From the NCBI GenBank assembly GCA_017307375.1, contig JAFKFH010000005.1, positions 186,001 to 250,000 on the forward strand: DNA of 64,000 nucleotides, written 5' to 3'. Position 1 is the first letter of the stretch. Every line of letters begins with the position of its first letter. Origin of the DNA: Alphaproteobacteria bacterium. Its GTDB lineage: Bacteria > Pseudomonadota > Alphaproteobacteria > Ferrovibrionales > Ferrovibrionaceae. The translations under genes and the position numbers were made by a program. Shown here in pieces: positions 1 through 64,000 of this stretch. The notes beneath the pieces were generated by a model. That model did not search any database. It was not told the DNA's origin and saw only the letters and a program-made list of their open reading frames with translations.

Positions 1-1
1 C

Positions 2-79
2 CCGCTGACCGACAACGACGAAGTCGAAGGCGGCGGCCGCACCACCCGACTGACCCTGCTGGCCGAACGCGGCCGCTGA
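2..79 (+). CDS. C-terminal tail of a CDS entering from the left, possibly amidophosphoribosyltransferase
   Basis: An open frame enters the window and ends at a TGA at 77-79, giving about 25 residues that finish in RLTLLAERGR. The assignment to PurF is inference: PurF proteins of many alphaproteobacteria end in a short variable tail closing with a LSLLAE-like motif, and an SDR gene such as the one that follows is often next to purF in this group. No catalytic part of the enzyme is visible, so any other protein ending this way is possible. Confidence 0.35.
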   Translation, partial: PLTDNDEVEGGGRTTRLTLLAERGR

Positions 80-113
80 TCACCTCCGTCTCCGTTTCCC
101 AGGATTGCTGCAC

Positions 114-845
114 TTGACCAAGAAGCTTGAAGGCAAGATCGCGCTGGTGACCGGCGCCAGCCGCGGCATCGGCCGCGCCGTCGCCAAGCGGCTGGCCACC
201 GAAGGCGCCCATGTCATCGCGCTGGCCCGCACCACTGGCGGCCTCGAGGAACTCGACGACGAGATCCAGGCGCTGGGCGGCACCGCGACGCTGGTGCCGA
301 CCGACCTGACCCAGCCGGCCACGCTGGACGGCTTGGCCATGCCGCTCTATGAGCGCTGGGGACGGCTGGACATCCTGGTGGGCAATGCCGGCATCCTCGG
401 CCGGCTGATGCCGCTGCCCCAGTTCCCGCCCGACATCTGGGAACAGTGCTTCACCGTCAACGTGCACGCCAACTGGCGGCTGTTGCGCGCCCTCGACCCG
501 CTGCTGCGCGCCGCCCCTGCGGGCCGCGCGGTCTTCGTGACCTCGGGCGCCGCGCAGAAGGCCCCGGCCTACTGGGGGGCGTATTCGGCGTCCAAGGCGG
601 CGCTTGAGACCATGGTCCGCACCTATGCCGACGAGGTCGGCGACGTCACCAAGGTGCGCACCAACCTCCTGTCGCCCGGACCGACGCGGACGGCGATGCG
701 CAGCCAGGCTTTCCCGAGCGAACCGCCGGAGAGCCTCAAGACGCCGGAGGAGCTGACCGACGCCTTCCTGTGGCTCTGCTCGGAGGCCTGCACCCTGAAC
801 GGCCAAGTGCTCGACGTGCGCGAGTGGTCGCCGCCGGTCCACTGA
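114..845 (+). CDS. SDR-family NAD(P)-dependent oxidoreductase
   Basis: This is a classical short-chain dehydrogenase of about 243 residues. The cofactor motif TGASRGIG lies near residues 14-21, followed by NAGIL (the NAG motif), a Ser in the VTSGAA strand and the catalytic Y-x-x-x-K as YSASK. The C-terminal SPGPTRTAMR segment is the usual loop after the active site. A TTG at 114 is preferred because AGGA at 101-104 lies 9 nt upstream; the in-frame TTG at 105 touches that AGGA. Substrate is unknown. The gene follows the probable purF tail closely and may share its transcript. Confidence 0.85.
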   Translation: MTKKLEGKIALVTGASRGIGRAVAKRLATEGAHVIALARTTGGLEELDDEIQALGGTATLVPTDLTQPATLDGLAMPLYERWGRLDILVGNAGILGRLMPLPQFPPDIWEQCFTVNVHANWRLLRALDPLLRAAPAGRAVFVTSGAAQKAPAYWGAYSASKAALETMVRTYADEVGDVTKVRTNLLSPGPTRTAMRSQAFPSEPPESLKTPEELTDAFLWLCSEACTLNGQVLDVREWSPPVH

Positions 846-873
846 TCCGGGTCCGGCCGGTGGCGACAGCGTG

Positions 874-1638
874 ATGGACGGGGCACTGCAGGTCGCCGCG
901 ATCAGTTTCGCCTGCATCGTCGCGGGCGCAATCGCCGGCATGGTGTTGCGGCCCCACCTGCCGGGGCATCATCTGTCGAAGGAAAGCCTCGACGTCGTCA
1001 AGGTCTCGGTCGGCATGATCGCGGCGATGTCGTCGCTGGTGCTGGGTCTGATGACCGCATCGGTCAAGGGATCGTTCGACCTGGTCGACCGCCAGCATCG
1101 CCTCTACGCCGCGCGGCTGATGCAACTCGACGACGCCTTGCGCCACTATGGCCCGGAAGCCGGCGATGCGCGGTCGAGGCTGAAACGATATGTCGAGCGG
1201 ATCGTGGCCCAGAGCGCGGCAACCGCCGACAACTATCGCGCCACCATCGAGGACACGACGGCCGGCAACCTCCTCGAAGCGGTGAAGGACGACATCGCTT
1301 CCCTCGAGTTCAAGACCGATGCCCAGCATCGCTTCGGGGCCGAGGCCGCGAGGCTGATCGACGAGATCATCTCGATCCGCTGGAGCCTGGTCGAGCAGGC
1401 CGGCGGCTCGATCGTGCCGGCCTTCCTGATCGTGCTGGTCTGCTGGCTCACGATCATCTTCGTCTCCTTCGGCCTGATGGCCGACACCAACGCGACGATC
1501 ATCGTGGCCCTGGTGCTCTGCGCCGCATCGATCGCCGGCGCCCTGTTCCTGATCATCGAGATGGACATGCCGTTCAACGGCGTGATCTCGGTACCCTTCA
1601 AGCCGCTGGCCGACACCCTGGCCCACATCAACCGTTGA
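874..1638 (+). CDS. Membrane protein, DUF4239 / bestrophin-like type
   Basis: About 254 residues with hydrophobic helices near residues 5-25 and 45-62, a long soluble helical part, and two more helices near 185-205 and 212-232, so a probable four-helix inner-membrane protein with a central cytoplasmic or periplasmic coiled segment. The topology and the final segment (EMDMPFNGVISVP) resemble the DUF4239 family, sometimes called bestrophin-like; no function is established for it. Translation can begin at GTG 871 or ATG 874. It sits 25-30 nt after the SDR gene in the same direction. Confidence 0.6.
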   Translation: MDGALQVAAISFACIVAGAIAGMVLRPHLPGHHLSKESLDVVKVSVGMIAAMSSLVLGLMTASVKGSFDLVDRQHRLYAARLMQLDDALRHYGPEAGDARSRLKRYVERIVAQSAATADNYRATIEDTTAGNLLEAVKDDIASLEFKTDAQHRFGAEAARLIDEIISIRWSLVEQAGGSIVPAFLIVLVCWLTIIFVSFGLMADTNATIIVALVLCAASIAGALFLIIEMDMPFNGVISVPFKPLADTLAHINR

Positions 1639-1672
1639 TCTCGCCACCGGACGCGCCGGCAAGATCGCCCGG

Positions 1673-2035
1673 TCATTTGCCGCGCGTATAGTCCGGCTGG
1701 GCCTGCTGATAGCCGCTGTCCTGGCGGACGGGCGGCGGTGCCACCGGCGGCGCCGGCGCGGTAACCGGGGGCGGCGGATTGAACTGGACCGGCTGACGCG
1801 GGGGTGGCGGCGCCGGGCGGCGATAGTCGCTGTCGTCGGCATAGTAGCGGCGCGGCGGCTTGCCGTAGTAGTAGCCGGGCTGGCTGTAGTAGGCCGGCCG
1901 GCCGTAGTAGCTGCCGCCGTAGTACGATGTCGTCGGATAGTAGCCGCCGCTGCCGCCATAAGGCATGCAGGCACCGAGCGGCAGGGCGGCAACCAGCAGC
2001 GCCATTCCCCAACGGTGCATCGACACGCTCGTCAT
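1673..2035 (-). CDS. Small Tyr/Gly/Pro-rich lipoprotein
   Basis: The 120-residue product begins with a lipoprotein signal peptide ending in LPLGAC (lipobox LGAC), so Cys is the likely lipidated first residue of the mature protein. The rest is low complexity: runs of YYG, then PPPP and a polar end. The start at 2035 is supported by GGAGG with normal spacing; an upstream in-frame start at 2080 would place 15 hydrophilic residues before the signal. It is the last of three small envelope-protein genes reading the same way. Function unknown; probably anchored to the outer membrane. Confidence 0.7.
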   Translation of the reverse strand: MTSVSMHRWGMALLVAALPLGACMPYGGSGGYYPTTSYYGGSYYGRPAYYSQPGYYYGKPPRRYYADDSDYRRPAPPPPRQPVQFNPPPPVTAPAPPVAPPPVRQDSGYQQAQPDYTRGK

Positions 2036-2122
2036 GGCCTCTTTCCTCCCAGGTTGTCTGTCCGTGATTGGACCAGGCATCGATGACGGAATTGGTACGC
2101 GATTGCGGCGGTCTCGCGGCTT

Positions 2123-2482
2123 CTAGTGCCAGCGGCCGGGATGGCCGCCCCGCCAGTAGCCGGACCGATAGGCCCATCCGCCACCATAGGGATGCCAGTA
2201 GCCGGGCGTCCAGTAGCCCGGGGGGCGGGGTTGCCAGTAACCCGGGCGCCAGGAATATCGTCCGCCGCCCCATCCCCAGTAGCCGCCGACCCAGACCGAA
2301 CCGGCATAAGGCATCGGCGGCGGGGTTTCGACGATCAGCGGCGGCGGCGGCGCCGGGGCGATGACGACCGGGGCGCCGGGGGCCGGATACCCCGGTGCAC
2401 CGTAGACGATCGGATCGTCGGGATAGATCGCGCAGCCCGACAGCAGGGCCAGCACGGCGATCAAGGCGGCGAACCGCGACAT
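2123..2482 (-). CDS. YXWQ-repeat-like lipoprotein
   Basis: A 119-residue product with a lipoprotein signal peptide (lipobox LLSGC near residue 16), a proline-rich linker, and a C-terminal half made of repeated W/G/Y units such as GYWGW, PGYWQP and PGYWTPGYWHP. This matches the YXWQ repeat type seen in many proteobacterial envelope proteins of unknown role. The start at 2482 is preceded by GGGGAGG at good spacing. It lies 16 nt downstream of the next gene on this strand, which encodes a related repeat protein, so the two are probably co-transcribed duplicates. Confidence 0.75.
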   Translation of the reverse strand: MSRFAALIAVLALLSGCAIYPDDPIVYGAPGYPAPGAPVVIAPAPPPPLIVETPPPMPYAGSVWVGGYWGWGGGRYSWRPGYWQPRPPGYWTPGYWHPYGGGWAYRSGYWRGGHPGRWH

Positions 2483-2498
2483 CTGCCGGCCTCCCCGC

Positions 2499-2810
2499 TC
2501 AGCGCCAGCCGCCGGGCGCCCAGGCCCAGCCGCCAGGCACCGGGCGCCAATGGCCGGGCGCCCAATGGCCGCGGGGCCGCATTTCCCAGAAGCCGGCGAC
2601 CCAGACATAGCGGCGGCCGGTCCATTCCCAATGACCGTCGATCCAGACGGCGTGCGGCGCCGGGGGAAATGGCCGGGTCTCGATCACCACCGGTGGCGGC
2701 GGCTGCGGCACGATGATCACTTCCGGCGGCCGGGCCAGGACGGGACCGGCTGCGACCAGCGCCAGCACGGCGCCGATGCCTGCAAGCGAGCGGAAGCGGA
2801 GACTGGCCAT
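2499..2810 (-). CDS. YXWQ-repeat-like secreted protein
   Basis: A 103-residue product with a Sec signal peptide (hydrophobic stretch LAGIGAVLALVAAG, probable cleavage after VLA near residue 26), then PPEVIIVPQPPPPVVIE and a tryptophan-rich repeat part (GHWEWTGRRYVWVAGFWEMRP, GHWAPGHWRP). It is a shorter relative of the neighbouring lipoprotein but without a lipobox Cys, so it should be a soluble periplasmic or loosely attached protein. An AGGTGA precedes the ATG at 2810. Function unknown. Confidence 0.75.
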   Translation of the reverse strand: MASLRFRSLAGIGAVLALVAAGPVLARPPEVIIVPQPPPPVVIETRPFPPAPHAVWIDGHWEWTGRRYVWVAGFWEMRPRGHWAPGHWRPVPGGWAWAPGGWR

Positions 2811-2964
2811 CGCGTCACCTGTGGACAGGAAAACTCGGGGTCAGCACATTGGGCGCGCCGGCCGTGGCCGAAATTGGTCGCGATTGCGGCGGACCCGCCC
2901 CGAAGCCGGGCCGTGCAATACTGGCTTACAAATAACGGATCAGTACGTGTGCAAGGACAAATCG

Positions 2965-3384
2965 ATGCGCCAGGCGCTTCATCAACTGACCGTGCCGACC
3001 CGCGGGCGCGGACTTGTCGAGATCACCGCGGCGATCGTCGACTGGACCGCCGGAAACGGCATCACCACCGGGTTGCTGACCGTGTTCTGCCGCCATACCT
3101 CGGCATCCCTGCTGATCCAGGAAAATGCCGATCCGAACGTGCAGCGCGACCTAGTCGCCTATTTCGATCGTATCGCGCCGGAAGGTCCCGGTCTCTACAT
3201 CCATGACGACGAAGGCCCCGACGACATGCCGGCGCATCTGCGCACCGCGCTGACCCAGGTGCAGTTGTCGATCCCGGTGGCCGGGGGCCGACCCGTGCTC
3301 GGCACCTGGCAGGGCATCTATCTGTTCGAGCACCGCCGCGCCCCCCACCGGCGCGAGATCGTGCTGCATCTTCTCGGCGACTAG
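2965..3384 (+). CDS. yjbQ: YjbQ / UPF0047 family protein
   Basis: The 139-residue product matches the secondary thiamine-phosphate synthase enzyme family (YjbQ, UPF0047) in length and motifs: FCRHTSASLLIQENADP in the middle, HLRTALTQVQLSIPV, then LGTWQGIYLFEHR near the C terminus. The conserved His, Asp and Glu are of the type that forms the metal-like pocket. Some homologues have weak thiamine-phosphate synthase activity, but the physiological role is unsettled. The start at 2965 has AGGA 7 nt upstream. The stop overlaps the stop of the convergent EamA gene by 4 nt. Confidence 0.88.
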   Translation: MRQALHQLTVPTRGRGLVEITAAIVDWTAGNGITTGLLTVFCRHTSASLLIQENADPNVQRDLVAYFDRIAPEGPGLYIHDDEGPDDMPAHLRTALTQVQLSIPVAGGRPVLGTWQGIYLFEHRRAPHRREIVLHLLGD

Positions 3385-4292
3385 CGCCGCTCGATCGTCG
3401 CAAGGATGCCGATAGCGATGAGCGCGATGCCGACAGCGTGATAGCCGGCCAGCCGCTCGCCCAACAGCAGCGCCGCCATCAAGACGGCCACAGCCGGAAT
3501 CGCATAGAGCGCGATGCCGGCCCGGGCCGGGCCTACAGCGCGAACCCCGATGTTCCAGCAGAGCGTGCCCAGCAGCGTCGGCCCGAGCGCCACGAACAGG
3601 ATCGCCAGCGCGTATGGCGGCCAGTCCGGCGCGGTGATCAGCCAATGGCCGCCGGCAAGACCGTTCGCAAGATAGATGGGGAGCATGAGCAGCGCCCCCA
3701 CCAGGCCGGACAGCGTCAGGACGCTGATCTGCGAAATTCCCGCCGGCACCCGGCGCAGGAGCAGCGTGTAGCAGGCCCAGACGGCGGCGGCGCCGACGCC
3801 GATGACCATGCCGAGGTCGAACCCCTGCCCGAAGAATCCGGCGACGTCGCCGCGGCAGGCGATGACGACGACCCCGGGCAAGCCGACGGCGAGACCGAGC
3901 AATTGGCGCGGTGTCGGCCGACCCGCACCAAACGCCGGACCGAGCAGGATGATCGCGAACGGGACGACGGCGTTGACGAGGCTTGCCGTCGTCGCCGACG
4001 ACAGATAGGCCGCGGCGAACAGGCCGAGGGAAAAGAGGGCGATTCCGGTAAGACCGAGCAGGAACAACAGGCGCGGCACCTGGCGGATCAAGCCCCATTC
4101 GCGCCGCAGCCGGGGCCATGCGATCGGCAGCAGGACGGTGACGCACAGGCTCCAGCGAAGGAAGGCCAGGGCCGGCAGCGGCACCGCGTCGTGGACCGCC
4201 CGCGCCGTCACGGCATTCGCCGCCCAGAGCAGGACGGCAACGGAGAGCGAGAGATAGCCGAGGCCGCTGCCGGCCGAACGCGACGAGGTCAT
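3381..4292 (-). CDS. EamA-family (DMT) transporter
   Basis: About 303 residues with ten hydrophobic helices arranged as two EamA repeats, the fold of drug/metabolite exporters such as RhaT and YdcZ relatives. The first repeat begins SVAVLLWAANAVTAR, the typical WAxN signature of EamA helix 1; the second contains CYTLLLRR and ends LLLGERLAGYHAVGIALI, another family signature. Substrate cannot be predicted; amino acids or metabolites are usual. Inner membrane. It is divergent from the glutathione transferase gene and convergent with yjbQ. Confidence 0.85.
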   Translation of the reverse strand: MTSSRSAGSGLGYLSLSVAVLLWAANAVTARAVHDAVPLPALAFLRWSLCVTVLLPIAWPRLRREWGLIRQVPRLLFLLGLTGIALFSLGLFAAAYLSSATTASLVNAVVPFAIILLGPAFGAGRPTPRQLLGLAVGLPGVVVIACRGDVAGFFGQGFDLGMVIGVGAAAVWACYTLLLRRVPAGISQISVLTLSGLVGALLMLPIYLANGLAGGHWLITAPDWPPYALAILFVALGPTLLGTLCWNIGVRAVGPARAGIALYAIPAVAVLMAALLLGERLAGYHAVGIALIAIGILATIERR

Positions 4293-4373
4293 GAGGCCAC
4301 GATATAGGTCTTGCCGTCCCGGAAGCCACCCCGGAAAAAGCCTGGCCCGAGGCCGTGCGCCATCCTATTATTG

Positions 4374-4387
4374 ACTAACCAGTTAGT
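4374..4387. promoter_or_regulatory. Putative TetR operator at the GST promoter
   Basis: The sequence ACTAACCAGTTAGT is an inverted repeat with 6-bp arms (ACTAAC / GTTAGT). The same arms with a TA centre occur at 7891-7904 and 12575-12588. It lies 20 nt before the GST start codon. TATTAT at 4366-4371 could be the -10 box, which would put the operator across the transcription start. Control by the TetR protein encoded at 7948-8625 is inferred. Confidence 0.7.
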
Positions 4388-4406
4388 AAATAATTGGAGC
4401 GGCGGC

Positions 4407-5201
4407 ATGGTCGATCCCGATATCACCCTGTACAATTATCCGCTCTCGCCCTGTGGCGAGAAGGTGCGCTTCGCGTTGATGGAAAAGGGCCTGCCCTTCC
4501 GCCTGGTCGACATCGACCTGTCGCGCAAGGCGAACCTGGCGCCGGACTATCTGCGGCTCAATCCCAAGGGCTTCGTGCCCACGCTGGTCGTCGGCAATGA
4601 CGTGCTGAACGAATCGACGGTCATCAACGAGTATCTCGACGAGGTGTTTCCCGACGTGCCGCTGAAGGCGGCGACACCCGGGGCGCGCGCCGAAATGCGG
4701 CTGTGGACCAAACTGGTCGACGAAACCGTGCATCCCGCCTGGCCGGCCATTGCCTGGCCGATCCTGGTGCGGCCAAGCTGGCTGGAGCAGCCGGCGGAGA
4801 CGGTGGCGGCGATGCTGGACAAGCTGCCCGATCCGGCGCGGCGCGAGCGGCAGCGGCGCATGCTGCGCGACGGCGTCGCCTCGCCGGACAGCCGTGCGGC
4901 GCTTTCGATGGTCGAAGGCCTGTGCGACCAGATGGCGGAGGCCTTGGCCGACCGGCCGTGGCTGACCGGCGACCGCTTCACCCTCGCCGACCTGGCCCTG
5001 TTGCCCTATTTCTTCGCGCTGGACGCCTTCGGCATGCGCGCGGTTTTCGACCGGCGGCAGAGCCTTGTCCGCGACTGGTACGACCGCGCCGCGGCCCGGC
5101 CGGCCTATCGACCCGGGCTGCGGTCACATTTCGCGGCCGACCGGCTGGCAACCGTCGCCCGGCTCGGGGCCGAGGCGTGGGCGATCATCGAGGCAGGCTG
5201 A
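4407..5201 (+). CDS. Glutathione S-transferase family protein
   Basis: The 264-residue protein has a thioredoxin-like N-terminal domain (ITLYNYPLSPCGEKVRFAL, with the SPCGEK segment at the active-site turn, then NPKGFVPTLV with the cis-Pro and NESTVINEYLDE for glutathione gamma-Glu binding) and an all-helical C-terminal domain containing LTGDRFTLADLALLP. It should conjugate or isomerise a substrate with glutathione in the cytoplasm. Start at 4407 follows GGAGCGGCGG. A palindromic operator sits directly upstream and is shared with the ABC importer and the hydantoinase operon, so it probably takes part in the same catabolic process. Confidence 0.88.
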   Translation: MVDPDITLYNYPLSPCGEKVRFALMEKGLPFRLVDIDLSRKANLAPDYLRLNPKGFVPTLVVGNDVLNESTVINEYLDEVFPDVPLKAATPGARAEMRLWTKLVDETVHPAWPAIAWPILVRPSWLEQPAETVAAMLDKLPDPARRERQRRMLRDGVASPDSRAALSMVEGLCDQMAEALADRPWLTGDRFTLADLALLPYFFALDAFGMRAVFDRRQSLVRDWYDRAAARPAYRPGLRSHFAADRLATVARLGAEAWAIIEAG

Positions 5202-5215
5202 GGCCGGCCCGCGCC

Positions 5216-6007
5216 TCAGACGTGGTGCCCGGTGGCCTCGGCCCGCTGCGACACATGCCAGGGCAGCATCCACCGTTCGGCCAGTTCCACCAGGAAGAAC
5301 AGCACCGTGCCCATCACGCCCAGGAGCAGGATGGCGGCGAAGGCCCGCGTGGTGTCGAAGGTCGACTGCGCCTGCAGGATGACGCTGCCCAACCCGACTT
5401 CGCCGGCCACGAACTCACCGACGATGGCGCCGACCAGGGCGAAGGAGATCGCGACCTTCATGCCCGAAAAGATGTAGGGCAGCGCGTTCGGCAGGCGGAT
5501 CTTGACCAGTACCGCCCAGGGCCGCGCACGCGAGACCCGCGCCAGGTTCAGCGCCTCGGGATCGACCGAACGCAGGCCGAGCACGGCATCGATGACGATC
5601 GAGAAGATCGCGATCATCACCGCGATCGCCACCTTCGGTTCGATTCCGGTGCCGAGCCAGATGACGAACAGCGGCGCCAGCGCCACCTTCGGAATCGAGT
5701 TCAGCACGACGAGAAAGGTGTAGAGGGTGCGGTCGAGGAACCGGGAATGCACGATCGCCACGGCCAGCGCCAGGCCCAGCGCCACCGCCAGCGCGAAGCC
5801 CAACGCGGTGGTACCGAGCGTATAGGCGGTCTGCTGGACGAAATAGGCCGGCTCGCGCCAGAGGTCGACGACGATGGCGCTGGGCGCCGGCAGGATGAAC
5901 TTGCGCACTTCCAGCAGGCGCACCGCCGCCTCCCACAGGGCGATCGAGGCGATCAGCACCAGGGCGACCGACCGCGCCCGCTCGGACCGCTGCCACAGCG
6001 TGCTCAT
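5216..6007 (-). CDS. ABC transporter permease, NitT/TauT type
   Basis: A 263-residue membrane protein of the SsuC/TauC class with about six transmembrane helices. The EAA-type loop for contact with the ATPase is visible as EALNLARVSRARPWAVLVKIRLPNALP. Three ATG codons are in a row at 6013, 6010 and 6007; the last has AGGAGG 7 nt upstream and is chosen. The gene starts within 3 nt of the ATPase stop, so the two are translationally coupled. It forms an importer with the ATPase and binding protein encoded just upstream. Confidence 0.9.
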   Translation of the reverse strand: MSTLWQRSERARSVALVLIASIALWEAAVRLLEVRKFILPAPSAIVVDLWREPAYFVQQTAYTLGTTALGFALAVALGLALAVAIVHSRFLDRTLYTFLVVLNSIPKVALAPLFVIWLGTGIEPKVAIAVMIAIFSIVIDAVLGLRSVDPEALNLARVSRARPWAVLVKIRLPNALPYIFSGMKVAISFALVGAIVGEFVAGEVGLGSVILQAQSTFDTTRAFAAILLLGVMGTVLFFLVELAERWMLPWHVSQRAEATGHHV

Positions 6008-6009
6008 CA

Positions 6010-6846
6010 TCATTCCTCCTTCAGCACGCCGAGTTCGGCGAAGCGGTGACGGATACGGGCGGTGTAGCGGCCAAACTCGGGGGTTTCCCGGATGCGCAGC
6101 GGACGCGGCCGCGGCAGGTCGATATCGATGACCTCGACGATGCGGCCCGGATTGCGCGACAGCATGACGACGCGGTCGGACAGGAAAACCGCCTCGGTGA
6201 TCGAATGGGTGATGAACAGCACGGTCTTGCGCGTGTCCTGCCACAGCCGCGCCAGTTCGACATTGAGATCGTCGCGGGTCATCGCGTCGAGCGCGCCGAA
6301 CGGTTCATCCATCAGCAGCAGGTCGGGGTCGACCAGCAAGGCCCGGCAGATCGCCGCGCGCTGGCGCATGCCGCCGGAGAGTTCCCAGGGGTGACGGTTC
6401 TCGAAGCCATCCAGACCGAAACGGGCCAGCAAGGCCTGCGCCCGCGGGCGCAACGCCTTGAGATCGCGCCGCTGGAATTCGGCCGTCAGCAGGACGTTGT
6501 CGAGGATGGTGCGCCAGTCGAGCAGGATGTCGCGCTGGAAGACGACACCCAGCCCTTCCGGCGGGCCGTCCATCGGCCGCCCGAGAATGTCGATGCGGCC
6601 GGCAGTGCAGCGTTCGAGGCCGGCGACGCATTTGAGCAGCGTGCTCTTGCCGCAGCCCGACGGTCCCAGCAGGCTGAGGAATTCGCCCCGGCGGAGATCG
6701 AGATCGATCCCGTCGAGTGCGGTGAAGGCGCCGCGGGCGGACGCATAGGTCATGCCCACGTCGGCCATCCGGACATAGGCTGCGGCATCGGTGGTCTGGC
6801 TCATGGCGTGATCCTGACGGCGCAAGGCGGTGGCGGACGTGGACAT
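6010..6846 (-). CDS. ABC transporter ATP-binding protein, NitT/TauT type
   Basis: The 278-residue protein has Walker A LLGPSGCGKSTLLK, the Q-loop VVFQRDILLDWRT, the signature motif ELSGGMRQRAAICRAL, Walker B LLLMDEPFGALD and the switch His in VLFITHSITEAVFLSDRV, all as in SsuB/TauB. Start codons ATG 6849, ATG 6846 and ATG 6804 are all possible; GAGGGG favours 6846 or 6849. It is the second gene of the operon binding protein - ATPase - permease and energises uptake by the permease. The operon carries a palindromic operator at its promoter. Confidence 0.9.
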   Translation of the reverse strand: MSTSATALRRQDHAMSQTTDAAAYVRMADVGMTYASARGAFTALDGIDLDLRRGEFLSLLGPSGCGKSTLLKCVAGLERCTAGRIDILGRPMDGPPEGLGVVFQRDILLDWRTILDNVLLTAEFQRRDLKALRPRAQALLARFGLDGFENRHPWELSGGMRQRAAICRALLVDPDLLLMDEPFGALDAMTRDDLNVELARLWQDTRKTVLFITHSITEAVFLSDRVVMLSRNPGRIVEVIDIDLPRPRPLRIRETPEFGRYTARIRHRFAELGVLKEE

Positions 6847-6862
6847 CATGCAGCCCCTCGCG

Positions 6863-7840
6863 TCAGTTCGGCAGCAGGTCGTTCGTGTAGAACTCCGCCG
6901 GCGGCCGGCCCGGCTTGATGATGCCGGCATCGACCATCGCCTTCAGCGCGCTGGCCCAGTCGGTCTCGGCCTGCCAGCCGAAGGGCTTGCCGGCGGTCGC
7001 GGGCGTGGTGATGAAATCCTTGTAGGCGACGATCTGCCCTTGCAGCACCTGCGGGTTCAGATTGGCCCCGGGACGCTGGGCGATCATCGCCGCCACCGCC
7101 TCGTCGACATGGCCGTCGTAGATGTAGTTCCACGCCTTGACCTGGACGGCGGCGAGCTTGCGCAGCGCCTCGCGCCGCTTGACCAGCGTTCCCTCCAGCG
7201 CGATCAGGCCGTAGGAGGGAAAGGCGATACCGGCATCGGCCATCAGCACGGGCTTGGACGGCCGCAGTGCCTCGATCACCGGCAGGCCGAACGGCGCGGT
7301 GGTGAACACGCCGTCGGACTGGCGGGCGGTATAGCTGGTCATCAGCGCCGGTGCGGCCACGTTGACGACGTTGACCGAGGACCGGTCGAGCCCGCCGGTC
7401 TTCAGGAAGGCGTTGATGTAGGGCGCCCAGGGGCTGTTGTTGAAATTGACCAGCGTCTTGCCCTTGAGATCGGCGACGGTCTTCACCGGCGAATCGCGAT
7501 CGACCAGAACGGCCAGGTCGCTCTTACGGAAGAACCCGGCGAACGAGCGCACCTTGAGGTCGGCATCGCGGGCCGGCGCCATCACGCCCAGTTGCACCTG
7601 ACCGACATCGACCTGGCCCGATCCGACCAGCTGGATGGTGTTGCCCGATCCGGTACCGTCCTGCACCGTGACCTCGAGACCCGCGTCGCGGAACCAGCCC
7701 TTCTCATTGGCCAGGTGCATGGCCGCATGCGTGCCCCAGGCGACGAAGTCCATCCGCGCCACGATCTTCTCGGCCGCATTCGCCGGCATCGCCGCCAGCA
7801 CCGCGGCAGCGATCAGCCCCCATCGAACCGTCTTGCCCAT
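6863..7840 (-). CDS. ABC transporter substrate-binding protein, NitT/TauT/ThiY type
   Basis: A 325-residue periplasmic protein with a Sec signal peptide (GLIAAAVLAAMPANAAE, cleavage after NAA near residue 23) and the fold of the SsuA/THI5-like family: DFVAWGTHAAMHLANEKGWFRDAGLEV at the start, then VGSGQVDVGQV, KTVADLKGKTL and a C-terminal helical part. ATG 7840 is chosen over the in-frame GTG at 7852 because the GGAGGTGGAG ribosome site suits it better. Ligand is unknown; this class binds sulfonates, nitrate, aromatic acids or pyrimidine precursors. It is the first gene of its operon. Confidence 0.88.
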   Translation of the reverse strand: MGKTVRWGLIAAAVLAAMPANAAEKIVARMDFVAWGTHAAMHLANEKGWFRDAGLEVTVQDGTGSGNTIQLVGSGQVDVGQVQLGVMAPARDADLKVRSFAGFFRKSDLAVLVDRDSPVKTVADLKGKTLVNFNNSPWAPYINAFLKTGGLDRSSVNVVNVAAPALMTSYTARQSDGVFTTAPFGLPVIEALRPSKPVLMADAGIAFPSYGLIALEGTLVKRREALRKLAAVQVKAWNYIYDGHVDEAVAAMIAQRPGANLNPQVLQGQIVAYKDFITTPATAGKPFGWQAETDWASALKAMVDAGIIKPGRPPAEFYTNDLLPN

Positions 7841-7890
7841 TTCGGTCTCCACCTCCTGTTGTCATGGGCGCCTCATTGCGCCCGTTTATA

Positions 7891-7904
7891 ACTAACTAGT
7901 TAGT
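7891..7904. promoter_or_regulatory. Putative TetR operator at the ABC importer promoter
   Basis: ACTAACTAGTTAGT is a perfect 14-bp palindrome 50 nt before the binding-protein start. On the minus strand it is followed directly by TATAAA, a likely -10 element, so a bound repressor would block RNA polymerase. The identical 14 bp occurs upstream of the hydantoinase operon at 12575-12588. Confidence 0.78.
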
Positions 7905-7947
7905 CAATCAAATGCGCATGCAATGGGCCCGTCCGCACGGGCATCGG

Positions 7948-8625
7948 TCAGCGGCGGAGATAGCCCAGGATCACCTCGTTCATGTGCCGAAGGCGCTGCT
8001 CGACGCGCGCCGGCGCCTCGAGGTCGGTTTTGAAAACCGTGCCCAGCGTGTGCCGGTTGGCGAGATAGAAATAGCCGAGGCCGGAAATCGAGATGTAGAG
8101 ATCGACGGGGTCGACGCCGTCGCGGAAAACGCCCGCTGCCTGGCCGCGCCGCAGCAGATCCTCGATCGCCTCGATCAGCGGATTGTAGAGGGCCGGGATA
8201 TTCTTCGACCGGCGGATATGCCGCGCCTTGTGCAGGTTCTCGATGTTGAGCAGCGCGATCACCTCGGGATGTTCCAGGAACACCTGAAAGGTGAAGGTCA
8301 CCAGCTTGCGCATGCCCTCCTCCGGGCTCAGGTCCGCGAAGGATTGCTCGGCCTGCCGTTCGCGCATTACCCGGTACATGCCCTCCATCACCTCGATGAA
8401 CAGCTGCTCCTTGCTGTCGAAGTAGTGGTAGACGAGGTTCTTCGAGATCTTGGCACGCCGCACGATCTCGTCGACGCGGGCGCCGTCATACCCCTTTTCG
8501 GTGAACTCGGCGGTCGCGGTCTTGAGGATGCGTTCGCGCGTGCGGGCGGCATCGCGCAGCGGCGGGCGACCGCGTCGCGGTGCCGCCTTGCTGCCTTCCT
8601 CCACGCCGCGCGCCTTGGCTGCCAT
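7948..8625 (-). CDS. TetR/AcrR-family transcriptional regulator
   Basis: The 225-residue protein carries an N-terminal TetR DNA-binding domain (TRERILKTATAEFTEKGYDGARVDEIVRRAKISKNLVYHYFDSKEQLF) preceded by a basic RRGRPP tail, and a helical ligand-binding domain that looks like the C-terminal TetR_C type of RutR/YcdC relatives. ATG 8625 with GGGGTGG upstream is chosen; the earlier TTG at 8664 has no ribosome site. It is the last gene of the hydantoinase operon, 41 nt after hyuB, and so is probably autoregulated through the palindrome at 12575. It is the natural candidate to bind all three palindromes in this region. Confidence 0.9.
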   Translation of the reverse strand: MAAKARGVEEGSKAAPRRGRPPLRDAARTRERILKTATAEFTEKGYDGARVDEIVRRAKISKNLVYHYFDSKEQLFIEVMEGMYRVMRERQAEQSFADLSPEEGMRKLVTFTFQVFLEHPEVIALLNIENLHKARHIRRSKNIPALYNPLIEAIEDLLRRGQAAGVFRDGVDPVDLYISISGLGYFYLANRHTLGTVFKTDLEAPARVEQRLRHMNEVILGYLRR

Positions 8626-8666
8626 CGCCGATTCCACCCCTGAGCTTTCCAGGCCTGGCGGCAAAT

Positions 8667-10406
8667 CTAGCCCGCCGCCCGCAGGCTGGCGAGGCCCTCG
8701 CCGCGCAAGACCCGCGTCGCGGCCTCGTCGAGCACGCCGGTCGCGCCGTCGACCACCACGCCGTGGTGCCGACGGGCGTAGTCGGCCGTGATCTTCTCGT
8801 TCCAGACATCGGCCGCCACCCGCGCGGGATCGCGGGTCCAGGGCGCACCGAAGCCACCGCCGCCAGCCTGTTCATGCACGATCAGGTCGCCTTCGCCCAA
8901 GGTCATCGCGACCTTGCCCGGGACGTCCTCGGACATCGCCGCGCCGGCCCGCGCGACCCGGTTGCGGGTCGGCGCGGCCGCCTTCCCGCCATCGAGGCCA
9001 TAGGGCGGAAACTTGACGCGATCGGCCCGCAATTGCAGCGCCGCCTCGGGCGACAGCACGCGGTAGCTGCGCCGGATGCCCAGGCCGCCGCGGAAGCGGC
9101 CGGCACCGCAACTGTCGGCGATCAGCGCGTATTCCTCGACCCGCACGGGGTGCTGCGCCTCCAGCGTTTCGACCGGCGAATTCGACAGGTTCTGCGACGG
9201 GTTGGTGATTGCCTCGATCCCGTCGCGGTCCGGCCGCCCACCCCAGGCGCCGCAGACCATGTCGACGATGATGAAGGGCCGGCGATCGGGCCGCGTGCCG
9301 GAGAGGCAGACGACGGTGTTGCCCCCCTCGCCCGCCGCCGGGATACGATCGGGGACGATCTGGGCCAACGCGCCGAACATGGCATCCATCACCCGATATC
9401 CGGTCAGGGCGCGTGCCGCCACGGCGGCCGGCGAATAGGGATTCAGCACCGACCCTTCCGGCACCAGCACCTCGACGCAGCGGAAGACGCCGGCATTGTT
9501 GGGTACATCGCCCTTCAATGCGCAGCGGACGCTGAGATAGGTGCAGGAATTGGTATAGGAACGGGTCGAGTTGATCGCCGCCCGCACCTGCGGCGACGAG
9601 CCGGCATAGTCGACGGTGACCGAATCCTCGTGCACGGTGATCGCGACCTTGATCGCGATCGGCGCCTCCGACAGCCCGTCGTCGTCGATATGGTCGGTGA
9701 AGGTGAAGGTACCCTTGGGCCAGCGGCGGATCTCCTCGCGCGTCAGCCGCTCGGCGTAGTCGATCACTTCGGTCATGTAGCGCTGCATCATCTCGGCGCC
9801 ATAGCGGTCGACCAGAGCGGCAAGCTGGCGGGCGCCGACCTGGGCCGCCGCATACTGGGCCTTGAGATCGCCGAGCACCCGGTCGGGTACACGCACGTTC
9901 AGCGCGATGATCCGTTCGAGCGTGTCGTTGACCCGGCCGCGGTCGTAGAGCTTCACCACCGGGATGCGCAGGCCTTCCTGATAGATCTCGGTCGAGTCAC
10001 TGGCATTCGAGCCGGGAACACGGCCGCCGACATCGGTGTGATGGCAGATGACGACGCAGAAGCCGTGCAGGCGTTCCTGATGGAATACCGGATAGAACAG
10101 GAAGATGTCGGGCAGGTGCATGCCGCCCTGATAGGGATCGTTGACGACGATGGCGTCGCCGGGATGCAGATCGTCGCCATAGCGGGCCATCACCGCCGCC
10201 ATCGCCTCGGGGATGGCGCCCAGATGCAGCGCGATGGTCTTGGCCTGGGCCACCATGCGGCCCTGCGCATCGCACAGCGCTGCCGAGTAATCCATCACGT
10301 CCTTGACGATTTCCGACCGCGCGGTGCGCACGACGGTGTAGGCGACCTCGTCGACGATCGAGTCCAGCGCGTTCTTGACCACGGCAAAAGTAATCGGATC
10401 GAACAT
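8667..10406 (-). CDS. Hydantoinase B / oxoprolinase family protein
   Basis: This 579-residue product spans the full HyuB family: DPITFAVVKNALDSIVDEVAYTVVRTARSEI at the start, the NDPYQGGMHLPDIFL motif near residues 85-100, ICHHTDVGGRVPGS, and GAGRFRGGLGIRRSYRV plus AGGGGFGAP near the end. With HyuA it forms an ATP-dependent enzyme that opens cyclic amides (hydantoins, 5-oxoproline) or carboxylates ketones (acetone or acetophenone carboxylase relatives); which reaction applies here cannot be read from the sequence. AGGAGG precedes the ATG. It is 29 nt after hyuA. Confidence 0.92.
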   Translation of the reverse strand: MFDPITFAVVKNALDSIVDEVAYTVVRTARSEIVKDVMDYSAALCDAQGRMVAQAKTIALHLGAIPEAMAAVMARYGDDLHPGDAIVVNDPYQGGMHLPDIFLFYPVFHQERLHGFCVVICHHTDVGGRVPGSNASDSTEIYQEGLRIPVVKLYDRGRVNDTLERIIALNVRVPDRVLGDLKAQYAAAQVGARQLAALVDRYGAEMMQRYMTEVIDYAERLTREEIRRWPKGTFTFTDHIDDDGLSEAPIAIKVAITVHEDSVTVDYAGSSPQVRAAINSTRSYTNSCTYLSVRCALKGDVPNNAGVFRCVEVLVPEGSVLNPYSPAAVAARALTGYRVMDAMFGALAQIVPDRIPAAGEGGNTVVCLSGTRPDRRPFIIVDMVCGAWGGRPDRDGIEAITNPSQNLSNSPVETLEAQHPVRVEEYALIADSCGAGRFRGGLGIRRSYRVLSPEAALQLRADRVKFPPYGLDGGKAAAPTRNRVARAGAAMSEDVPGKVAMTLGEGDLIVHEQAGGGGFGAPWTRDPARVAADVWNEKITADYARRHHGVVVDGATGVLDEAATRVLRGEGLASLRAAG

Positions 10407-10435
10407 GGAACAGCCTCCTGCTTTTGCGGGTCGGG

Positions 10436-12544
10436 TCAGGCGAGATCGATGATCAGGTTGCCGATCCGGTCGGCATGTACGGTGGCGCCCGGCGGCACCA
10501 GGATCGTCGTGTCATAGGATTCGATGACCAGCGGGCCGGCCAGACGGTCGGCCCCGACGTCGCCGCGCGCCATCAGCCGCGTCGCCACCGGCCCGACGCC
10601 GCGGTCGAAGGACACGGCGCGCTCGCCGGTCGCACCGGCAACCGCACGGGCATCGAGCCGCAGGGCGGTGAAATCGAGCCGATCGGCCGACAGGCCGCGC
10701 GCGGTCAGCCGGATGTTGACCAGCTCGAGCGGTTCGTCGTTGCTGTAGCCGAAGGTCGCCAGATACTCGGCCTGAAAGCCGTCGATCAGCGCGGCGATGT
10801 CGGCAGCCGCGGGCGCGCGGGCCGTGAACGGCACCGTCAGTTCGGAAGACTGGCCGAGATAGCGCAGATCGGCGGCCAGGTCGAAGCGGCGGGCATCGGG
10901 GGCATAGCCTTCGGCGGCCAGGACGGCATCGCCCTCGCGGACGAGATCGCCGACGATGCCGGCCAGCTCATCCGGCGCGCATGACCGAAGCGGCCGGAGC
11001 ACGGCGCGGACAAAGCTGTGCTCGACATCCGCTGCCAGCATGCCGACCGCCGAGAACAGGCCGGACATCACCGGCGCGATCACCCGGCGCACGCCGAGCA
11101 GCCGGGCAACGTCGGCCGCATGCAGCGGGCCGCCGCCGCCGAAGGCCATCATCGTCAGGTCGCGTGGATCGCGCCCGCGCTCGATCGTCACCGAACGGAT
11201 GGCGCGGGCCATGTTGACGTTGGCGACCTGGCGGATGCCATGGGCGGCATCGTGGACCGACAGCCCCAGCGGCTCGGCGACATGGCGCCGGATCGCCTCG
11301 GCCGAGAGGTCCGGATCGATCCTGAGCGACCCGCCGGCCAGCCCCGCCGGGTTGAGATAGCCCAGCACGACATTGGCATCGGTCACGGTCGGCCGGTCGT
11401 TGCCGCGGCCATAGCAGGCCGGACCGGGATCGGCACCGGCCGATTGCGGCCCGATCGCCAGCAGCCCGCCGGCATCGATCGCCGCAATCGACCCGCCGCC
11501 GGCACCGACCTCGGCAATGTCGATCGCCGGCACCTTCAGCATGTAGCCGCCGCCCTTGATGAAGCGCGATGGCGCGCTTATCCCATCGCGAAACTCGTAT
11601 TCGGAGGTCAGACTGGGCAGGCCGCCATCGATGATGGACGCCTTCGCCGTGGTCCCGCCCATGTCGAAGACGATCAGGTCGGGTTCGGCGGCGGCGGCCC
11701 CCAGCCGGGCGGCCCCGGTCACCCCGCCGGCCGGGCCCGATGCCACCGCGAACACCGGCTTCCTGGCCGCCAGCGCCGCCCCCATCATGCCGCCGTTCGA
11801 AGCCATCACCTGCAGCGGTGCTTCGACCGCCGCGGCCTTCAGATTGGCGCGCAGCCGGTCGATATAGGTCTGCATCGCCGGCAGCAGATAGGCGTTCACC
11901 ACCGTGGTCGAGGTCCGCTCGTACTCCTTGATCTCGGGCAGCACGTCGCAGGAGGCGGCGATGAGCAATTGCGGAAAGGCGGCGCGCAGCATGTCGCGCG
12001 CCGCCTGTTCATGCGCCGGGTTGGCATGGCTGTTCAGGAAGCAGATCGCGACGGCCTCGATGCCCTCGGCGACGAAGCGCTCGCCGGCCGCCATCACGTC
12101 GGCACGCGACAACGGGCGTACGACCGATCCGTCCGCCGCCATCCGCTCGTCGACTTCCAGGCGATGGCGACGCGCCGCCAGCGGCTCGGGCTTCTCCCAG
12201 GTGAGGTCGAACATCGTCGGGGTGCGAATGCGCCCGATCTCGAGCACGTCGCGGAAGCCGCGGGTGGTCAGGACCCCGGTACGGGCGCCGACCTTCTGCA
12301 GGATCGTGTTCGACCCGACGGTCGTGCCATGGACGATCTCGCCCACCTCGGCGGGGGCCATGCCGAGATCGTCCAGCAGCGCGCGGATGCCCGAGACCAC
12401 CGCGGCCCCGGGGTCGGCGGGCGTCGAGGAAACCTTGGCGACATGCACCGCGCCCGTGGCGTCGCGCAGGACGATGTCGGTGAAGGTGCCGCCGATATCG
12501 ACGCCGATGCGCGCCCTGCCCAGCCCCGCCTGCATCGAACCCAT
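10436..12544 (-). CDS. Hydantoinase A / oxoprolinase family protein
   Basis: A 702-residue HyuA-type subunit with the actin-like nucleotide fold. The N-terminal motif IGVDIGGTFTDIVLRD and the central IVFDMGGTTAKASII are the two phosphate-binding loops; VHGTTVGSNTILQK and GRGNDRPTVTDANVVLGYLNP are further family marks. It is the ATP-using partner of the downstream HyuB. Start ATG 12544 follows GAGGGAG. The gene heads the hyuA-hyuB-tetR operon, whose promoter region contains the perfect palindrome at 12575-12588. The joint control with an importer and a GST suggests uptake and degradation of an unknown organic compound. Confidence 0.92.
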   Translation of the reverse strand: MGSMQAGLGRARIGVDIGGTFTDIVLRDATGAVHVAKVSSTPADPGAAVVSGIRALLDDLGMAPAEVGEIVHGTTVGSNTILQKVGARTGVLTTRGFRDVLEIGRIRTPTMFDLTWEKPEPLAARRHRLEVDERMAADGSVVRPLSRADVMAAGERFVAEGIEAVAICFLNSHANPAHEQAARDMLRAAFPQLLIAASCDVLPEIKEYERTSTTVVNAYLLPAMQTYIDRLRANLKAAAVEAPLQVMASNGGMMGAALAARKPVFAVASGPAGGVTGAARLGAAAAEPDLIVFDMGGTTAKASIIDGGLPSLTSEYEFRDGISAPSRFIKGGGYMLKVPAIDIAEVGAGGGSIAAIDAGGLLAIGPQSAGADPGPACYGRGNDRPTVTDANVVLGYLNPAGLAGGSLRIDPDLSAEAIRRHVAEPLGLSVHDAAHGIRQVANVNMARAIRSVTIERGRDPRDLTMMAFGGGGPLHAADVARLLGVRRVIAPVMSGLFSAVGMLAADVEHSFVRAVLRPLRSCAPDELAGIVGDLVREGDAVLAAEGYAPDARRFDLAADLRYLGQSSELTVPFTARAPAAADIAALIDGFQAEYLATFGYSNDEPLELVNIRLTARGLSADRLDFTALRLDARAVAGATGERAVSFDRGVGPVATRLMARGDVGADRLAGPLVIESYDTTILVPPGATVHADRIGNLIIDLA

Positions 12545-12574
12545 CGCGCCCGTCTCCCTCGCGGTGATTTATTG

Positions 12575-12588
12575 ACTAACTAGTTAGT
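12575..12588. promoter_or_regulatory. Putative TetR operator at the hyuA-hyuB-tetR promoter
   Basis: ACTAACTAGTTAGT, identical to the site at 7891-7904, lies 31 nt upstream of the hyuA start codon. As the TetR gene is the third gene of this operon, the site would give autoregulation. Confidence 0.78.
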
Positions 12589-12644
12589 ACTTAAAGTCGA
12601 CAGGGCGGCAAGCGCAAAAAGTCGGGGCTGGCCCGGAATGCAGA

Positions 12645-12669
12645 ACGGGCGGCCTTGCGGGCCGCCCGT
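12645..12669 (-). terminator. Hairpin downstream of der
   Basis: A perfect 10-bp inverted repeat (ACGGGCGGCC / GGCCGCCCGT) with a 5-nt loop lies about 30 nt past the der stop. The following T content on the minus strand is weak (TTCT), so it is a likely but not textbook intrinsic terminator. It also separates der from the divergent-facing operator region of hyuA. Confidence 0.6.
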
Positions 12670-12697
12670 CGATTGGATGCAGGTTGTGCCGGTCGGC

Positions 12698-14059
12698 TTA
12701 TTTTTCGCCGTCGTCGTCGACGTAGGGATTCTTCTGCTTGCGCAGCACGACCCGGATCACCGTGCCGGGCATGTCGAAGACCTCGCGCAGCGAGTTGGCG
12801 AGATAGCGGGCGTAGGAATCCGGCAGTTCGGCCGGCCGGGTCACGAAGAAGGCGAAGGTCGGCGGCCGGCTCTTGATCTGGGTGCCATAGCGCAGGCGGA
12901 GACGGCGACCGTTCACCGCCGGCGGCGGGTGACGCTCGGTCACTTCCTCGAGCCAGCGGTTCAGCGCACCTGTCGAGACACGCTTGTTCCAGGATTCGTA
13001 GATCCGGATCACCGCCGGCAGCAGCCGTTCGGTGTGGCGGCCGGTCAGTGCCGAGAGCGTCACCACCGGCACGCCCTTGACCTGGGGCAGCGAGATCTGC
13101 AGGCGGTCTTCGATCGCCTGCAGCGCCATCGCGCGATCCTCGACCGCATCCCACTTGTTGACCGCGATGACCAGCGCGCGGCCCTCGTTGATCACGTGGT
13201 CGGCGATGGTCAGGTCCTGCTTGTCGATGCCGAGATTGCCGTCCAGCACCAGCACGACGACCTGGGCCAGCCTGATCGCGCGCAGCGATTCAGCGACCGA
13301 GAGCTTTTCCAGCTTGCCTTCGACCCGCGACTTGCGCCGCATGCCGGCGGTGTCGACCAGCTTGAACCTGCGCCCTTCCCATTCCCAGGGCACCGCGATC
13401 GAATCCCGGGTCAGCCCGGCCTCCGGCCCGGTCAGCAGGCGTTCGGACCCGATCAGGTGATTGATCAGCGTCGACTTGCCGGCATTGGGGCGGCCGACGA
13501 TGGCGATCTGGATCGGCCCGCCTTCGGCCCCGTCGGCCTCGTCCTCGTCGTCCTCGACCGCCTCAGGCGGCAGCGCCGCGACGATGGCGTCATAGAGGCC
13601 GCTCAGTCCCTCGCCATGCTCGGCCGAGATCAGGATCGGTTCGCCCAGGCCCAGCTCCCAGGCTTCCATCGCCCCCATCTCGCCCTGGCGGCCCTCGGTC
13701 TTGTTCGCCACCAGCAGCACCGGCTTGTCCTGGCGGCGCAGCCAGTCCGCAAAATGACGATCCATCGGCGTCAGCCCGGCCCGGGCATCGACCATGAACA
13801 GCGCGACGTCGGCATCGATCACCGCCGTCTCGGTCTGCTGGCGCATCCGCCGTTCCATGGTGCCTTCGTCGGCCTCCTCGAGGCCGGCGGTATCGATGAC
13901 GCGGAATTTCAGCGGACCCAGCCGCCCCTCGCCCTCGCGCCGGTCACGGGTCACGCCCGGCGTGTCGTCGACCAGCGCCAGGCGCTTGCCGATCAGGCGG
14001 TTGAACAGGGTCGACTTGCCGACATTCGGCCGGCCGACGATGGCAACGGTAGGCAGCAT
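12698..14059 (-). CDS. der: Ribosome assembly GTPase Der (EngA)
   Basis: The 453-residue protein has two tandem GTPase domains and a C-terminal KH-like domain. First domain: G1 [10 protein letters not shown]3 DTAG, G4 as ANKT. Second domain: [18 protein letters not shown] and NKWD. The KH-like part ends [30 protein letters not shown]. Der is needed for maturation of the 50S ribosomal subunit. The first Met of the conserved start MLPTVAIVG is at 14059. It lies downstream of bamB in the same direction, the usual alphaproteobacterial order. Confidence 0.97.
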
Positions 14060-14080
14060 GGTCTCGTTCACCTTCAAGGC

Positions 14081-14107
14081 GACCGCCGGCAATCGGGGCC
14101 GGCGGTC
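14081..14107. terminator. Stem-loop between bamB and der
   Basis: GACCGCCGGC and GCCGGCGGTC form a perfect 10-bp stem with a 7-nt loop between the bamB stop and the der start. There is no T tract, so it may be an attenuating or RNA-stabilising hairpin rather than a terminator, tuning der relative to bamB. Confidence 0.5.
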
Positions 14108-14128
14108 ATGGTCCGGGCGGTCGCGCCC

Positions 14129-15469
14129 TTACCTCAAGGCGAGGATGTAGGCGTCGTTCGTCAGAATGTACAGCGTCCCGTTGGCCACCACCGGCGAGGT
14201 TGCCGCCGAACCGGACAGCTTGATCTCGCCCAGCAGTTCGCCGGTATAGGGCGACAGCGAGACCGCCTTGCGTTCCGACGAGACCAGGATCAGCCGATCG
14301 CCGGCCAGTACCGGACCCTGCCAGACGATCAGGCCCTTGTCGCGCTTGGATTCCGGATCCTTCCAGCGGTCGAGCTGGGCGACCCAGCGGATGCGGCCGT
14401 CGCGTCGCCACAGGCAGACGACCTCGGCATCGGTCGTGACGACATAGACGAAGTCGCCGGCCGGCCAGGGTTGCTGGATGCCGGCGATGTCCTGTTCCCA
14501 CAGGCGCTCGCCGGTGCGCTGGTCGATCGCGACCATGCGGCCGGCATGGCTGATCGCCATCGCGGTCCCGCGGTCGAGCACCGGCCGGCCGCGAATATCG
14601 GCGATGGTGCCGATCGGGCTGAACCGGCTGGCCCGGGTCAGCGTGTCGGTCCAGGCGACGGCGCCGGTATCGGCGCGCAGCGCGTAAAGCTCGCCCGACG
14701 AATAGGGCACGATCACGGTGCCGGCCTCGGCCGCCGGATTGGCGCCGCCGACGAACTCGGCCTGTTCGGCGATGCCGGCATGGCTCCAGACCTGGCGGCC
14801 GGTCTCGCGATCGAACGCATAGACCTGGTTCTCGGTCGTGGTCGCGAACACCCGCGCGCCGTCGACCGTCGGGGCCGAACGGAACGGCAGGTCGATCTTG
14901 CCGCGCCACAGTTCCTTGGCGGTCTGTGCCTCCAGCGCGATCATCTCGCCGTAGCCGGTGGTCACGAACAGCGTGCCGCGGTCATAGGCGACGCCGCCGC
15001 CGATGATGCCCTTGTCTTCACCCTTCGGGTACAGGCTGGTCTGCCAGATCGACGCGCCGGTCTGGGCATCGAAGGCCGAAACCTTGGTGCGGGCATCCAT
15101 CGTATAGAGCCGGCCGTCGGCCACGATCGGCTGCGCCACGATCACCTGGTCGTCGTCGGTGCGGGCACCGATCGAAACCTTCCACACCTCGCTCAGATTG
15201 GCCCCGAGCTCGAGATGGTACATGGCGTGGCTGGGATAGCCGCCGCTCTGCGGCCACTCGGTATTCTCGTAGGGCTTGGGCAGGCGCACGCGCAGATCGG
15301 CGATGCGGGGATCGGGTTCGAGCTGGCTTTCCAGCGACAGCACCGACACGCGCTCGCCGGGCAGCGGCGGCTTTTCCTTGTCGTCGAGCCAGTCGGCGAT
15401 CGCACAGCCGGTCAGGACCTGGGTCAGGACGGCGGCGAGCAGCAGCGTGCGGCGGAACGAACCCGACAT
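14129..15469 (-). CDS. bamB: Outer-membrane assembly lipoprotein BamB-like, PQQ-type beta-propeller
   Basis: The 446-residue lipoprotein has a signal peptide ending in the lipobox LTGC (Cys near residue 22) followed by a beta-propeller of repeated blades, each with a pattern such as GRLYTMDARTKVSAFDAQTGASIWQ, VYAFDRETGRQVWS or MVAIDQRTGERLWE. BamB is the scaffold subunit of the BAM complex that folds outer-membrane beta-barrel proteins. It is placed between the YfgM-like gene (5 nt gap upstream) and der, the conserved context for this protein. Confidence 0.92.
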   Translation of the reverse strand: MSGSFRRTLLLAAVLTQVLTGCAIADWLDDKEKPPLPGERVSVLSLESQLEPDPRIADLRVRLPKPYENTEWPQSGGYPSHAMYHLELGANLSEVWKVSIGARTDDDQVIVAQPIVADGRLYTMDARTKVSAFDAQTGASIWQTSLYPKGEDKGIIGGGVAYDRGTLFVTTGYGEMIALEAQTAKELWRGKIDLPFRSAPTVDGARVFATTTENQVYAFDRETGRQVWSHAGIAEQAEFVGGANPAAEAGTVIVPYSSGELYALRADTGAVAWTDTLTRASRFSPIGTIADIRGRPVLDRGTAMAISHAGRMVAIDQRTGERLWEQDIAGIQQPWPAGDFVYVVTTDAEVVCLWRRDGRIRWVAQLDRWKDPESKRDKGLIVWQGPVLAGDRLILVSSERKAVSLSPYTGELLGEIKLSGSAATSPVVANGTLYILTNDAYILALR

Positions 15470-15474
15470 CGCGA

Positions 15475-16173
15475 TCAGCCGCCGAGGGCCTTCAGGAACT
15501 CGGCCGCGCGCTGGCGGTACCCCGTCGGCGCGGTGGCATCGTCCGATAGCGCCTGGAAGTTCTTGCGGGCTTCGTCGGTCTTGCCGTCCTTGAGCTGGGC
15601 CAGGGCGATCATCTCCCGCGCGGCAAAGCGGTAGGGGCCGTTGCCCGAGGCGAGCGGGCCGAGCTTGGCTTCGACCGGCGCGGCGGGGCCGGCGTCGACC
15701 AGCAGGCGGCCGGCGAACAGCCGCGCGGCATCGCGGTATTCCGCGGCCAGGCCACTGTCATCGGCGAGCTTGTCGTAGGCGGCAATGGCCGCGTCGCGCT
15801 GCCCCATGTCGGCCAGGGCCGCCGCCCGGCCCATTTCGGCCAGCGTGCGATAGCCGGAATTGCCGTCGGCGGTGAGCTTGGCGAAGATCGTCGCGGCTTC
15901 CTCGCCCTTGGCCTTCGCCTTGGCGGCGTCCGCCTCGGCCGCGCCGGGTTGCGGCAGCGCCTCGCGCAGCGCCAGCTGGCCGCGCAGCAGTTCGTTGCCC
16001 CAGCCCTTGGCCTGCTCGACCTGATGGCCCTGCCACCAGTTGTAGCCGGCAACACCGGCGACCAGGACCACACCGGCGGCGACCAGCAGGCTGCCGTATT
16101 TGCGCAGCAGCGCGGTGGCGCGGTCGCGGCGATAATCCTCGTCGACCTCGCGCAGGAACTCGTCGTTGCTCAC
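15475..16173 (-). CDS. YfgM-like tetratricopeptide membrane protein
   Basis: About 232 residues: a short cytoplasmic N terminus (SNDEFLREVDEDYRRDRATALLRKYG), one transmembrane helix (LLVAAGVVLVAGVAGYNWW, about residues 29-47) and a periplasmic part of TPR-like helical repeats. This is the layout of YfgM, which works with PpiD near the Sec translocon, and the gene is directly upstream of bamB as in other proteobacteria. GTG 16173 is chosen because AAGGA lies 7-8 nt upstream and family members start here; upstream in-frame Met codons have no ribosome site. Confidence 0.82.
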   Translation of the reverse strand: MSNDEFLREVDEDYRRDRATALLRKYGSLLVAAGVVLVAGVAGYNWWQGHQVEQAKGWGNELLRGQLALREALPQPGAAEADAAKAKAKGEEAATIFAKLTADGNSGYRTLAEMGRAAALADMGQRDAAIAAYDKLADDSGLAAEYRDAARLFAGRLLVDAGPAAPVEAKLGPLASGNGPYRFAAREMIALAQLKDGKTDEARKNFQALSDDATAPTGYRQRAAEFLKALGG

Positions 16174-16291
16174 TATCCGATCCTTCAGTTTGGCCAGGCC
16201 CTCGGGCCCGGCCCAAGCGGCGCGTAACATAGCGATGAACGAAAGCCTTGGCAAACCCGCAACAGGCGTATTAAAGCCTGTGGATAACCCA

Positions 16292-16320
16292 CTGGCATCA
16301 CGAGTCATTTCAGGTATACT
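16292..16320 (+). promoter_or_regulatory. Putative sigma-70 promoter for the 16362 gene
   Basis: CTGGCA (16292-16297) and TATACT (16315-16320) are separated by 17 nt, with GG directly before the -10 element. Transcription would begin about 35 nt before the TTG start codon. The -35 is only a partial match. Confidence 0.45.
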
Positions 16321-16361
16321 CCGCCGCGTCCCGAGCTTGTTGTTCTCGAGGGGGGTTACCC

Positions 16362-17033
16362 TTGCGCATCCTGATCTCCGCTGTCGGCGCCGCTTTGGCG
16401 CTGTCCGCCGCCGTGCTCATCGCACCGGCTTCGCCGGCCTTCGCCCAGGGCAAGGACAAGCTTTCCGGCGTCACCGTCATCCCGTTCGAGCCCGATCGCC
16501 TCGCGGTGATCGGCGGCGGCCGGCCGCTGCGACTGAACGATGATGCGTCGCTGATTCCGCGCACCCGCATCAAGGAAGTGCCGATCGTCAACGGCAAGAT
16601 GGGCGAATACGTCGATCTCGACGGCATGCGCGTCCATATCCCGTTCGGCTCGATCGCCTCGGCCAAGATGCAGTTCTCGGAATTCCGGCCGTCGGCGGCA
16701 AACCCGTCGCAGATGGAGCCGAACCCCGACTACCAGAAGGTCACGATGTTCGACACCGCCCTCGGTGCCGTCTGCGCCAAGGAAGCCTCGGCGGCCGGCG
16801 ACGGCGAGATCGAGATGCGACTGGGCCGCGACCGCAGCATCACCGTCGTCCGGGCCGAGCCGGCCACGGCCGCGCAGCCCGGCCAGCCGGTCAGCAAGAC
16901 CTACACGGTCCTGACGGCGATGGAACTGCGCTACCTGACCGAGGAGCCGGCGGCCGAGGGCCTTTATCGCAAGTGCCTGGGCGGCGGGGCCGCCACCCGT
17001 ACCAAGACCGCCGAGACCAAGAAGAAGAACTGA
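16362..17033 (+). CDS. Secreted protein of unknown function
   Basis: The 223-residue product has a clear Sec signal peptide (ILISAVGAALALSAAVLIAP..AFA, cleavage near residue 28) followed by a mature part without a motif I recognise; its tail is Lys-rich (TRTKTAETKKKN). Two Cys occur in the mature part (VCAKEAS and YRKCLGG), which could form a disulfide in the periplasm. The start is TTG at 16362, preceded by GAGGGGGG. It is divergent from the YfgM-like gene and followed by a small membrane-protein gene in the same direction. Confidence 0.7.
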   Translation: MRILISAVGAALALSAAVLIAPASPAFAQGKDKLSGVTVIPFEPDRLAVIGGGRPLRLNDDASLIPRTRIKEVPIVNGKMGEYVDLDGMRVHIPFGSIASAKMQFSEFRPSAANPSQMEPNPDYQKVTMFDTALGAVCAKEASAAGDGEIEMRLGRDRSITVVRAEPATAAQPGQPVSKTYTVLTAMELRYLTEEPAAEGLYRKCLGGGAATRTKTAETKKKN

Positions 17034-17057
17034 CGACCGAGCCGGTCCGGGGGCGCC

Positions 17058-17252
17058 ATGTTCGGCGGGCTTTCACCCGGCGATCTGGCGCCCCTCGTCG
17101 TTCTGCTGGCGGCCCTGCTGCTGCTGTTTCCCCGCTTCCGTCGGGCCCAGGCGGGCGGCAGTGACCGTGCGGCACGCGCCACCCGCTTCATCATGCTGAC
17201 GCTCGTCCTGGCGCTGGCCGCAACCTTCCTGATGCGCTGGCTTGACCTCTGA
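17058..17252 (+). CDS. Small two-helix membrane protein
   Basis: A 64-residue product with two predicted transmembrane helices (about residues 10-26, PLVVLLAALLLLF, and 44-60, FIMLTLVLALAATFLM) joined by a basic loop (RFRRAQAGGSDRAARATR), so both ends are probably periplasmic and the loop cytoplasmic. It begins 25 nt after the secreted-protein gene and is likely in its operon. No family recognised. Confidence 0.6.
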   Translation: MFGGLSPGDLAPLVVLLAALLLLFPRFRRAQAGGSDRAARATRFIMLTLVLALAATFLMRWLDL

Positions 17253-17271
17253 CCCCCGGTGATCAGGCCGG

Positions 17272-20200
17272 TCAGGCCGTGGCGAAGGCGGATTCCATCA
17301 CCTGCATCAGGTGGTCGGCGTTGCGCTGGCTGAAGATCATCGCCGGGCGCAGCTTGATGATATTGTCGTCGGGGCCGTCGGTACCGATCAGCACGCCGAG
17401 TTCGCGGGCCTTCTGCACGATCGCCCGCGCCCGCTCGGTCGCCGGCCGCTTGCTCGCCCGGTCTTCGACCAGCTCGATGCCGAGGAACAGGCCGGCGCCG
17501 CGCACGTCGCCGATCTCGCCATGCCGGTCGGCCAGCGCGCGGAAGCGGGCCAGCAGGCCGTCCCCCACCGCCTGCGCATTGGTCCGCAGCCCGTCGCGCT
17601 CGATGATGTCGAGCACCTTGAGGCCCACCGCACAGGACACCGCATTGCCGCCGAAGGTGTTGAAATACTCCATGCCGTTGGCAAAGGAGTCGGCGATCGC
17701 GCGCGTCGTCACCACCGCGGACAGCGGATGGCCGTTGCCGATCGGCTTGCCCAAGGTGACGATGTCGGGCACGACGCCCTGCTGCTCGAACCCCCACATG
17801 TGACTGCCGAGACGGCCGAAGCCGACCTGGACCTCGTCGGCGATGACGACGCCGCCGGCCGCCCGTACCGAACGATAGGCAGCATCGAGATAGCCCGGCG
17901 GCAGCATGATCTGGCCGCCGACGCTGGGGCAGGATTCGGCGATATAGGCTGACGGCGCCCGCCCCTTCGCGGCCATGGCGGCGATCTGCTCGTCGACCGA
18001 CGCGGCGAAGCGCGCGCCGTGTTCGGCCCGCGGCCAGTAGGCCGGGGCGCGATAGCTGTCGGGCAAGGCGGCTTCCCAGACGTGATCGGGCCGGCCGGCC
18101 CCGCCCCGGCGCTTGTACTTGTAGGGGCTGATGTCGATCAGTGCCTGGGTGTGGCCATGATAGGCCCAATCGAGGGTGACGACGTCGCTCCGGCCGGTAT
18201 GGGCGCGGGCCATGCGCAAAGCGAGATCGTTGGCCTCGGACCCGGTGCAGGCGAAGGCGCAGACGGTCAGGGGAGCCGGCAGCAACGCGGTCAATCGCTC
18301 GGCGTAGTCGATGATCGTGTCGTGCAGATAACGCGTGTTGGTGTTGAGCACGGCTGCCTGGGCAGCCAGCGCCTCGACCACCTCGGGATGGGCGTGGCCG
18401 AGATGGGCGACGTTGTTGTAGCAGTCGAGATAGGCGCGGCCGCCCTCGTCGATCAGCCACACCCCCTCGCCGCGCACGATCTTCAACGGCTTGCGATAGG
18501 AGATGCTCAGGTTCGGCAACAGCCTTTCGCGCCGCGCCGCCACGATGGCATCGGCCGTGCGCCCCTGGCGGCGGAACGTCTCGGGGTGCAGGCCGACCAG
18601 GGCGGCGGGATCGGGAAACAGCTCGGCCCAGACGTCGCGCAGATGCCGTTCGCCGGCACCGATGACGTCGGCGGCCCGCGCCGGCCGTGCGGTCACGAGT
18701 TGCAGATGCAGATGCGGCATCCAGTTGCCGTTCTCGGCGTCGGCGCCGGTCCAGGCGAAGATCTCGCCGGCCTCGAAACGGCGGCCGACGGTTGCGCGCG
18801 ACGCGCTCTCATGCGCCAGGTGACCCCACAAGGTCCAGAACCGCACGCCGGGCGCCGGCTCATGCTCGAGCAGCACGGCGCAACCGTAGTCGAGCGGATC
18901 GGGCGTGATGTAGCAATCGGCGACGCGGCCGGCCAGCGGCGCATGCAGCGCCGTGCCGGCGGGGAAGAACAGGTCGAGACCGAGATGCAGGGTCCGCCGC
19001 AGGGCCGGGTCGATCACCGAGGCGAAGGCGGGCGTCGAATAGATGCCGCGATCCTCGGTCCAGCAGCCGATGCCGAGGTCGATGCCGCGGTCTGCCGCGA
19101 TCTCGGCCCACAGCGCCTGGGCCGTGGCCGGGTCGCGGTCGCGCGAGGCGATGGCGATGGGGTGGTCGGCATCGCCCAGCGGCACGATGCCCGTCGTCAT
19201 CGTCGCCAGCGGCCGGCCGACGACGGGTGCGAAGTCGGCCCGGTTATCGGCGATCCAGGCGATGGCGCGGCCGGCGCCCGCCGCGGCCTCCAGGCCGCAG
19301 GCCTTGCGCAGCACCGCGGTGGCAATGCCCGGGTCGATCGCGCCGAGCCGGCGCAGCATCGCCCAGCCATCGGCCTCGCTGACCGTCAGATAGCCGCTGT
19401 CGTCCTGGCGCCCGCGGCGCGACGCGGAAATGGTGACCGACGTGACCAGCCGCATGGCGATCAGGTCGAACAGGATGCCGATTTCATCGTCGGTCAGCGG
19501 CATTTCGCGATGATAGGCCGCCGCGATCCGCCCGGCCGCGGCCAGCGGGTCGGCCTGGCCCAGGATCGCATAGGCGCAGGCAATGGCGAGTTCGCCGACC
19601 AGCGGGGCGTGGATTGCGTCGCCGAAGTCGATGATGCCGGTGACGACCCCGCCCGCGACCAGCAGGTTATGGTCGTTGGCATCGTTATGGATCACCCCTG
19701 CCCGGCACGACATGAGGGCCGGCCCGATCCGGTCGTCCCAGCGATCGAGGAAGCGTCCGAGCAGCGCGCGGTCGCTGGCGTCCGCCACGTGATGCAGCCG
19801 CGCCCGCGAGCGGCCGGCATGGCGCAGGTCCCAGTCGAGGTCGTAATGCGCCCCCGGATGGCCGAACGACAGCAGCGCCGCGTCGAGCCGGCCAAGCATC
19901 CGCCCCAGGCTGTCGAGCAGTTCGGGGGTGCGGACCGAACCGGCGAAGATCTCGCCCGGCAGATGGCTGACCACCCGCATGAAATGGCCGTCGACCGGGC
20001 AGAGCGTCGTGCCGTCCAGCGCCGGGCGCAGCCGGGGCACCGGCAGATCCGGGGCACGCCCGGCCAGATGGGCCAGCACCGCCCGCTGGAAATCGAGCGT
20101 GACCGCCGCCTCGGCCGCGTTGGCGATCTTGACCACCCAACTGGTGCCGTCGGCCTCGGTCAGCCGGAAATTCTGGTCGCGCTCGCTGTCCAGACGGTCC

Positions 20201-20289
20201 AGGCGGCCGACGAGGCCATAGAGACGGCGGGCAAACTCGCCGACCTGGTCGGCGGAGAAGCGCGGCGGGGCCTGCTCGGTGATCGACAT
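17272..20289 (-). CDS. Three-domain fusion: APH-type kinase, M23-type peptidase and class III aminotransferase
   Basis: This 1005-residue protein contains, in order, an aminoglycoside-phosphotransferase/homoserine-kinase-like domain (about residues 1-330; GVIHNDANDHNLLV is the catalytic loop and IIDFGD the metal-binding motif), an M23-type metallopeptidase-like domain (about 400-560; HLGLD, GHLAHE and HLHLQL keep the zinc-type residues), and a PLP-dependent class III aminotransferase (about 580-1005; IADEVQVGFGRLG and the Lys in TLGKPIGNGHP). The aminotransferase part resembles the human ethanolamine-phosphate phospho-lyase family. The same domain order is known in other bacteria; the role is not clear. 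It is divergent from an Lrp-type regulator. Confidence 0.88.
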   Translation of the reverse strand: MSITEQAPPRFSADQVGEFARRLYGLVGRLDRLDSERDQNFRLTEADGTSWVVKIANAAEAAVTLDFQRAVLAHLAGRAPDLPVPRLRPALDGTTLCPVDGHFMRVVSHLPGEIFAGSVRTPELLDSLGRMLGRLDAALLSFGHPGAHYDLDWDLRHAGRSRARLHHVADASDRALLGRFLDRWDDRIGPALMSCRAGVIHNDANDHNLLVAGGVVTGIIDFGDAIHAPLVGELAIACAYAILGQADPLAAAGRIAAAYHREMPLTDDEIGILFDLIAMRLVTSVTISASRRGRQDDSGYLTVSEADGWAMLRRLGAIDPGIATAVLRKACGLEAAAGAGRAIAWIADNRADFAPVVGRPLATMTTGIVPLGDADHPIAIASRDRDPATAQALWAEIAADRGIDLGIGCWTEDRGIYSTPAFASVIDPALRRTLHLGLDLFFPAGTALHAPLAGRVADCYITPDPLDYGCAVLLEHEPAPGVRFWTLWGHLAHESASRATVGRRFEAGEIFAWTGADAENGNWMPHLHLQLVTARPARAADVIGAGERHLRDVWAELFPDPAALVGLHPETFRRQGRTADAIVAARRERLLPNLSISYRKPLKIVRGEGVWLIDEGGRAYLDCYNNVAHLGHAHPEVVEALAAQAAVLNTNTRYLHDTIIDYAERLTALLPAPLTVCAFACTGSEANDLALRMARAHTGRSDVVTLDWAYHGHTQALIDISPYKYKRRGGAGRPDHVWEAALPDSYRAPAYWPRAEHGARFAASVDEQIAAMAAKGRAPSAYIAESCPSVGGQIMLPPGYLDAAYRSVRAAGGVVIADEVQVGFGRLGSHMWGFEQQGVVPDIVTLGKPIGNGHPLSAVVTTRAIADSFANGMEYFNTFGGNAVSCAVGLKVLDIIERDGLRTNAQAVGDGLLARFRALADRHGEIGDVRGAGLFLGIELVEDRASKRPATERARAIVQKARELGVLIGTDGPDDNIIKLRPAMIFSQRNADHLMQVMESAFATA

Positions 20290-20417
20290 CGGACTGATTT
20301 TCCCGGACGTTGCGGCGACGGCTGAAATCTGCAACCAGTGGCCCCCGGCCGGCAACCGCCGAAATGGCCGGCCGCACCGCCACTTTGACCGGCCACTCCG
20401 CCACTGCAAGGATCCGC

Positions 20418-20852
20418 TTGAGCCCGATGCGCCCCCTCGACGATCGCGACCGCCGCATCCTGGACCTGCTGCGCCGCGATGCGCGGATGCCGCTGAAGAC
20501 GCTGGCCGCCCAGGTCGGGCTGGCCCGGTCGACGTTGCGCGAACGGCTGACGCGGCTCGAATCGGAAGGGGTGATCCGTGGGTATCGGGTTGACGTCGCC
20601 GACGACGAGGGCCGGGTCTCGGCCTATCTGCTGGTCAGACTGCGGAAGACGCCGTCGCCGGGACTGGTCGATGCGCTGCGGGGCATCGCCGAGGTGCGCC
20701 ACTGTTCCTCGGTTGCCGGTGACATCGACCTGATCGTGTTGCTGGAAGCCGGCACGGTCGAGCGCGTCAATGCCGTGCGCGACGAGATTGCAGGCCATCC
20801 CGACGTGGCCGATCTGACCACCTCGATCGTGCTGCGGCGGGAGATCGCCTGA
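20418..20852 (+). CDS. Lrp/AsnC-family transcriptional regulator
   Basis: About 144 residues. An N-terminal AsnC-type helix-turn-helix (LDDRDRRILDLLRRDARMPLKTLAAQVGLARSTLRERLTRLESEGVIRGY) is followed by a RAM ligand-binding domain (VSAYLLVRLRK ... VRHCSSVAGDIDLIVLLEA). TTG 20418 has AGGA 5 nt upstream; ATG 20427 is the alternative. It is divergent from the kinase/peptidase/aminotransferase fusion, and Lrp-type proteins commonly control such a neighbour in response to an amino acid, so control of the fusion gene is a fair inference. Confidence 0.88.
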   Translation: MSPMRPLDDRDRRILDLLRRDARMPLKTLAAQVGLARSTLRERLTRLESEGVIRGYRVDVADDEGRVSAYLLVRLRKTPSPGLVDALRGIAEVRHCSSVAGDIDLIVLLEAGTVERVNAVRDEIAGHPDVADLTTSIVLRREIA

Positions 20853-20857
20853 AAATA

Positions 20858-20892
20858 GTCAAGGGCGGCCCGAGGGAGAGGCCGCCCCTGAC
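20858..20892 (+). terminator. Hairpin after the Lrp gene
   Basis: GTCAAGGGCGGCC pairs with GGCCGCCCCTGAC over 13 positions with one mismatch and a 9-nt loop, starting 5 nt after the stop codon. No T tract follows. Likely transcription end signal. Confidence 0.55.
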
Positions 20893-20980
20893 GGGCCGGT
20901 CGCACGGCCCGGAAGGCTAACGAAACGTTGGGGATCTACTCGAACGGGAACAGGGAACCATAAAAATACGCGGGGTAAAC

Positions 20981-21016
20981 GGGACATGAAGATTACTTCT
21001 TTCGTCTTCATGCCCC
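20981..21016. repeat. Inverted repeat in the intergenic region
   Basis: GGG-A-CATGAAGA and TCTTCATG-C-CCC form an interrupted stem of 8 plus 3 pairs with a 12-nt loop in the 284-nt gap before the TetR gene. A second short palindrome (CCTGTGTCGACAGG) follows at 21015-21028. Nothing else coding was seen in this gap. The function is unknown. Confidence 0.45.
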
Positions 21017-21136
21017 TGTGTCGACAGGCCTGTCCCCATCATCATCGTCCCCGGCCCCACCGCGGTCAAATATGGTTTCATCTTCCAACATCTCGGGGCG
21101 TATCGGCAGGTAACGGCCTGTAACGCGCCGCGCCGG

Positions 21137-21817
21137 TCATTCCTTGCCGATGCCCCGCATCAGCAGGTCGAACAGGAACTTCTCGTAGCGCGGCCGGACC
21201 TTGTCGGCGCTTTCGCCGAAGATGAACTCGACCACCGGCCGGCCGGTGGTGAAGAACTCGGCCATGCCGACGATGGCGATGTAGAGCAGCCGGGGGTCGA
21301 AGTCGTCGCGGAATTCGCCGCCCGCCCGGCCGGCCTGGATCGTGCCGAGATGGCGTTCGTAGGCGCGCTTGTTCAGGGCCTCCAGCCGGGCCTGGGCCGC
21401 GCTGCCGGTGGCGCTGTAGACGCGGTCGACCAGCAGCTTGAAGAACGCGGGATTCTCGGCCAGGAAACCGGTCAGCGCCTTGATGCGCTCGCGCATTACC
21501 AGGGCCGCCTTCTTCTGCGGCCGGGAGGCCGCGGTCATCACCTCGTCGAGCTCGACGATGCTGCCGTCGGTCACCTGGTCCAGCAGGTCCTCGTAATTCT
21601 CGAAGTAGTAGCGCACCAGCTTCTCGTCGACGCCGGCAGCCTTCGCCACCTCGGTGCGCGACAATTGCAGCGGCCGCGGCTTGCGCAGCAGTTCGCGCGC
21701 GGTATCGACCACCTTGTCGCTGCCGATCCTGGCCGCCGTCGATTTCGGCCGGCCCTTCTGCCGCGGCTGGCCGTCCGCACGCTTGCTGCCGGCTGCCGAT
21801 TTGGTTCGCACCGTCAT
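21137..21817 (-). CDS. TetR-family transcriptional regulator
   Basis: The 226-residue protein starts with a basic tail (KRADGQPRQKGRPKS) and a TetR-type helix-turn-helix (SDKVVDTARELLRKPRPLQLSRTEVAKAAGVDEKLVRYYFENYEDLLDQV), followed by a helical ligand-binding domain. The start at 21817 is supported by AAGGTGA. It is divergent from the catabolic operon that begins at 22044; the region between them holds palindromes with half-site CGGAA that are probably its operators, so it likely represses both itself and the operon until a substrate or CoA thioester is present. Confidence 0.88.
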   Translation of the reverse strand: MTVRTKSAAGSKRADGQPRQKGRPKSTAARIGSDKVVDTARELLRKPRPLQLSRTEVAKAAGVDEKLVRYYFENYEDLLDQVTDGSIVELDEVMTAASRPQKKAALVMRERIKALTGFLAENPAFFKLLVDRVYSATGSAAQARLEALNKRAYERHLGTIQAGRAGGEFRDDFDPRLLYIAIVGMAEFFTTGRPVVEFIFGESADKVRPRYEKFLFDLLMRGIGKE

Positions 21818-21891
21818 GCTTTTTTCACCTTCAGGAAACCGGCCCATTCTGCCCCATGGCAGCGGCGCCCCACAACCATCAACCGTCGGTT

Positions 21892-21958
21892 CGGAATTAA
21901 TTAATTTCCGCTGATACGGAATTTTTTATTCCGTCTATCCGGAATTAATTTGACAGCC
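21892..21958. promoter_or_regulatory. Array of putative TetR operator sites
   Basis: CGGAATTAATTAATTTCCG (21892-21910) and ACGGAATTTTTTATTCCGT (21916-21934) are two 19-bp inverted repeats with CGGAA/TTCCG arms. A third left half-site, CGGAATTAATTT, begins at 21940. The centres are 24 bp apart (about 21901, 21925, 21949), so they lie close to two helical turns from each other. The array is between the divergent TetR gene and the operon start. Confidence 0.7.
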
Positions 21959-22043
21959 CCGCAACCCCGCTCCTAGGCTTGCCCCAGACGCCAGCCACTG
22001 GCGCAATCGGCCCGCCGACAAGGGCATCGGGAGAGACGCCATC

Positions 22044-23258
22044 ATGAAGAAGCACCACCGTCTGATCGCGACCGCCGCCTTGCTGACCGGCGCGCTCATA
22101 TCGTTCGCCGCCCGTGCCGAGATATCGGACGGCGTCGTCAAGCTGGGCGTCCTCACCGACATGAGCGGGGTCTATTCGACCAATTCCGGCGCGGGCATGC
22201 TGCTGGCGACCGAAATGGCGGTCGCGGATTTCGGCGGCACCGTCCGGGGCAGGCCGATCAAGGTGATATCCGGCGACCACCAGAACAAGGCGGACGTCGG
22301 CTCGAACCTCGCCCGCAAATGGATCGATACCGAACAGGTCGACGTCATCGTCGATGCGATCGGCTCGGCCGTGGCCTTCGCCGTCCAGAACCTCGCCAAG
22401 GACAAGAACCGCGTCCTGCTCAACATCGGCTCCGGCGCCGCCGACCTGACGGGGCCTGCGTGCAACGCGGTCTCGGTGCAGTGGGTGTGGGATACCTACG
22501 CCTTCGGCGGCATCATCGGCAACGCGCTGGTCGAGCGCGGAAAAGATACCTTCTTCTTCGTCACCGTCGACTATGCCTATGGCGAGCAGCTGCAGCGCGA
22601 CATGAGCCGGGCGATCCTTGGCGCCGGCGGCAAGGTCGTCGGTTCGGTCAAGCATCCGCTGGGCACCAGCGACTTCTCGTCCTTCCTGCTGCAGGCACAG
22701 GCATCGAAGGCCAAGGTCGTCGCGCTGGCGAACGCCGGCAATGACACCGCCAACGCGCTGAAGCAGGCGGCCGAGTTCAACCTGCGCGCCGCCGGCCAGG
22801 ATTTCGCGGCGATCGCCGGCCTGCACGAGGTCCGCGCGATCGGCCTTCCCGCGGCACAGGGCCTGTTGTCGCCGGTGTCCTGGTACTGGGACCTGGACGA
22901 CCAGACCCGCGCCTTCGCCAAACGGTTCTTCGAGAAGCGCGGCGCGATGCCCAGCGAGTTCCAGGCCGGGGCCTATTCGGCCGTGCTGCACTATCTGAAG
23001 GCGGTCGACGCCGCCGACAGCGACGAGGCCCAGACCGTCGTGCGCAAGATGAAGGAACTGCCGGTCAGCGATTTCTTCGCCCGCCATGCCAGTCTGCGCG
23101 AGGACGGCCGCATGATCCACGACATGTATCTCGTCCAGGCCAAGACGCCGGCGGAATCGCGCGATGCCTGGGACGTGCTGAAAGTCGTCCAGACCATCCC
23201 GGGTGACAAGGCGTTCCGCCCGCTGAAGGACGGCAACTGCCCCCTGGTCGCCAAGTGA
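22044..23258 (+). CDS. Branched-chain-amino-acid-type ABC substrate-binding protein
   Basis: A 404-residue periplasmic binding protein of the type I (LivJ-like) class. It has a Sec signal peptide (residues 1-25, ending AARAE) and the family opening VVKLGVLTDMSGVYSTNSGAG, then a Rossmann-like core with DYAYGEQLQRD. This class often binds aromatic or short acids in catabolic operons rather than amino acids. It is the first gene of a five-gene operon, but no permease or ATPase gene is nearby, so it must use components encoded elsewhere. Good ribosome site GGGAGAG before ATG. Confidence 0.88.
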   Translation: MKKHHRLIATAALLTGALISFAARAEISDGVVKLGVLTDMSGVYSTNSGAGMLLATEMAVADFGGTVRGRPIKVISGDHQNKADVGSNLARKWIDTEQVDVIVDAIGSAVAFAVQNLAKDKNRVLLNIGSGAADLTGPACNAVSVQWVWDTYAFGGIIGNALVERGKDTFFFVTVDYAYGEQLQRDMSRAILGAGGKVVGSVKHPLGTSDFSSFLLQAQASKAKVVALANAGNDTANALKQAAEFNLRAAGQDFAAIAGLHEVRAIGLPAAQGLLSPVSWYWDLDDQTRAFAKRFFEKRGAMPSEFQAGAYSAVLHYLKAVDAADSDEAQTVVRKMKELPVSDFFARHASLREDGRMIHDMYLVQAKTPAESRDAWDVLKVVQTIPGDKAFRPLKDGNCPLVAK

Positions 23259-23281
23259 CCGATCCTCAGGGAGAAACCTCC

Positions 23282-23953
23282 ATGCTCAAATGCTGTACGC
23301 TGTTCCGCCGCAAGCCCGGCACGACGGTCGACGAATACCAGGCCTACTGGCGCACCGGGCATGTCCCGTTCATCAAGGCGATGGCCCCGGTCCGCAAGTA
23401 CGTCCAGAACCACCCGTTCGCCGTGGGCGGCCGCGCGCCCGCCTATGACGGGCTGGTCGAGCTGTGGGTCGACGATATCGAGCGGCTGAAGGCGATGGGC
23501 GCGTCGCCCGAATACGCCGCGGTGGTCGAGGACGAGAAGAATTTCGTCGACCGTTCGACGATCGAGCTGACCCTGGCCGACGAACATGTCGTGCTGGATG
23601 GCGCGGCGACGCCGGATGCGGTCAAGCAGGTCATCCTGCTGAAGCGCAAGCCGGGGATGACCCCGGCCGAATTCCAGAATTATTGGCTGAACCGGCATGC
23701 CCCGCTGGTCGGCAGGCCGCCGGGATTGATCCGCTATGTGCAGTCGCATGCGCGGCTTTCCGGGTATCGCGACGGTCGCGAACCGCCGTGGGACGGGATC
23801 GGCACCATGCTGTTCGCCTCGCTCGAGGCGATGCAGCAGGCCCGCACCGCGCCCGGACAGGATGCGGTCAAGGCCGATGCCGTGAATTTCGCCGACATGG
23901 ACCGGCTGGTCTCGTTCCTGACCCGCGAACACGTGATGATCGCGGGCCGGTAG
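23282..23953 (+). CDS. Protein with two EthD-type domains
   Basis: The 223-residue product contains two copies of an EthD/dabb-like ferredoxin-fold domain. The first begins LKCCTLFRRKPGTTVDEYQAYWRTGHVPF, the second VKQVILLKRKPGMTPAEFQNYWLNRHAPL; each has the conserved Y-W-x-x-x-H signature. EthD-type proteins occur in degradation operons (ether, sterol, lactone pathways) and may act as small isomerases or accessory proteins. The start is ATG 23282, 23 nt after the binding-protein stop, and the next gene begins directly after its stop. Confidence 0.82.
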   Translation: MLKCCTLFRRKPGTTVDEYQAYWRTGHVPFIKAMAPVRKYVQNHPFAVGGRAPAYDGLVELWVDDIERLKAMGASPEYAAVVEDEKNFVDRSTIELTLADEHVVLDGAATPDAVKQVILLKRKPGMTPAEFQNYWLNRHAPLVGRPPGLIRYVQSHARLSGYRDGREPPWDGIGTMLFASLEAMQQARTAPGQDAVKADAVNFADMDRLVSFLTREHVMIAGR

Positions 23954-25471
23954 ATGCGGCTGACCCAGGGCCTGCAGCGCGCCGCCCTGGTCCATGCGCA
24001 TGGACCGGGCACCAGCCACGGCGGGATCACCCGCAGTTGGCAGGAGCTGAAGGCGCGCGTCGCCCGCCTCGCCGGCGGGCTGGTCGGCCGCGGGGTCGCG
24101 CGCGGGGACCGCATCGCCATCCTGGGCTTCAATTCGTCCAGCTACTTCGAGGCGATGTACGCGATCCCCTGGGCCGGCGCGATCGCGGTGCCGCTGAATA
24201 CCCGCCTTGCGGTGGCCGAGCTGGAAGCACAGCTGGCCGATTGCGGCGCGGCCATGCTGCTCCATGACACGGCATTCGCCGCGACCGCCCGGTCGCTCGC
24301 CGCGGTGTTTCCGGGGCTTGCCACGGTCGGCCTGGACGATGACTGGCAGGATCTGGCGGACGGGCCGGAAACCGGTGACGCCGAACGTGGCGGCGACGAT
24401 CCGGCCGGCATCTTCTATACCGGCGGCACCACCGGACGGGCCAAGGGTGTCGTGCTGAGCCATGCCAACCTGATCCACAATGTCCTGAATCTCGGCCCGC
24501 ATTTCCGCTTCGGCCCCGACACGCGCTGCCTGCATGTCTCGCCGATGTTCCACATCGCCGATGCCCTCAGCATCTTCGGCGTCACGCTGCATGGCGGGCT
24601 GCATTTCTTCGAACCCAAGTTCGATGCGGCCGCGGTGCTGCGCCGGATCGAGGCCGACGGGATCACGTATCTGGCGCTGGTGCCGACCATGCTGAAGATG
24701 CTGGTGGAATGCCCCGAGCGCGAAGGGCGCGATCTCAGCTCGCTCGCGCGCGTCTTCTATGGCGGCAGCGCAATGCCCGAGACGACGTCCCGCCGGGTCA
24801 TCGCGGCCTTTCCCCATGTCCGCTTCCACCAGGGCTATGGCCTGACCGAGACCTCGCCGACGATCACCCATCTGGCGCCCGAGGACCACGACCCGGGCGC
24901 CGCCGACGGCCGTCTCAGCTCGGCCGGCCAGCCGGTCCTGACCGTCGACGTGGCGATCCGGGACGATGCCGGGGCCGACGTCGCCCCCGGGGAGGTCGGC
25001 GAGATCTGCGTGCGTGGCCCGACCGTCATGCAGGGCTACTGGCGGAACCCGGAGGCGACCGCCGCGGCGTTCCGGAACGGCTGGTTCCGCACCGGCGATA
25101 TCGGCCGGATCGATCCGGACGGCTATCTGCACGTCGTCGATCGCGCCAAGGACATGATCATTTCCGGCGGCGAGAACATCTATTCGGCCGAGGTCGAGAA
25201 TGTCCTGCTGCAGCATCCGGCCGTGCTCGAATGCGCGGTCGTCGGCGTGGCGGATGAAAACTGGGGCGAGCGGGTCCACGCCATCGTCCGGCCGCGGCCC
25301 GGGATGACCGTGGGCGAAACGGCATTGCAGGAACACTGCCGCGCCGCCCTCGCCCGCTACAAATGCCCGCGCAGCGTCGACGTGACGGACGAGCCGCTGC
25401 CGTTGTCCGGCGCCGGGAAAATTCTCAAGGCCGAACTCAAGAGACGCGCCGGCGCGCCGCGATCGCGCTGA
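23954..25471 (+). CDS. Acyl-CoA ligase (AMP-binding family)
   Basis: A 505-residue ANL-family enzyme that activates a carboxylic acid as acyl-AMP and then acyl-CoA. The P-loop is IFYTGGTTGRAKGV (about residues 155-168), followed by GYGLTETSP (A5), WFRTGDIGRID (A7), RAKDMIISGGENIYS (A8) and the catalytic Lys in LPLSGAGKILKAEL (A10). The substrate is unknown; a cyclic or aromatic acid would fit the EthD and hydrolase neighbours. The ATG follows the upstream stop codon without a gap. Confidence 0.92.
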   Translation: MRLTQGLQRAALVHAHGPGTSHGGITRSWQELKARVARLAGGLVGRGVARGDRIAILGFNSSSYFEAMYAIPWAGAIAVPLNTRLAVAELEAQLADCGAAMLLHDTAFAATARSLAAVFPGLATVGLDDDWQDLADGPETGDAERGGDDPAGIFYTGGTTGRAKGVVLSHANLIHNVLNLGPHFRFGPDTRCLHVSPMFHIADALSIFGVTLHGGLHFFEPKFDAAAVLRRIEADGITYLALVPTMLKMLVECPEREGRDLSSLARVFYGGSAMPETTSRRVIAAFPHVRFHQGYGLTETSPTITHLAPEDHDPGAADGRLSSAGQPVLTVDVAIRDDAGADVAPGEVGEICVRGPTVMQGYWRNPEATAAAFRNGWFRTGDIGRIDPDGYLHVVDRAKDMIISGGENIYSAEVENVLLQHPAVLECAVVGVADENWGERVHAIVRPRPGMTVGETALQEHCRAALARYKCPRSVDVTDEPLPLSGAGKILKAELKRRAGAPRSR

Positions 25472-25498
25472 CCGGAAACCCGCCGAAAGGACAGGCAC

Positions 25499-26398
25499 AT
25501 GCGCAAGGACATCGAATTCCGTACCCTCGACGGCACCGCGCTGCGCGGCTGGCTCTACCAGCCCGACGAGGCGACCACCGCCAGCGCGATCGTGGTCATG
25601 GCGCACGGCTATTCCGGGGTCAAGGGATCGCTGACCAAGTATGCCGATGTCTTTTCGGCCGCCGGTCTGGCCGTATTGCTCTACGACCATCGCGGCTTCG
25701 GCAGCAGCGACGGGGCGATACGGCAGGAAATCGACCCCCAGCAGCAGGTCGCCGACCTGCGCGATGCGATCACCTTCGCCCAGACCCTGCCCGGCATCGA
25801 TGCCAGGCGGATCGGCGTCTGGGGGTCGAGCTTTGCCGGCGGCCACGCGATCACGGTCGGCGCCGGCGACCATCGGGTCAAATGCATCGTCGCCCAGGTC
25901 CCGATGATCAGCGGCCACGAAACGGTGCGTCGGATGTTCCCGGCCAACCGCGCCGCCCGGCTGGAGCGGATGTTCACCGAGGATCGCATCGCGCGCGCCG
26001 CCGGCGTCGCGCCCCAGCGGATTCCGGTATTCTCGACCGGCGACGACATCTGCAGCCTGCCCCCGCCGGTTTCGGAGCGCTTCATCAAGGCCAGCGAGGA
26101 CGAGGATCCGCTGTGGCGCAACGAGGTGACGCTGCGCTCGCTCGAACTCATGGGGGAATACGAGCCTGGTGCGATCATCGAGCTGGTCGGAACCACGCCG
26201 ATGCTGATGATCGTCGGCCTGCGCGACATCATCACCCCGGCCGACGTGGCGCTGAGGGCCTACGAGCGCGCGCTGGAGCCCAAGCGCCTCGTGACCTATC
26301 CGGGCGGCCATTTCGCCGCCTACTACCAGTTCTTCGACCAGACCAGCGCGGCTGCCCGCGACTGGTTCCTTGCCCATCTCGCCGCGGACGACGCGTGA
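25499..26398 (+). CDS. Alpha/beta hydrolase
   Basis: A 299-residue alpha/beta-fold enzyme. The oxyanion region is MAHGYSGVKGS, the nucleophile elbow GSSFAGG has Ser near residue 117, an acid residue lies in GLRDIITPAD and the His in YPGGHFAAYY. The relatives include dienelactone-hydrolase-like and DUF1100-type hydrolases. It would hydrolyse an ester, lactone or thioester of the pathway served by this operon. AAAGGA precedes the ATG. The stop codon overlaps the next start (ATGA-like junction at 26396-26400). Confidence 0.88.
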   Translation: MRKDIEFRTLDGTALRGWLYQPDEATTASAIVVMAHGYSGVKGSLTKYADVFSAAGLAVLLYDHRGFGSSDGAIRQEIDPQQQVADLRDAITFAQTLPGIDARRIGVWGSSFAGGHAITVGAGDHRVKCIVAQVPMISGHETVRRMFPANRAARLERMFTEDRIARAAGVAPQRIPVFSTGDDICSLPPPVSERFIKASEDEDPLWRNEVTLRSLELMGEYEPGAIIELVGTTPMLMIVGLRDIITPADVALRAYERALEPKRLVTYPGGHFAAYYQFFDQTSAAARDWFLAHLAADDA

Positions 26399-26901
26399 TG
26401 ACCAACGCCGAAAACCTTCGACTGCTCCCACGCGCCGAGGCACTGGACCTGTTTGCCGGGCTGCCGGCGCCGACGCCGCCGGCAGGCGAGTATGCCGGCC
26501 ATATCCCGGCCTATGGCGAGCCGGCCTGGCGGGCGTTCCTGGCCGAGGCCGGGATCGGCCACTGGCTCGGCAAGGGATATGCCGACGGCCATGGCTACAA
26601 CGTCTACCGGACGACGACGGGCCTCGTCCGGCGGCTGCGCTTTGCCTGGTCGTTCGGCACCTCGTCGCTCGACGGACGGCCGGCGCTGCTGATGCAGTAT
26701 TCGGCCTTTCCCAACTGGGCCGGCGCCCAGGACCTGACCGACGAATTGCGCGAGGCCGCGCCGGGCCTGCTGCTTGGCCTCTACCATACCCGCGAGGCCG
26801 TTCCCGGCTTCACGCCGCGCGCCGGTCAGGGGCGCAGCGAACCTGAGATCTTCATTCTGGAAGGCCCGATCGCCGCGGCACGGCCGGCGGATCGCGACTG
26901 A
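26398..26901 (+). CDS. Conserved-looking protein of unknown function
   Basis: A 167-residue soluble product whose start overlaps the hydrolase stop, so it is translationally coupled and belongs to the operon. I recognise no domain. It is rich in aromatic residues (GYNVYRTTTGLVRRLRFAWSFGTSS, QYSAFPNWAGAQD) with no signal peptide or membrane helix. It ends directly at the stop of the convergent hybrid kinase gene, with no bases between. Confidence 0.65.
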   Translation: MTNAENLRLLPRAEALDLFAGLPAPTPPAGEYAGHIPAYGEPAWRAFLAEAGIGHWLGKGYADGHGYNVYRTTTGLVRRLRFAWSFGTSSLDGRPALLMQYSAFPNWAGAQDLTDELREAAPGLLLGLYHTREAVPGFTPRAGQGRSEPEIFILEGPIAAARPADRD

Positions 26902-29900
26902 CTACTCGGCGACGTCGGCAAAACGCCGGTTCAGCGCCGCGCGTGCCTCGGCGAAGCGGCCGGCGAGCTGGGCCAGCGCCGCGTCCAGCGCCGCCGCGTC
27001 GCCGTCCTGGATCGCCGCCTCGATCGCGGCACCGGCCTGCGACAACCCGGCAAGACCGAGATTGGCGGCGGCGCCCTTGAGGCTATGGGCCGCGCGTCGG
27101 GCCGCACCGCGATCCTCATGCACCAGCCCGGCAAGGCCCGACACGACAGCGGCCTGGCCCTGGAAGAAGTCCTCGGCCAGGGCGAGGGTGTCCTCGGCTC
27201 CCAGCCGCTCGACCAGCCGGTCGAGCCGTCGGCGGTCGAGCACCTCGACCTGGGCCGTCGGCCGCACCGCCGGCCGACCGGCCGTTTTCGGCACCAGGCC
27301 GAGAATCTCGCCAATCACCAGATAGAGCCGGTCGGGGTCGAAGGGCTTGGCGACATGGCCGTCCATGCCGGCTTCGATGCAGCGTTCGATATCGGTCGAC
27401 ATCGCGTTCGCGGTCATGGCGACGATCGGCACCCGGCCTTCCGGGGCAGGCAGCGAGCGGATGCGCCGCGTCGCCTCGATGCCGTCCATCCGTGGCATCT
27501 GCATGTCCATCAGCACCAGGTCGATCCCGCCCGCGGCCGCGGCCACCACCGCCTCGCGCCCGTCGCCGGCCAGCGTCACCCGGTGACCATCCTGCACCAG
27601 CATCAGCGAGGCGACCCGCTGATTGGTCGGGTTGTCCTCGGCCAGCAGGATATGCAGCGGCGGCAGCTTGATCTCGCCGCGCGCCTCGCGCACCGGTTCG
27701 GCTCCGACGACCAGGGCCATCGTGAACCAGAACCGGCTGCCCGCGCCGGGCTCGGACCAGACGCCGATCTCGCCGCCCATCGCCTCGACGATCCGGCGCG
27801 AGATGGCGAGGCCGAGACCCGTACCGCCGTAGCGGCGGGTGATCGAGGAATCGCCCTGGGTGAACTGGGCGAACAGCCGGGCCTGGACGTCGGGGCCCAT
27901 GCCGATGCCGGTATCGGTCACCGCGATATGCAGCAGCGGGCCGACGCCGCCGTCGCGGCGCGACACCAGCAGCTCGATCCCGCCGGCCTCGGTGAACTTG
28001 ATCGCATTGCCGATCAGGTTGATCAGCACCTGGCGCAGCCGGGTCGGATCACCGCGCAGATAGGGCGGCAGGTCGGCCGCCATGCGGGTCGACAGCACCA
28101 GGCCTTTCTCGGTCGCCCGCGGCTCCATCAGCGAATGAATATCGGAGACCAGCGCCCCCAGATCGAAATCGATCGTCTCGATCTCGACGCCACCGGCCTC
28201 GAACTTCGAGAAATCGAGGATGTCGTTCAGGATCGACAGCAGGAATTCGCCCGACGACAGGATCGTGCCGGCATAGTCGCGCTGCTGCGGCGACAGCCCC
28301 GAGCGCATCAGCAGCCGGGCCATGCCCAGCACGCCGTTCATCGGCGTGCGGATCTCGTGGCTCATCACCGCCAGGAAATCCGACTTGGCCCGCGCCGCCG
28401 CCTCGGCCCGCTCCTTGGCGATGCGAAGATCGCGGGTCTGGCTTTCGACCACCGCCTCGAGTTCGTCGCGATTGCGGCGCAGCAGTTCCTGCTGCCTGTG
28501 CCGCTCGGTGACGTCGCGATAGGTCGAGACCAGGCCGTTGTCGCGCAGACGGGCCCGCCGCACCTCGATGATGCGGCCGTCCGACAGATGATCCTCGCGC
28601 ACGATCGACGGGGTCGAACGGATATGCTCCATCCGCGCACGCACCATCGCCTCGACATCGTCGGTTATGCCGGAATCCGACTGCCAGATCAGTCCCCGCG
28701 ACATATGGTGCCGCAGGATATCCTCGATCGGCGTGCCGGGCGTGGCAATCTCGGGCGGCAGGTCCAGCATGCGCAGGAAGCCGTCATTGACCATCACGAT
28801 GCGCATTTCGGCGTCGATCACGAACACGCCCTGGTCGATGTTGGCCAGCACCGCTTCGAGCTGGCGGGTGCGCAGTTCCAGCAGCACCTGCTCAGCCCGC
28901 TTGGCGGTGACGTCGCGATAGGCATTGACCACGCTGCCGTCGGGCAGGCGGCTCGACGACAGCTCGACGATGCGCCCGTCGTCCAGATGTTCCTCGCTGA
29001 GGCCCGAGGGGCGCAGCCTCACCTCGGTCAGCCGCGCCTGAACATAATCCTCGATACCCTGGCCGCCCACCAGATCGCCCTCGCCCTGGCGCCAGAAACG
29101 ACGCTTGATACGATCGCGGATGAAGTCGGCCACCGATACGCCGGGCCGGTGCAGTTCGGGCGGGAAGCCGTACATGCGCATGAAGCCGTCGTTGACGATG
29201 ACGATGCGGGCGTCGGCATCGACGACGGTGACGCCCTGGTCGATATTGGCGACCACGGCTTCGAGCTGGCGGGTGCGTTCGGTCAGCAGGCGTTCGTGCT
29301 GGCGGCGCTCGGTCACGTCGCGATAGGTCGTGACGATCGAGCCGTCCGGCAGCGTGGTGCGGTGCAGCTCGATGGTGCGCCCATCGGACAGCATCTGTTC
29401 CTCGACACCGCTGAAATGGTCGCGGAATTGCCGCACGCGCGCCATCACCCGGGCATCTAGGTCGTCGCCGTCCGGGTCATCGGCTGCCCGCAGGCCGGAG
29501 GCCATGCGGGCGCGCAGGAACTCGCTGATATGCCGGCCCGGCGCCAACACCTCGGCCGGCACGCCGATCATCTCGCGGAAGCCTTCGTTGGCGATGACGA
29601 TCCGCTGGTCGGGGTCGAGCACCAGGATACCCTGGTCGATATTGCCGACCACAGCCTCCAGCTGGCGTTGATGCTCGATGATCCGGCGGTCCTGGCTGCG
29701 CTTCTCGGTGACGTCGCGCAGTACCACCAGCGCGCCGTTGCGCCCGCCGATCTCGCCGGTATCGGGGTCGATCGGCAGCGCCGTGACCTCGGCGATGCGC
29801 TCGACGCCGTCGAAACGGAAGCGGCGCTCGGCCAGCGGCACCGGCTGCTGCGACTGGGCCAGGATGCGCCCCCGCTCGCGCGATTCCTCGCGCTCCTCCG

Positions 29901-31236
29901 GCGGCAGCAGATCGAAATAGTTGCGGCCGACCAGCGACTCCGGCGTCCCGACGTGGAAGAAGCGCGCCGCCGCCCGGTTGGCGAACATGATCGTGCCGCC
30001 ACGGGTGGTGAAGGTCGGATCGGGCAGGATGTCGACCAGCAGGCGATAGCGCCGCTCGGCCTGCTCGCGCACCTGCAGGGCCTGGCGCAACGCCGCTTCC
30101 TGGCGCTTGGCCTCGGTGATGTCGGTGCGCAGGGTGACGAGGCCGCCCGACTGCGTCCGGTACGACGCATAGCGCAGCCAGCGGCCGTCGGCCAGCTGGC
30201 GCTCGAACGGTTCGCGGATCTGCCGGTTGCGCGCCAGCCCCTTGGCCAGCGCCTGCTCGAAACTCTGCCCGGGCTCGACCTGCTGGATGCCGGTCTCGAT
30301 CGCCCGGCGCACCAGGTCCTCCAGCGTCCGGCCCGGTTCCAGCACATCGGCCAGCGTCGGATAGATTTGGCGGACCCGGTCGTTGGCCAGGATGATCCGC
30401 TCGTCGGTCGAGAACAGCACGAAGCCCTCGTCGACGGCGTCGATGGCACCGCGCAACTGTTCCTCGAACCAGGCCGCCTGGGTCTGGGCCTCGATCTTGT
30501 CGGTGACGTCGAGCCACAGCACGGCGATGCCGCCGTCGTCGTTGCGCCGCTCGGCATATTGCAGCCAGCCGCGACCGCGGCGCGACAGCACCAGCGGGCG
30601 TTCGATCGGGGCGGCGCCCGGCTGGCGCCGGGCGATGACGCCTTCCAGCAGGGCGGCATCCGAAGCGGTCAGCGCCGTCAGCGCGATCCGGCGCAGATGC
30701 TCGGCGAAATCGGTGCCGGCGCGCAGCAATTCGCCGACCGACGGGAACAGGTCGTGATAGCGCTTGTTGCCGGTGACGAAGCGGCCGGCGCGGTCGAACA
30801 CGGCCAGGCCGGCGGCGACCAGCTCGGCCCCTTCGACCACCGCAGCCTGGGCGGTCGGCGCCTGGATCCGCTCCTCCAGCACCTCGCGCCACAGGCGCAG
30901 CCGCCCGCCATCGGGCATCTCGCGGATCGCGACCTTCAGCCAGATGCCGGACGACAGGCGGAAGATGTAGGGTTCGGTCTGCTGGTGGAAGCGGACGACG
31001 GCGGCGGCGACATGGACATCCAGCGCGCGCTGCTCTTCCGGCGGCAGGTTGGCGGCGAAGAACCGGCGCAGCGTGTCGGCATAGGGTTCGCCGACCGCGA
31101 CGACCCCGGCCTGTTCCGGAAAATAGGCCAGGTACTGGGCATTCCAGGCGACGATCCGGTCCTCGGCGTCGTACCAGCAGGCGGCGACGTCGAGATCGTC
31201 GAGCAGTTGGATGACGGGCCGCAGACCTTCGGGCAT
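26902..31236 (-). CDS. Seven-PAS hybrid sensor histidine kinase with receiver and HPt domains
   Basis: The 1444-residue protein has no membrane segment, so it is cytoplasmic. Seven PAS units are visible; the last three are close repeats that each open like [26 protein letters not shown] HisKA domain follows with phospho-accepting His960 (SHEIRTP), then HATPase (N-box [26 protein letters not shown]), a receiver domain with Asp1244 (LVLMDMQMP) and an HPt domain with His1384 (AHSLKGAA). It forms a full phosphorelay in one chain; the output regulator is unknown. It starts 5 nt after the tusA-like gene. Confidence 0.95.
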
Positions 31237-31241
31237 CGGCG

Positions 31242-31475
31242 TCAGGCGGCGCGGCGGATCAGCGCGGTATAGCGACCGTCGGCCGCCGTGGCATCGACCA
31301 GATCGTGGCCCTCGGCCGTGCAGAAGGCGGCAAAGTCCTCCGGCGCGCCGGGATCGGAGGCGATGATCTCGATCAGCCCGCCCGGCGGAATCGTGCGGAT
31401 CGCCTTTTTCAGCTTCAACAGCGGCAGCGGGCAATTGAGCCCGCTGGTATCAAGGATCCGATCCACCGCCACCAT
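31242..31475 (-). CDS. TusA-like sulfurtransferase family protein
   Basis: The 77-residue product has the SirA/TusA/YedF fold signature: [19 protein letters not shown] with the CPxP Cys at about residue 15, then [15 protein letters not shown]. TusA carries sulfur for tRNA 2-thiouridine and molybdenum cofactor synthesis, but the many paralogues have varied roles, so the exact job is open. Strong AGGAGGT upstream. It is the first gene of an operon with the large PAS kinase and divergent from the carboxypeptidase gene. Confidence 0.85.
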
Positions 31476-31553
31476 TGCTTGCCGATACCTCCTGTCCGGC
31501 TACGGAATATAGCAGGATTCGCCCGGTTGCACTCCCGCGCGAAACCGACCAGC

Positions 31554-32963
31554 ATGCCGCCCATGCTGAGACTCCGGCTTCTCCTCGCCGCCTTGATTCT
31601 GAGCCCCGCGCTCGCCCTCACTCCAACGGCCGCGCGGGCAGCCCCACCCACGATGGGATATGCGCTGATCGACGGGGGTACCGGCAAGCTGCTCGCCCAG
31701 CAGAACGCCGATACAGCATTCATTCCCGCCTCGGTCGCCAAGCTGCCCACCGCCATCGTCGCGCTGGCCACGCTGGGCCCCGATTTCCGCTTCGCCACCC
31801 GCCTGGCCGCCACCGGCGCCCGCTCGGGGCCGAGTTGGACCGGCGATCTCTATCTCGTCGGCGGCGGCGACCCGCTGCTTTCGGCCGACCAGTTGCGCCA
31901 GCTCGCGGAAACGCTGGTTTCGCAAGGCGTCACCCGGGTCAATGGCCGCTTCTTCTACGACGAGGGCGCCCTGCCCCGCCTGCCGCGGATCGATGCCAGC
32001 CAGCCCGAATCGGTGCCTTACAACCCTGGGATCAGCGCCCTCTCGGTCAATTTCAACCGCCTGATCGCGGCCTGGACCCGCGCCAAGGACGGCAGCCTGC
32101 GGCTCGACGTGACCAGCCCGGCGGCCGTGAACACCTTGCCGACCCCCTGGATCGGCATGCGGGCCAATTCGGCCCCCCAGGCGCCGGCACCGATGCAGCG
32201 CGACAGCAGCCTCGCCGGCGAAGGCTGGCTCTACGCCCCCGGCCTGCTCGAACCCAAGGGCATGGTCAACCTGCCGGTGGCCGATGCCGGCCGCAATGCC
32301 GCCGAACTGTTTCGCGCCGTCGCCGCCAAGGCCGGGTTGACGGTGGCCGAGCCGCGCGCCGGGCGCGTGCCGCCGACCGCCCCGGTGATCGCCGGCGTCG
32401 AAAGCCCGCCGCTGGCCGAGATCGTGCGGCTGGCGCTGCGCTATTCCAACAACATGACCGCCGAACTGGTCGGGCTCGCCGCCTCGACCCGCATGGCCGG
32501 GGCGCCGCCGGCAAGCCTCGCCCAGTCGGCGGCGCTGCATGTCGACTGGCTCAAGCATGCCGCGCCGCAGGTCGACTGGCGTGGCTTCGCGCTGCCCAAC
32601 CATTCGGGCCTGACCCCGCAGGGGCGGGCGACGCCGCGGCAACTGGCCGAACTGGTCCGCCTTTCGGGCAGCGACCTGCAAGGGTTGATGAAGGTGATGG
32701 CAGCGGACGGCGAGAACGGCGGAATCGAGGGCAAGACCGGCACGATGTACTTCGCCGTCTCGCTGGCCGGCCAGATCCGCCGGCCGGACCAGGCCCCGCT
32801 CTATTTCGCGGTGATGCTGGTCGACTGGCCGGCGCGTGCCGCGCAGGAGGCGCTGCCGATGGTGCGGCCGGCCGGCCCGCCCCCCGGTGCGGCGGCCTGG
32901 CGCGACCGCGCGCGCAAGACGATCAAGGAACTGACCCAGAACTGGCAACAAGGAAAGTGGTGA
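31554..32963 (+). CDS. dacB: D-alanyl-D-alanine carboxypeptidase/endopeptidase, PBP4 (S13) type
   Basis: The 469-residue protein has a signal peptide (LLLAALILSPALALTPTAARA) and all three penicillin-binding motifs: SVAK (Ser60, Lys63), SNN (Ser298-Asn300) and KTG (Lys394). This is the S13 family that trims peptidoglycan pentapeptides and cleaves cross-links in the periplasm. Start ATG 31554 or 31563. The gene overlaps or nearly touches the following SDR gene. Confidence 0.93.
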   Translation: MPPMLRLRLLLAALILSPALALTPTAARAAPPTMGYALIDGGTGKLLAQQNADTAFIPASVAKLPTAIVALATLGPDFRFATRLAATGARSGPSWTGDLYLVGGGDPLLSADQLRQLAETLVSQGVTRVNGRFFYDEGALPRLPRIDASQPESVPYNPGISALSVNFNRLIAAWTRAKDGSLRLDVTSPAAVNTLPTPWIGMRANSAPQAPAPMQRDSSLAGEGWLYAPGLLEPKGMVNLPVADAGRNAAELFRAVAAKAGLTVAEPRAGRVPPTAPVIAGVESPPLAEIVRLALRYSNNMTAELVGLAASTRMAGAPPASLAQSAALHVDWLKHAAPQVDWRGFALPNHSGLTPQGRATPRQLAELVRLSGSDLQGLMKVMAADGENGGIEGKTGTMYFAVSLAGQIRRPDQAPLYFAVMLVDWPARAAQEALPMVRPAGPPPGAAAWRDRARKTIKELTQNWQQGKW

Positions 32964-32968
32964 AACCC

Positions 32969-33751
32969 ATGGATCTCGGCATCGCCGGAAAGAACGCGCT
33001 GGTCTGCGCCGCCTCGAAGGGGCTGGGCCGCGCCTGCGCCGAACATCTCGCCCAGGCCGGCGTCAACCTGACGATCACGGCGCGCGGGGTCGAGGCGCTC
33101 GAAGCCACCGCGGCCTATCTGCGCGGCCTGAACCCGGCGATCACGGTCAAGACCGTCGCCGGCGACATCGCGACGGCAGACGGCCGCGCCGCGGCACTCG
33201 ATACGGCCGGCGACATCGACATCCTGATCAACAATGCCGGCGGGCCGCCGCCCGGCAATTTCCGCGACTGGGACCGCACGGCCTGGAACGCGGCCCTCGA
33301 AGCCAACATGCTGACCCCGATCGACCTGATCAAGGCGACGGTCGACGGCATGATCGCCCGCAAGTTCGGCCGTATCGTCAACATCACCTCCGGTGCGGTC
33401 AAGGCACCGATCGCGACGCTCGGCCTCTCGAACGGCGCGCGTTCGGGCCTCACCGGCTTCGTCGCCGGCGTGGCGCGCGAGGTGGCGCGCCACAACGTCA
33501 CCATCAACGGCCTGCTGCCCGGGCGCTTCCTGACCGACCGGCTGACCAAGAATTTCGACTACGAGGCGCAGAAGGCCGGAATTGCGGTGGACGAGCATAT
33601 CCGCCGCGCCTCCTCGAACATCCCGGCCCAGCGCTTCGGCGAGGCGACCGAGTTCGGCGCGGCCTGCGCCTTCCTCTGCTCGGTGCATGCCAGCTACATC
33701 GTCGGCCAGAACCTGCTGATCGACGGCGGCGCCTATCCCGGCACGTTCTGA
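32969..33751 (+). CDS. SDR-family oxidoreductase
   Basis: A 260-residue short-chain dehydrogenase: cofactor motif ALVCAASKGLGRACA (with Ala-Ala-Ser in place of the usual TGAS), NNAGGPPPG, catalytic Ser in NITSGAVK. The usual Y-x-x-x-K is replaced by LSNGARSGL, that is the Tyr and Lys are not at their expected place, as in the subgroup annotated as 3-oxoacyl-ACP reductase homologues (FabG-like YgfF/YohF-type). Reductase activity is therefore uncertain. GTG 32960, which overlaps the dacB stop and has a better spaced AAGGA, is an alternative start. Confidence 0.82.
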   Translation: MDLGIAGKNALVCAASKGLGRACAEHLAQAGVNLTITARGVEALEATAAYLRGLNPAITVKTVAGDIATADGRAAALDTAGDIDILINNAGGPPPGNFRDWDRTAWNAALEANMLTPIDLIKATVDGMIARKFGRIVNITSGAVKAPIATLGLSNGARSGLTGFVAGVAREVARHNVTINGLLPGRFLTDRLTKNFDYEAQKAGIAVDEHIRRASSNIPAQRFGEATEFGAACAFLCSVHASYIVGQNLLIDGGAYPGTF

Positions 33752-33810
33752 CCCCCGGGGCTTGTATCCGCGGCGGGACCGCGCCATATTCGTGGTGTCG
33801 TCAACTTTTG

Positions 33811-33825
33811 AAAGGAGGTGATCCA
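33811..33825 (+). promoter_or_regulatory. Exceptionally long Shine-Dalgarno sequence
   Basis: AAAGGAGGTGATCCA is complementary to the whole 3' end of 16S rRNA (CTGGATCACCTCCTTT region), far beyond the usual 4-6 bases. It abuts the GTG start of the 23-residue ORF. A weak promoter (TTGTAT 33762, CATATT 33785, 17-nt spacer) is possible upstream. Confidence 0.75.
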
Positions 33826-33897
33826 GTGTCTGATCTTCTTAACCCGTCGATCGCCGCGACCTGGATCCTCGCCTCTCGCGAGGTCTCTGCCGCCTGA
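33826..33897 (+). CDS. 23-residue leader peptide, copy 1
   Basis: GTG start directly behind the extended Shine-Dalgarno sequence; the peptide is MSDLLNPSIAATWIL plus ASREVSAA and ends at TGA 33895. The end of the ORF can fold into a perfect hairpin (CCTCGC / GCGAGG, 33867-33883). A second hairpin (GCGGTC / GACCGC, 33908-33923) and an intrinsic terminator follow. The layout is that of a transcription attenuator or a small regulatory RNA with a translated ORF. The peptide has no run of one regulatory codon, so it does not look like a classical amino acid attenuator. Confidence 0.6.
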   Translation: MSDLLNPSIAATWILASREVSAA

Positions 33898-33939
33898 CCA
33901 TGCGGCTGCGGTCCGGTGACCGCGCGGTTAGACCAGGGG

Positions 33940-33973
33940 AAGGGCCGTCATCGTAAGGTGGCGGCCCTTTCTT
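33940..33973 (+). terminator. Intrinsic terminator of the leader, copy 1
   Basis: AAGGGCCGTCA pairs with TGGCGGCCCTT (one G-U pair) around an 8-nt loop, and TTTCTT follows. It ends the leader before the truncated gene copy at 33988. Confidence 0.75.
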
Positions 33974-33987
33974 CGTCCGGGGGTTCG

Positions 33988-34074
33988 ATGACCGACGACT
34001 TCGCCACCCATGTGCCGGCCTGGCGCATCCGCCGCCCCGTCCTCACCCTGGCTCACGACCAGCTAGGCAGCTAA
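33988..34074 (+). pseudogene. Truncated duplicate of the start of the 34920 gene
   Basis: The first 16 codons (MTDDFATHVPAWRIRR) equal those of the intact gene at 34920; the frame then passes into the inserted DNA and stops at TAA 34072 after 12 unrelated codons. It is a by-product of the duplication/insertion and is unlikely to be functional. Confidence 0.8.
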
Positions 34075-34747
34075 CTACCTGAGACTGTGTTGACGAACGC
34101 TTGAAAACTAGCGCGCTGGTAGGGGCGGGCCGCCATGCCGGTCGGTCGGCGGGAAGGTATTTTGTAACCTCCTGGAGCTTGACGCCTGGGCAGCTGCGGG
34201 CGCACCGCAGCATTCAATCTAGCGCACCCTATTTGCCGCCGCGTAGGCGGCTAAGCCTTCCTACTGATAGGAGCCCCCGGTATCTCGAGCGCTTTCTTGA
34301 TGAATGCAATTAATGATACGCTAGGACAGGATACAATACACACAAAGGTAATTCGTGATGAATATAATAAAAACTATCAGCGGGCTCTTTTATCTTGTAT
34401 TTTTCTTATTAATAATTGTTCTTTTTGGGGGTTTTATTTCCAAATTTTTCGATTCCATAATAGAATCAACAAAAATTTATAATGCACTTCTTATAATTTT
34501 CTTTTTTTCTATGATGATGATGATCAAAGAAAACTTCAGATCAGAGATTCGAAAACTTGAAAACAGGATTTCACTCCTTGAAGAGCAAGCCGCCGAGAAT
34601 GCAGCTAGCCGCAACGAACAAAACCCATCTTGGTAGGATTTTGGTGGGATTCTGCCCCATGCCGCCTTGACGAAAATTTCCTACCAGTTGACAGCGTTGA
34701 AAAGCCTACATAATTTTCCCGTCGACTCTAGATTTTGACTGCACGAT
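34037..34747. mobile_element. 711-bp insert between the direct repeats
   Basis: Unique DNA lying between the two copies of the 221-bp repeat. Base composition is unlike the chromosome, most strongly from about 34300 to 34560: 34381-34440 has 17 G/C out of 60. The left part (34037-34290) is of mixed composition with small hairpins (GCCGCC / GGCGGC near 34230) and no convincing ORF. No integrase, transposase or terminal inverted repeats were found, so its mobility is inferred from the flanking duplication and composition only. It could be the remnant of a larger integrated element or a small passenger element. Confidence 0.6.
34358..34636 (+). CDS. Small AT-rich-encoded membrane protein in the insert
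   Basis: A 92-residue product with two strongly hydrophobic helices (about residues 6-30, LFYLVFFLLIIVLFGGFIS, and 43-59, ALLIIFFFSMMMM) followed by a charged coiled-coil-like tail (RSEIRKLENRISLLEEQAAENAA). AAAGG lies 9 nt upstream of ATG 34358; GTG 34355 is an alternative. Codon use is AT-rich, unlike every other gene in the window, indicating recent acquisition. No family recognised; small exclusion, toxin or holin-like proteins have similar layouts, but nothing here proves any of these. Confidence 0.65.
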   Translation: MNIIKTISGLFYLVFFLLIIVLFGGFISKFFDSIIESTKIYNALLIIFFFSMMMMIKENFRSEIRKLENRISLLEEQAAENAASRNEQNPSW

Positions 34748-34757
34748 AGGTGATCCA

Positions 34758-34829
34758 GTGTCTGATCTTCTTAACCCGTCGATCGCCGCGACCTGGATCC
34801 TCGCCTCTCGCGAGGTCTCTGCCGCCTGA
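34758..34829 (+). CDS. 23-residue leader peptide, copy 2
   Basis: Identical in every base to copy 1 over the ORF. Here the ribosome site is reduced to AGGTGA because the repeat begins inside it, so translation is probably weaker than in copy 1. It lies directly upstream of the terminator and the 34920 gene, the presumed original arrangement at the 3' side. Confidence 0.5.
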   Translation: MSDLLNPSIAATWILASREVSAA

Positions 34830-34871
34830 CCATGCGGCTGCGGTCCGGTGACCGCGCGGTTAGACCAGGGG

Positions 34872-34905
34872 AAGGGCCGTCATCGCAAGGTGACGGCCTT
34901 TTCTT
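34872..34905 (+). terminator. Intrinsic terminator of the leader, copy 2
   Basis: GGCCGTCA and TGACGGCC form a perfect stem with an 8-nt loop, followed by TTTTCTT. It stands 15 nt before the ATG of the next gene, so read-through or antitermination would be needed for transcription from the leader promoter. Confidence 0.82.
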
Positions 34906-34919
34906 AGTCCGGGGGTTCG

Positions 34920-35387
34920 ATGACCGACGACTTCGCCACCCATGTGCCGGCCTGGCGCATCCGCCGCCTGCGCGCCGTGCTGCGCGCCGCCGAGGAAGAA
35001 GGCCGGCGGGGCGAGCCCGACGAGGCCGGCGACCACCGCGCCATCCTGCGCCGCCGGGCGCGCGGGCGGATCGCCGCCCAGGCTGCGCGCCCCGGCCGGG
35101 GCGCGCGGCGCAGCGTGCTGCGCTACGGCCGCCTCCTCTCCGGCGACCGCCGCCGGGTCGACTTCCTGCTGGCCAATGCCCGCCGCCATTTCACCACGGC
35201 AAAACCGCCGCGCGGCGCGCTGGTGGCCGCCTATGCCGATCTCAAGACTGAGATGAAGGCGGCCGGATTGCCGACGCCCAAGCGTCATCGCTGGCGCGCA
35301 TGGCTGGCCTATGCCGGTTTCGTGCCGCTGCCTAGCGCCGCAACAGGCGCAGCGGCCGGAAGTAATCCAGCACCGCCGGATCGTTGA
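34920..35387 (+). CDS. Basic protein of unknown function
   Basis: The 155-residue product is Arg/Ala-rich and strongly basic (RRARGRIAAQAARPGRGARRSV), with no signal peptide or membrane helix; I recognise no family. The 3' end overlaps the convergent glycosylase-like gene by 56 nt. It is the first gene behind the leader with terminator, and its first 16 codons are duplicated at 33988. A nucleic-acid-binding role would fit the charge but is a guess. Confidence 0.55.
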   Translation: MTDDFATHVPAWRIRRLRAVLRAAEEEGRRGEPDEAGDHRAILRRRARGRIAAQAARPGRGARRSVLRYGRLLSGDRRRVDFLLANARRHFTTAKPPRGALVAAYADLKTEMKAAGLPTPKRHRWRAWLAYAGFVPLPSAATGAAAGSNPAPPDR

Positions 35388-36105
35388 TGAACGAGACGTT
35401 GTAGGGATGCTCGGCCATCAGCTTGGGCCAGGCTTGTGCCCCCTCGATCTCGGCAAACTGTTTGGCGAAGGCGCCGAACAGCAGGAACCTCGCCTCCGGC
35501 CGCGCCCGGTGGATGCCGTTGAGCAGCCCGGCCGTGAACCGGTGCCAGGCCGCCGCCTCGCGCGCCTTGTTCTTGTCGGCCAGCACCGGCGTCGCGTTGA
35601 TGCACAGCACGCCGTGGCGGCGCAGCGCGGCGAACACGTCGGCCAGGCTGTCGACGAGGTCCGAGCGTTCCAGCGCCGCGATTTCCTCGGCCTTCGCCGC
35701 CGGCGAGATCAGCCCCTCGGCCACCAGCATCATCTTGACGAGGTTGCGCAAGCTGGTCGCCTTGTTGACCGGCTTGGCCAGCCCCTGCCCGCTCCATAGC
35801 GTCCCGACCAGCCCGTCATGAAACGCCACGCCGATCGCCGAGCCCTTGCGGGGATACGGCGATTCGCCGACGAGGACGGCATTGACGTCGTTCAAAGGCA
35901 GGTGCCGCAGCGCCGCCAGCATCAGTTCGGGGCCGGGCAGCCAGTCAACCACCTCGAGCTTGGCCAGATAGGTGGTGTCGAGGGTGGCGGCGGGCCCTTC
36001 GAGCAGGGCCAGCCATTCGGGGGCGAGGCCGACACAGGCCTGCGCAAACGGGTAACGCGAAAGCGGGCCTTGCCCGCGTGATTGGGGGCGGACGATCGAA
36101 ATCAT
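35332..36105 (-). CDS. Uracil-DNA glycosylase-like protein with altered catalytic motif
   Basis: The 257-residue product follows the family 1 UDG layout: VLVGESPYP (water-activating loop), FHDG, LAKPVNKATSLRNLVKMM, VLCINATPVLA, FLLFGAFAK and EHPYNVSF (minor-groove loop). The GQDPYH motif of active enzymes is GESPYP here, so the catalytic Asp is Ser82, and the HPSPLS loop is HPYNVS. It may be an inactive or altered-specificity homologue. The start at 36105 is the first Met of the conserved part; the longer frame upstream runs through a dispersed repeat. Confidence 0.75.
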   Translation of the reverse strand: MISIVRPQSRGQGPLSRYPFAQACVGLAPEWLALLEGPAATLDTTYLAKLEVVDWLPGPELMLAALRHLPLNDVNAVLVGESPYPRKGSAIGVAFHDGLVGTLWSGQGLAKPVNKATSLRNLVKMMLVAEGLISPAAKAEEIAALERSDLVDSLADVFAALRRHGVLCINATPVLADKNKAREAAAWHRFTAGLLNGIHRARPEARFLLFGAFAKQFAEIEGAQAWPKLMAEHPYNVSFINDPAVLDYFRPLRLLRR

Positions 36106-36125
36106 GCGCCGGACATTAGCGGCAT

Positions 36126-36185
36126 CGTCATGCCGGCGAAAGCCGGCATCCAGGGCAAGCGCGCCGCGCTTTCGCCGGAACGACG
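36126..36185. repeat. Palindromic extragenic repeat element
   Basis: A 60-bp element whose ends CGTCATGCCGGCGAAAG and CTTTCGCCGGAACGACG are inverted repeats matching at 15 of 17 positions. The left end also holds a perfect 8-bp hairpin with a GAAA loop (ATGCCGGC / GCCGGCAT). Elements like this are dispersed in many proteobacterial genomes and, when translated, give RRHDD-like peptides. Confidence 0.65.
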
Positions 36186-36219
36186 AATGGCCGCTGGATT
36201 TCAAGCCGAGCCAAAGGGT

Positions 36220-36687
36220 TCAGGCCCCGCCCAACGGCAGCGCCGTCCGGTAGCTGACCTGCTTCAGCGTGATGCTCGACCGGATCGAGGCGACACCGGG
36301 TATCTTGGTCAGCCGCTCCAGCACCACCCGGCGGAAATGGTCGAGGTCGGCCACCGCGATGCGCAAGAGGTAGTCGGCGTCGCCGGTCATCAGGTAGCAC
36401 TCCATCACCTCGGGCATGTCGGCCACCGCCTCCTCGAAGGCGTTCAGCGCCGCCTCGACCTGGCGCTCGAGCCGGATCGAGACGAAGACGTTGACCCCCA
36501 TGCCCACCGCCACCGGGTCGACCAGCGTGGCATAGCGGCGGATGACGCCGGCCTCCTCCAGCTGGCGCACCCGGCGCAGGCAGGGCGATGGGGAAAGGCC
36601 GACGGCTTCGGCCAGTGCCGCGTTGGTGATGCGGGCATCTTCCTGCAGGGCACCCAGGATTGCCCGGTCTATCGCGTCGAGAAGCAT
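36220..36687 (-). CDS. Lrp/AsnC-family transcriptional regulator
   Basis: About 155 residues with an AsnC-type helix-turn-helix (LDAIDRAILGALQEDARITNAALAEAVGLSPSPCLRRVRQLEEAGVIRRY) and a RAM domain (VFVSIRLERQ ... CYLMTGDADYLLRIAVADL). ATG 36687 matches the usual family start and leaves the palindromic site at 36691-36718 outside the gene; ATG 36702 is the alternative. No clear ribosome site precedes either. It is divergent from the E1/E2 dehydrogenase genes and probably controls them, as PdhR-like or MdeR-like Lrp proteins do. Confidence 0.9.
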   Translation of the reverse strand: MLLDAIDRAILGALQEDARITNAALAEAVGLSPSPCLRRVRQLEEAGVIRRYATLVDPVAVGMGVNVFVSIRLERQVEAALNAFEEAVADMPEVMECYLMTGDADYLLRIAVADLDHFRRVVLERLTKIPGVASIRSSITLKQVSYRTALPLGGA

Positions 36688-36690
36688 GTT

Positions 36691-36718
36691 CTGCCATTTC
36701 ATGGAATTCGATTGGCAG
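36691..36718. promoter_or_regulatory. Putative Lrp-type operator
   Basis: CTGCCA and TGGCAG form an inverted repeat over 28 bp with an AT-richer centre that includes GGAATTC. It lies between the divergent lrp-type gene and the E1 gene, about 100 nt before the E1 start. Confidence 0.5.
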
Positions 36719-36814
36719 ATTATGCCGATATCCATCCTTGCGTCGACCGTCTTCGCAAGGACATGGCCGGCCCCGGCCGGCTATCATCTCGCGCCCACGC
36801 CGGAGGAAAACGCC

Positions 36815-39217
36815 ATGATCGACGCCAGCCGCCTGAACCTGCTGACCCAGTTGGAACGCAAGGCGCTGTGGCTCGCCTGCTGGACCATCCACAACGCCAA
36901 CCACATCCGGCCATCGCGCGACGGCATCAAGGTCGGCGGCCATCAGTCGTCGTCGGCCTCGATCAACACCGCGCTGACCGCGCTCTATCTCGACGTGCTG
37001 AACCCGGAGGACCGGATCGCGGTCAAGCCGCATGCCTCGCCGGTCTATCACGCGCTGATGTACCTGCTGGGCCGGCAGACGCAGGACAAGCTGGAGCGGT
37101 TCCGCGCGCTGGGCGGCGCGCAATCCTATCCGTCGCGCACCAAGGATGGCGGCGACGTCGATTTCTCGACCGGCTCGGTCGGCCTCGGCGTCGGCGTCAC
37201 GCTGTTCGGCGCGCTGATGCGCGACTACATGCGGCTGCACGGCCTGGGCGATCCCGCCCGCACCAACGGCCGCATGGTCGCGGTGCTGGGCGATGCCGAG
37301 CTCGACGAAGGCAATATCTTCGAGGCGCTGCTGGAAGGCTGGAAGCACGATGTCCGCAACCTCTGGTGGGTGATCGACTACAACCGCCAGAGCCTCGACG
37401 GCGTGGTCAACGACCATCTGTTCCAGCGCATCCAGCAATTCTTCGACAATGTCGGCTGGCGCGTCGTCACGGTGAAATACGGCAAGCTGCTGGAGGCCGC
37501 GTTCAAGGGTCCGGCGGGCGAGGCGCTGCGGCAATGGATCGACGATTGCCCCAATCAGCTCTATTCGGCGCTGACCTTCAAGGGCGGGGCGGCGTTTCGC
37601 GAGCACCTGGCGCGCGATCTCGGCCACACCGCGGGCCTGAATGAATTCCTCGACAGCCATGACGATGCCAGCCTGCACCGGGTGATGACGAACCTGGGCG
37701 GGCACGACATGGAAACGCTGCTCGAAGCCTTTCATGGCGTCACAGACGACCGGCCGCATTGCTTCGTGCTGTACACGATCAAGGGCCACGGCCTGCCGCT
37801 GGCCGGTCACAAGGACAACCATGCCGGGCTGATGACCGTGCAGCAGATGGCCGAGTTCCGCCAGCGCCACGGCGTGCCCGAAGGGGCCGAATGGGATCGC
37901 TTCGCCGGTCTGGAGGCCAGCCCGGCCGCACTGCAGGCCTTTCTCGACGCCGTGCCGTTCGGCCGCCGGCCGCGCGATACCGCGGTCGCGGCGCCGGTCG
38001 CGGTACCGGCCTTGAAGGCGCCGGCGGGCGAGCGGATGTCGACCCAGGAAGCCTTCGGCAAGATCATGAACGAGATCGGCCGCGGCGACGGCGATTTCGC
38101 CGGCCGGGTGATCACCACCTCGCCCGACGTGACCGTTTCGACCAACCTGGGCGGCTGGGTCAACCAGCGCGGCGTCTTCGCCCAGGAAACCAAGCCCGAC
38201 ATGTTCCGCCAGGAACAGGTCGCCTCGCCGCTGAAATGGGGCAAGGGCGCGACCGGCCAGCATCTCGAACTCGGCATCGCCGAGAACAACCTGTTCCTCG
38301 CCCTGGCGGCGATGGGCCTGTCGCACAGCCTGTTCGGGGGGCGGCTGTTCCCGGTCGGCACGCTGTACGATCCGTTCATCGCCCGCGGCCTCGATGCGCT
38401 GAACTATGCCTGCTACCAGGATGCCCGCTTCCTGCTGGTCGCGACGCCGTCGGGCATCGCCCTGGCGCCGGAGGGCGGCGCGCACCAGTCGCTGAACACC
38501 CCGCTGATCGGCATGGCGCAGGACGGCCTGGCGACGTTCGAGCCGGCCTTCGCCGACGAACTCGCCATCATCATGCAATGGGCGTTCGAATACATGCAGC
38601 GCGGCGGCCCGGCACGCGACGAGATGGCCGACGAGACCGCGTCGGCATGGCTGCGCGACACCCGCGGCGGTTCTGTCTACCTGCGGCTGTCGACCCGCGG
38701 CCTGGACCAGATCGGGCGCGACGACGGCGACGCCGCCTGGCGCGACGACGTGATCGCCGGCGGCTACTGGTTGCGCCGGCCCGCGGCCGGGGCGGAGCTT
38801 GCCATCGTCTATGCCGGCGTGGTGGCACCGGAAGCGATCGCCGCGCATGAGGAAATCCTGGCCGAAATTCCCGGTGCCGGCCTGCTGGCCGTCACCTCGG
38901 CCGACCGGCTCAACGCCGGCTGGAACGCCGCCGAGCGCGCCCGCCAGCAGGGCCGCCCCCAGGCGCGCTCGCAGGTTGAGCGGCTGTTGAGCCCGCTGGC
39001 CCGCGATGCCACGCTGGTGACGGTGTGCGACGCCCACCCGACCAGCCTGTCGTGGATCGGCAGCGTGCTGGGCCATCGCGTCCGCCCGCTGGGCGTCGAA
39101 CATTTCGGCCAGTCCGCCGATCTGCCCGATCTCTACCACAAGTACCGCATCGATACCGAAGCCATCCTCGATGCCTGCGCCGCCGGCCTGCTCGGCCGCC
39201 TGCGCGCGGTGGGCTGA
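36815..39217 (+). CDS. Homodimeric 2-oxoacid dehydrogenase E1 (pyruvate dehydrogenase AceE-like)
   Basis: The 800-residue thiamine-diphosphate enzyme matches the AceE family through its length: LACWTIHNANHIRPSRDGIKVGGHQSSSASI, the ThDP motif GDAELDEGNIFEALLEG...NLWWVIDYNRQS, and the C-terminal transketolase-like part with GQHLELGIAENNLFL. It is shorter than E. coli AceE (887). It should decarboxylate pyruvate, or a related acid such as 2-oxobutyrate: the Lrp-divergent arrangement also recalls mdeB of Pseudomonas. GGAGG lies 8 nt before ATG 36815. The E2 gene follows after 4 nt. Confidence 0.88.
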   Translation: MIDASRLNLLTQLERKALWLACWTIHNANHIRPSRDGIKVGGHQSSSASINTALTALYLDVLNPEDRIAVKPHASPVYHALMYLLGRQTQDKLERFRALGGAQSYPSRTKDGGDVDFSTGSVGLGVGVTLFGALMRDYMRLHGLGDPARTNGRMVAVLGDAELDEGNIFEALLEGWKHDVRNLWWVIDYNRQSLDGVVNDHLFQRIQQFFDNVGWRVVTVKYGKLLEAAFKGPAGEALRQWIDDCPNQLYSALTFKGGAAFREHLARDLGHTAGLNEFLDSHDDASLHRVMTNLGGHDMETLLEAFHGVTDDRPHCFVLYTIKGHGLPLAGHKDNHAGLMTVQQMAEFRQRHGVPEGAEWDRFAGLEASPAALQAFLDAVPFGRRPRDTAVAAPVAVPALKAPAGERMSTQEAFGKIMNEIGRGDGDFAGRVITTSPDVTVSTNLGGWVNQRGVFAQETKPDMFRQEQVASPLKWGKGATGQHLELGIAENNLFLALAAMGLSHSLFGGRLFPVGTLYDPFIARGLDALNYACYQDARFLLVATPSGIALAPEGGAHQSLNTPLIGMAQDGLATFEPAFADELAIIMQWAFEYMQRGGPARDEMADETASAWLRDTRGGSVYLRLSTRGLDQIGRDDGDAAWRDDVIAGGYWLRRPAAGAELAIVYAGVVAPEAIAAHEEILAEIPGAGLLAVTSADRLNAGWNAAERARQQGRPQARSQVERLLSPLARDATLVTVCDAHPTSLSWIGSVLGHRVRPLGVEHFGQSADLPDLYHKYRIDTEAILDACAAGLLGRLRAVG

Positions 39218-39221
39218 CCCC

Positions 39222-40439
39222 ATGGCCACCGACATCCTGATGCCGGCGCTGTCGCCGACGATGACCGAAGGCAAGATCGCCGCCTGGCTCAAGGCCCCCG
39301 GCGATCGCGTCCGGGCGGGCGACGTGCTGGCCGAGATCGAGACCGACAAGGCATCGATGGAGTTCGAGGCCGCCGAGGACGGCATCCTCGGCACGATCCT
39401 GGTGCCGGCCGGCCGCGAGGGCGTGGCGGTCAACACCCCGATCGCGACGCTGCTGGCGGATGGCGAGACCGCGACGGCCGCGCCGACGCCCGTGCCCGCC
39501 GCCGTTGCCACGGTCCGGCCCGCGGTCGCGGCCGCGCCGGCCGCAAGCAGGGCAGCCTCGCCGCTGGCCCGCCGGATGGCCGCGCAAGCCGGTTTCGATC
39601 TCGCCGCGATCACGGGCAGCGGGCCTCAGGGTCGCATCGTCAAGGCCGACATCGAAGCGCTGATGCCCAGGCCCGCGGCGACGCAGGCGGCGCCGGTCAC
39701 GGCGCCGGCCCCTGCCCCTTCGGGTCCGGGTGCACGCCAGCTGGCCGATCTGCTGGACATCCCCTACCGGCTCGAACCGCTGTCGGGGATGCGCCGGACC
39801 ATTGCGCGGCGCCTGACGGAAGCAAAGCAGACGGTGCCGCATTTCTACCTCGGCGTCGATATCGAGGTCGACGCGCTGCTGGCCCTGCGGGGAACGCTGA
39901 ATGCGCAGCCCGGCGTCAGGCTGTCGGTCAACGACTTCGTCATCCGCGCCGCGGCGCTGGCCCTGAAGCAGGTGCCGGCGGCCAACGCGTCCTACGACGA
40001 CGGCGGCATCCTCCGCTACGAACGCGCCGACATCTCGGTCGCGGTGGCGACGCCGGCGGGGCTGATCACCCCGATCGTCAAGGGCGCCGAGGCCCGCGGA
40101 CTGGCCGATATCTCCGCCGCGATGAAGGACCTTGCCGCCCGCGCCCGCGAGGGCCGGCTGCGCCCCGAGGAATACCAGGGCGGCACGTTCTCGATCTCCA
40201 ACCTCGGCATGTTCGGGATCAGGCAGTTCGAGGCGGTGATCAACCCGCCGCAGGGCTGCATCCTCGCCGTCGGCGCCAGCGAGCCGCGTCCGGTGGTGCG
40301 TGGCGGCGCGCTGGCCATCGCGACGGTGATGACCTGCACGCTGTCGGTCGATCACCGCGTCGTCGACGGCGCGGTCGGCGCCGAATGGCTGAACGCCTTC
40401 AAGGCCCTCATCGAGCGGCCGGAGACCATGCTGCTTTAG
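39222..40439 (+). CDS. Dihydrolipoamide acyltransferase (E2)
   Basis: The 405-residue protein has one lipoyl domain (lipoyl Lys43 in ETDKASMEFEA), an Ala/Pro-rich linker, a peripheral-subunit-binding domain (SPLARRMAAQAGFDLAAITGSGPQGRI, about 113-140), another linker and the catalytic domain ending with the active-site HRVVDG. It takes the acyl group from the E1 encoded upstream and passes it to CoA. No E3 gene is in the window; a shared E3 encoded elsewhere is likely. Confidence 0.92.
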   Translation: MATDILMPALSPTMTEGKIAAWLKAPGDRVRAGDVLAEIETDKASMEFEAAEDGILGTILVPAGREGVAVNTPIATLLADGETATAAPTPVPAAVATVRPAVAAAPAASRAASPLARRMAAQAGFDLAAITGSGPQGRIVKADIEALMPRPAATQAAPVTAPAPAPSGPGARQLADLLDIPYRLEPLSGMRRTIARRLTEAKQTVPHFYLGVDIEVDALLALRGTLNAQPGVRLSVNDFVIRAAALALKQVPAANASYDDGGILRYERADISVAVATPAGLITPIVKGAEARGLADISAAMKDLAARAREGRLRPEEYQGGTFSISNLGMFGIRQFEAVINPPQGCILAVGASEPRPVVRGGALAIATVMTCTLSVDHRVVDGAVGAEWLNAFKALIERPETMLL

Positions 40440-40502
40440 TTGGGTTTCCCACGATCACCAGATGCGATATCCACGACGATCGCGGTGACGGGGGATGACG
40501 AG

Positions 40503-42320
40503 ATGGCGGATAGCGCGGGATTTGGCCTGGGGCACACGGTCGTGCTGCTCTCGGCGGCGGTCGTTGCCGTACCTTTGTTCAGGCGGCTCGGCCTGGGGTC
40601 GGTGCTCGGCTATCTCGTCGCCGGGCTCGCCATCGGTCCGTTCGGCCTGAAGATCTTCACCGATGCCGAAACCCTGCTGCATATCGCCGAGCTCGGCGTC
40701 GTCATGTTCCTGTTCGTCATCGGGCTGGAAATGCGGCCGAGCAAGCTGTGGACGCTGCGCAAGCAGATCTTCGGGCTGGGCGTCGGCCAGGTCGTGACCT
40801 GTGGCGGCCTGCTGACGCTGGTCGGCATCGCCGCCGGCCTTGCCCCGGCGGTCGCCGCGGTCGGCGCCATGGGCTTCGTGCTGTCGTCGACCGCAGTGAT
40901 CATGCAGGTGATGGACGAGAACGGCGAGACCGCGACGATCGAGGGCCAGCGTGCCATCGCCATCCTGCTGCTCGAAGATCTCGCCATCGTGCCGCTGCTG
41001 GCGCTGGTCGCGCTGTGGGCGGCCGTCAACGGCCAGGCGCCCGGCAGCGGCACGCCGGTCTGGCAGAGCGTCGGGATCGCCATCGGCGCGCTTGCCGCCC
41101 TGATCGCCGCCGGCCGCTGGCTGCTCGACCCGTTCTTCGGGCTGATCGCGCGGGCCGGCGCGCGCGAAGTGCTGACCGCCGCCGCGCTGCTGGTGGTGCT
41201 GGGGGCGGCCCTGTTCATGCAATGGGCCGGGCTGTCGATGGCGCTGGGCGCCTTCATGGCCGGGGTGCTGCTGTCGGAATCGAATTTCCGCCACCAGCTG
41301 GAAGCCGATATCGAGCCGTTCCGCGGCATCCTGCTCGGGCTGTTCTTCCTCAGCGTCGGCATGTCGCTCGACCTTGCGGTGGTGGCGGCCGAGTGGCGCA
41401 TGGTCGCCGCCGGCCTCGCCGCCTTCATGATCGTCAAGGCCGTCGGGATCTATGCGGTGGCGCGGCTGGGGGGATCGACCAACCGGGCCGCGCTGCATCG
41501 TGGGGCGCTGTTCGCCCAGGGCGGCGAATTCGCCTTCGTGCTCTACGGCGCGGCCCTGGCCGTCGGCCTGTTCGACGATCGGATCGCCGCGGTGATGACC
41601 GCGATCGTCATCCTGTCGATGGCCTTCACGCCGCTGGTGCTGATCGCGCAGAAGCGGTTGCAGCGGGCGGCGCCGGTCTCGCTCGACGGTGTCGAGGCGG
41701 CCGAAGGGTTGCGTGGCCGCGTGCTGTTCATCGGCTTCGGCCGCTTCGCGCAGGTGGCAAGCCAGGCGCTGCTGGCACGCGACGTCGACCTGTCGCTGAT
41801 CGAGAACGATGTCGAGATGATCAAGGCCGCAGGCAAGTTCGGGTTCAAGGTCTACTACGGCGACGGCACCCGCCTCGATGTGCTGCACGCATCGGGCGCC
41901 GCCCAGGCCCAGGCCATCCTGGTCTGCGTCGACAAGCCCGAGGCGGCGGACCATATCGTCGACCTGTGCAAGGCCGAATTCCCGCTGGCCAAGCTCTATG
42001 TCCGGTCGTTCGACCGCGGGCACTCGCTGCGGCTGGTCCAGGCCGGCGTCGATTACCAGATCCGCGAAACCTTCGAATCCGCACTGGTCTTCAGCCGCGA
42101 GGTGCTGACCGGCCTCGGCATCGACGCGGACGAGGCGCAGTCGACGATCGAGGATGTGCGCGAGCGCGATCGCCAGCGTGTCGAACTCGAGCTGGTCGGC
42201 GGTCTCGAAGCCGGACGCTCGATGCTGCGCGGCAACCTCGTCACCCCCGAGCCCGCCCCGTTCTTTGCCGCCCGCAGGGCGAGCGCGCCGCCGCCGGAGG
42301 TCGCGACGGCCGGCTCATAG
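40503..42320 (+). CDS. Kef-type monovalent cation:proton antiporter (CPA2) with TrkA-N domain
   Basis: The 605-residue protein has about 12-13 transmembrane helices (residues 8-385) with family motifs FLFVIGLEMRP, GFVLSSTAVI and FAQGGEFAFVLYG, then a cytoplasmic NAD-binding RCK/TrkA-N domain (RVLFIGFGRFAQVASQALLARDVDLSLIE). This is the KefB/KefC build, which exports K+ in exchange for H+, often gated by glutathione adducts; the glutathione control is not established here. ATG 40503 is the start; 63 nt separate it from the E2 gene. Confidence 0.9.
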   Translation: MADSAGFGLGHTVVLLSAAVVAVPLFRRLGLGSVLGYLVAGLAIGPFGLKIFTDAETLLHIAELGVVMFLFVIGLEMRPSKLWTLRKQIFGLGVGQVVTCGGLLTLVGIAAGLAPAVAAVGAMGFVLSSTAVIMQVMDENGETATIEGQRAIAILLLEDLAIVPLLALVALWAAVNGQAPGSGTPVWQSVGIAIGALAALIAAGRWLLDPFFGLIARAGAREVLTAAALLVVLGAALFMQWAGLSMALGAFMAGVLLSESNFRHQLEADIEPFRGILLGLFFLSVGMSLDLAVVAAEWRMVAAGLAAFMIVKAVGIYAVARLGGSTNRAALHRGALFAQGGEFAFVLYGAALAVGLFDDRIAAVMTAIVILSMAFTPLVLIAQKRLQRAAPVSLDGVEAAEGLRGRVLFIGFGRFAQVASQALLARDVDLSLIENDVEMIKAAGKFGFKVYYGDGTRLDVLHASGAAQAQAILVCVDKPEAADHIVDLCKAEFPLAKLYVRSFDRGHSLRLVQAGVDYQIRETFESALVFSREVLTGLGIDADEAQSTIEDVRERDRQRVELELVGGLEAGRSMLRGNLVTPEPAPFFAARRASAPPPEVATAGS

Positions 42321-43643
42321 GCCGCTGCCACGGCCGGCTTGCGCGGCCATGCCGGCATCTTTCGGCAGCGTCAGCCCGTAGAGCGTCACGCTTGCCTCGC
42401 GTCCGCGCAGCATCTGGTCGGGCAAGGCGATCCAGGCGGCCGGATCCTCGCCGGCGGCCGCGATTGCCTCCGCGGTCACGAGCAGCGGCAGGCCGACCTG
42501 CTTGGTCGCCTGCTCCAGCCGCGCGGCGACGTTGACCGCATCGCCCAGCACCGCGAATTCCAGCCGGCTGTCGTCGCCGACCGCGCCGCAATAGACCTCT
42601 CCGACATGAACGCCGATCCCGACCGCGATCGGGGCCAGGCCCTGCTCGGCCCGGTCCAGGTTCCAGAGCGCCACCCCGGACAGGATCGCCCGGGCGCAGA
42701 TCAGCGCGCGGGCGGCATCGTCCTCGCCCGGATGGGGCAGGCCGAAGACGACGAAGGCACCGTCGCCGATGAACTTGTCGATCACGCCCCCGGTGGCGCT
42801 CGCCGCCTCGGTGATCCGGCGGCGATAGTCCGCGACCAGGTGTCCCACGGCCTCCGGGGTCAACGCCTCGGCCAGCGCGGTGAACCCCCTGATGTCGACG
42901 AACAGCAGGGCGGCGATCTGCCGGCGCCCCTGGCGCAACGCGATATCGCCGGCATCGGCCAGTTCCGACAGCTCGCGGGTCAGTTCGCTCGGCAGATAGC
43001 GGGTCAGGTTGGCGCGCCGCCGCGTCTCGGCGATGGCCCGTTCCAGGATACGCCGGCTGCGTCGCGCCACCAGCACCAGCACCGCGCCGGTCAGCAGCAG
43101 GATGACGACACGGCCGAGATTGGCGGGCCCGCCGAACAACTCGCCCAGCCCGCCATCGATCGCGGGCGGCGACAGCCGCGGCCGCACCGAAACAGCGAAG
43201 GTGGCCAGGGTGACCAGCCCGACGGCATACGCTGCCAGCAGCGGATTGAAGCGCAGCGCCGCGAAGCTCAGGACCAGCGAGAACATCGTGAAGGCGGGCA
43301 GCGCGCCGAGATAGTCGCCGGGCAGGCCGACATTGGCTGCGCTGACCAGCGCCATGAACAGCATGAAGGCGACGTCAAGCGTGGTCAGGACCCAGGGCGC
43401 CCAGGCCCTGAAGCGCGACGGCGTCGCCATCCACCATGCGCCCGCCCCGATCAGGAAATAGGCGACCATCGAGGCCGCCGCAAACACCAGCTGGCGCAGC
43501 ACGATCTCGTCGGCGGCATCCGAGACCGCGACGAAGAACCCCATCGCCAGCAGGCCGAGCAGCAGGGCCACGCCCATCCGGATCAGCGACAGCGTGCGTT
43601 CGGCCCTGATCTCGACCTCGCGATGAAGCCTTGCGGCATTCAT
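42315..43643 (-). CDS. Class III adenylate/guanylate cyclase with membrane domain
   Basis: The 442-residue protein has six predicted transmembrane helices in the first 200 residues and a cytoplasmic class III cyclase domain (AALLFVDIRGFTALAEALTPE with the first metal Asp, GGVIDKFIGDGAFVVFGLPHP with the second, VGIGVHVGEVYCGAVG, and FAVLGDAVNVAARLEQATK). The residues are those of adenylate cyclases of the bacterial type (Lys of DKFIGD and Asp in VLGDAVN). It makes cAMP, perhaps in response to a membrane signal. The 3' end overlaps the Kef gene end by 6 nt. Confidence 0.9.
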   Translation of the reverse strand: MNAARLHREVEIRAERTLSLIRMGVALLLGLLAMGFFVAVSDAADEIVLRQLVFAAASMVAYFLIGAGAWWMATPSRFRAWAPWVLTTLDVAFMLFMALVSAANVGLPGDYLGALPAFTMFSLVLSFAALRFNPLLAAYAVGLVTLATFAVSVRPRLSPPAIDGGLGELFGGPANLGRVVILLLTGAVLVLVARRSRRILERAIAETRRRANLTRYLPSELTRELSELADAGDIALRQGRRQIAALLFVDIRGFTALAEALTPEAVGHLVADYRRRITEAASATGGVIDKFIGDGAFVVFGLPHPGEDDAARALICARAILSGVALWNLDRAEQGLAPIAVGIGVHVGEVYCGAVGDDSRLEFAVLGDAVNVAARLEQATKQVGLPLLVTAEAIAAAGEDPAAWIALPDQMLRGREASVTLYGLTLPKDAGMAAQAGRGSGL

Positions 43644-43650
43644 CGCAGGG

Positions 43651-43833
43651 TCAGTCCATCAGGCAGAACAGCGACAGGCAGGAAACCAGCCCGGCCTTGG
43701 CGGCGCGGTACAGCAGATAGTCGAGCCCGACGCAGATCGCCAGGATCGGCAATGCGACGAAGACGCCGAAGTAGAGCGCCGCCCACCCGGTGAAGCGACG
43801 CCGCGGGACGACGATATTGCGACGGCCGGTCAT
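43651..43833 (-). CDS. Small single-helix membrane protein
   Basis: A 60-residue product with a basic N terminus (GRRNIVVPRRRF) and one strong hydrophobic segment (WAALYFGVFVALPILAICVGLDYLLY, about 17-42), then a short tail ending in CLSLFCLMD. It lies 7 nt before the cyclase gene on the same strand and is divergent from the acyltransferase gene. Unknown function; small size makes the call moderate. Confidence 0.55.
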   Translation of the reverse strand: MTGRRNIVVPRRRFTGWAALYFGVFVALPILAICVGLDYLLYRAAKAGLVSCLSLFCLMD

Positions 43834-43882
43834 CCACGTCACAGTAGCGGGACTTCTCCCCTTCCGTCCATCCGTCCCGCAG

Positions 43883-44827
43883 ATGCCCGCCGCCGCCGAC
43901 CTGATCCTCGCCTGGGACGACATGAAACCGCGCGAGTGGGCGCGGCTGCAGGGCAGTGGCCGGTCCGTGCTGGAGCAGGCGCATGGCTACGGCGAGGCGG
44001 TTGCGGCCGCCTCGCGCTATCGAATTCGCCGCGCCGCCATTCGGCGTGGCCGCGAGGTGATCGCGGTGGCGCAGGTCTTCCGGCGCGATTTCGGCCCGCT
44101 GCATCTCGTGCGCCAGATGCGCGGCCCGCATTTCCCCGTCGACGTGGACGCGGCGACGCGCGGCGATGTCTACACACTGCTGGCCCGGCAGTTCTCCTGG
44201 CGGCGTGGCGAGGCCCATTTCTGGATGCCGGAACTGGAGGACGGGGCCGATGCCCGGGCCCTGATGGCCGGCCTGGGCAAACGCCGGATGGTGACCGGCT
44301 ATGCCTCGATCTGGCTCGATCTCCGCCAGGACGAGGCCGCGCTCCGCGCCGATCTCGACCGGCGGTTCCGACGCAGCCTCGGCAAGGCGACGGCGGCGCG
44401 ATTGAAAATCGATATCGGTCATGGCGGCGGCAATCTCGACTGGCTCCTGACCGAACATGACGCCCATCGCCGGCGGCGGCGCCTGGTGGCGCCATCGGGC
44501 GGCCTTGCCCGCGCCGTCGCGGGCGCCCTGCCCAGTGCGCGCGACACGCTGGTGGTGCAGGCGACGACCGGATCAACGCCCATCGCGGGGATGATGTTCC
44601 TGCGTCACGGCGATGCGGCAACCTATTACGTCGGCGTAACCACCGCGGCCGGCCGCCTCGCGAATGCGCATCACCTGACGATGTGGCGCGGCGTCGTCGC
44701 CCTGCGCGAGCAGGGTGTGGCCTGGCTCGATCTCGGCGGGCTCAACACCGACACGATGCCCGGGGTGGCCGGCTTCAAACTGGGCCTTGGCGGCAGGCTC
44801 TTCACCCTGGCGGGGACTTTCCTGTAG
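43883..44827 (+). CDS. GNAT/FemAB-type acyltransferase
   Basis: A 314-residue cytoplasmic protein with the two GNAT-like halves of the FemAB/BioF2-like group: SVLEQAHGYGEAVAAASRYRIRRAAIRRG in the first and TPIAGMMFLRHGDAATYYVGVTTAAGRLANAHHLTMWRGVVALREQGVAWLDLGGLN in the second, with the closing FKLGLGGRLFTLAG that is typical of the family. Members add an amino acid or acyl group to peptidoglycan precursors or polysaccharides. ATG 43883 is the first Met before the conserved part; no clear ribosome site was seen. Confidence 0.78.
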   Translation: MPAAADLILAWDDMKPREWARLQGSGRSVLEQAHGYGEAVAAASRYRIRRAAIRRGREVIAVAQVFRRDFGPLHLVRQMRGPHFPVDVDAATRGDVYTLLARQFSWRRGEAHFWMPELEDGADARALMAGLGKRRMVTGYASIWLDLRQDEAALRADLDRRFRRSLGKATAARLKIDIGHGGGNLDWLLTEHDAHRRRRRLVAPSGGLARAVAGALPSARDTLVVQATTGSTPIAGMMFLRHGDAATYYVGVTTAAGRLANAHHLTMWRGVVALREQGVAWLDLGGLNTDTMPGVAGFKLGLGGRLFTLAGTFL

Positions 44828-44837
44828 TCTTGGGCGC

Positions 44838-46169
44838 ATGAGCCTGCCCGTCATCGCCGAGATCGACCGCATCCCGACCGAACGCGTCTATGGCCGCGTG
44901 ACAACGATCCGCGGCAACATGATCGAGGTCGCGGGCGTCAACCGCCACCTGTTCGTCGGCGCGCAATGCCGCACGCGCTCGCGCGACGGCCGCCGCGTGG
45001 TCTGCGAGGCGGTCGGCTTCCTGCCCAACAGTGCGCTCCTGATGGCCTATGACGCCATCGACGGCATCGGTGTCGGCGACAAGGTCTGGGTCGAACGCGC
45101 CGACCCCGTGCTGTTGCCGAGCGATGCCTGGCTCGGCCGCGTCATCAACGCGCTGGGCGAGCCGGTCGATGGCGGCCCGCCGCTACAGCCCGGCAATTCG
45201 CCGCGGCTGGTCAAGGCCAAGCCGCCGGACGCCCATGTCCGGCGGCGGGTCGGCGCCAAGATGGACCTGGGCGTGCGCGCGCTGAATACCTTCGTCACGC
45301 TCTGCCAGGGGCAGCGCATGGGCATCTTTGCCGGTTCGGGCGTCGGCAAGTCGACGCTGATGTCGATGATGGCCCGATATACCGCCTGCGATGTCGCTGT
45401 CATCGGCCTGATCGGCGAACGCGGGCGCGAGTTGCAGGAATTCATCGAGGACGACCTGGGCCCGGAGGGCATGGCGCGCAGCGTCGTCGTCGTCGCGACG
45501 TCGGACGAATCCCCGCTGATGCGCCGCCAGGCCGCCTACAGCGCGATGGCGGTCGCGGAATATTTCCGCGATACCGGCCGCCAGGTGCTGTGCATGATGG
45601 ATTCGATCACCCGTTTTGCCATGGCTCAGCGCGAGATCGGGCTGGCGGTCGGCGAGCCGCCGACGACCAAGGGATATCCGCCGACGACCTTCTCCGAACT
45701 GCCCCGGCTGCTCGAACGCGCCGGGCCCGGGCCAAACCGCGACGGCATCGGCGACATCACCGGGCTGTTCACGGTACTGGTCGACGGCGACGATCACAAC
45801 GAACCGATCGCCGACGCCGTGCGCGGCATCCTCGACGGCCATATCGTGCTCGAACGCTCGATCGGCGAGCGCGGGCGATATCCGGCGATCAACGTATTGA
45901 AGAGCGTCTCCCGTACCATGCCCCGCTGCAACACAGAGGGCGAGACGCGGATCATCCGCCGGGCCCAGCGGCTGATGTCGACTTACGAGGACATGGCCGA
46001 GATGATCCGGCTGGGCGCCTATCGCCGCGGGTCGAGCCCCGAAGTCGACGAGGCCATCCAGTTCCACGAGCCGCTCGAGGAATACCTGACACAGCGGAAA
46101 GATCAGCCGGACACGCTGCAAAGCGGGTATGAAAAACTAGCTGGCATCCTGGGGATGCCGCCCCCCTGA
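44838..46169 (+). CDS. fliI: Flagellar protein export ATPase FliI
   Basis: The 443-residue protein has the F1-beta-like ATPase core of type III secretion systems: Walker A GIFAGSGVGKST, GLIGERGRELQEFIEDD, CMMDSITRFAMAQREIGLAVGEPPTTKGYPPT and LLERAGPGPNRDGIGDITGLFTVLV. These are strong FliI marks. It energises export of flagellar subunits at the inner face of the membrane with FliH and FliJ. Other flagellar export genes are not in the window. ATG 44838. Confidence 0.93.
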   Translation: MSLPVIAEIDRIPTERVYGRVTTIRGNMIEVAGVNRHLFVGAQCRTRSRDGRRVVCEAVGFLPNSALLMAYDAIDGIGVGDKVWVERADPVLLPSDAWLGRVINALGEPVDGGPPLQPGNSPRLVKAKPPDAHVRRRVGAKMDLGVRALNTFVTLCQGQRMGIFAGSGVGKSTLMSMMARYTACDVAVIGLIGERGRELQEFIEDDLGPEGMARSVVVVATSDESPLMRRQAAYSAMAVAEYFRDTGRQVLCMMDSITRFAMAQREIGLAVGEPPTTKGYPPTTFSELPRLLERAGPGPNRDGIGDITGLFTVLVDGDDHNEPIADAVRGILDGHIVLERSIGERGRYPAINVLKSVSRTMPRCNTEGETRIIRRAQRLMSTYEDMAEMIRLGAYRRGSSPEVDEAIQFHEPLEEYLTQRKDQPDTLQSGYEKLAGILGMPPP

Positions 46170-46184
46170 CGAGGAAAGGCAAGA

Positions 46185-46559
46185 ATGTCTGCATTCAAAT
46201 CCGCCGCCGACCTGAAGCGTGAACAGGCCGCCAAGGCCGCTGCAAGCGAAGCGGCTGGCGATGGCGCCGAGAAGTTCGACGACATGACGCTCTACGAACT
46301 CCGGCGAACCCTGTCGAAGATCAACCTGGTCGTAGCTTCGGTGCAGGCAAAGTCGGACCAGATCAAGCAGAGCCGGTTTCCGCTGTTCGCCGAGCTGATG
46401 GACATCTATTACGCGGCGGCCAAGGCCAATATCGCAGCCGGTCACAATTTTGCCGACGATGGCGTGCAGCTTTCGCCCGAACAGCAGAAGAACGTCGACC
46501 TGATCGTCCGGCTGCTGTTCAGCGGTGACGAGATACCCGCCGCGGACGCCGAAGACTGA
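46185..46559 (+). CDS. Small protein of unknown function next to fliI
   Basis: A 124-residue soluble, largely helical product with charged N terminus (SAADLKREQAAKAAASEAAGD) and no family I recognise. It starts 15 nt after fliI with GAGGAAAGG upstream, so it is probably co-transcribed and could serve the flagellum. FliJ would be expected here in some genomes, but the length and sequence pattern do not show the heptad build of FliJ. Confidence 0.65.
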   Translation: MSAFKSAADLKREQAAKAAASEAAGDGAEKFDDMTLYELRRTLSKINLVVASVQAKSDQIKQSRFPLFAELMDIYYAAAKANIAAGHNFADDGVQLSPEQQKNVDLIVRLLFSGDEIPAADAED

Positions 46560-46803
46560 AACACGGCGCCCGACCGGCATCGCGGCCTTGTCAGACGGGC
46601 GTCCACGCGCGAAAATAGAACCGTCGGGGATGCCCTTTCGCTGGCAGAAGGGGGCATCGGGAAACCCGACGGGGGGAGTTCCGGTCTCGGAAAGCCTTCG
46701 GGATCGCCCGGCCGCGGGGGCACCGATCGTCGGATAACAAAGGGTATGTCACCGCGGTGCCGGCAGGGCGCAGGCGGATGCAGGAGCGGGTTGACGAAAG
46801 TCC

Positions 46804-47526
46804 ATGTCCAATAAACGTCGGGTCTTTTCTGCCGAACGCGCGTTGCTGGCTCGCCATGGCGATGAACCGCAGGTGCTGACCGCCGCGGCGCCACAGGCAG
46901 CCGCGGCGCCTGCGGTAACTGTCGACGATCTGGCCCGGTTGCAGCACGGCATCGACCAGATCAACCGGAAGATGGACACCTTCATCAATCTCGACCACGA
47001 CGAGATCAACCGGATGCGGGTCGAGGTGGCCGAGATTGCCCACCGCATCGAGGGGACCAAGCGCGAGATCGCGCAGTTGCGCCACCCGCTGGCTTCCGAC
47101 GACCGGCTGCTGGCCGCCTCGGAAGAACTCGGCGCAATTGTCGACGCCACGGAATCGGCGACGTCGGACATCTTCACCGAGGTCGAGCAGGTCGAGGAAA
47201 TCGCCCGCGAACTGCAGTCGCTGATCACCGACGACTACCAGATGCAGCGGATCAACCAGATCGCCGATCTCTGCACCCGCATCTACGAGGCCTGCTCGTT
47301 CCAGGACCTGACCGGCCAGCGCATCACCAAGGTCGTCCGCACCCTCACCTTCATCGAAGAGCGGGTGAATGCGATGATGGCGATCTGGGGCCACAAGGCG
47401 CTCGAGGAGATGCCGCTGCCCGAGGAGCAGCACCGCGTCGACGACGGCGTCGTGCTGCACGGCCCCAGCGGTGCCGAGGGTTCGGGGACCGCGTCGCAGG
47501 ACGATATCGACGCGTTGTTCGACTGA
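46804..47526 (+). CDS. cheZ: Chemotaxis protein phosphatase CheZ
   Basis: The 240-residue helical protein has the CheZ active-site helix EACSFQDLTGQRITKVVRTL (catalytic Asp and Gln) and a C-terminal CheY-binding peptide (SQDDIDALFD) behind a flexible acidic linker. It dephosphorylates CheY-P and so resets motor switching. A 244-nt gap with no other gene lies between it and the upstream small gene. Confidence 0.9.
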   Translation: MSNKRRVFSAERALLARHGDEPQVLTAAAPQAAAAPAVTVDDLARLQHGIDQINRKMDTFINLDHDEINRMRVEVAEIAHRIEGTKREIAQLRHPLASDDRLLAASEELGAIVDATESATSDIFTEVEQVEEIARELQSLITDDYQMQRINQIADLCTRIYEACSFQDLTGQRITKVVRTLTFIEERVNAMMAIWGHKALEEMPLPEEQHRVDDGVVLHGPSGAEGSGTASQDDIDALFD

Positions 47527-47588
47527 CGCATCTTCACGGCGCGCCCGTCTGCGGCTAGGCTCTGCCCCGTTCGCTTCTGGGGGGTTCC

Positions 47589-48143
47589 ATGCGTCGTCAT
47601 CTTGCCATCGCCGCCACCGCGGCCGCCGTCCTGTTCAGCCTGCCGGCCGCGATTCAGCCGGCATGGGCCGCCGATCTCAAGATCGAGGCGTTCTACGGCA
47701 AATGGTCGGGCACGGCGATGACCGAAAACAGCTTCAACCTCGCCGTGCCGGTGGTCGAGCGCGATCTCGACGTCTCGATCCAGCCGGGCCAGGCGGCCGG
47801 CTCTTTCACGGTGGCCTGGACCACGGTGCAGAACAATGCCGGCGCCAACGTCTCAGACCAGCAGTTCAAGAAGGCGACGACGTTCACCTACGTGCCTGCC
47901 GGTGGCGGCAAGTGGAAGGCGCAGGAATCCGTCGATCCGATGCAGGGCGCCTATTCCTGGGCGCGTATCGCCAACAAGACCCTGGTGATCTATGTCGTCT
48001 CGGTCGATCAGACGGGCATGCTGCTCTGGCAGAAGTACAACCGCACCCTCGGCGGCACCGGCATGAACCTGACATTCCAGAGCCGCCGCGACGGCGAAAA
48101 GAGCCGTACGGTTCGCGGCAACCTGATCAAGACCGCGAACTGA
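47589..48143 (+). CDS. Secreted protein of unknown function
   Basis: A 184-residue product with a Sec signal peptide (residues 1-27: HLAIAATAAAVLFSLPAAIQPAWA) and a mature part that looks beta-rich (LKIEAFYGKWSGTAM, YVPAGGGKWKAQESVD, FQSRRDGEKSRTVRG). The opening FYGKWSG is typical of a lipocalin-like or DUF-type periplasmic barrel, but no family can be fixed. It stands 62 nt after cheZ and just before the hydroxyacid dehydrogenase gene. Confidence 0.7.
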   Translation: MRRHLAIAATAAAVLFSLPAAIQPAWAADLKIEAFYGKWSGTAMTENSFNLAVPVVERDLDVSIQPGQAAGSFTVAWTTVQNNAGANVSDQQFKKATTFTYVPAGGGKWKAQESVDPMQGAYSWARIANKTLVIYVVSVDQTGMLLWQKYNRTLGGTGMNLTFQSRRDGEKSRTVRGNLIKTAN

Positions 48144-48148
48144 GCGCC

Positions 48149-49063
48149 GTGCGGGCGGTTTTCGTCGACGCGAGCCCGGCGCTCGCCGCGGTGGCCGGGC
48201 GGCTACCGCGGCCGCAGGGTCTGGACCTCACCATCTCGCCGACACCCGACATCAAGCCGCCCGATCTGCCGGCGCTGCTCGACGGCGCGCCGATCGCCAT
48301 CGTCGATCACTCGTTCCTGCCGACCGAGATCGCCCGGGCCTGCACCGGCCTGCGCCATGTCGTCTTCCTCGGCACCGGTGCGCGCAGCTACATGAACCCG
48401 GAGGAACTGGCCGCGCTGGGCATCGAGGTCCACCTGATCAAGGGCTACGGCGACACCGCGGTGGCGGAATGCGCGATCAGCCTGATGTGGGCGGCGGCCA
48501 AGGGCCTCGCCTTCATGGATCGCGGCATCCGGGCGGGCAACTGGCTGCGCACCGAAGGCGTGCAGCTCACCGGCAAGACCATCGGCCTCGTCGGCTTCGG
48601 CGGCATCGCCGCGGAAGTCGCGCGGATGGCAGCCGGCCTCGGCATGCGCGTGCTGGCCTGGAACCGCAGCCCGCGCAGCGAGGCGGGGGTCGAGTTCGTC
48701 GATCTCGACACGCTGCTGGCCGCAAGCCACGTCGTCTCACTGCACCTGCTGCTGACCGACGAGACCCGCGGCTTCCTGTCGGCCGAACGGATCGGCCGGA
48801 TGCGCCGAGGGGCCATTCTGGTCAATACCGCGCGCGGCGCACTGGTCGATGAAGCGGCGATGATCGCGGCGCTGAAATCCGGGCAGCTCGGCCATGCCGG
48901 CCTTGACGTCTTCCCCGTTGAACCGCTGCCGGCCGGTCATCCGCTCACCGAACTGCAGAACGTAACGCTGTCGGCGCATTCCGCCTTCCGGACGCCGGAA
49001 GCCAGCGACAACCTGATCAATGCGGCGTTTGCCCATTGCCGCCGGATCCTGGCTAGTTCCTAG
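48149..49063 (+). CDS. D-2-hydroxyacid dehydrogenase family protein
   Basis: The 304-residue protein has the NAD-binding motif VGFGGIAAEVARMAAGLGMRVLAW, the VNTARGALVDEAAMIAAL motif (catalytic Arg) and a Glu/His pair region ending LDVFPVEPLPAGHPLTELQNVTLSAHSAF. The catalytic His is in SAHSA. It would reduce or oxidise a 2-oxo/2-hydroxy acid with NAD(P). The GTG at 48149 is 5 nt after the previous stop; a ribosome site is weak. The 3' end overlaps the convergent DUF333 gene by 11 nt. Confidence 0.87.
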   Translation: MRAVFVDASPALAAVAGRLPRPQGLDLTISPTPDIKPPDLPALLDGAPIAIVDHSFLPTEIARACTGLRHVVFLGTGARSYMNPEELAALGIEVHLIKGYGDTAVAECAISLMWAAAKGLAFMDRGIRAGNWLRTEGVQLTGKTIGLVGFGGIAAEVARMAAGLGMRVLAWNRSPRSEAGVEFVDLDTLLAASHVVSLHLLLTDETRGFLSAERIGRMRRGAILVNTARGALVDEAAMIAALKSGQLGHAGLDVFPVEPLPAGHPLTELQNVTLSAHSAFRTPEASDNLINAAFAHCRRILASS

Positions 49064-49469
49064 GGCATTGCCCCAGCCAGTAGGCCTCGACCGGGCAATT
49101 GCGGCTTTCCGGCAGGAAATAGGTGCCGCGGCGTTCGTCGGTCTGGCCGGCTTCGAGGCTCAAGATGCCGCCGCGCAGCACACAGAAGCGCCCCTCGACC
49201 GTCGCATAGGGTTTCTCGTCGACGCCGCTTTCGGGGCATTCGCCGCGCATCAGCGCCCATTCCTCGCAGGCGCGGCCGTTCTTGAAGCGGCAGATGCCGA
49301 CTTCGCCGAGCGTGCCGCGCACCAGCCGCTCGGACGTGCCGCCAAGCCTGGCGCAATTGACTGCGGCCGGATTGGCCATCGTCGCCGACGGCGCGGTCTG
49401 GGCCGAGGCAGGTGCGGCGCCGGCCAGCACCAGGGCGGCGAGAAGGGCGGAAATTCCAAGCCTGGCCAT
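49053..49469 (-). CDS. Secreted DUF333-domain protein
   Basis: A 138-residue product with a Sec signal peptide (ISALLAALVLAGAAPASAQ) and the DUF333 signature ANPAAVNCARLGG ... GICRFKNGRACEEWALMRGEC, followed by a second Cys-containing part that ends CPVEAYWLGQCP. Six Cys suggest disulfides in the periplasm. DUF333 proteins are of unknown function. ATG 49469 has AAGGAG 5 nt upstream. The gene sits 3 nt behind the sensor kinase gene (same strand), so it may belong to that operon. Confidence 0.8.
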   Translation of the reverse strand: MARLGISALLAALVLAGAAPASAQTAPSATMANPAAVNCARLGGTSERLVRGTLGEVGICRFKNGRACEEWALMRGECPESGVDEKPYATVEGRFCVLRGGILSLEAGQTDERRGTYFLPESRNCPVEAYWLGQCPRN

Positions 49470-49471
49470 CG

Positions 49472-50866
49472 TCACTCCTTGGGCAATGCGGGCCTGAGCA
49501 AGCCATGGCCCAGCGGCAAATGTAAGGCTGCCCTCAGACCGGGCGCCCGATCGGACAGGATCAGCGTCCCTTCATGCAGCCGGGCGACTGCATCGACCAG
49601 TGCCAGCCCAAGTCCCGAACCCGGCGTGCCGCGCGAACGTTCGACCCGATAGAAGCGTTCGCGGACCTTGCCGATCTCGTCGGCCGGAATTCCCGGCCCG
49701 TCATCGCCGACGGCAATGGTGACGAAGCCGCCTTCCGCCGTCGCGTCGAGCGTCACCCGGCCGCCGGCCGGGGTATACTTGATCGCATTGTCGAGCAGAT
49801 TGGCGACGGCCTGGGCCAGCAGGTGGCGGTCGCCCTCGAGCGTCAGGCCGTTCGCTACCGACGCGGCGAAACCGAGGCCGCGATCCTCGGCCACCGCTTC
49901 GAACAGCTCGGCCAGATCGGTCAGCGCGGCGCTGAGATCGAAGGAGGCAAACGCCTGGCGCTGGGCGCCGACATCGATCTCGGCGATGCGCAGCAGCGCG
50001 TTGAAGGTGTTCATCAGCTCGTCGAGCTCGGCGATCGCCGCCTCGACGGTTTCGCGGTCGGCCAGCGTCGGGTCGAGGCCATCGGCCATCCGCTCCAGCC
50101 GTGCCCGCACCCGGGCCAGCGGCGTGCGCAGATCGTGCGCGATGGCGTTGGAAACCTGGCGCACCCCTTCCATCAGCCGCTCGATCCGCTCGAGCATCTG
50201 GTTGATCGTTTCGGCCAGCTGGTCGAATTCGTCGCCCGTGCCCGACAAGCCGACGCGACGGCTGAGATCGCCGGCGACGATGCCCGATGCCGTGCGGCCG
50301 AAGGAATCGATCCGCCGCAGCAGGACCCGGCGAAAGGCAAAGCCGACACCGACGGCCAGCACCGCGGTCAGCAGTACCGACCACAGCAGCGCGTCGACGA
50401 TCAGCGACTGGACGCGCAGTCGATCCTCGACGTCGCGGCCGACCAGCAGGTGAAAACCACCGGGCAGCAGGTAATGGTGCAGCCGGGCGATCGACTGGCG
50501 GCCGTTGATCTCGATCGGCACCTCGAACCAGCCCGCCCCGCTGCCAGCCGGGGCCGGCCAGACGCCGAGATTGCCGGCGACGGGGCGCAGCGCCGGATCG
50601 GCAACCACATAGATCGCGCCACGGTCGGCCGCAGTCCCCAATCGCGACTGGATCGAGGCGACGATGCCGGCCAGGCCGAAGCGCATGAACTGATCGGCCA
50701 GGCCATCGACATCGGTGCGGATCGTCGAATCGATCTGCCGGTCCATGTAGCCGGCGGTCGCCCAGTAGATGAAGCCGACCAGCACCAGGGCCGACCCGGC
50801 GAACAGCAGGCTGAACCCGGCCGCCAGCCGGACCGAGGTCGAGCGCAGCGCGCGCCCGATGCCCAT
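49472..50866 (-). CDS. Sensor histidine kinase
   Basis: The 464-residue membrane kinase has transmembrane helices at about 14-36 and 158-180 around a periplasmic sensor domain, then HAMP (FRRVLLRRIDSFGRTASGIVAGDLSRRV), HisKA with AIAHDLRTPLARVRARLE (phospho-His), and HATPase motifs NLLDNAIKYTP, DDGPGIP and GSGLGLALV. Together with the OmpR-type regulator encoded 10 nt upstream it forms a two-component system of the kind that senses envelope conditions or metals (QseC/TctE-like). ATG 50866. Confidence 0.92.
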   Translation of the reverse strand: MGIGRALRSTSVRLAAGFSLLFAGSALVLVGFIYWATAGYMDRQIDSTIRTDVDGLADQFMRFGLAGIVASIQSRLGTAADRGAIYVVADPALRPVAGNLGVWPAPAGSGAGWFEVPIEINGRQSIARLHHYLLPGGFHLLVGRDVEDRLRVQSLIVDALLWSVLLTAVLAVGVGFAFRRVLLRRIDSFGRTASGIVAGDLSRRVGLSGTGDEFDQLAETINQMLERIERLMEGVRQVSNAIAHDLRTPLARVRARLERMADGLDPTLADRETVEAAIAELDELMNTFNALLRIAEIDVGAQRQAFASFDLSAALTDLAELFEAVAEDRGLGFAASVANGLTLEGDRHLLAQAVANLLDNAIKYTPAGGRVTLDATAEGGFVTIAVGDDGPGIPADEIGKVRERFYRVERSRGTPGSGLGLALVDAVARLHEGTLILSDRAPGLRAALHLPLGHGLLRPALPKE

Positions 50867-50876
50867 CCCCCGCCCC

Positions 50877-51557
50877 CTAGTCGGCCGCGCGCAGCACGTA
50901 GCCCGCGTTGCGCACGGTGTGAAGCAGCGGCCGGTCGAACCCCTTGTCGATCTTTTGACGCAGCCGGCTGACATGGACGTCGATGACGTTGGTCTGCGGG
51001 TCGAAATGGTAGTCCCAGACCCCTTCGAGCAGCATGGTCCGCGTCACCACCTGCCCGGCATGGCGCATCAGGAATTCCAGAAGCTTGAATTCGCGGGGCT
51101 GCAGGTCGATCTCGCGCCCGGCGCGCCGGACCGTGCGCGACAGCAGGTCCATCTCGAGGTCGGCGACGGTCAGCGTGGTCTCGACCGCGGCGCTGCGCGC
51201 CCGACGGTGCAGCGCCTCGATGCGGGCGAGCAGTTCGGCAAAGGCGAATGGCTTGGTCAGGTAATCGTCGCTGCCGGCCTTCAGGCCCTTCACCCGGTCG
51301 TCGATCTCGCCCAGTGCCGACAGGATCAGGACAGGCGTCTCATTGCCGGTGCGGCGCAGCGCCTCGATGATGCCGAGCCCGTCGACGCCGCCGGGTAGCA
51401 TCCGGTCGACGACGATGACATCGAAGGCTTCGCCGGCGGCCAGGAACAGGCCGTCGCGCCCGTTATCGGCATGCTCGACCACATGCCCGCTCTCGCGCAG
51501 GCCCTTGGCGACATGGCGGGCAACCTCGGCATCGTCCTCGATCACCAGTAACCGCAT
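50877..51557 (-). CDS. OmpR-family response regulator
   Basis: The 226-residue regulator has a receiver domain (acidic pair EDD, phospho-Asp in VIVVDRMLPGG, Lys in YLTKPFAF) and a winged-helix DNA-binding domain (LQPREFKLLEFLMRHAGQVVTRTMLLEGVW ... VHVSRLRQKI). It is the partner of the sensor kinase that follows. GGAGGGG precedes ATG 51557, preferred over GTG 51563. Targets unknown; the kinase and DUF333 genes behind it may be among them. Confidence 0.93.
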   Translation of the reverse strand: MRLLVIEDDAEVARHVAKGLRESGHVVEHADNGRDGLFLAAGEAFDVIVVDRMLPGGVDGLGIIEALRRTGNETPVLILSALGEIDDRVKGLKAGSDDYLTKPFAFAELLARIEALHRRARSAAVETTLTVADLEMDLLSRTVRRAGREIDLQPREFKLLEFLMRHAGQVVTRTMLLEGVWDYHFDPQTNVIDVHVSRLRQKIDKGFDRPLLHTVRNAGYVLRAAD

Positions 51558-51649
51558 TGCCACCCCTCCGCCGCGTTCGTGGCGCTTGCCGCGCCGCCTG
51601 CTATTGCTTAGACGGAAAGGTCAGTTGGATGCAACCGGAGCGGCGCAGC

Positions 51650-51928
51650 ATGGCGGATGACAACCGGCCTTACATGATCATGGCCCGGGCGATCAAGAAG
51701 GCCGATACCCGCTACTTCTTCGAGGACTACACCAAGCAGGCCAACGCCGCGATCCGCGCGCTGAACCGCGCCGGCTATGCGATCGTCCCGGTCCGCCCCA
51801 GCCCGGACATGGTCAAGGCCGCCGTCGACGCGCTGCAATACGGGGTGAACCGGACCCAATCGGTGGTCGAGCCGCTCTACCGCGCGATGATCGAGGCGGC
51901 GCCCGACCCCTACGGCAACGGTCAGTAG
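51650..51928 (+). CDS. Small conserved-looking protein of unknown function
   Basis: A 92-residue soluble product (MADDNRPYMIMARAIKKADTRYF...) with no recognised domain. It is probably an alpha/beta protein of one domain. ATG 51650 (GGAG upstream) and ATG 51629 (AAGG upstream) are both possible. It is divergent from the OmpR-type gene and its end overlaps the convergent receiver gene by 7 nt. Confidence 0.65.
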   Translation: MADDNRPYMIMARAIKKADTRYFFEDYTKQANAAIRALNRAGYAIVPVRPSPDMVKAAVDALQYGVNRTQSVVEPLYRAMIEAAPDPYGNGQ

Positions 51929-52902
51929 CCGGTTCGCGGCGGCGGACGGGTCGACTGGTAGCGGCTGACCTGCTGGCCGATCTCGCCGGCGATGTCGCTG
52001 TTGGTATGGCGTGGATTGAAGCCGATGGTCAGGGCATCGCCCAGCGACTTGACCAGCTTCAGGTTCTTCGGATCGTGCCCGCCGGGATTGGGGCTGCGCG
52101 CGATGCGGCGCATCTCGCCGCAGATGCGGATGAAGGCATCGCACAGTTCCAGCATGTGCCCATAGCCGCCGGCCGTCGCGCGTTCACGCAGGTCGCCGGC
52201 GATCTGGATGGCGTCGCCCATCGCCTGAATCGCGTCGAGGTCGGCGCGGCCGGCGACGCAGACCGGCAGGAAGATGTTCACCGCGTTGGAGATGGCGAGC
52301 GACCCGCGCTGCAGGCGCTGTTCGTTGATCTGGGCCATCGTGGCGCTGCGCTGCGCCTCGATCATCGGACCGTCGGAGGCCCGGCCCTCGGCGCGGGCGC
52401 GCAGGGTCGAGGGCACGGGCAGGCGGATCGATTCCTCCTGCTGGGTGCGGTTGCCCTCGCGGCGGCGGTCCGGACCGATATAGTTGGCGGTGACCACGAA
52501 CTGCCGCTTGTCCTGCGCCAGGGTGAAGATCCGCTCGGTCAGCTTGCGCGCCGGGGCGGGCTTGATGAAGGCATCGTCGGCGCCGCAGTCGTAGATATGG
52601 TCGATCACCGGCTGCTGGGCATCCCAGCTGGTCGCGATGATCGTCATGAACGGATCGTCGCTCAGCCGGCCATTGCGGATGTCGCGCATCATCTCGAAGG
52701 CTTCGCCGCCATCGGTCATGACGTCGAGGATCAGCAGATCGGGGGCGGATTGACGCAGGATCCGCTCGATCTCGTCGCAATTGGCAGCGTGATGGCGGGT
52801 GTTGAAGCCCTCGTCGGCGAACAGGCTGTCGATCGCACGGGCGAATTGCGGATTGCTCTCGCTCCAGAGAATGCGCACAGAGGGTCGGATTTCGCGTCGC
52901 AT
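51922..52902 (-). CDS. Receiver-domain protein with unusual helical C-terminal part (paralogue 1)
   Basis: The 326-residue protein has a response-regulator receiver domain (phospho-Asp in DLLILDVMTDGG, Lys in AFIKPAPA; the usual acidic pair is Glu-Ser here) followed by the segment TANYIGPDRRR and a helical domain I do not recognise. The same layout, including YIGPDRRR, is in the next upstream gene, so the two arose by duplication. No DNA-binding domain is visible. Such proteins in this group are thought to act in motility or chemotaxis signalling; here the role is open. Confidence 0.82.
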   Translation of the reverse strand: MRREIRPSVRILWSESNPQFARAIDSLFADEGFNTRHHAANCDEIERILRQSAPDLLILDVMTDGGEAFEMMRDIRNGRLSDDPFMTIIATSWDAQQPVIDHIYDCGADDAFIKPAPARKLTERIFTLAQDKRQFVVTANYIGPDRRREGNRTQQEESIRLPVPSTLRARAEGRASDGPMIEAQRSATMAQINEQRLQRGSLAISNAVNIFLPVCVAGRADLDAIQAMGDAIQIAGDLRERATAGGYGHMLELCDAFIRICGEMRRIARSPNPGGHDPKNLKLVKSLGDALTIGFNPRHTNSDIAGEIGQQVSRYQSTRPPPRTGY

Positions 52903-52922
52903 GTCTTAGGCCTCGATCCGTT

Positions 52923-53927
52923 TCAGCCCGAACTCGCCTTCGGCGACTGGCCCGCCGGACCATCCACCCTGGCCTGGTAGCGCCGGATCGCCTGGGCGAC
53001 CTGTTCGGCCATGTCGCCGGCGGCCCGGTCGGGGTTGAAGCCCGCCAGCAGTGCGTCGGCGAGTTGCTTCAGCAGCTTCAGGTTCTTGGCGAGACGTTCG
53101 GGTTCGTCGGCCTGACCCTTGTGGATCTCCGCCAGTTCGCGGCCGACCCGCGAGACCGCATCGCACAGGGGCAGCAGCTGCGATTGCTCGGACAGGCGCG
53201 CCCGGTTGGCGATATCCGACGCCGTGGCCAACAGCCGCTCGATGAACGGACCGATGCGCGGATGCGCCAGGTCGCGGGCCATGACCGGCACCAGCTGCTC
53301 GGCCAGGAACGAGACCTGGAAGGCCGCGGCCTTCAGCCGCTGGGTATTGAGCGCCGCGAGCGCCTCCTTCTTGGCAAAGCCCCAGGAGGCGGGATCGATC
53401 GTCTTGCCCTCGACCTTGGCCTTCAGCGAGTTCGGCACGTCGATCCGCGGCACGCTGTCGTCGTCGGGCCGCTCGCCGGGCCGGCGGCGATCGGGACCGA
53501 TATAGTCGGAGGTGACGATGAACGGCTTGCGGTTGCGCGCCAGGACCGAGATGCGCTCGATGACGGTGCCGGCCGCGACCGGCTTGACCAACAGGTCGTC
53601 AATGCCCGAATCGACCGCCTTGCGTACCCGCTCGGGCTTGGCCTCCCAGGTGGTGCCGATGATCGGTACGAACGGATTGCGACCAAGCTTGTCCGAGCGG
53701 ATGTCGTGCAGCATGTCGAGCACGTCGCGCTCGCCCGGCAGGTTGATGTCGACGAGCAGGACGTCGGGCATCGGGTCGTTGAGCGCCATGGCAAAGGAAT
53801 TGCTTTCGCCCACTTCGATGACGAAGCGGAACCCCTCCGACGCCAGCGCGCTCCGCAGGGCCCTGCGCATCTGCGCATAAGGCTCCGCCAGGACCACGAT
53901 GACGTTCTGACGCTGCTCCTTGCTCAT
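52923..53927 (-). CDS. Receiver-domain protein with unusual helical C-terminal part (paralogue 2)
   Basis: The 334-residue protein resembles its neighbour: receiver domain with phospho-Asp in VLLVDINLPGERD, Thr in IIGTTWE and Lys in DLLVKPVAA, then TSDYIGPDRRR and a helical region with FLAEQLVPVMARDL and KLLKQLADALLAGFNPDRAAGDMAEQV. The latter matches the LKLVKSLGDALTIGFNPRH...EIGQQV part of the paralogue, so the C-terminal domain is conserved as well. The two genes are 20 nt apart and probably co-transcribed. Confidence 0.83.
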   Translation of the reverse strand: MSKEQRQNVIVVLAEPYAQMRRALRSALASEGFRFVIEVGESNSFAMALNDPMPDVLLVDINLPGERDVLDMLHDIRSDKLGRNPFVPIIGTTWEAKPERVRKAVDSGIDDLLVKPVAAGTVIERISVLARNRKPFIVTSDYIGPDRRRPGERPDDDSVPRIDVPNSLKAKVEGKTIDPASWGFAKKEALAALNTQRLKAAAFQVSFLAEQLVPVMARDLAHPRIGPFIERLLATASDIANRARLSEQSQLLPLCDAVSRVGRELAEIHKGQADEPERLAKNLKLLKQLADALLAGFNPDRAAGDMAEQVAQAIRRYQARVDGPAGQSPKASSG

Positions 53928-54318
53928 TTCATCCGCACGCGACTACCCAAAAAAGTCAGTACCTAGGATAGCGCTGGCAAAACTGTAAAAGTCGTTAAAC
54001 CAAGCCGCCATCACGGCAAAAATCGTCGTCCGATGACCCGCGAAGCCAACGAAACAAACAAAAAAGCGGCCACAAGGGCCGCCCTTTTTGTTCAATTTGT
54101 CGATTCGGCACCGGCTATTCGCCAGCCGGCTCGACGGCGGCCCAGCCAATTACCGGCTTCCGCCGCGGTAGTGTAAGGGACTCGGACACGGACAAGCTAG
54201 ACGGCAGCCATATCGCCATCCGCGCCGCCGTTCCCTGCTTTCAAGCTTTGGAAGGCCGGGAAAGTACCCTGAAGCCTCAACGCTGCGCTACGCCCGGGCC
54301 AGCCGCGGGTCTACGGCC
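53928..54318. other. 391-nt region without a gene
   Basis: Contains a bidirectional terminator-like hairpin at 54061-54089 and upstream sequence of the receiver-gene pair. An AT-richer stretch of about 130 nt directly before the receiver gene (53930-54060) probably holds its promoter, but no clear -35/-10 pair could be fixed. The rest (54090-54318) shows no ORF with coding character; a 68-codon minus-strand frame there has no ribosome site and includes the terminator. Confidence 0.5.
54061..54089. terminator. Bidirectional intrinsic terminator
   Basis: AAAAAGCGGCC, a 5-nt loop, then GGCCGC and CCTTTTT. The stem is GC-rich with A and T runs on both sides, so it can stop transcription in both directions. 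It would end the transcript of the small minus-strand gene at 54319-54522. Confidence 0.8.
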
Positions 54319-54522
54319 TCAGGCCGAGATATCGACGTTTCGCCCGAGATTCGGCGGCAGGTTTCCATTGGTGTTCGACCCGCCGGACTGCTGCACGTTG
54401 GTGCGCTGGTCTTCCTGTTCGCGCTGACGCGAGGTCGCGTTCTGCACATCGATGCGCGCCGTGTTGTACTGGGCGGCGATCGATTGATTGGCGAGGCTGG
54501 AGAATGACCCGACGGCTTCCAT
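54319..54522 (-). CDS. Small hydrophilic protein of unknown function
   Basis: A 67-residue product (MEAVGSFSSLANQSIAAQY...) rich in Gln, Asn and Arg, with no signal or membrane segment. A short helical start followed by an Asn/Gly/Gln-rich disordered tail. The pattern SLANQSIAAQYNTARIDVQNA recalls the N-terminal helix of flagellar rod and hook proteins, but the protein is too short to be one; this is only a loose similarity. Ribosome site is weak. Confidence 0.5.
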   Translation of the reverse strand: MEAVGSFSSLANQSIAAQYNTARIDVQNATSRQREQEDQRTNVQQSGGSNTNGNLPPNLGRNVDISA

Positions 54523-54545
54523 GTGATCTATCGCTTCTGGCCTAT

Positions 54546-54576
54546 CGTCTCGTCACGCTGACGTCTCGTCACGCTG
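54546..54576. repeat. Two tandem copies of a 15-bp sequence
   Basis: CGTCTCGTCACGCTG occurs at 54546-54560 and 54562-54576 separated by one base. It is in the short region between the small minus-strand gene and the PadR promoter. Could be a regulator site or slippage duplication. Confidence 0.6.
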
Positions 54577-54686
54577 GTGCACGACAGTCTATGCACTGCT
54601 CGGACGGCTCCACTCTAGGCCGATCAAGGAAAATTGTAAAGGAAGGGTTGACGGCGGCTGGCTCCGCCCGATCTCATCTTTTAGAA

Positions 54687-54705
54687 TATATCGTATCGAT
54701 ATAAT
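54687..54705 (+). promoter_or_regulatory. Palindrome overlapping a consensus -10 box before the PadR gene
   Basis: TATATCGTATCGATATA (54687-54703) is a palindrome with 7-bp arms and a 3-bp centre. It overlaps TATAAT (54700-54705), a perfect -10 sequence; the -35 region is weak. Binding of the PadR protein here would be autorepression (inference). Confidence 0.6.
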
Positions 54706-54746
54706 CGGTGCGATGAGCACGGGTCACCTTGGGGGATCGATAGAAC

Positions 54747-55289
54747 GTGGACAGCCGAACGCTTTGCCTCGGCCTGCTGGCGCAGGGCGCGGCGTCGGGC
54801 TACGAACTGAAGAAGCTGCTGGAGGGGCCGCTTCGCCATTTCGTCGACGCCAGCTTCGGGTCGATCTATCCGGCATTGGCCCGGCTGGCGGCCGAGGGGC
54901 TGGTGGCCTGCACCGAGCAGGCGCAGGATCGGCGGCCGGACAAGAAGGTTTATCAACTGACCCCGCAGGGGCGGCTGGCGTTGCTCGACGCGCTGATCAA
55001 TCTTCCCGGCCGCGACCGCTTCCGCTCGGATTTCGCGGCGCTGATGCTGTTCGCCGACCTGCTGCCGGTTCGGCACCTGTCCGAACTGATCGACGAAAAG
55101 TTGGCCGAACAGGAAGCCGCGCTGGCCGAATTGGCGGCTCTGCGCGAGGGGGGAGCCAGCCTGCCGCAGGAATTTGTCGCGGGCCTGGCCGCCGCGATGA
55201 TCGGCGCTGCCCGCGACTATCTCGACGAGAACCGCCACATGATCGAGAGCCACGCGCTGCAGAACGTCGTCACGCCGTCGGCCACATGA
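54747..55289 (+). CDS. PadR-family transcriptional regulator
   Basis: The 180-residue protein has the PadR winged-helix domain (CLGLLAQGAASGYELKKLLEGPLRHFVDASFGSIYPALARLAAEGLV, then KKVYQLTPQGRLAL) and a C-terminal helical dimerisation part of the larger subgroup. PadR proteins repress genes for phenolic acid or drug responses. The start is GTG 54747, with GGGGGA rather far upstream (about 10 nt). It converges with pssA, 7 nt apart. Its target may be its own promoter and unlinked genes. Confidence 0.9.
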   Translation: MDSRTLCLGLLAQGAASGYELKKLLEGPLRHFVDASFGSIYPALARLAAEGLVACTEQAQDRRPDKKVYQLTPQGRLALLDALINLPGRDRFRSDFAALMLFADLLPVRHLSELIDEKLAEQEAALAELAALREGGASLPQEFVAGLAAAMIGAARDYLDENRHMIESHALQNVVTPSAT

Positions 55290-55296
55290 CCCGGAA

Positions 55297-56151
55297 TCAG
55301 CGCAGGCGGCCCTGCGCTGCGCTGCCATCGACCTCGTCGTCGCCTTCCTCGCTGCTCGGCACCGCACCTTCATTGGCTGCCTTGCGCGGCCAGGGCTCCA
55401 TGATCTGCTGCCGACGGTACGACCGCACGCCCAGGGGCATCAGGCAGAGATAGCCGACCAGCAGCACCGACAGCGTGATCCAGGGTTCGGTCGCCAGCAG
55501 CGTGCCGAGGACGCCGACCAGAAACAGCAGCGGCAGCACGTAGTCGCGCCGAACCTTGATCTTCTTGCCCGAAAAGGTCGGGATGCGGCTGACCATCAGG
55601 AAGCCGACCACGATGCACCAGACGAAAATCAGATAAGGCGACCGGAACAGCCCGTCGCCGACCGCAAACGACAGCATCATCGGCAGCAGCGCCAATGCCG
55701 CCCCCATCGGGGCCGGTACGCCGGTGAAGAAGTTCGACATCCAGACCGGCTTGTCGGGCTCGTCCAGCGCGGTATTGAACCGTGCGAGCCGCAGGGCGCA
55801 GGCGACCGCGAAGGCAAGCACGGCCAGCCAGCCGAAATTGCCGAGGCTCTCCAGCGTCCAGAGATACATCAGCAGCACCGGCGCGACGCCGAAGCACAGG
55901 AAGTCGGACAGCGAATCGAGCTCGGCTCCGAATTTCGACGTGCCCTTCAGCAGCCGGGCCAGGCGGCCGTCGAGCGCGTCGAAGATCGCCGCGACCAGAA
56001 TCGCCGCGACCGCCAGTTGCCAGCGATCCGCCAGCGAGAAGCGGATCGAGGTCAGCCCCGAGCACAAGGCCAGCGTCGTCAGGATATTCGGCGCCAGGCT
56101 GTTGAGCGGCAGGTTGCGCAGTCGCGGGGCGCGGGGTCGCAGCATCGCCAT
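55297..56151 (-). CDS. pssA: CDP-diacylglycerol--serine O-phosphatidyltransferase
   Basis: The 284-residue membrane enzyme has the CDP-alcohol phosphatidyltransferase motif DALDGRLARLLKGTSKFGAELDSLSD (D-G-x2-A-R-x8-G-x3-D-x3-D) near residues 58-83 and about eight hydrophobic helices. It makes phosphatidylserine from CDP-diacylglycerol and serine, the precursor for the Psd reaction. A polar C-terminal tail (ANEGAVPSSEEGDDEVDG) is cytoplasmic. Start ATG 56151 has GGAGG upstream. The gene lies 13 nt after psd in one operon. Confidence 0.93.
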   Translation of the reverse strand: MAMLRPRAPRLRNLPLNSLAPNILTTLALCSGLTSIRFSLADRWQLAVAAILVAAIFDALDGRLARLLKGTSKFGAELDSLSDFLCFGVAPVLLMYLWTLESLGNFGWLAVLAFAVACALRLARFNTALDEPDKPVWMSNFFTGVPAPMGAALALLPMMLSFAVGDGLFRSPYLIFVWCIVVGFLMVSRIPTFSGKKIKVRRDYVLPLLFLVGVLGTLLATEPWITLSVLLVGYLCLMPLGVRSYRRQQIMEPWPRKAANEGAVPSSEEGDDEVDGSAAQGRLR

Positions 56152-56164
56152 CGGATACCTCCGG

Positions 56165-56860
56165 TCAGTTGCGCTCGGCCAGCCGCGCCGCGATCGGCGC
56201 AGGGCCGTAATCGGCCAGGACGGTTTCGCCGGCGATGGTCGTCTGTCCCGGAGAGACCAGCGGAATCATGCCGGGCTCGAGATAGACGTCGACCCGGCTG
56301 CCGAAGCGGATCAGGCCGAAGCGGTCGCCGGCCCGCACGCCCTGACCTTCGGTCAGTTCGCAGAGGATGCGGCGGGCGACGAGTCCGGCGATCTGGACGA
56401 CCGCGAACTCCTTGCCCTCGTCGGTGCGCAGGCGGATCGACTGGCGCTCGTTGTCGGTCGAGGCCTTGTCGAGCGCCGCATTGACGAACTTGCCCGGCCG
56501 ATAGGCCAGCGCCACGACGCGGCCCGATACCGGGTTGCGGTTCACATGGACGTTGAACACGTTCATGAAGATGCAGATCCGCGGCCGCGGATCGGTGCCC
56601 ATGCCGAGTTCCGCCGGCGGCACGGCGGGGCCGACCAGTTGCACGACGCCGTCGGCCGGTGCAATCACCAAGCCCTCGCCCTGCGGTACCATCCGTTCGG
56701 GATCGCGGAAGAAATAGGCGCACCACAGCGTCAGGATGACGCCGATCCAGCCCAGCGGCACCCAGATCGCAAACAGGATCAGCGTGGCCACGGCAAAGAT
56801 CGCGATGAACTTGTAGCCCTCGCGATTGATGGGAACCAGAACCGACTTCAGCGTATCCAT
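56165..56860 (-). CDS. psd: Phosphatidylserine decarboxylase proenzyme
   Basis: The 231-residue protein belongs to the short (PSD-A) group. It has an N-terminal hydrophobic part ([26 protein letters not shown]), [17 protein letters not shown], the [16 protein letters not shown] motif and the self-cleavage site RFGSRVD, where cleavage between Gly and Ser makes the pyruvoyl group. It converts phosphatidylserine to phosphatidylethanolamine at the membrane. AAGGAGGT precedes the ATG. It is followed by pssA, so both steps of PE synthesis are in one operon. Confidence 0.95.
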
Positions 56861-56974
56861 CGCCGGAAATTACCTCCTTCAGGCGTAAGTCCGTATTGTA
56901 TCCCGACCGCCGCCCATGGGTAAACCGTCCGGCCTAAACCGCGACAGGGCCTGCGGAGTTTCATCAGACCGCGA

Positions 56975-58813
56975 TCAGACGGCCGGCGACCCGTCGCTTT
57001 CGACCTCGCGCAGGCGTTCGCGCATCTCGGCCGCTTCGCGCTGGCGCGACCACATCCGGGCATAGAGCCCGCCCAGCGCCACCAGCTCGGCATGGCGGCC
57101 GCGCTCGGCCACCCGGCCTGAATCCAGCACCAGGATTTCGTCGGCGTCGACGATCGTCGACAGCCGATGGGCGATGACCAGGGTGGTACGGTCGCGCGAC
57201 ACCGCCTTCAGCGCGTTCTGGATCTCGCGCTCGGTGTCGCTGTCGAGCGCCGAGGTGGCTTCGTCGAACAACAGGATCGCCGGCCGCTTCAGGATGGCGC
57301 GGGCAATCGCCACGCGCTGCTTCTCGCCGCCCGACAGTTTCAGGCCGCGCTCGCCGACCATGCTGGAGAACCCGTCGGGCAGCCGCTCGATGAACGGCAG
57401 GATCTGGGCCAGCCGGGCAGCCTCCACCACCTCTTCGTCCGAGGCGCCGATCCGGCCGTAGCCGATGTTGTAGCGGATGGTGTCGTTGAACAGGACGGTA
57501 TCCTGCGGCACGATACCGATCGCCGCCCTGACCGATCCCTGGCGGACATCGCGGATATCCTGGCCGTCGATCGTCACCCGGCCTTCACTGACGTCATAGA
57601 AGCGGAACAGGATGCGCGAGATCGTCGACTTGCCGGCCCCGGAAGGCCCGACGATGGCGACCGTCTTGCCGGCCGGCACGGTGAAGGAAACGTCCCGCAG
57701 GATCGGCCGGCGCGGATCATAGCCGAAAGTGACGTGCTCGAAGCGCACCTCGCCGGGCCCGGCAACCAGATCGGGGGCCTCGGCCTTGTCGGCGACCTCG
57801 GCCGGCACGTCGAGCAGGGCCAGCATCTTCTCCATGTCGATCAGGCCCTGCTTGATCTCGCGATAGGCGAAACCGAGGAAGTTGAGCGGCAGGTAGAGCT
57901 GGATCAGGAAGGTGTTGACCAGCACGAAATCGCCGACGGTCATCGTGCCTTGCCGCACCCCGTCGGCAGCCAGCAGCATGACGGCAACCAGGCCGACGGC
58001 GATGATCGCGCCCTGACCGATATTGAGGAACGACAGGCTGGTCGTGCTCTTGACCGCGGCGCGCTCGTACTGCTGCAGCGACTTGTCGAAGCGACTGACC
58101 TCGTGGGCTTCGTTGCCGAAGTATTTGACCGTCTCGTAGTTGATCAGGCTGTCGATCGCCTTGGTGTTCGCCTCGGCGTCACGCTCGTTCATGTCACGGC
58201 GGTACTTGGTCCGCCATTCGGTCACCACCAGCGTATAGGCGATATAACCGACGATGGTCGCGGTGATGATCAGGGCGAAGCGGCCGTCCTGCTTCCAGAA
58301 CAGGACAACGCAGACCAGCGCGATCTCCAGGATCGTCGGCAGGATGTTGAAGGTCAGGAACTGCAGGACGAACTGGATACCCTTGGTGCCCCGCTCGATG
58401 ACGCGGCTCATCCCGCCGGTCTGGCGATCGAGATGGAAGCGCAGCGACAGGCCGTGCAGATGCTCGAAGATCTCCAGCGCGATGCGCCGCACCGCATGCT
58501 GGGCGACCTTGGCAAAGACCGCGTCGCGCAATTCGCCGAAGACCTGGGACAGCACGCGCGCGCCGCCATAGGCAAGGATCACGCCGATCGGCAACGCCAG
58601 GGCCAGCGCGACCTTGTCGCCCAGTGCGTCGACCGCAGCCTTGTAGAGAAAAGGGATGTAGACGTTGACGACCTTGGCGAGCGCCAGAAAGATCAGCGCG
58701 TAGACCACCCGCCGGCGCAGGTCGGCGCGCCGCGGATCCCAGAGGAACGGGAACAGACCGACAAGCGTCCCGAGCGCGCTGCGCCCGGTCCGTGCCGAAT
58801 TTTCCACGCTCAT
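56975..58813 (-). CDS. Atm1/HMT-type ABC exporter (fused permease and ATPase)
   Basis: The 612-residue half-transporter has six transmembrane helices (about 30-310) and an ATPase domain with Walker A AIVGPSGAGKSTISRIL, the signature KLSGGEKQRVAIARA, Walker B AILLFDEATSALD and HRLSTIVDADEILVLD. The sequence between (LRFHLDRQTGGMSRVIERGTKGIQFVLQF, and NYETVKYFGNE) is typical for the Atm1 family, which exports glutathione-linked sulfur species or metal-thiol conjugates. Its start overlaps the LysM gene stop (ATGA). Confidence 0.93.
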   Translation of the reverse strand: MSVENSARTGRSALGTLVGLFPFLWDPRRADLRRRVVYALIFLALAKVVNVYIPFLYKAAVDALGDKVALALALPIGVILAYGGARVLSQVFGELRDAVFAKVAQHAVRRIALEIFEHLHGLSLRFHLDRQTGGMSRVIERGTKGIQFVLQFLTFNILPTILEIALVCVVLFWKQDGRFALIITATIVGYIAYTLVVTEWRTKYRRDMNERDAEANTKAIDSLINYETVKYFGNEAHEVSRFDKSLQQYERAAVKSTTSLSFLNIGQGAIIAVGLVAVMLLAADGVRQGTMTVGDFVLVNTFLIQLYLPLNFLGFAYREIKQGLIDMEKMLALLDVPAEVADKAEAPDLVAGPGEVRFEHVTFGYDPRRPILRDVSFTVPAGKTVAIVGPSGAGKSTISRILFRFYDVSEGRVTIDGQDIRDVRQGSVRAAIGIVPQDTVLFNDTIRYNIGYGRIGASDEEVVEAARLAQILPFIERLPDGFSSMVGERGLKLSGGEKQRVAIARAILKRPAILLFDEATSALDSDTEREIQNALKAVSRDRTTLVIAHRLSTIVDADEILVLDSGRVAERGRHAELVALGGLYARMWSRQREAAEMRERLREVESDGSPAV

Positions 58814-60141
58814 GGCTGCTTGGTGCCGGTGTCCTTGGGCAGGGCGAAGACCTGACCGGGATAGATCATGTCGGGATCGCGGATCTGGTCCTTGTTGGCG
58901 CTGTAGATCACCATGTAGCGGGTCCCTTCGCCGTAGAGCTGCCGGGCGATGCGCCACAGGCTGTTGCCGGGCTGGACGACGACGTTGCCCTTGGCGAAAT
59001 CGATGCTGCCCGGGGCTGCGCGGCTGAACGGCAGCTCGATGCGCGACGCGACCTTGGCCTGGGATGCGGCAGCCGCGCCGCCGGGCTGGGTCGTCGCCGC
59101 CACGGTGCCGGGCTTGCCCGGCTCGGCCATCTGGTCGATCCGCAGGGTATAGACGCCCGGCGAGATCTGCTTGGTCGGCTGCGCGGTCCAGACGCCCTTG
59201 GTGTCCGCCTGGGTAACGGCGACCGGCTCGTTGTTGATGTAGATCTGAACCGTGGCATGGGCCGGGGCGCGGCCCGAAAGGACCAGTTCGCCCTTGTCGT
59301 CGTAATCGACGGTGTCGAGGGACAGCCCCTTGCCGACGGCAGTCTTGCCCACCGGCTTCTGCAGCACGCGGCTGCCGCCGGTCGGGCCGGTCAGCACCGC
59401 GATCGCCTGCTCGCCGCCGGACTTGCCGGGTTCGCAGTTCGGCACCGACACGACGACGTTGTTGACCGATGCCTGCGGCGGCACCTGGCCCTGCAGCGCC
59501 GAGGTCAGCTTCAACTCGCGCGAGCCGGTATGGAGCGGCAGGTCGGGCACCAGCGTCCATTCGCCGCGCGGATCGGCGTTGATGCGGCCAAGTTCGTCGT
59601 CGCCGAAATAGACGGTGACCAGCGCGTTCGGCGCGGCCCGGCCGGCCATCACGGCGCGGCAGTCCGACCCGATGCGCACGACATCGAACGACGGACGAAT
59701 GGCGAGCAGCGCCGGAGTCAGCGGCTCGGGCTTCGGCGGCGGCGGGATCGATCCGGTGGCGCCGGGCGGCAACGCCTGGTTCTGGCCACCCGACCCGGCC
59801 GGGGCCGTCGCCTGCACCTGCGGCTGCGCCGGCGCGGCGGGGGAGGTCGCGGCCGGGGTCTGGGGCTTGACCTCGGCCGGGGCCGGCTGCGCCGGGGCCG
59901 CTGCCTGCTGCTGCGGCGCGGCCGCCGGGGCGGCAGGCTGAGCCGGGGCCGGGGTCTGCCCGAGCACGGGGGCCTTCGGCGCCTCGGCCTGCGGCGGCTG
60001 CGCCTGCGGCTGGGTCATGGTCGCCATCGACGCCTGCGGCGGCTGCGCCCGCCGGCCGAGGTCATCCCGCAGGAACCATATCAGCGCGGCGGCGAGCGCC
60101 AGCACGACGAGGACGATCAGGGTATTGCGGAGCTTGGCCAT
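58810..60141 (-). CDS. Membrane-anchored LysM-domain protein
   Basis: The 443-residue protein has an N-terminal transmembrane helix (LIVLVVLALAAALIWFL, about 8-24), a long Pro/Ala/Gln-rich linker (40-140), one or two Ig-like/BON-type modules (IRPSFDVVRIGSDCRAVMAGRA ... ELVLSGRAPAHATVQIYINNE) and a C-terminal LysM domain (VVQPGNSLWRIARQLYGEGTRYMVIYSANKDQIRDPDMIYPGQVFALP). It probably binds peptidoglycan from the inner membrane. It is translationally coupled to the Atm1-type exporter, a frequent alphaproteobacterial pair. Confidence 0.88.
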   Translation of the reverse strand: MAKLRNTLIVLVVLALAAALIWFLRDDLGRRAQPPQASMATMTQPQAQPPQAEAPKAPVLGQTPAPAQPAAPAAAPQQQAAAPAQPAPAEVKPQTPAATSPAAPAQPQVQATAPAGSGGQNQALPPGATGSIPPPPKPEPLTPALLAIRPSFDVVRIGSDCRAVMAGRAAPNALVTVYFGDDELGRINADPRGEWTLVPDLPLHTGSRELKLTSALQGQVPPQASVNNVVVSVPNCEPGKSGGEQAIAVLTGPTGGSRVLQKPVGKTAVGKGLSLDTVDYDDKGELVLSGRAPAHATVQIYINNEPVAVTQADTKGVWTAQPTKQISPGVYTLRIDQMAEPGKPGTVAATTQPGGAAAASQAKVASRIELPFSRAAPGSIDFAKGNVVVQPGNSLWRIARQLYGEGTRYMVIYSANKDQIRDPDMIYPGQVFALPKDTGTKQP

Positions 60142-60266
60142 GGCCGGGTGTAACAGCCTACCTGCTTAAGGTGACTCGACGGTCGAAGCCGGCATGCTAC
60201 TTGCCTGTATGGGCTATCGCAACAAGTGTCATATACGCTGCCCCGACTTGTTCGCCGGCCTCGAAT

Positions 60267-60295
60267 GTCGTACAAACGACGCATAAATCGTATGC
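60267..60295. promoter_or_regulatory. Two adjacent inverted repeats before the GntR gene
   Basis: GTCGTacaaACGAC (60267-60280) and GCATAaatcgTATGC (60281-60295) abut each other 28-56 nt upstream of the GntR start. Either could be the operator for the GntR protein; a match to known FCD-family sites is not clear. Confidence 0.45.
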
Positions 60296-60322
60296 AATCC
60301 ACAGTCCGGATTCACCACCACG

Positions 60323-61084
60323 ATGAGCCAGGAACGCGTGATTCCGCTGTTGGACGATGCCCCCGCGGGTCTCGGGCGGCCGGGTCGCGCCGGCGCCGCC
60401 GTCAGCGACGACGAGATCTACGACAACATCTATACGGCGATCATCGAGCGCGACCTGCCGCCGGCCACCAAACTCACCGAGGATCAGCTGGCCGAGATCT
60501 TCGGGGTCAGCCGGACCCGGGTACGCAACGTGCTGCAGCGTCTGGCGCACGAGGGGCTGATCACGCTGCGCCGCAACCGCGGTGCCACCGTCGCGCAGCC
60601 GACGCCGAAGGAAGCGCGCGACGTGTTCAACGTCCGCCGTATCGTCGAAACCGGCATGATTTCGCGCCTGGGCGGCCAGCTTTCGGCCCGCAGCCTTGCA
60701 TCGCTGCGCGGCATCGTCGCCGAGGAGCGCGCGGCGAACGAGCGGCGCGACAAGCGCCGGATGATCCAGCTGTCCTCCGAATTTCACCTGGCGATGGCCG
60801 AGTTGATGGGCAATCCGACCCTCACCGGCGTGCTGCGCGAGCTGGTTTCGCGGTCGTCGCTGGTCGTCGCCGTCTATGAGCGGCCGGGTGTCTCCGGCTG
60901 CCGCTGCGAGGACCATGCCCGGATCATCGACCGGCTGGCAGACCGAGACCTCGCGGGCGCCGTCACCGAGATGGAAGCCCATATCGACGCGATCGAGAAC
61001 GGCCTGGCGCTCGACGATTCCAGCGACAATCCGGTCTCGCTGCGCGACGTCTTCGCCCGCGTCGCCGAACGCCGCCGCAGTTGA
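60323..61084 (+). CDS. GntR-family regulator (FCD/FadR subgroup)
   Basis: The 253-residue protein has a winged-helix GntR domain (DEIYDNIYTAIIERDLPPATKLTEDQLAEIFGVSRTRVRNVLQRLAHEGLITLRRNRGATV) and an FCD ligand-binding domain with the metal His/Asp residues (FHLAMAELMGNPTLTGVLREL, CEDHARIIDRLADRD). The gene is directly upstream of allantoicase and ureidoglycolate lyase (27 nt gap), so it is likely the regulator of ureide degradation, with allantoate or a product as effector. Confidence 0.9.
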   Translation: MSQERVIPLLDDAPAGLGRPGRAGAAVSDDEIYDNIYTAIIERDLPPATKLTEDQLAEIFGVSRTRVRNVLQRLAHEGLITLRRNRGATVAQPTPKEARDVFNVRRIVETGMISRLGGQLSARSLASLRGIVAEERAANERRDKRRMIQLSSEFHLAMAELMGNPTLTGVLRELVSRSSLVVAVYERPGVSGCRCEDHARIIDRLADRDLAGAVTEMEAHIDAIENGLALDDSSDNPVSLRDVFARVAERRRS

Positions 61085-61111
61085 GCCCCGTCACCCTGGC
61101 CCGGAGAACCC

Positions 61112-62110
61112 ATGTCGACCGACCTTGCCGCCCTGCCCGACTTCGCGCGTAAATGGACGAATCTCGCCGACGCCCGGCTCGGCGCCGACGCACTGGCGGC
61201 CTCGGACGATTTCTTTGCGCCGCGCGCCCGGATGCTCAATCCCGAGCCGGCGATCTTCTATCCCGGGAAGTACGACGACCACGGCAAGTGGATGGACGGC
61301 TGGGAAACCCGCCGCAAGCGCCACGAAGGCTATGACTGGTGCGTCGTGCGGCTGGGCCGGCCGGGCCAGATCATGGGCGTCGACATCGATACCAGCCACT
61401 TCACCGGCAACTATCCGCCGGCGGCCAGCCTCGAGGCCTGCCGCTGCGACGGCGACCCGGATGCAACGACCCAGTGGACAGAGATCCTGCCGTCGGTCGC
61501 GCTCGGCCCCTCGGCCCATCACTTCCACGCGATCGCCTCGACCGGGATCTGGAGCCATGTCCGGCTCAACATCTATCCGGACGGCGGGATCGCGCGCCTG
61601 CGCGTCTATGGCCGCATCCATCGCGACTGGACCGCGGCCGACGACGGGCTGATCGACCTTGCCGCGCTGGGCAATGGCGGCCGCGCGATCGGCTGGTCGG
61701 ATGCCCATTACAACACCCCGGCGGTGCTGCTCACCCCCGGCCGCGGTGCCGACATGGGCGACGGCTGGGAAACCCGCCGCCGGCGCGAACCCGGCAACGA
61801 ATGGTGCGTGATCGCGCTGGGCCTGCCCGGGATCGTCGAGGAAATCGAGGTCGATACCGCCCACTACAAGGGCAACTATCCGGACCGGTGCTCGGTGCTC
61901 GCCGCCAATGTCACGGCCGGGACCGACCAGTCGGCGATCACGCAATCGATGTTCTGGCGCACCCTGCTGCCCGAGCAGAAGCTGTCCGCCGACGCGATCC
62001 ACCGCTTCAAGGCGGAGATCGCCGATCTCGGCGTGGTCACCCATGTGCGGCTGAACAATATTCCGGATGGAGGCATCAGCCGGCTGCGTATCCTCGGCCG
62101 CCGGCCATGA
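61112..62110 (+). CDS. alc: Allantoicase
   Basis: The 332-residue enzyme has the two homologous allantoicase repeats, each with a WETRR motif ([21 protein letters not shown] and [21 protein letters not shown]), followed by [17 protein letters not shown] and [18 protein letters not shown] and ending with [18 protein letters not shown] and [18 protein letters not shown]. It splits allantoate into ureidoglycolate and urea. The last codons overlap the start of the next gene, which encodes the following step. Confidence 0.95.
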
Positions 62111-62607
62111 TCGAATTGACGCCACGGCCGCTGACGGCGCAAGCCTTCAGGCCGTTCGGCGACGTCATTGCCGTCGACGGCCGGGATCATATCGAGATCA
62201 ACGAGGGCATGGCGCGTCGCTACCATGACCTCGCCACGGTGGATGTCGAGGCCGAGGGCGGGCGTCCGCTGATCTCGATCTTTCGCGCGCGGCCGTGGTT
62301 CCGGCCGATCCGGTTGCGGGTGATGGAGCGTCACCCGCTCGGATCGCAGGCCTTCGTCCCGATGCACGGCCACCCGTTTCTGGTGGTCGTCGCCCCGCCG
62401 GGCCCCGCCCCGTCCCCCGCCGCTCTCAGCGCCTTCGTCACCGACGGGCGCCAAGGGGTCAATTACGGCCGGGGAGTCTGGCATCATCCATTGCTCGCGC
62501 TCGACCGTATAACGGACTTCCTGGTGGTCGACCGCGGCGGGGATGGCCACAATCTGGACGAGATCGACTACCGGATCCACGACGTATCGGTCGTCTTGCC
62601 GGACTGA
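62107..62607 (+). CDS. allA: Ureidoglycolate lyase
   Basis: A 166-residue cupin-like enzyme of the AllA family: [12 protein letters not shown] near the start, [29 protein letters not shown] in the middle and [16 protein letters not shown] and [16 protein letters not shown]. It cleaves ureidoglycolate to glyoxylate and urea. Start ATG 62107 overlaps the allantoicase stop (ATGA). With allantoicase it turns allantoate into glyoxylate and two urea. Confidence 0.93.
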
Positions 62608-62777
62608 TCGCGGAGGTTTTATGACGCACCCCGCTTGCGGGGGATTTACCTCACGGTTCATCTCGTTATCATCGAGCCGTAGTGGTAAGCTGTTGCGTTG
62701 AAAGAATTGTTCGCAACGACTGAGGTCGCTGGCATGACGAAACCGAGGACTCGGTCTCGAGGAATGGGGAACCTGGA

Positions 62778-63503
62778 ATGAACAACCCGGCCGGCACCCG
62801 CGTGCTGATCCTCGAAGACGACAAAGAACTGTCCCAGGTCGTCTCGGCATATCTCGAATCGGAAGGCTTGAAGGTCAAGACCGCCACGGCGGTCGAGGCG
62901 GCGATGAAGCTGGTGCTGGAGTGGAAGCCCAGCGCCGTCGTGATCGACATCAACCTGCAAGGGGAAAGCGGCCTGAACCTCGTCCGCCGGTTGCAGGACC
63001 GGACCGATATCGGCCTGCTCATCCTTACCGGCCGGGGCGATCCGCTCGACCGCGTGCTAGGCCTGGAACTCGGCGCCGACGACTATATCGTCAAGCCGGT
63101 GCTGCTGCGCGAATTGCTGGCGCGCATCAATTCGGTGGTCCGCCGGGTCGAGCGCAGCGCGGCCGAGGCCACCGAAGCCGGCGGCCGCTATGGCTTCGGC
63201 ACGTTCGAGCTCGACTGCAACGCCCGCATCCTCTCGGACGCACAGGGGAACGAGATTCCGCTGACCACAGCGGAATACCGCCTGTTGCAGGCATTCGTCA
63301 GCCACGCCGGCCGGGTGCTGAACCGTGACCAGTTGCTCGATCTCGCACGCGGGCGCAAGGCTGCGCATATCGACCGCTCGATCGACATGCTCGTGTCGAA
63401 GCTGCGCGCCAAGCTCGAAACCGACCGCGACCACCCCACCCTGATCAAGACGGTGCACGGCTCGGGCTACGTCTTCACCTCGGCGGTCAATCGGCTGGCC
63501 TGA
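62778..63503 (+). CDS. OmpR-family response regulator
   Basis: The 241-residue protein has a receiver domain (EDDKE acidic pair, phospho-Asp in AVVIDINLQGESG, Thr in LILTGRGD, Lys in YIVKPVLL) and a winged-helix output domain (GNEIPLTTAEYRLLQAFVSHAGRVLNRDQLLDLARG ... DMLVSKLRAKL). DNA-binding regulator. Its 3' end overlaps the convergent kinase-like gene by 17 nt, which may be its partner, although that protein is degenerate. Confidence 0.92.
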   Translation: MNNPAGTRVLILEDDKELSQVVSAYLESEGLKVKTATAVEAAMKLVLEWKPSAVVIDINLQGESGLNLVRRLQDRTDIGLLILTGRGDPLDRVLGLELGADDYIVKPVLLRELLARINSVVRRVERSAAEATEAGGRYGFGTFELDCNARILSDAQGNEIPLTTAEYRLLQAFVSHAGRVLNRDQLLDLARGRKAAHIDRSIDMLVSKLRAKLETDRDHPTLIKTVHGSGYVFTSAVNRLA

Positions 63504-64000
63504 CGCCGTCCAGGTCGATGCGGGGCAGGAGCAGGCTGAGCCGCGCCGCCCCGCCGGCCATCTCCTCGCGAACCATCGCCCCGCCCGATCGCTGGGCAAA
63601 GCTCGCGACCGCGGCGAGGCCGTGATCGTCGACCGAAATCCGACGACCCGCCTGGGCCGAGAAGCTCAGCGACAGCATGGCGTACGGACCGGGGATCACC
63701 CATAGCCCGTCGGCATCGGTTTCGGCGAGCCAGCGCGGCTCGACCGCAAGGGTCAGCCGGCCATGGCCGTCCAGAACCTTTCCGGCATGCCGGATCAGCT
63801 GCAGCAATGCCGCCTCGAGTTGCGCGCGGTCGGCTCCCACGGTGACGACCGAACGGCCACGGCGGTAGAGCACCTCGACGTCGTCGCCGATCAGTTCGGG
63901 CAAGGCCGGCCCAAGCCCCACCATCAGGTCGTTCAGGTCGACGGGGCCGGTCGGCGGCAGCCGTTCGCCGGCGATCAACTGGCGCACCATGTTGGTGCCG
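63487..64000 (-). CDS. C-terminal part of a degenerate histidine-kinase-like protein
   Basis: About 171 residues of a frame entering from the right edge. The HATPase-type fold is visible (DLNDLMVGLGPALPELIGDDVEV, then ADRAQLEAALLQLIRHAGKVLDG), but the N-box Asn is missing (LIRHAGK in place of LxxNA), and the glycine motifs G1 and G2 are not in the usual form (DDHGLAAVASFAQRSGG). It may be an ATPase-dead kinase or scaffold. The N terminus is outside the window. Confidence 0.7.
   Translation of the reverse strand, partial: GTNMVRQLIAGERLPPTGPVDLNDLMVGLGPALPELIGDDVEVLYRRGRSVVTVGADRAQLEAALLQLIRHAGKVLDGHGRLTLAVEPRWLAETDADGLWVIPGPYAMLSLSFSAQAGRRISVDDHGLAAVASFAQRSGGAMVREEMAGGAARLSLLLPRIDLDGVRPAD

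Follow-up and report, generated by a model that had tools for sequence, protein, structure and literature searches.

The closest described relative of the element reported here appears to be the caulobacter small RNA (sRNA) CC2171, filed in Rfam as family RF01867 and reportedly going back to Landt et al. (2008). Like our locus, the Rfam model holds the same extended Shine-Dalgarno (SD) sequence, a GUGUCUCAUUGUC start, long-range pairing and a terminator. In the literature found by its identifier the family is named in tables only, as far as the retrieved passages extend; the Mesorhizobium huakuii candidate MH_s33 carries the annotation RF01867 (PMC5596092), and the family is also tabulated in the Rfam 15 paper. 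The string CC2171 led, judging by title and among the matches listed, only to the Rfam paper on RNA families, and among the papers listed by the literature searches there was no description of an open reading frame (ORF), of stop codon conservation or of an unconstrained peptide. According to a passage in PMC4117421, the non-coding RNAs reported there are mostly intergenic and untranslated, and two earlier Caulobacter non-coding RNAs, which the passage does not name, are translated.

Three further systems share single properties with the locus, as described in the relevant parts of the respective papers. In Sinorhizobium meliloti, rnTrpL/peTrpL is likewise an RNA with a translated 14-codon ORF, derived from an attenuator (PMC10117765); however, this ORF is leaderless, lies before trpE and yields a functional peptide, whereas our element has a maximal SD, no fixed next gene and an unconstrained peptide. 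UpsM of Rhodobacter sphaeroides (PMC5089854) is an alphaproteobacterial sRNA with a terminator and a proposed small ORF, but it resides in the mraZ 5′ UTR with read-through, its small ORF spans from 5′ to 3′ of the terminator, and the term 'Shine-Dalgarno' is absent from the text of that paper. Identity with UpsM was rejected, as the Rhodobacteraceae-type relative L105 is flanked by a Vut_1 transporter and an RF-1 domain gene and not by mraZ. Extended SD motifs of Staphylococcus aureus (PMC13009471) also form an SD/anti-SD helix longer than the canonical one, possibly on a leader upstream ORF, but there they occur on a sizeable share of mRNAs, whereas the type described here is mostly one gene per genome.

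The window, i.e. the entire 64,000-nucleotide stretch of DNA that was analyzed, carries an element with complementarity to the anti-SD, a 23-codon GTG ORF, hairpins and a terminator, all of which are present where the earlier note had placed them (Table 1). In the predicted fold of positions 33800-33976, a 19-pair long-range helix encloses two internal hairpins and is followed on its 3′ side by a 17-pair terminator stem. The region 33800-33990 folds with a z-score of -3.70, and none of 200 shuffled versions was equally stable. We consider it about an even bet (roughly 0.5) that the element encodes, as a gene in its own right, a structured RNA of some 175 nt that is conserved for being loaded with ribosomes and not for its peptide. 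Comparison with relatives supports the components of this reading, namely homology, covariation of a helix in one group of relatives (group A), a nearly invariant SD and a stop codon kept without amino-acid constraint.

Table 1 Features of the element and of its duplication within the window
Feature	Position	Strand	Basis
Promoter-like site: -35 TTGTAT (33762-33767), 17-nt spacer, -10 CATATT (33785-33790)	33762..33790	+	-10-like box position across elements
Copy 1 of the small RNA gene with inferred ends; RF01867 relative	33800..33975	+	Rfam match 33802-33968, 60.4 bits; sequence included in model R1
Extended SD GAAAGGAGGTGATCCA, complement of an alphaproteobacterial 16S 3′ tail (AAAGGAGGTGATCCA at 33811-33825, preceded by G at 33810)	33810..33825	+	complementarity, conservation
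ORF, GTG start at 33826, 23 sense codons (MSDLLNPSIAATWILASREVSAA), TGA stop at 33895-33897	33826..33897	+	ORF reading, pN/pS, stop comparison
Long-range helix, 5′ strand, within ORF	33840..33861	+	fold, swap test, covariation
Internal hairpin	33863..33886	+	fold
Second internal hairpin, loop contains stop codon	33889..33906	+	fold
Long-range helix, 3′ strand	33910..33930	+	fold, swap test, covariation
Terminator hairpin merging into its own T-rich tail	33936..33973	+	fold, lenient hairpin search, structure test
Direct repeat, left copy	33816..34036	+	self-comparison
711-bp insert with AT-rich 92-aa ORF (34358-34636), probably what is left of an integrated element	34037..34747	+	repeat boundaries, ORF
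Direct repeat, right copy, without the promoter-like box and with the SD shortened to AGGTGATCCA; ORF 34758-34829 intact	34748..34968	+	self-comparison

A whole-window Rfam search at gathering thresholds returned no family, and formal family membership was rejected accordingly. When the search was narrowed to 1.5 kb, copy 1 aligned to RF01867 over the full model (1-159) with 60.4 bits (E 1.4e-11), below the gathering score of 75; copy 2 reached 32.3. Relatives of the same anatomy pass this score at 7 of 19 loci in one set and 3 of 19 in another; at gathering, the second set gave no family at the element in three Rhodobacteraceae-type, three Bradyrhizobium-type, seven MSSE/MSSD-type and three group A loci. 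Despite scoring below the formal cut-off, the window RNA thus appears related to RF01867 in origin. A search for tRNA or tmRNA was negative, and both identities were rejected.

No 16S rRNA gene of the window's genome was found in its assembly, and a search for the 16S tail sequence gave no match in 31 genomes; because of this, complementarity was judged against GGCUGGAUCACCUCCUUUCU, the start of an RNA oligo given in a table of a Sinorhizobium paper (PMC6943124), and not against the host's own 16S rRNA. The assembly is rated 100% complete despite the absence of this gene. That the extended SD and the anatomy are above chance was judged by conservation in relatives. The sequence AGGAGGTGATCCARTG is present in 27 of 289 alphaproteobacterial genomes (0 for the reversed-pattern control), and 23 of the 27 places, the window included, open ORFs of up to 30 codons, for which a lenient search called a terminator hairpin. 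With GAAAGGAGGTGRTCNNRTG, 81 places were obtained in 80 of 385 alphaproteobacterial genomes, mostly as single copies and again with 0 for the reversed control; ORFs of up to 35 codons are opened at 74 of the 81, and a hairpin with a T-rich tail follows in 71 of these 74, as called leniently and without a shuffle control. When genomes were drawn across the phylum, AAGGAGGTGRTCNNRTGTC occurred in 76 of 135 genomes of the same class vs 6 of 263 of other classes (a split counted by hand), and in 1 of 398 for the control. In Alphaproteobacteria, this extended SD placed before a start codon therefore seems almost diagnostic of one gene.

Four of the six matches in other classes are long coding sequences, and the remaining two (L302, L303) show the anatomy with TAAGGAGG. 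The TAAGG version was found in 2 of 229 genomes of their class, including L317 with an 11-codon ORF, and in 2 of 59 genomes of their family. These three are sparse look-alikes with TAAGGAGG beyond Alphaproteobacteria, as would be expected if the SD tracks the local 16S tail, which we take to end in CCUUA in these organisms. A species-wide scan gave at least 120 matching stretches; the 80 titles among the matches listed belong to alphaproteobacteria, as far as the organisms can be placed, or bear wider labels such as Proteobacteria. Another 40 stretches beyond those titled were also used in the pN/pS and stop codon comparisons described below. The extended SD additionally precedes ORFs of about 50-59 codons at eight loci (L213, L234, L235, L265, L266, L119, L128, L095), and these ORFs resemble, by eye, small secreted proteins with a signal-peptide-like start.

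The SD is also retained where it played no part in finding the relatives. A covariance model (R1) of the body alone, from the start codon to the terminator, was built from 27 group A sequences, the window among them, and run on the 289 genomes. Above 44 bits, R1 gave 11 matches in genomes outside the exact-pattern set; GAAAGGAGGTG[AG]TC lies directly upstream in ten, and the eleventh (L195) is located in a coding region and looks false. Below about 44 bits the matches mainly look like terminators, and the 123 of 289 genomes with an R1 match are not to be read as occurrence. Comparison across relatives, including those found without the SD, hence shows it to be nearly invariant. The variant GGTGGTCC preserves pairing through G-U, while other variants alter the last bases before the start codon.

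Of 107 loci, eight were dropped from the comparisons (L031, L036, which is the window again, L039, L054, L055, L119, L121 and L128). Seven with seemingly mis-called terminators (L053, L056, L061, L100, L116, L125, L135) and the long-ORF locus L095 were left out of the helix-swap, SD-masking and hybrid-energy tests. When 43 of the 47 group A sequences were submitted to RNAalifold, nothing beyond the terminator and an SD hairpin emerged; for this reason the long-range helix was tested on the 27 better-aligned sequences with a structure of our own specification, a choice that favors the helix and for which shuffles and slid versions serve as the check. For the helix together with the terminator, 17 of 27 pairs changed on both sides, a count reached by none of 500 shuffles. 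The helix alone showed double changes at 10 of 16 pairs (shuffled mean 5.5), 22 double-change cells (8.9 when shuffled) and a covariation score of 0.217 (0.134), and on each of five measures no shuffle of 500 came up to it. Slid versions of the helix pair at 29-53% vs 83% for the actual one. The slide by -3 columns comes near in counts (9 pairs, 18 cells and 26 types vs 10, 22 and 27) but is clearly below in pairing (46% vs 83%) and score (0.129 vs 0.217). In a swap test on 92 elements of four groups, cognate helix halves outperformed swaps within groups (sum -1488 vs -1316, sd 24; 0 of 2000). The signal resides in groups A and D, and groups B and C gave none (rank fractions 0.51 and 0.55). 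As all sequences are related by descent, shuffle and pair counts are not probabilities. By this comparison, the helix between the first codons and the segment before the terminator shows covariation in group A. Both the complementarity and the paired regions are real and kept in relatives, and conservation of this kind is what the earlier note itself had asked for.

The SD itself may be masked within the RNA. In the window, positions 33861-33862 and the adjoining first internal hairpin hold CTGGATCCTCGCC, which partly resembles the 16S tail and is able to pair with the SD. In group B (n = 20), the predicted partner of the SD is a CAYCUCC lying immediately 5′ of the terminator; pairs there are the same or changed on one side, at most 1 of 20 is broken per pair, and no double changes occurred. 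Across groups, masking by internal stretches lies at or below the 5% level of shuffles in only 24 of 92 elements.

Judged by its layout, the element looks like a separate transcription unit and a stand-alone gene. The best -10-like box ends about 18-22 nt 5′ of GAAAGG in 79 of 100 elements, with a mean score of 8.41 vs 7.44 for shuffled sequences. A consensus scan of 33700-35000 found no terminator-like site and, as its sole promoter-like site, 34437-34466, away from the element; we read this as the TTGTAT/CATATT boxes falling below its threshold and the terminator stem overlapping the T tract. Downstream, the first gene is convergent at 45 of 93 loci (A 25/46, B 4/21, C 7/9, D 9/17; orientations from a lenient gene caller), and its identity differs between lineages among the matches listed. 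Of the functions proposed earlier, a translated small RNA appears to fit best, given the kept stop codon, the promoter-like box and the element's own terminator. Such an RNA may act by base-pairing in trans, with the internal pyrimidine-rich stretches as seeds and the ORF kept since ribosome transit protects or remodels the RNA. This reading, which we regard as possible but clearly short of even odds, accords with the filing of CC2171 as an sRNA by Rfam, with recurring CCUC-type stretches and with the frequent convergence of the downstream gene. However, base-pairing alone leaves the strong conservation of the SD unexplained, and an RNA conserved for ribosome loading is preferred.

What is conserved in the ORF bears directly on this preference. 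Over 59 non-overlapping pairs, chosen for equal ORF length, pN/pS was 1.08 (5-95%: 0.93-1.27), with 0.90 and 0.76 in the off-frames and 151, 175 and 136 changes at codon positions 1, 2 and 3, respectively. Amino-acid selection, as expected of a dual-function sRNA, was not seen at this ratio. The stop codon behaves differently: among 39 pairs taken regardless of ORF length it is identical in 29, replaced by another stop in nine and lost in one, so that 9 of the 10 differing pairs swap to another stop, where a random change would leave a stop in about 1/6 (assumed as 0.17). As an 18-codon ORF was the defining criterion of group B, all 22 members stop at codon 19 by construction; only the mix of triplets (TAG 9, TGA 7, TAA 6) is informative. 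Taken together, frame and stop seem selected and the residues do not.

A small mRNA for a functional micro-peptide would also call for a strong SD and a kept stop codon, and several peptide features recur: MSHCH and TWI.AS in group A, TW in 27 of 47 group A peptides, and CTGG[AG][TC], which lies in frame 0 at codons 10-15 in 34 of the 38 elements holding it within the ORF. The kept frame of this last motif could reflect constraint on Trp or on the RNA stretch, which are indistinguishable here. Against a micro-peptide stand the pN/pS of 1.08, the Bradyrhizobium-type group with 0 synonymous vs 27 non-synonymous differences (summed over pairs of eight sequences), and ORF lengths of 14-35 codons with peptides dissimilar between groups. 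On these grounds a selected peptide was rejected, and we hold this explanation to be unlikely. Translation of the ORF as such, as in the preferred reading, would be compatible with the kept frame and stop.

The downstream genes also bear on a cis-acting attenuator of the next gene, one of the roles suggested in the earlier note. In the Rhodobacteraceae-type group, the downstream gene lies on the same strand at 17 of 21 loci, and here an attenuator may hold locally. An ArfB-type motif is found near the element at 17 of 80 genome-contig loci, with an RF-1 domain in the one checked (L105), and RNase R-type genes, by motif, are downstream in Bosea and one Methylobacterium. Overall, however, no conserved same-strand downstream gene was found: the next gene is convergent at nearly half of the loci and differs elsewhere, and at L056, L066, L071 and L112 the ArfB ORF is about 700-900 nt away with other ORFs intervening. 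This role was therefore not upheld and is quite improbable in general. The observation that no cluster of codons for one amino acid exists was borne out, by eye, for the window and for the peptides of its relatives, none of which has a regulatory-codon run. At the 80 loci, an RF3 motif is nearby in four, all Microvirga, an RNase R motif in five (four by a narrower scan) and YaiI in six; the narrower scan of 85 further loci gave ArfB at three, RNase R at one, RF1/2 at three and YaiI at three. Such neighbors recur at L105, L063, L102, L068 and their relatives, mostly by motif. Since the association of ArfB, RNase R and RF3 (ribosome rescue and termination) and of YaiI is clustered by lineage and was noticed post hoc, we treat it as a lead only.

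The element of the window is duplicated, which the earlier note had overlooked: its two 221-bp copies are 98% identical. Copy 1 retains the promoter-like box and the full SD, both of which copy 2 lacks, and the four base differences between the copies, at 33954-33974, fall within the terminator or immediately adjoin it. The insert between them occurs at one place in the genome, and neither insert nor element matched plasmids. Near the right end of the insert, at 34721-34732, lies GTCGACTCTAGA, which we take to resemble a cloning polylinker, by chance or contamination. Directly after copy 2, a 155-aa ORF (34920-35387), whose first 49 nt belong to the repeat, had no Pfam or NCBIfam match. The pattern is also found on 18 viral contigs, on nine of them before ORFs of at least 47 codons, mostly phage genes, and on nine before short ORFs. 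In four of the latter nine a recombinase adjoins the element. L328 (Pfam) and L332 (by eye) have a tyrosine integrase there and L336 has a serine recombinase (Pfam); the tyrosine integrase match of L324 falls short of the Pfam cut-off. The sRNA gene may thus serve as an attachment site for unrelated mobile elements, and the 221-bp duplication and its 711-bp insert would be accounted for in this way. The repeat fits an integration at the sRNA gene that restored a working copy, the integrated element having since decayed.

How would an RNA conserved for ribosome loading work? Transcription would start about 10-13 nt before GAAAGGAGGUGAUCCA, a sequence that could hybridize to the 16S 3′ tail over 16-17 bp, and the ORF of about 14-35 codons would follow. 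Its early codons would pair with the stretch that immediately precedes the terminator, and internal pyrimidine-rich stretches could mask the SD as well, so that ribosome binding would compete with helix and masking. The RNA would then exist in two forms, one closed and untranslated, the other open and loaded with ribosomes, and the choice between them would determine how stable it is or whether it can pair with targets. The hybrid with the 16S tail is predicted at a median of about -31 to -32 kcal/mol, and opening the SD would cost 5-13 kcal/mol; by these energies the hybrid (about -32 kcal/mol) could outcompete masking, and free 30S subunits would therefore be expected to open the RNA. Ribosomes translating the ORF would free the 5′ strand of the long helix, and the helix would close again once loading falls. 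Sensing of free 30S subunits or of the translation state, as proposed before, is a possibility for this RNA, and the idea gains indirect support from the apparent selection on translation but not on the peptide. Going further, these RNAs might form a 'peptide-blind', ribosome-responsive class in which a maximal SD reads free 30S or initiation capacity and ribosome transit flips the helix that gates action, a proposal that we put forward tentatively. Initiation might also be slowed by so strong an SD, which counts against the ribosome-loading reading. That the RNA is merely a decoy titrating free small subunits is very improbable despite the hybrid energy of about -32 kcal/mol, as extreme abundance would be needed to titrate ribosomes and a decoy has no need of a conserved stop codon.

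If an RNA conserved for ribosome loading is what the locus encodes, a tiny ORF would be maintained for the act of translation across a large part of a bacterial class. It would offer a natural means, simple in genetic terms, of probing ribosome availability, and would argue by example against treating every conserved small ORF as a micro-peptide. At least three groups not recognized by Rfam here would also be linked to an orphan Rfam family, united by a signature of 16S-tail complement, ORF and terminator that would be testable in laboratory strains.
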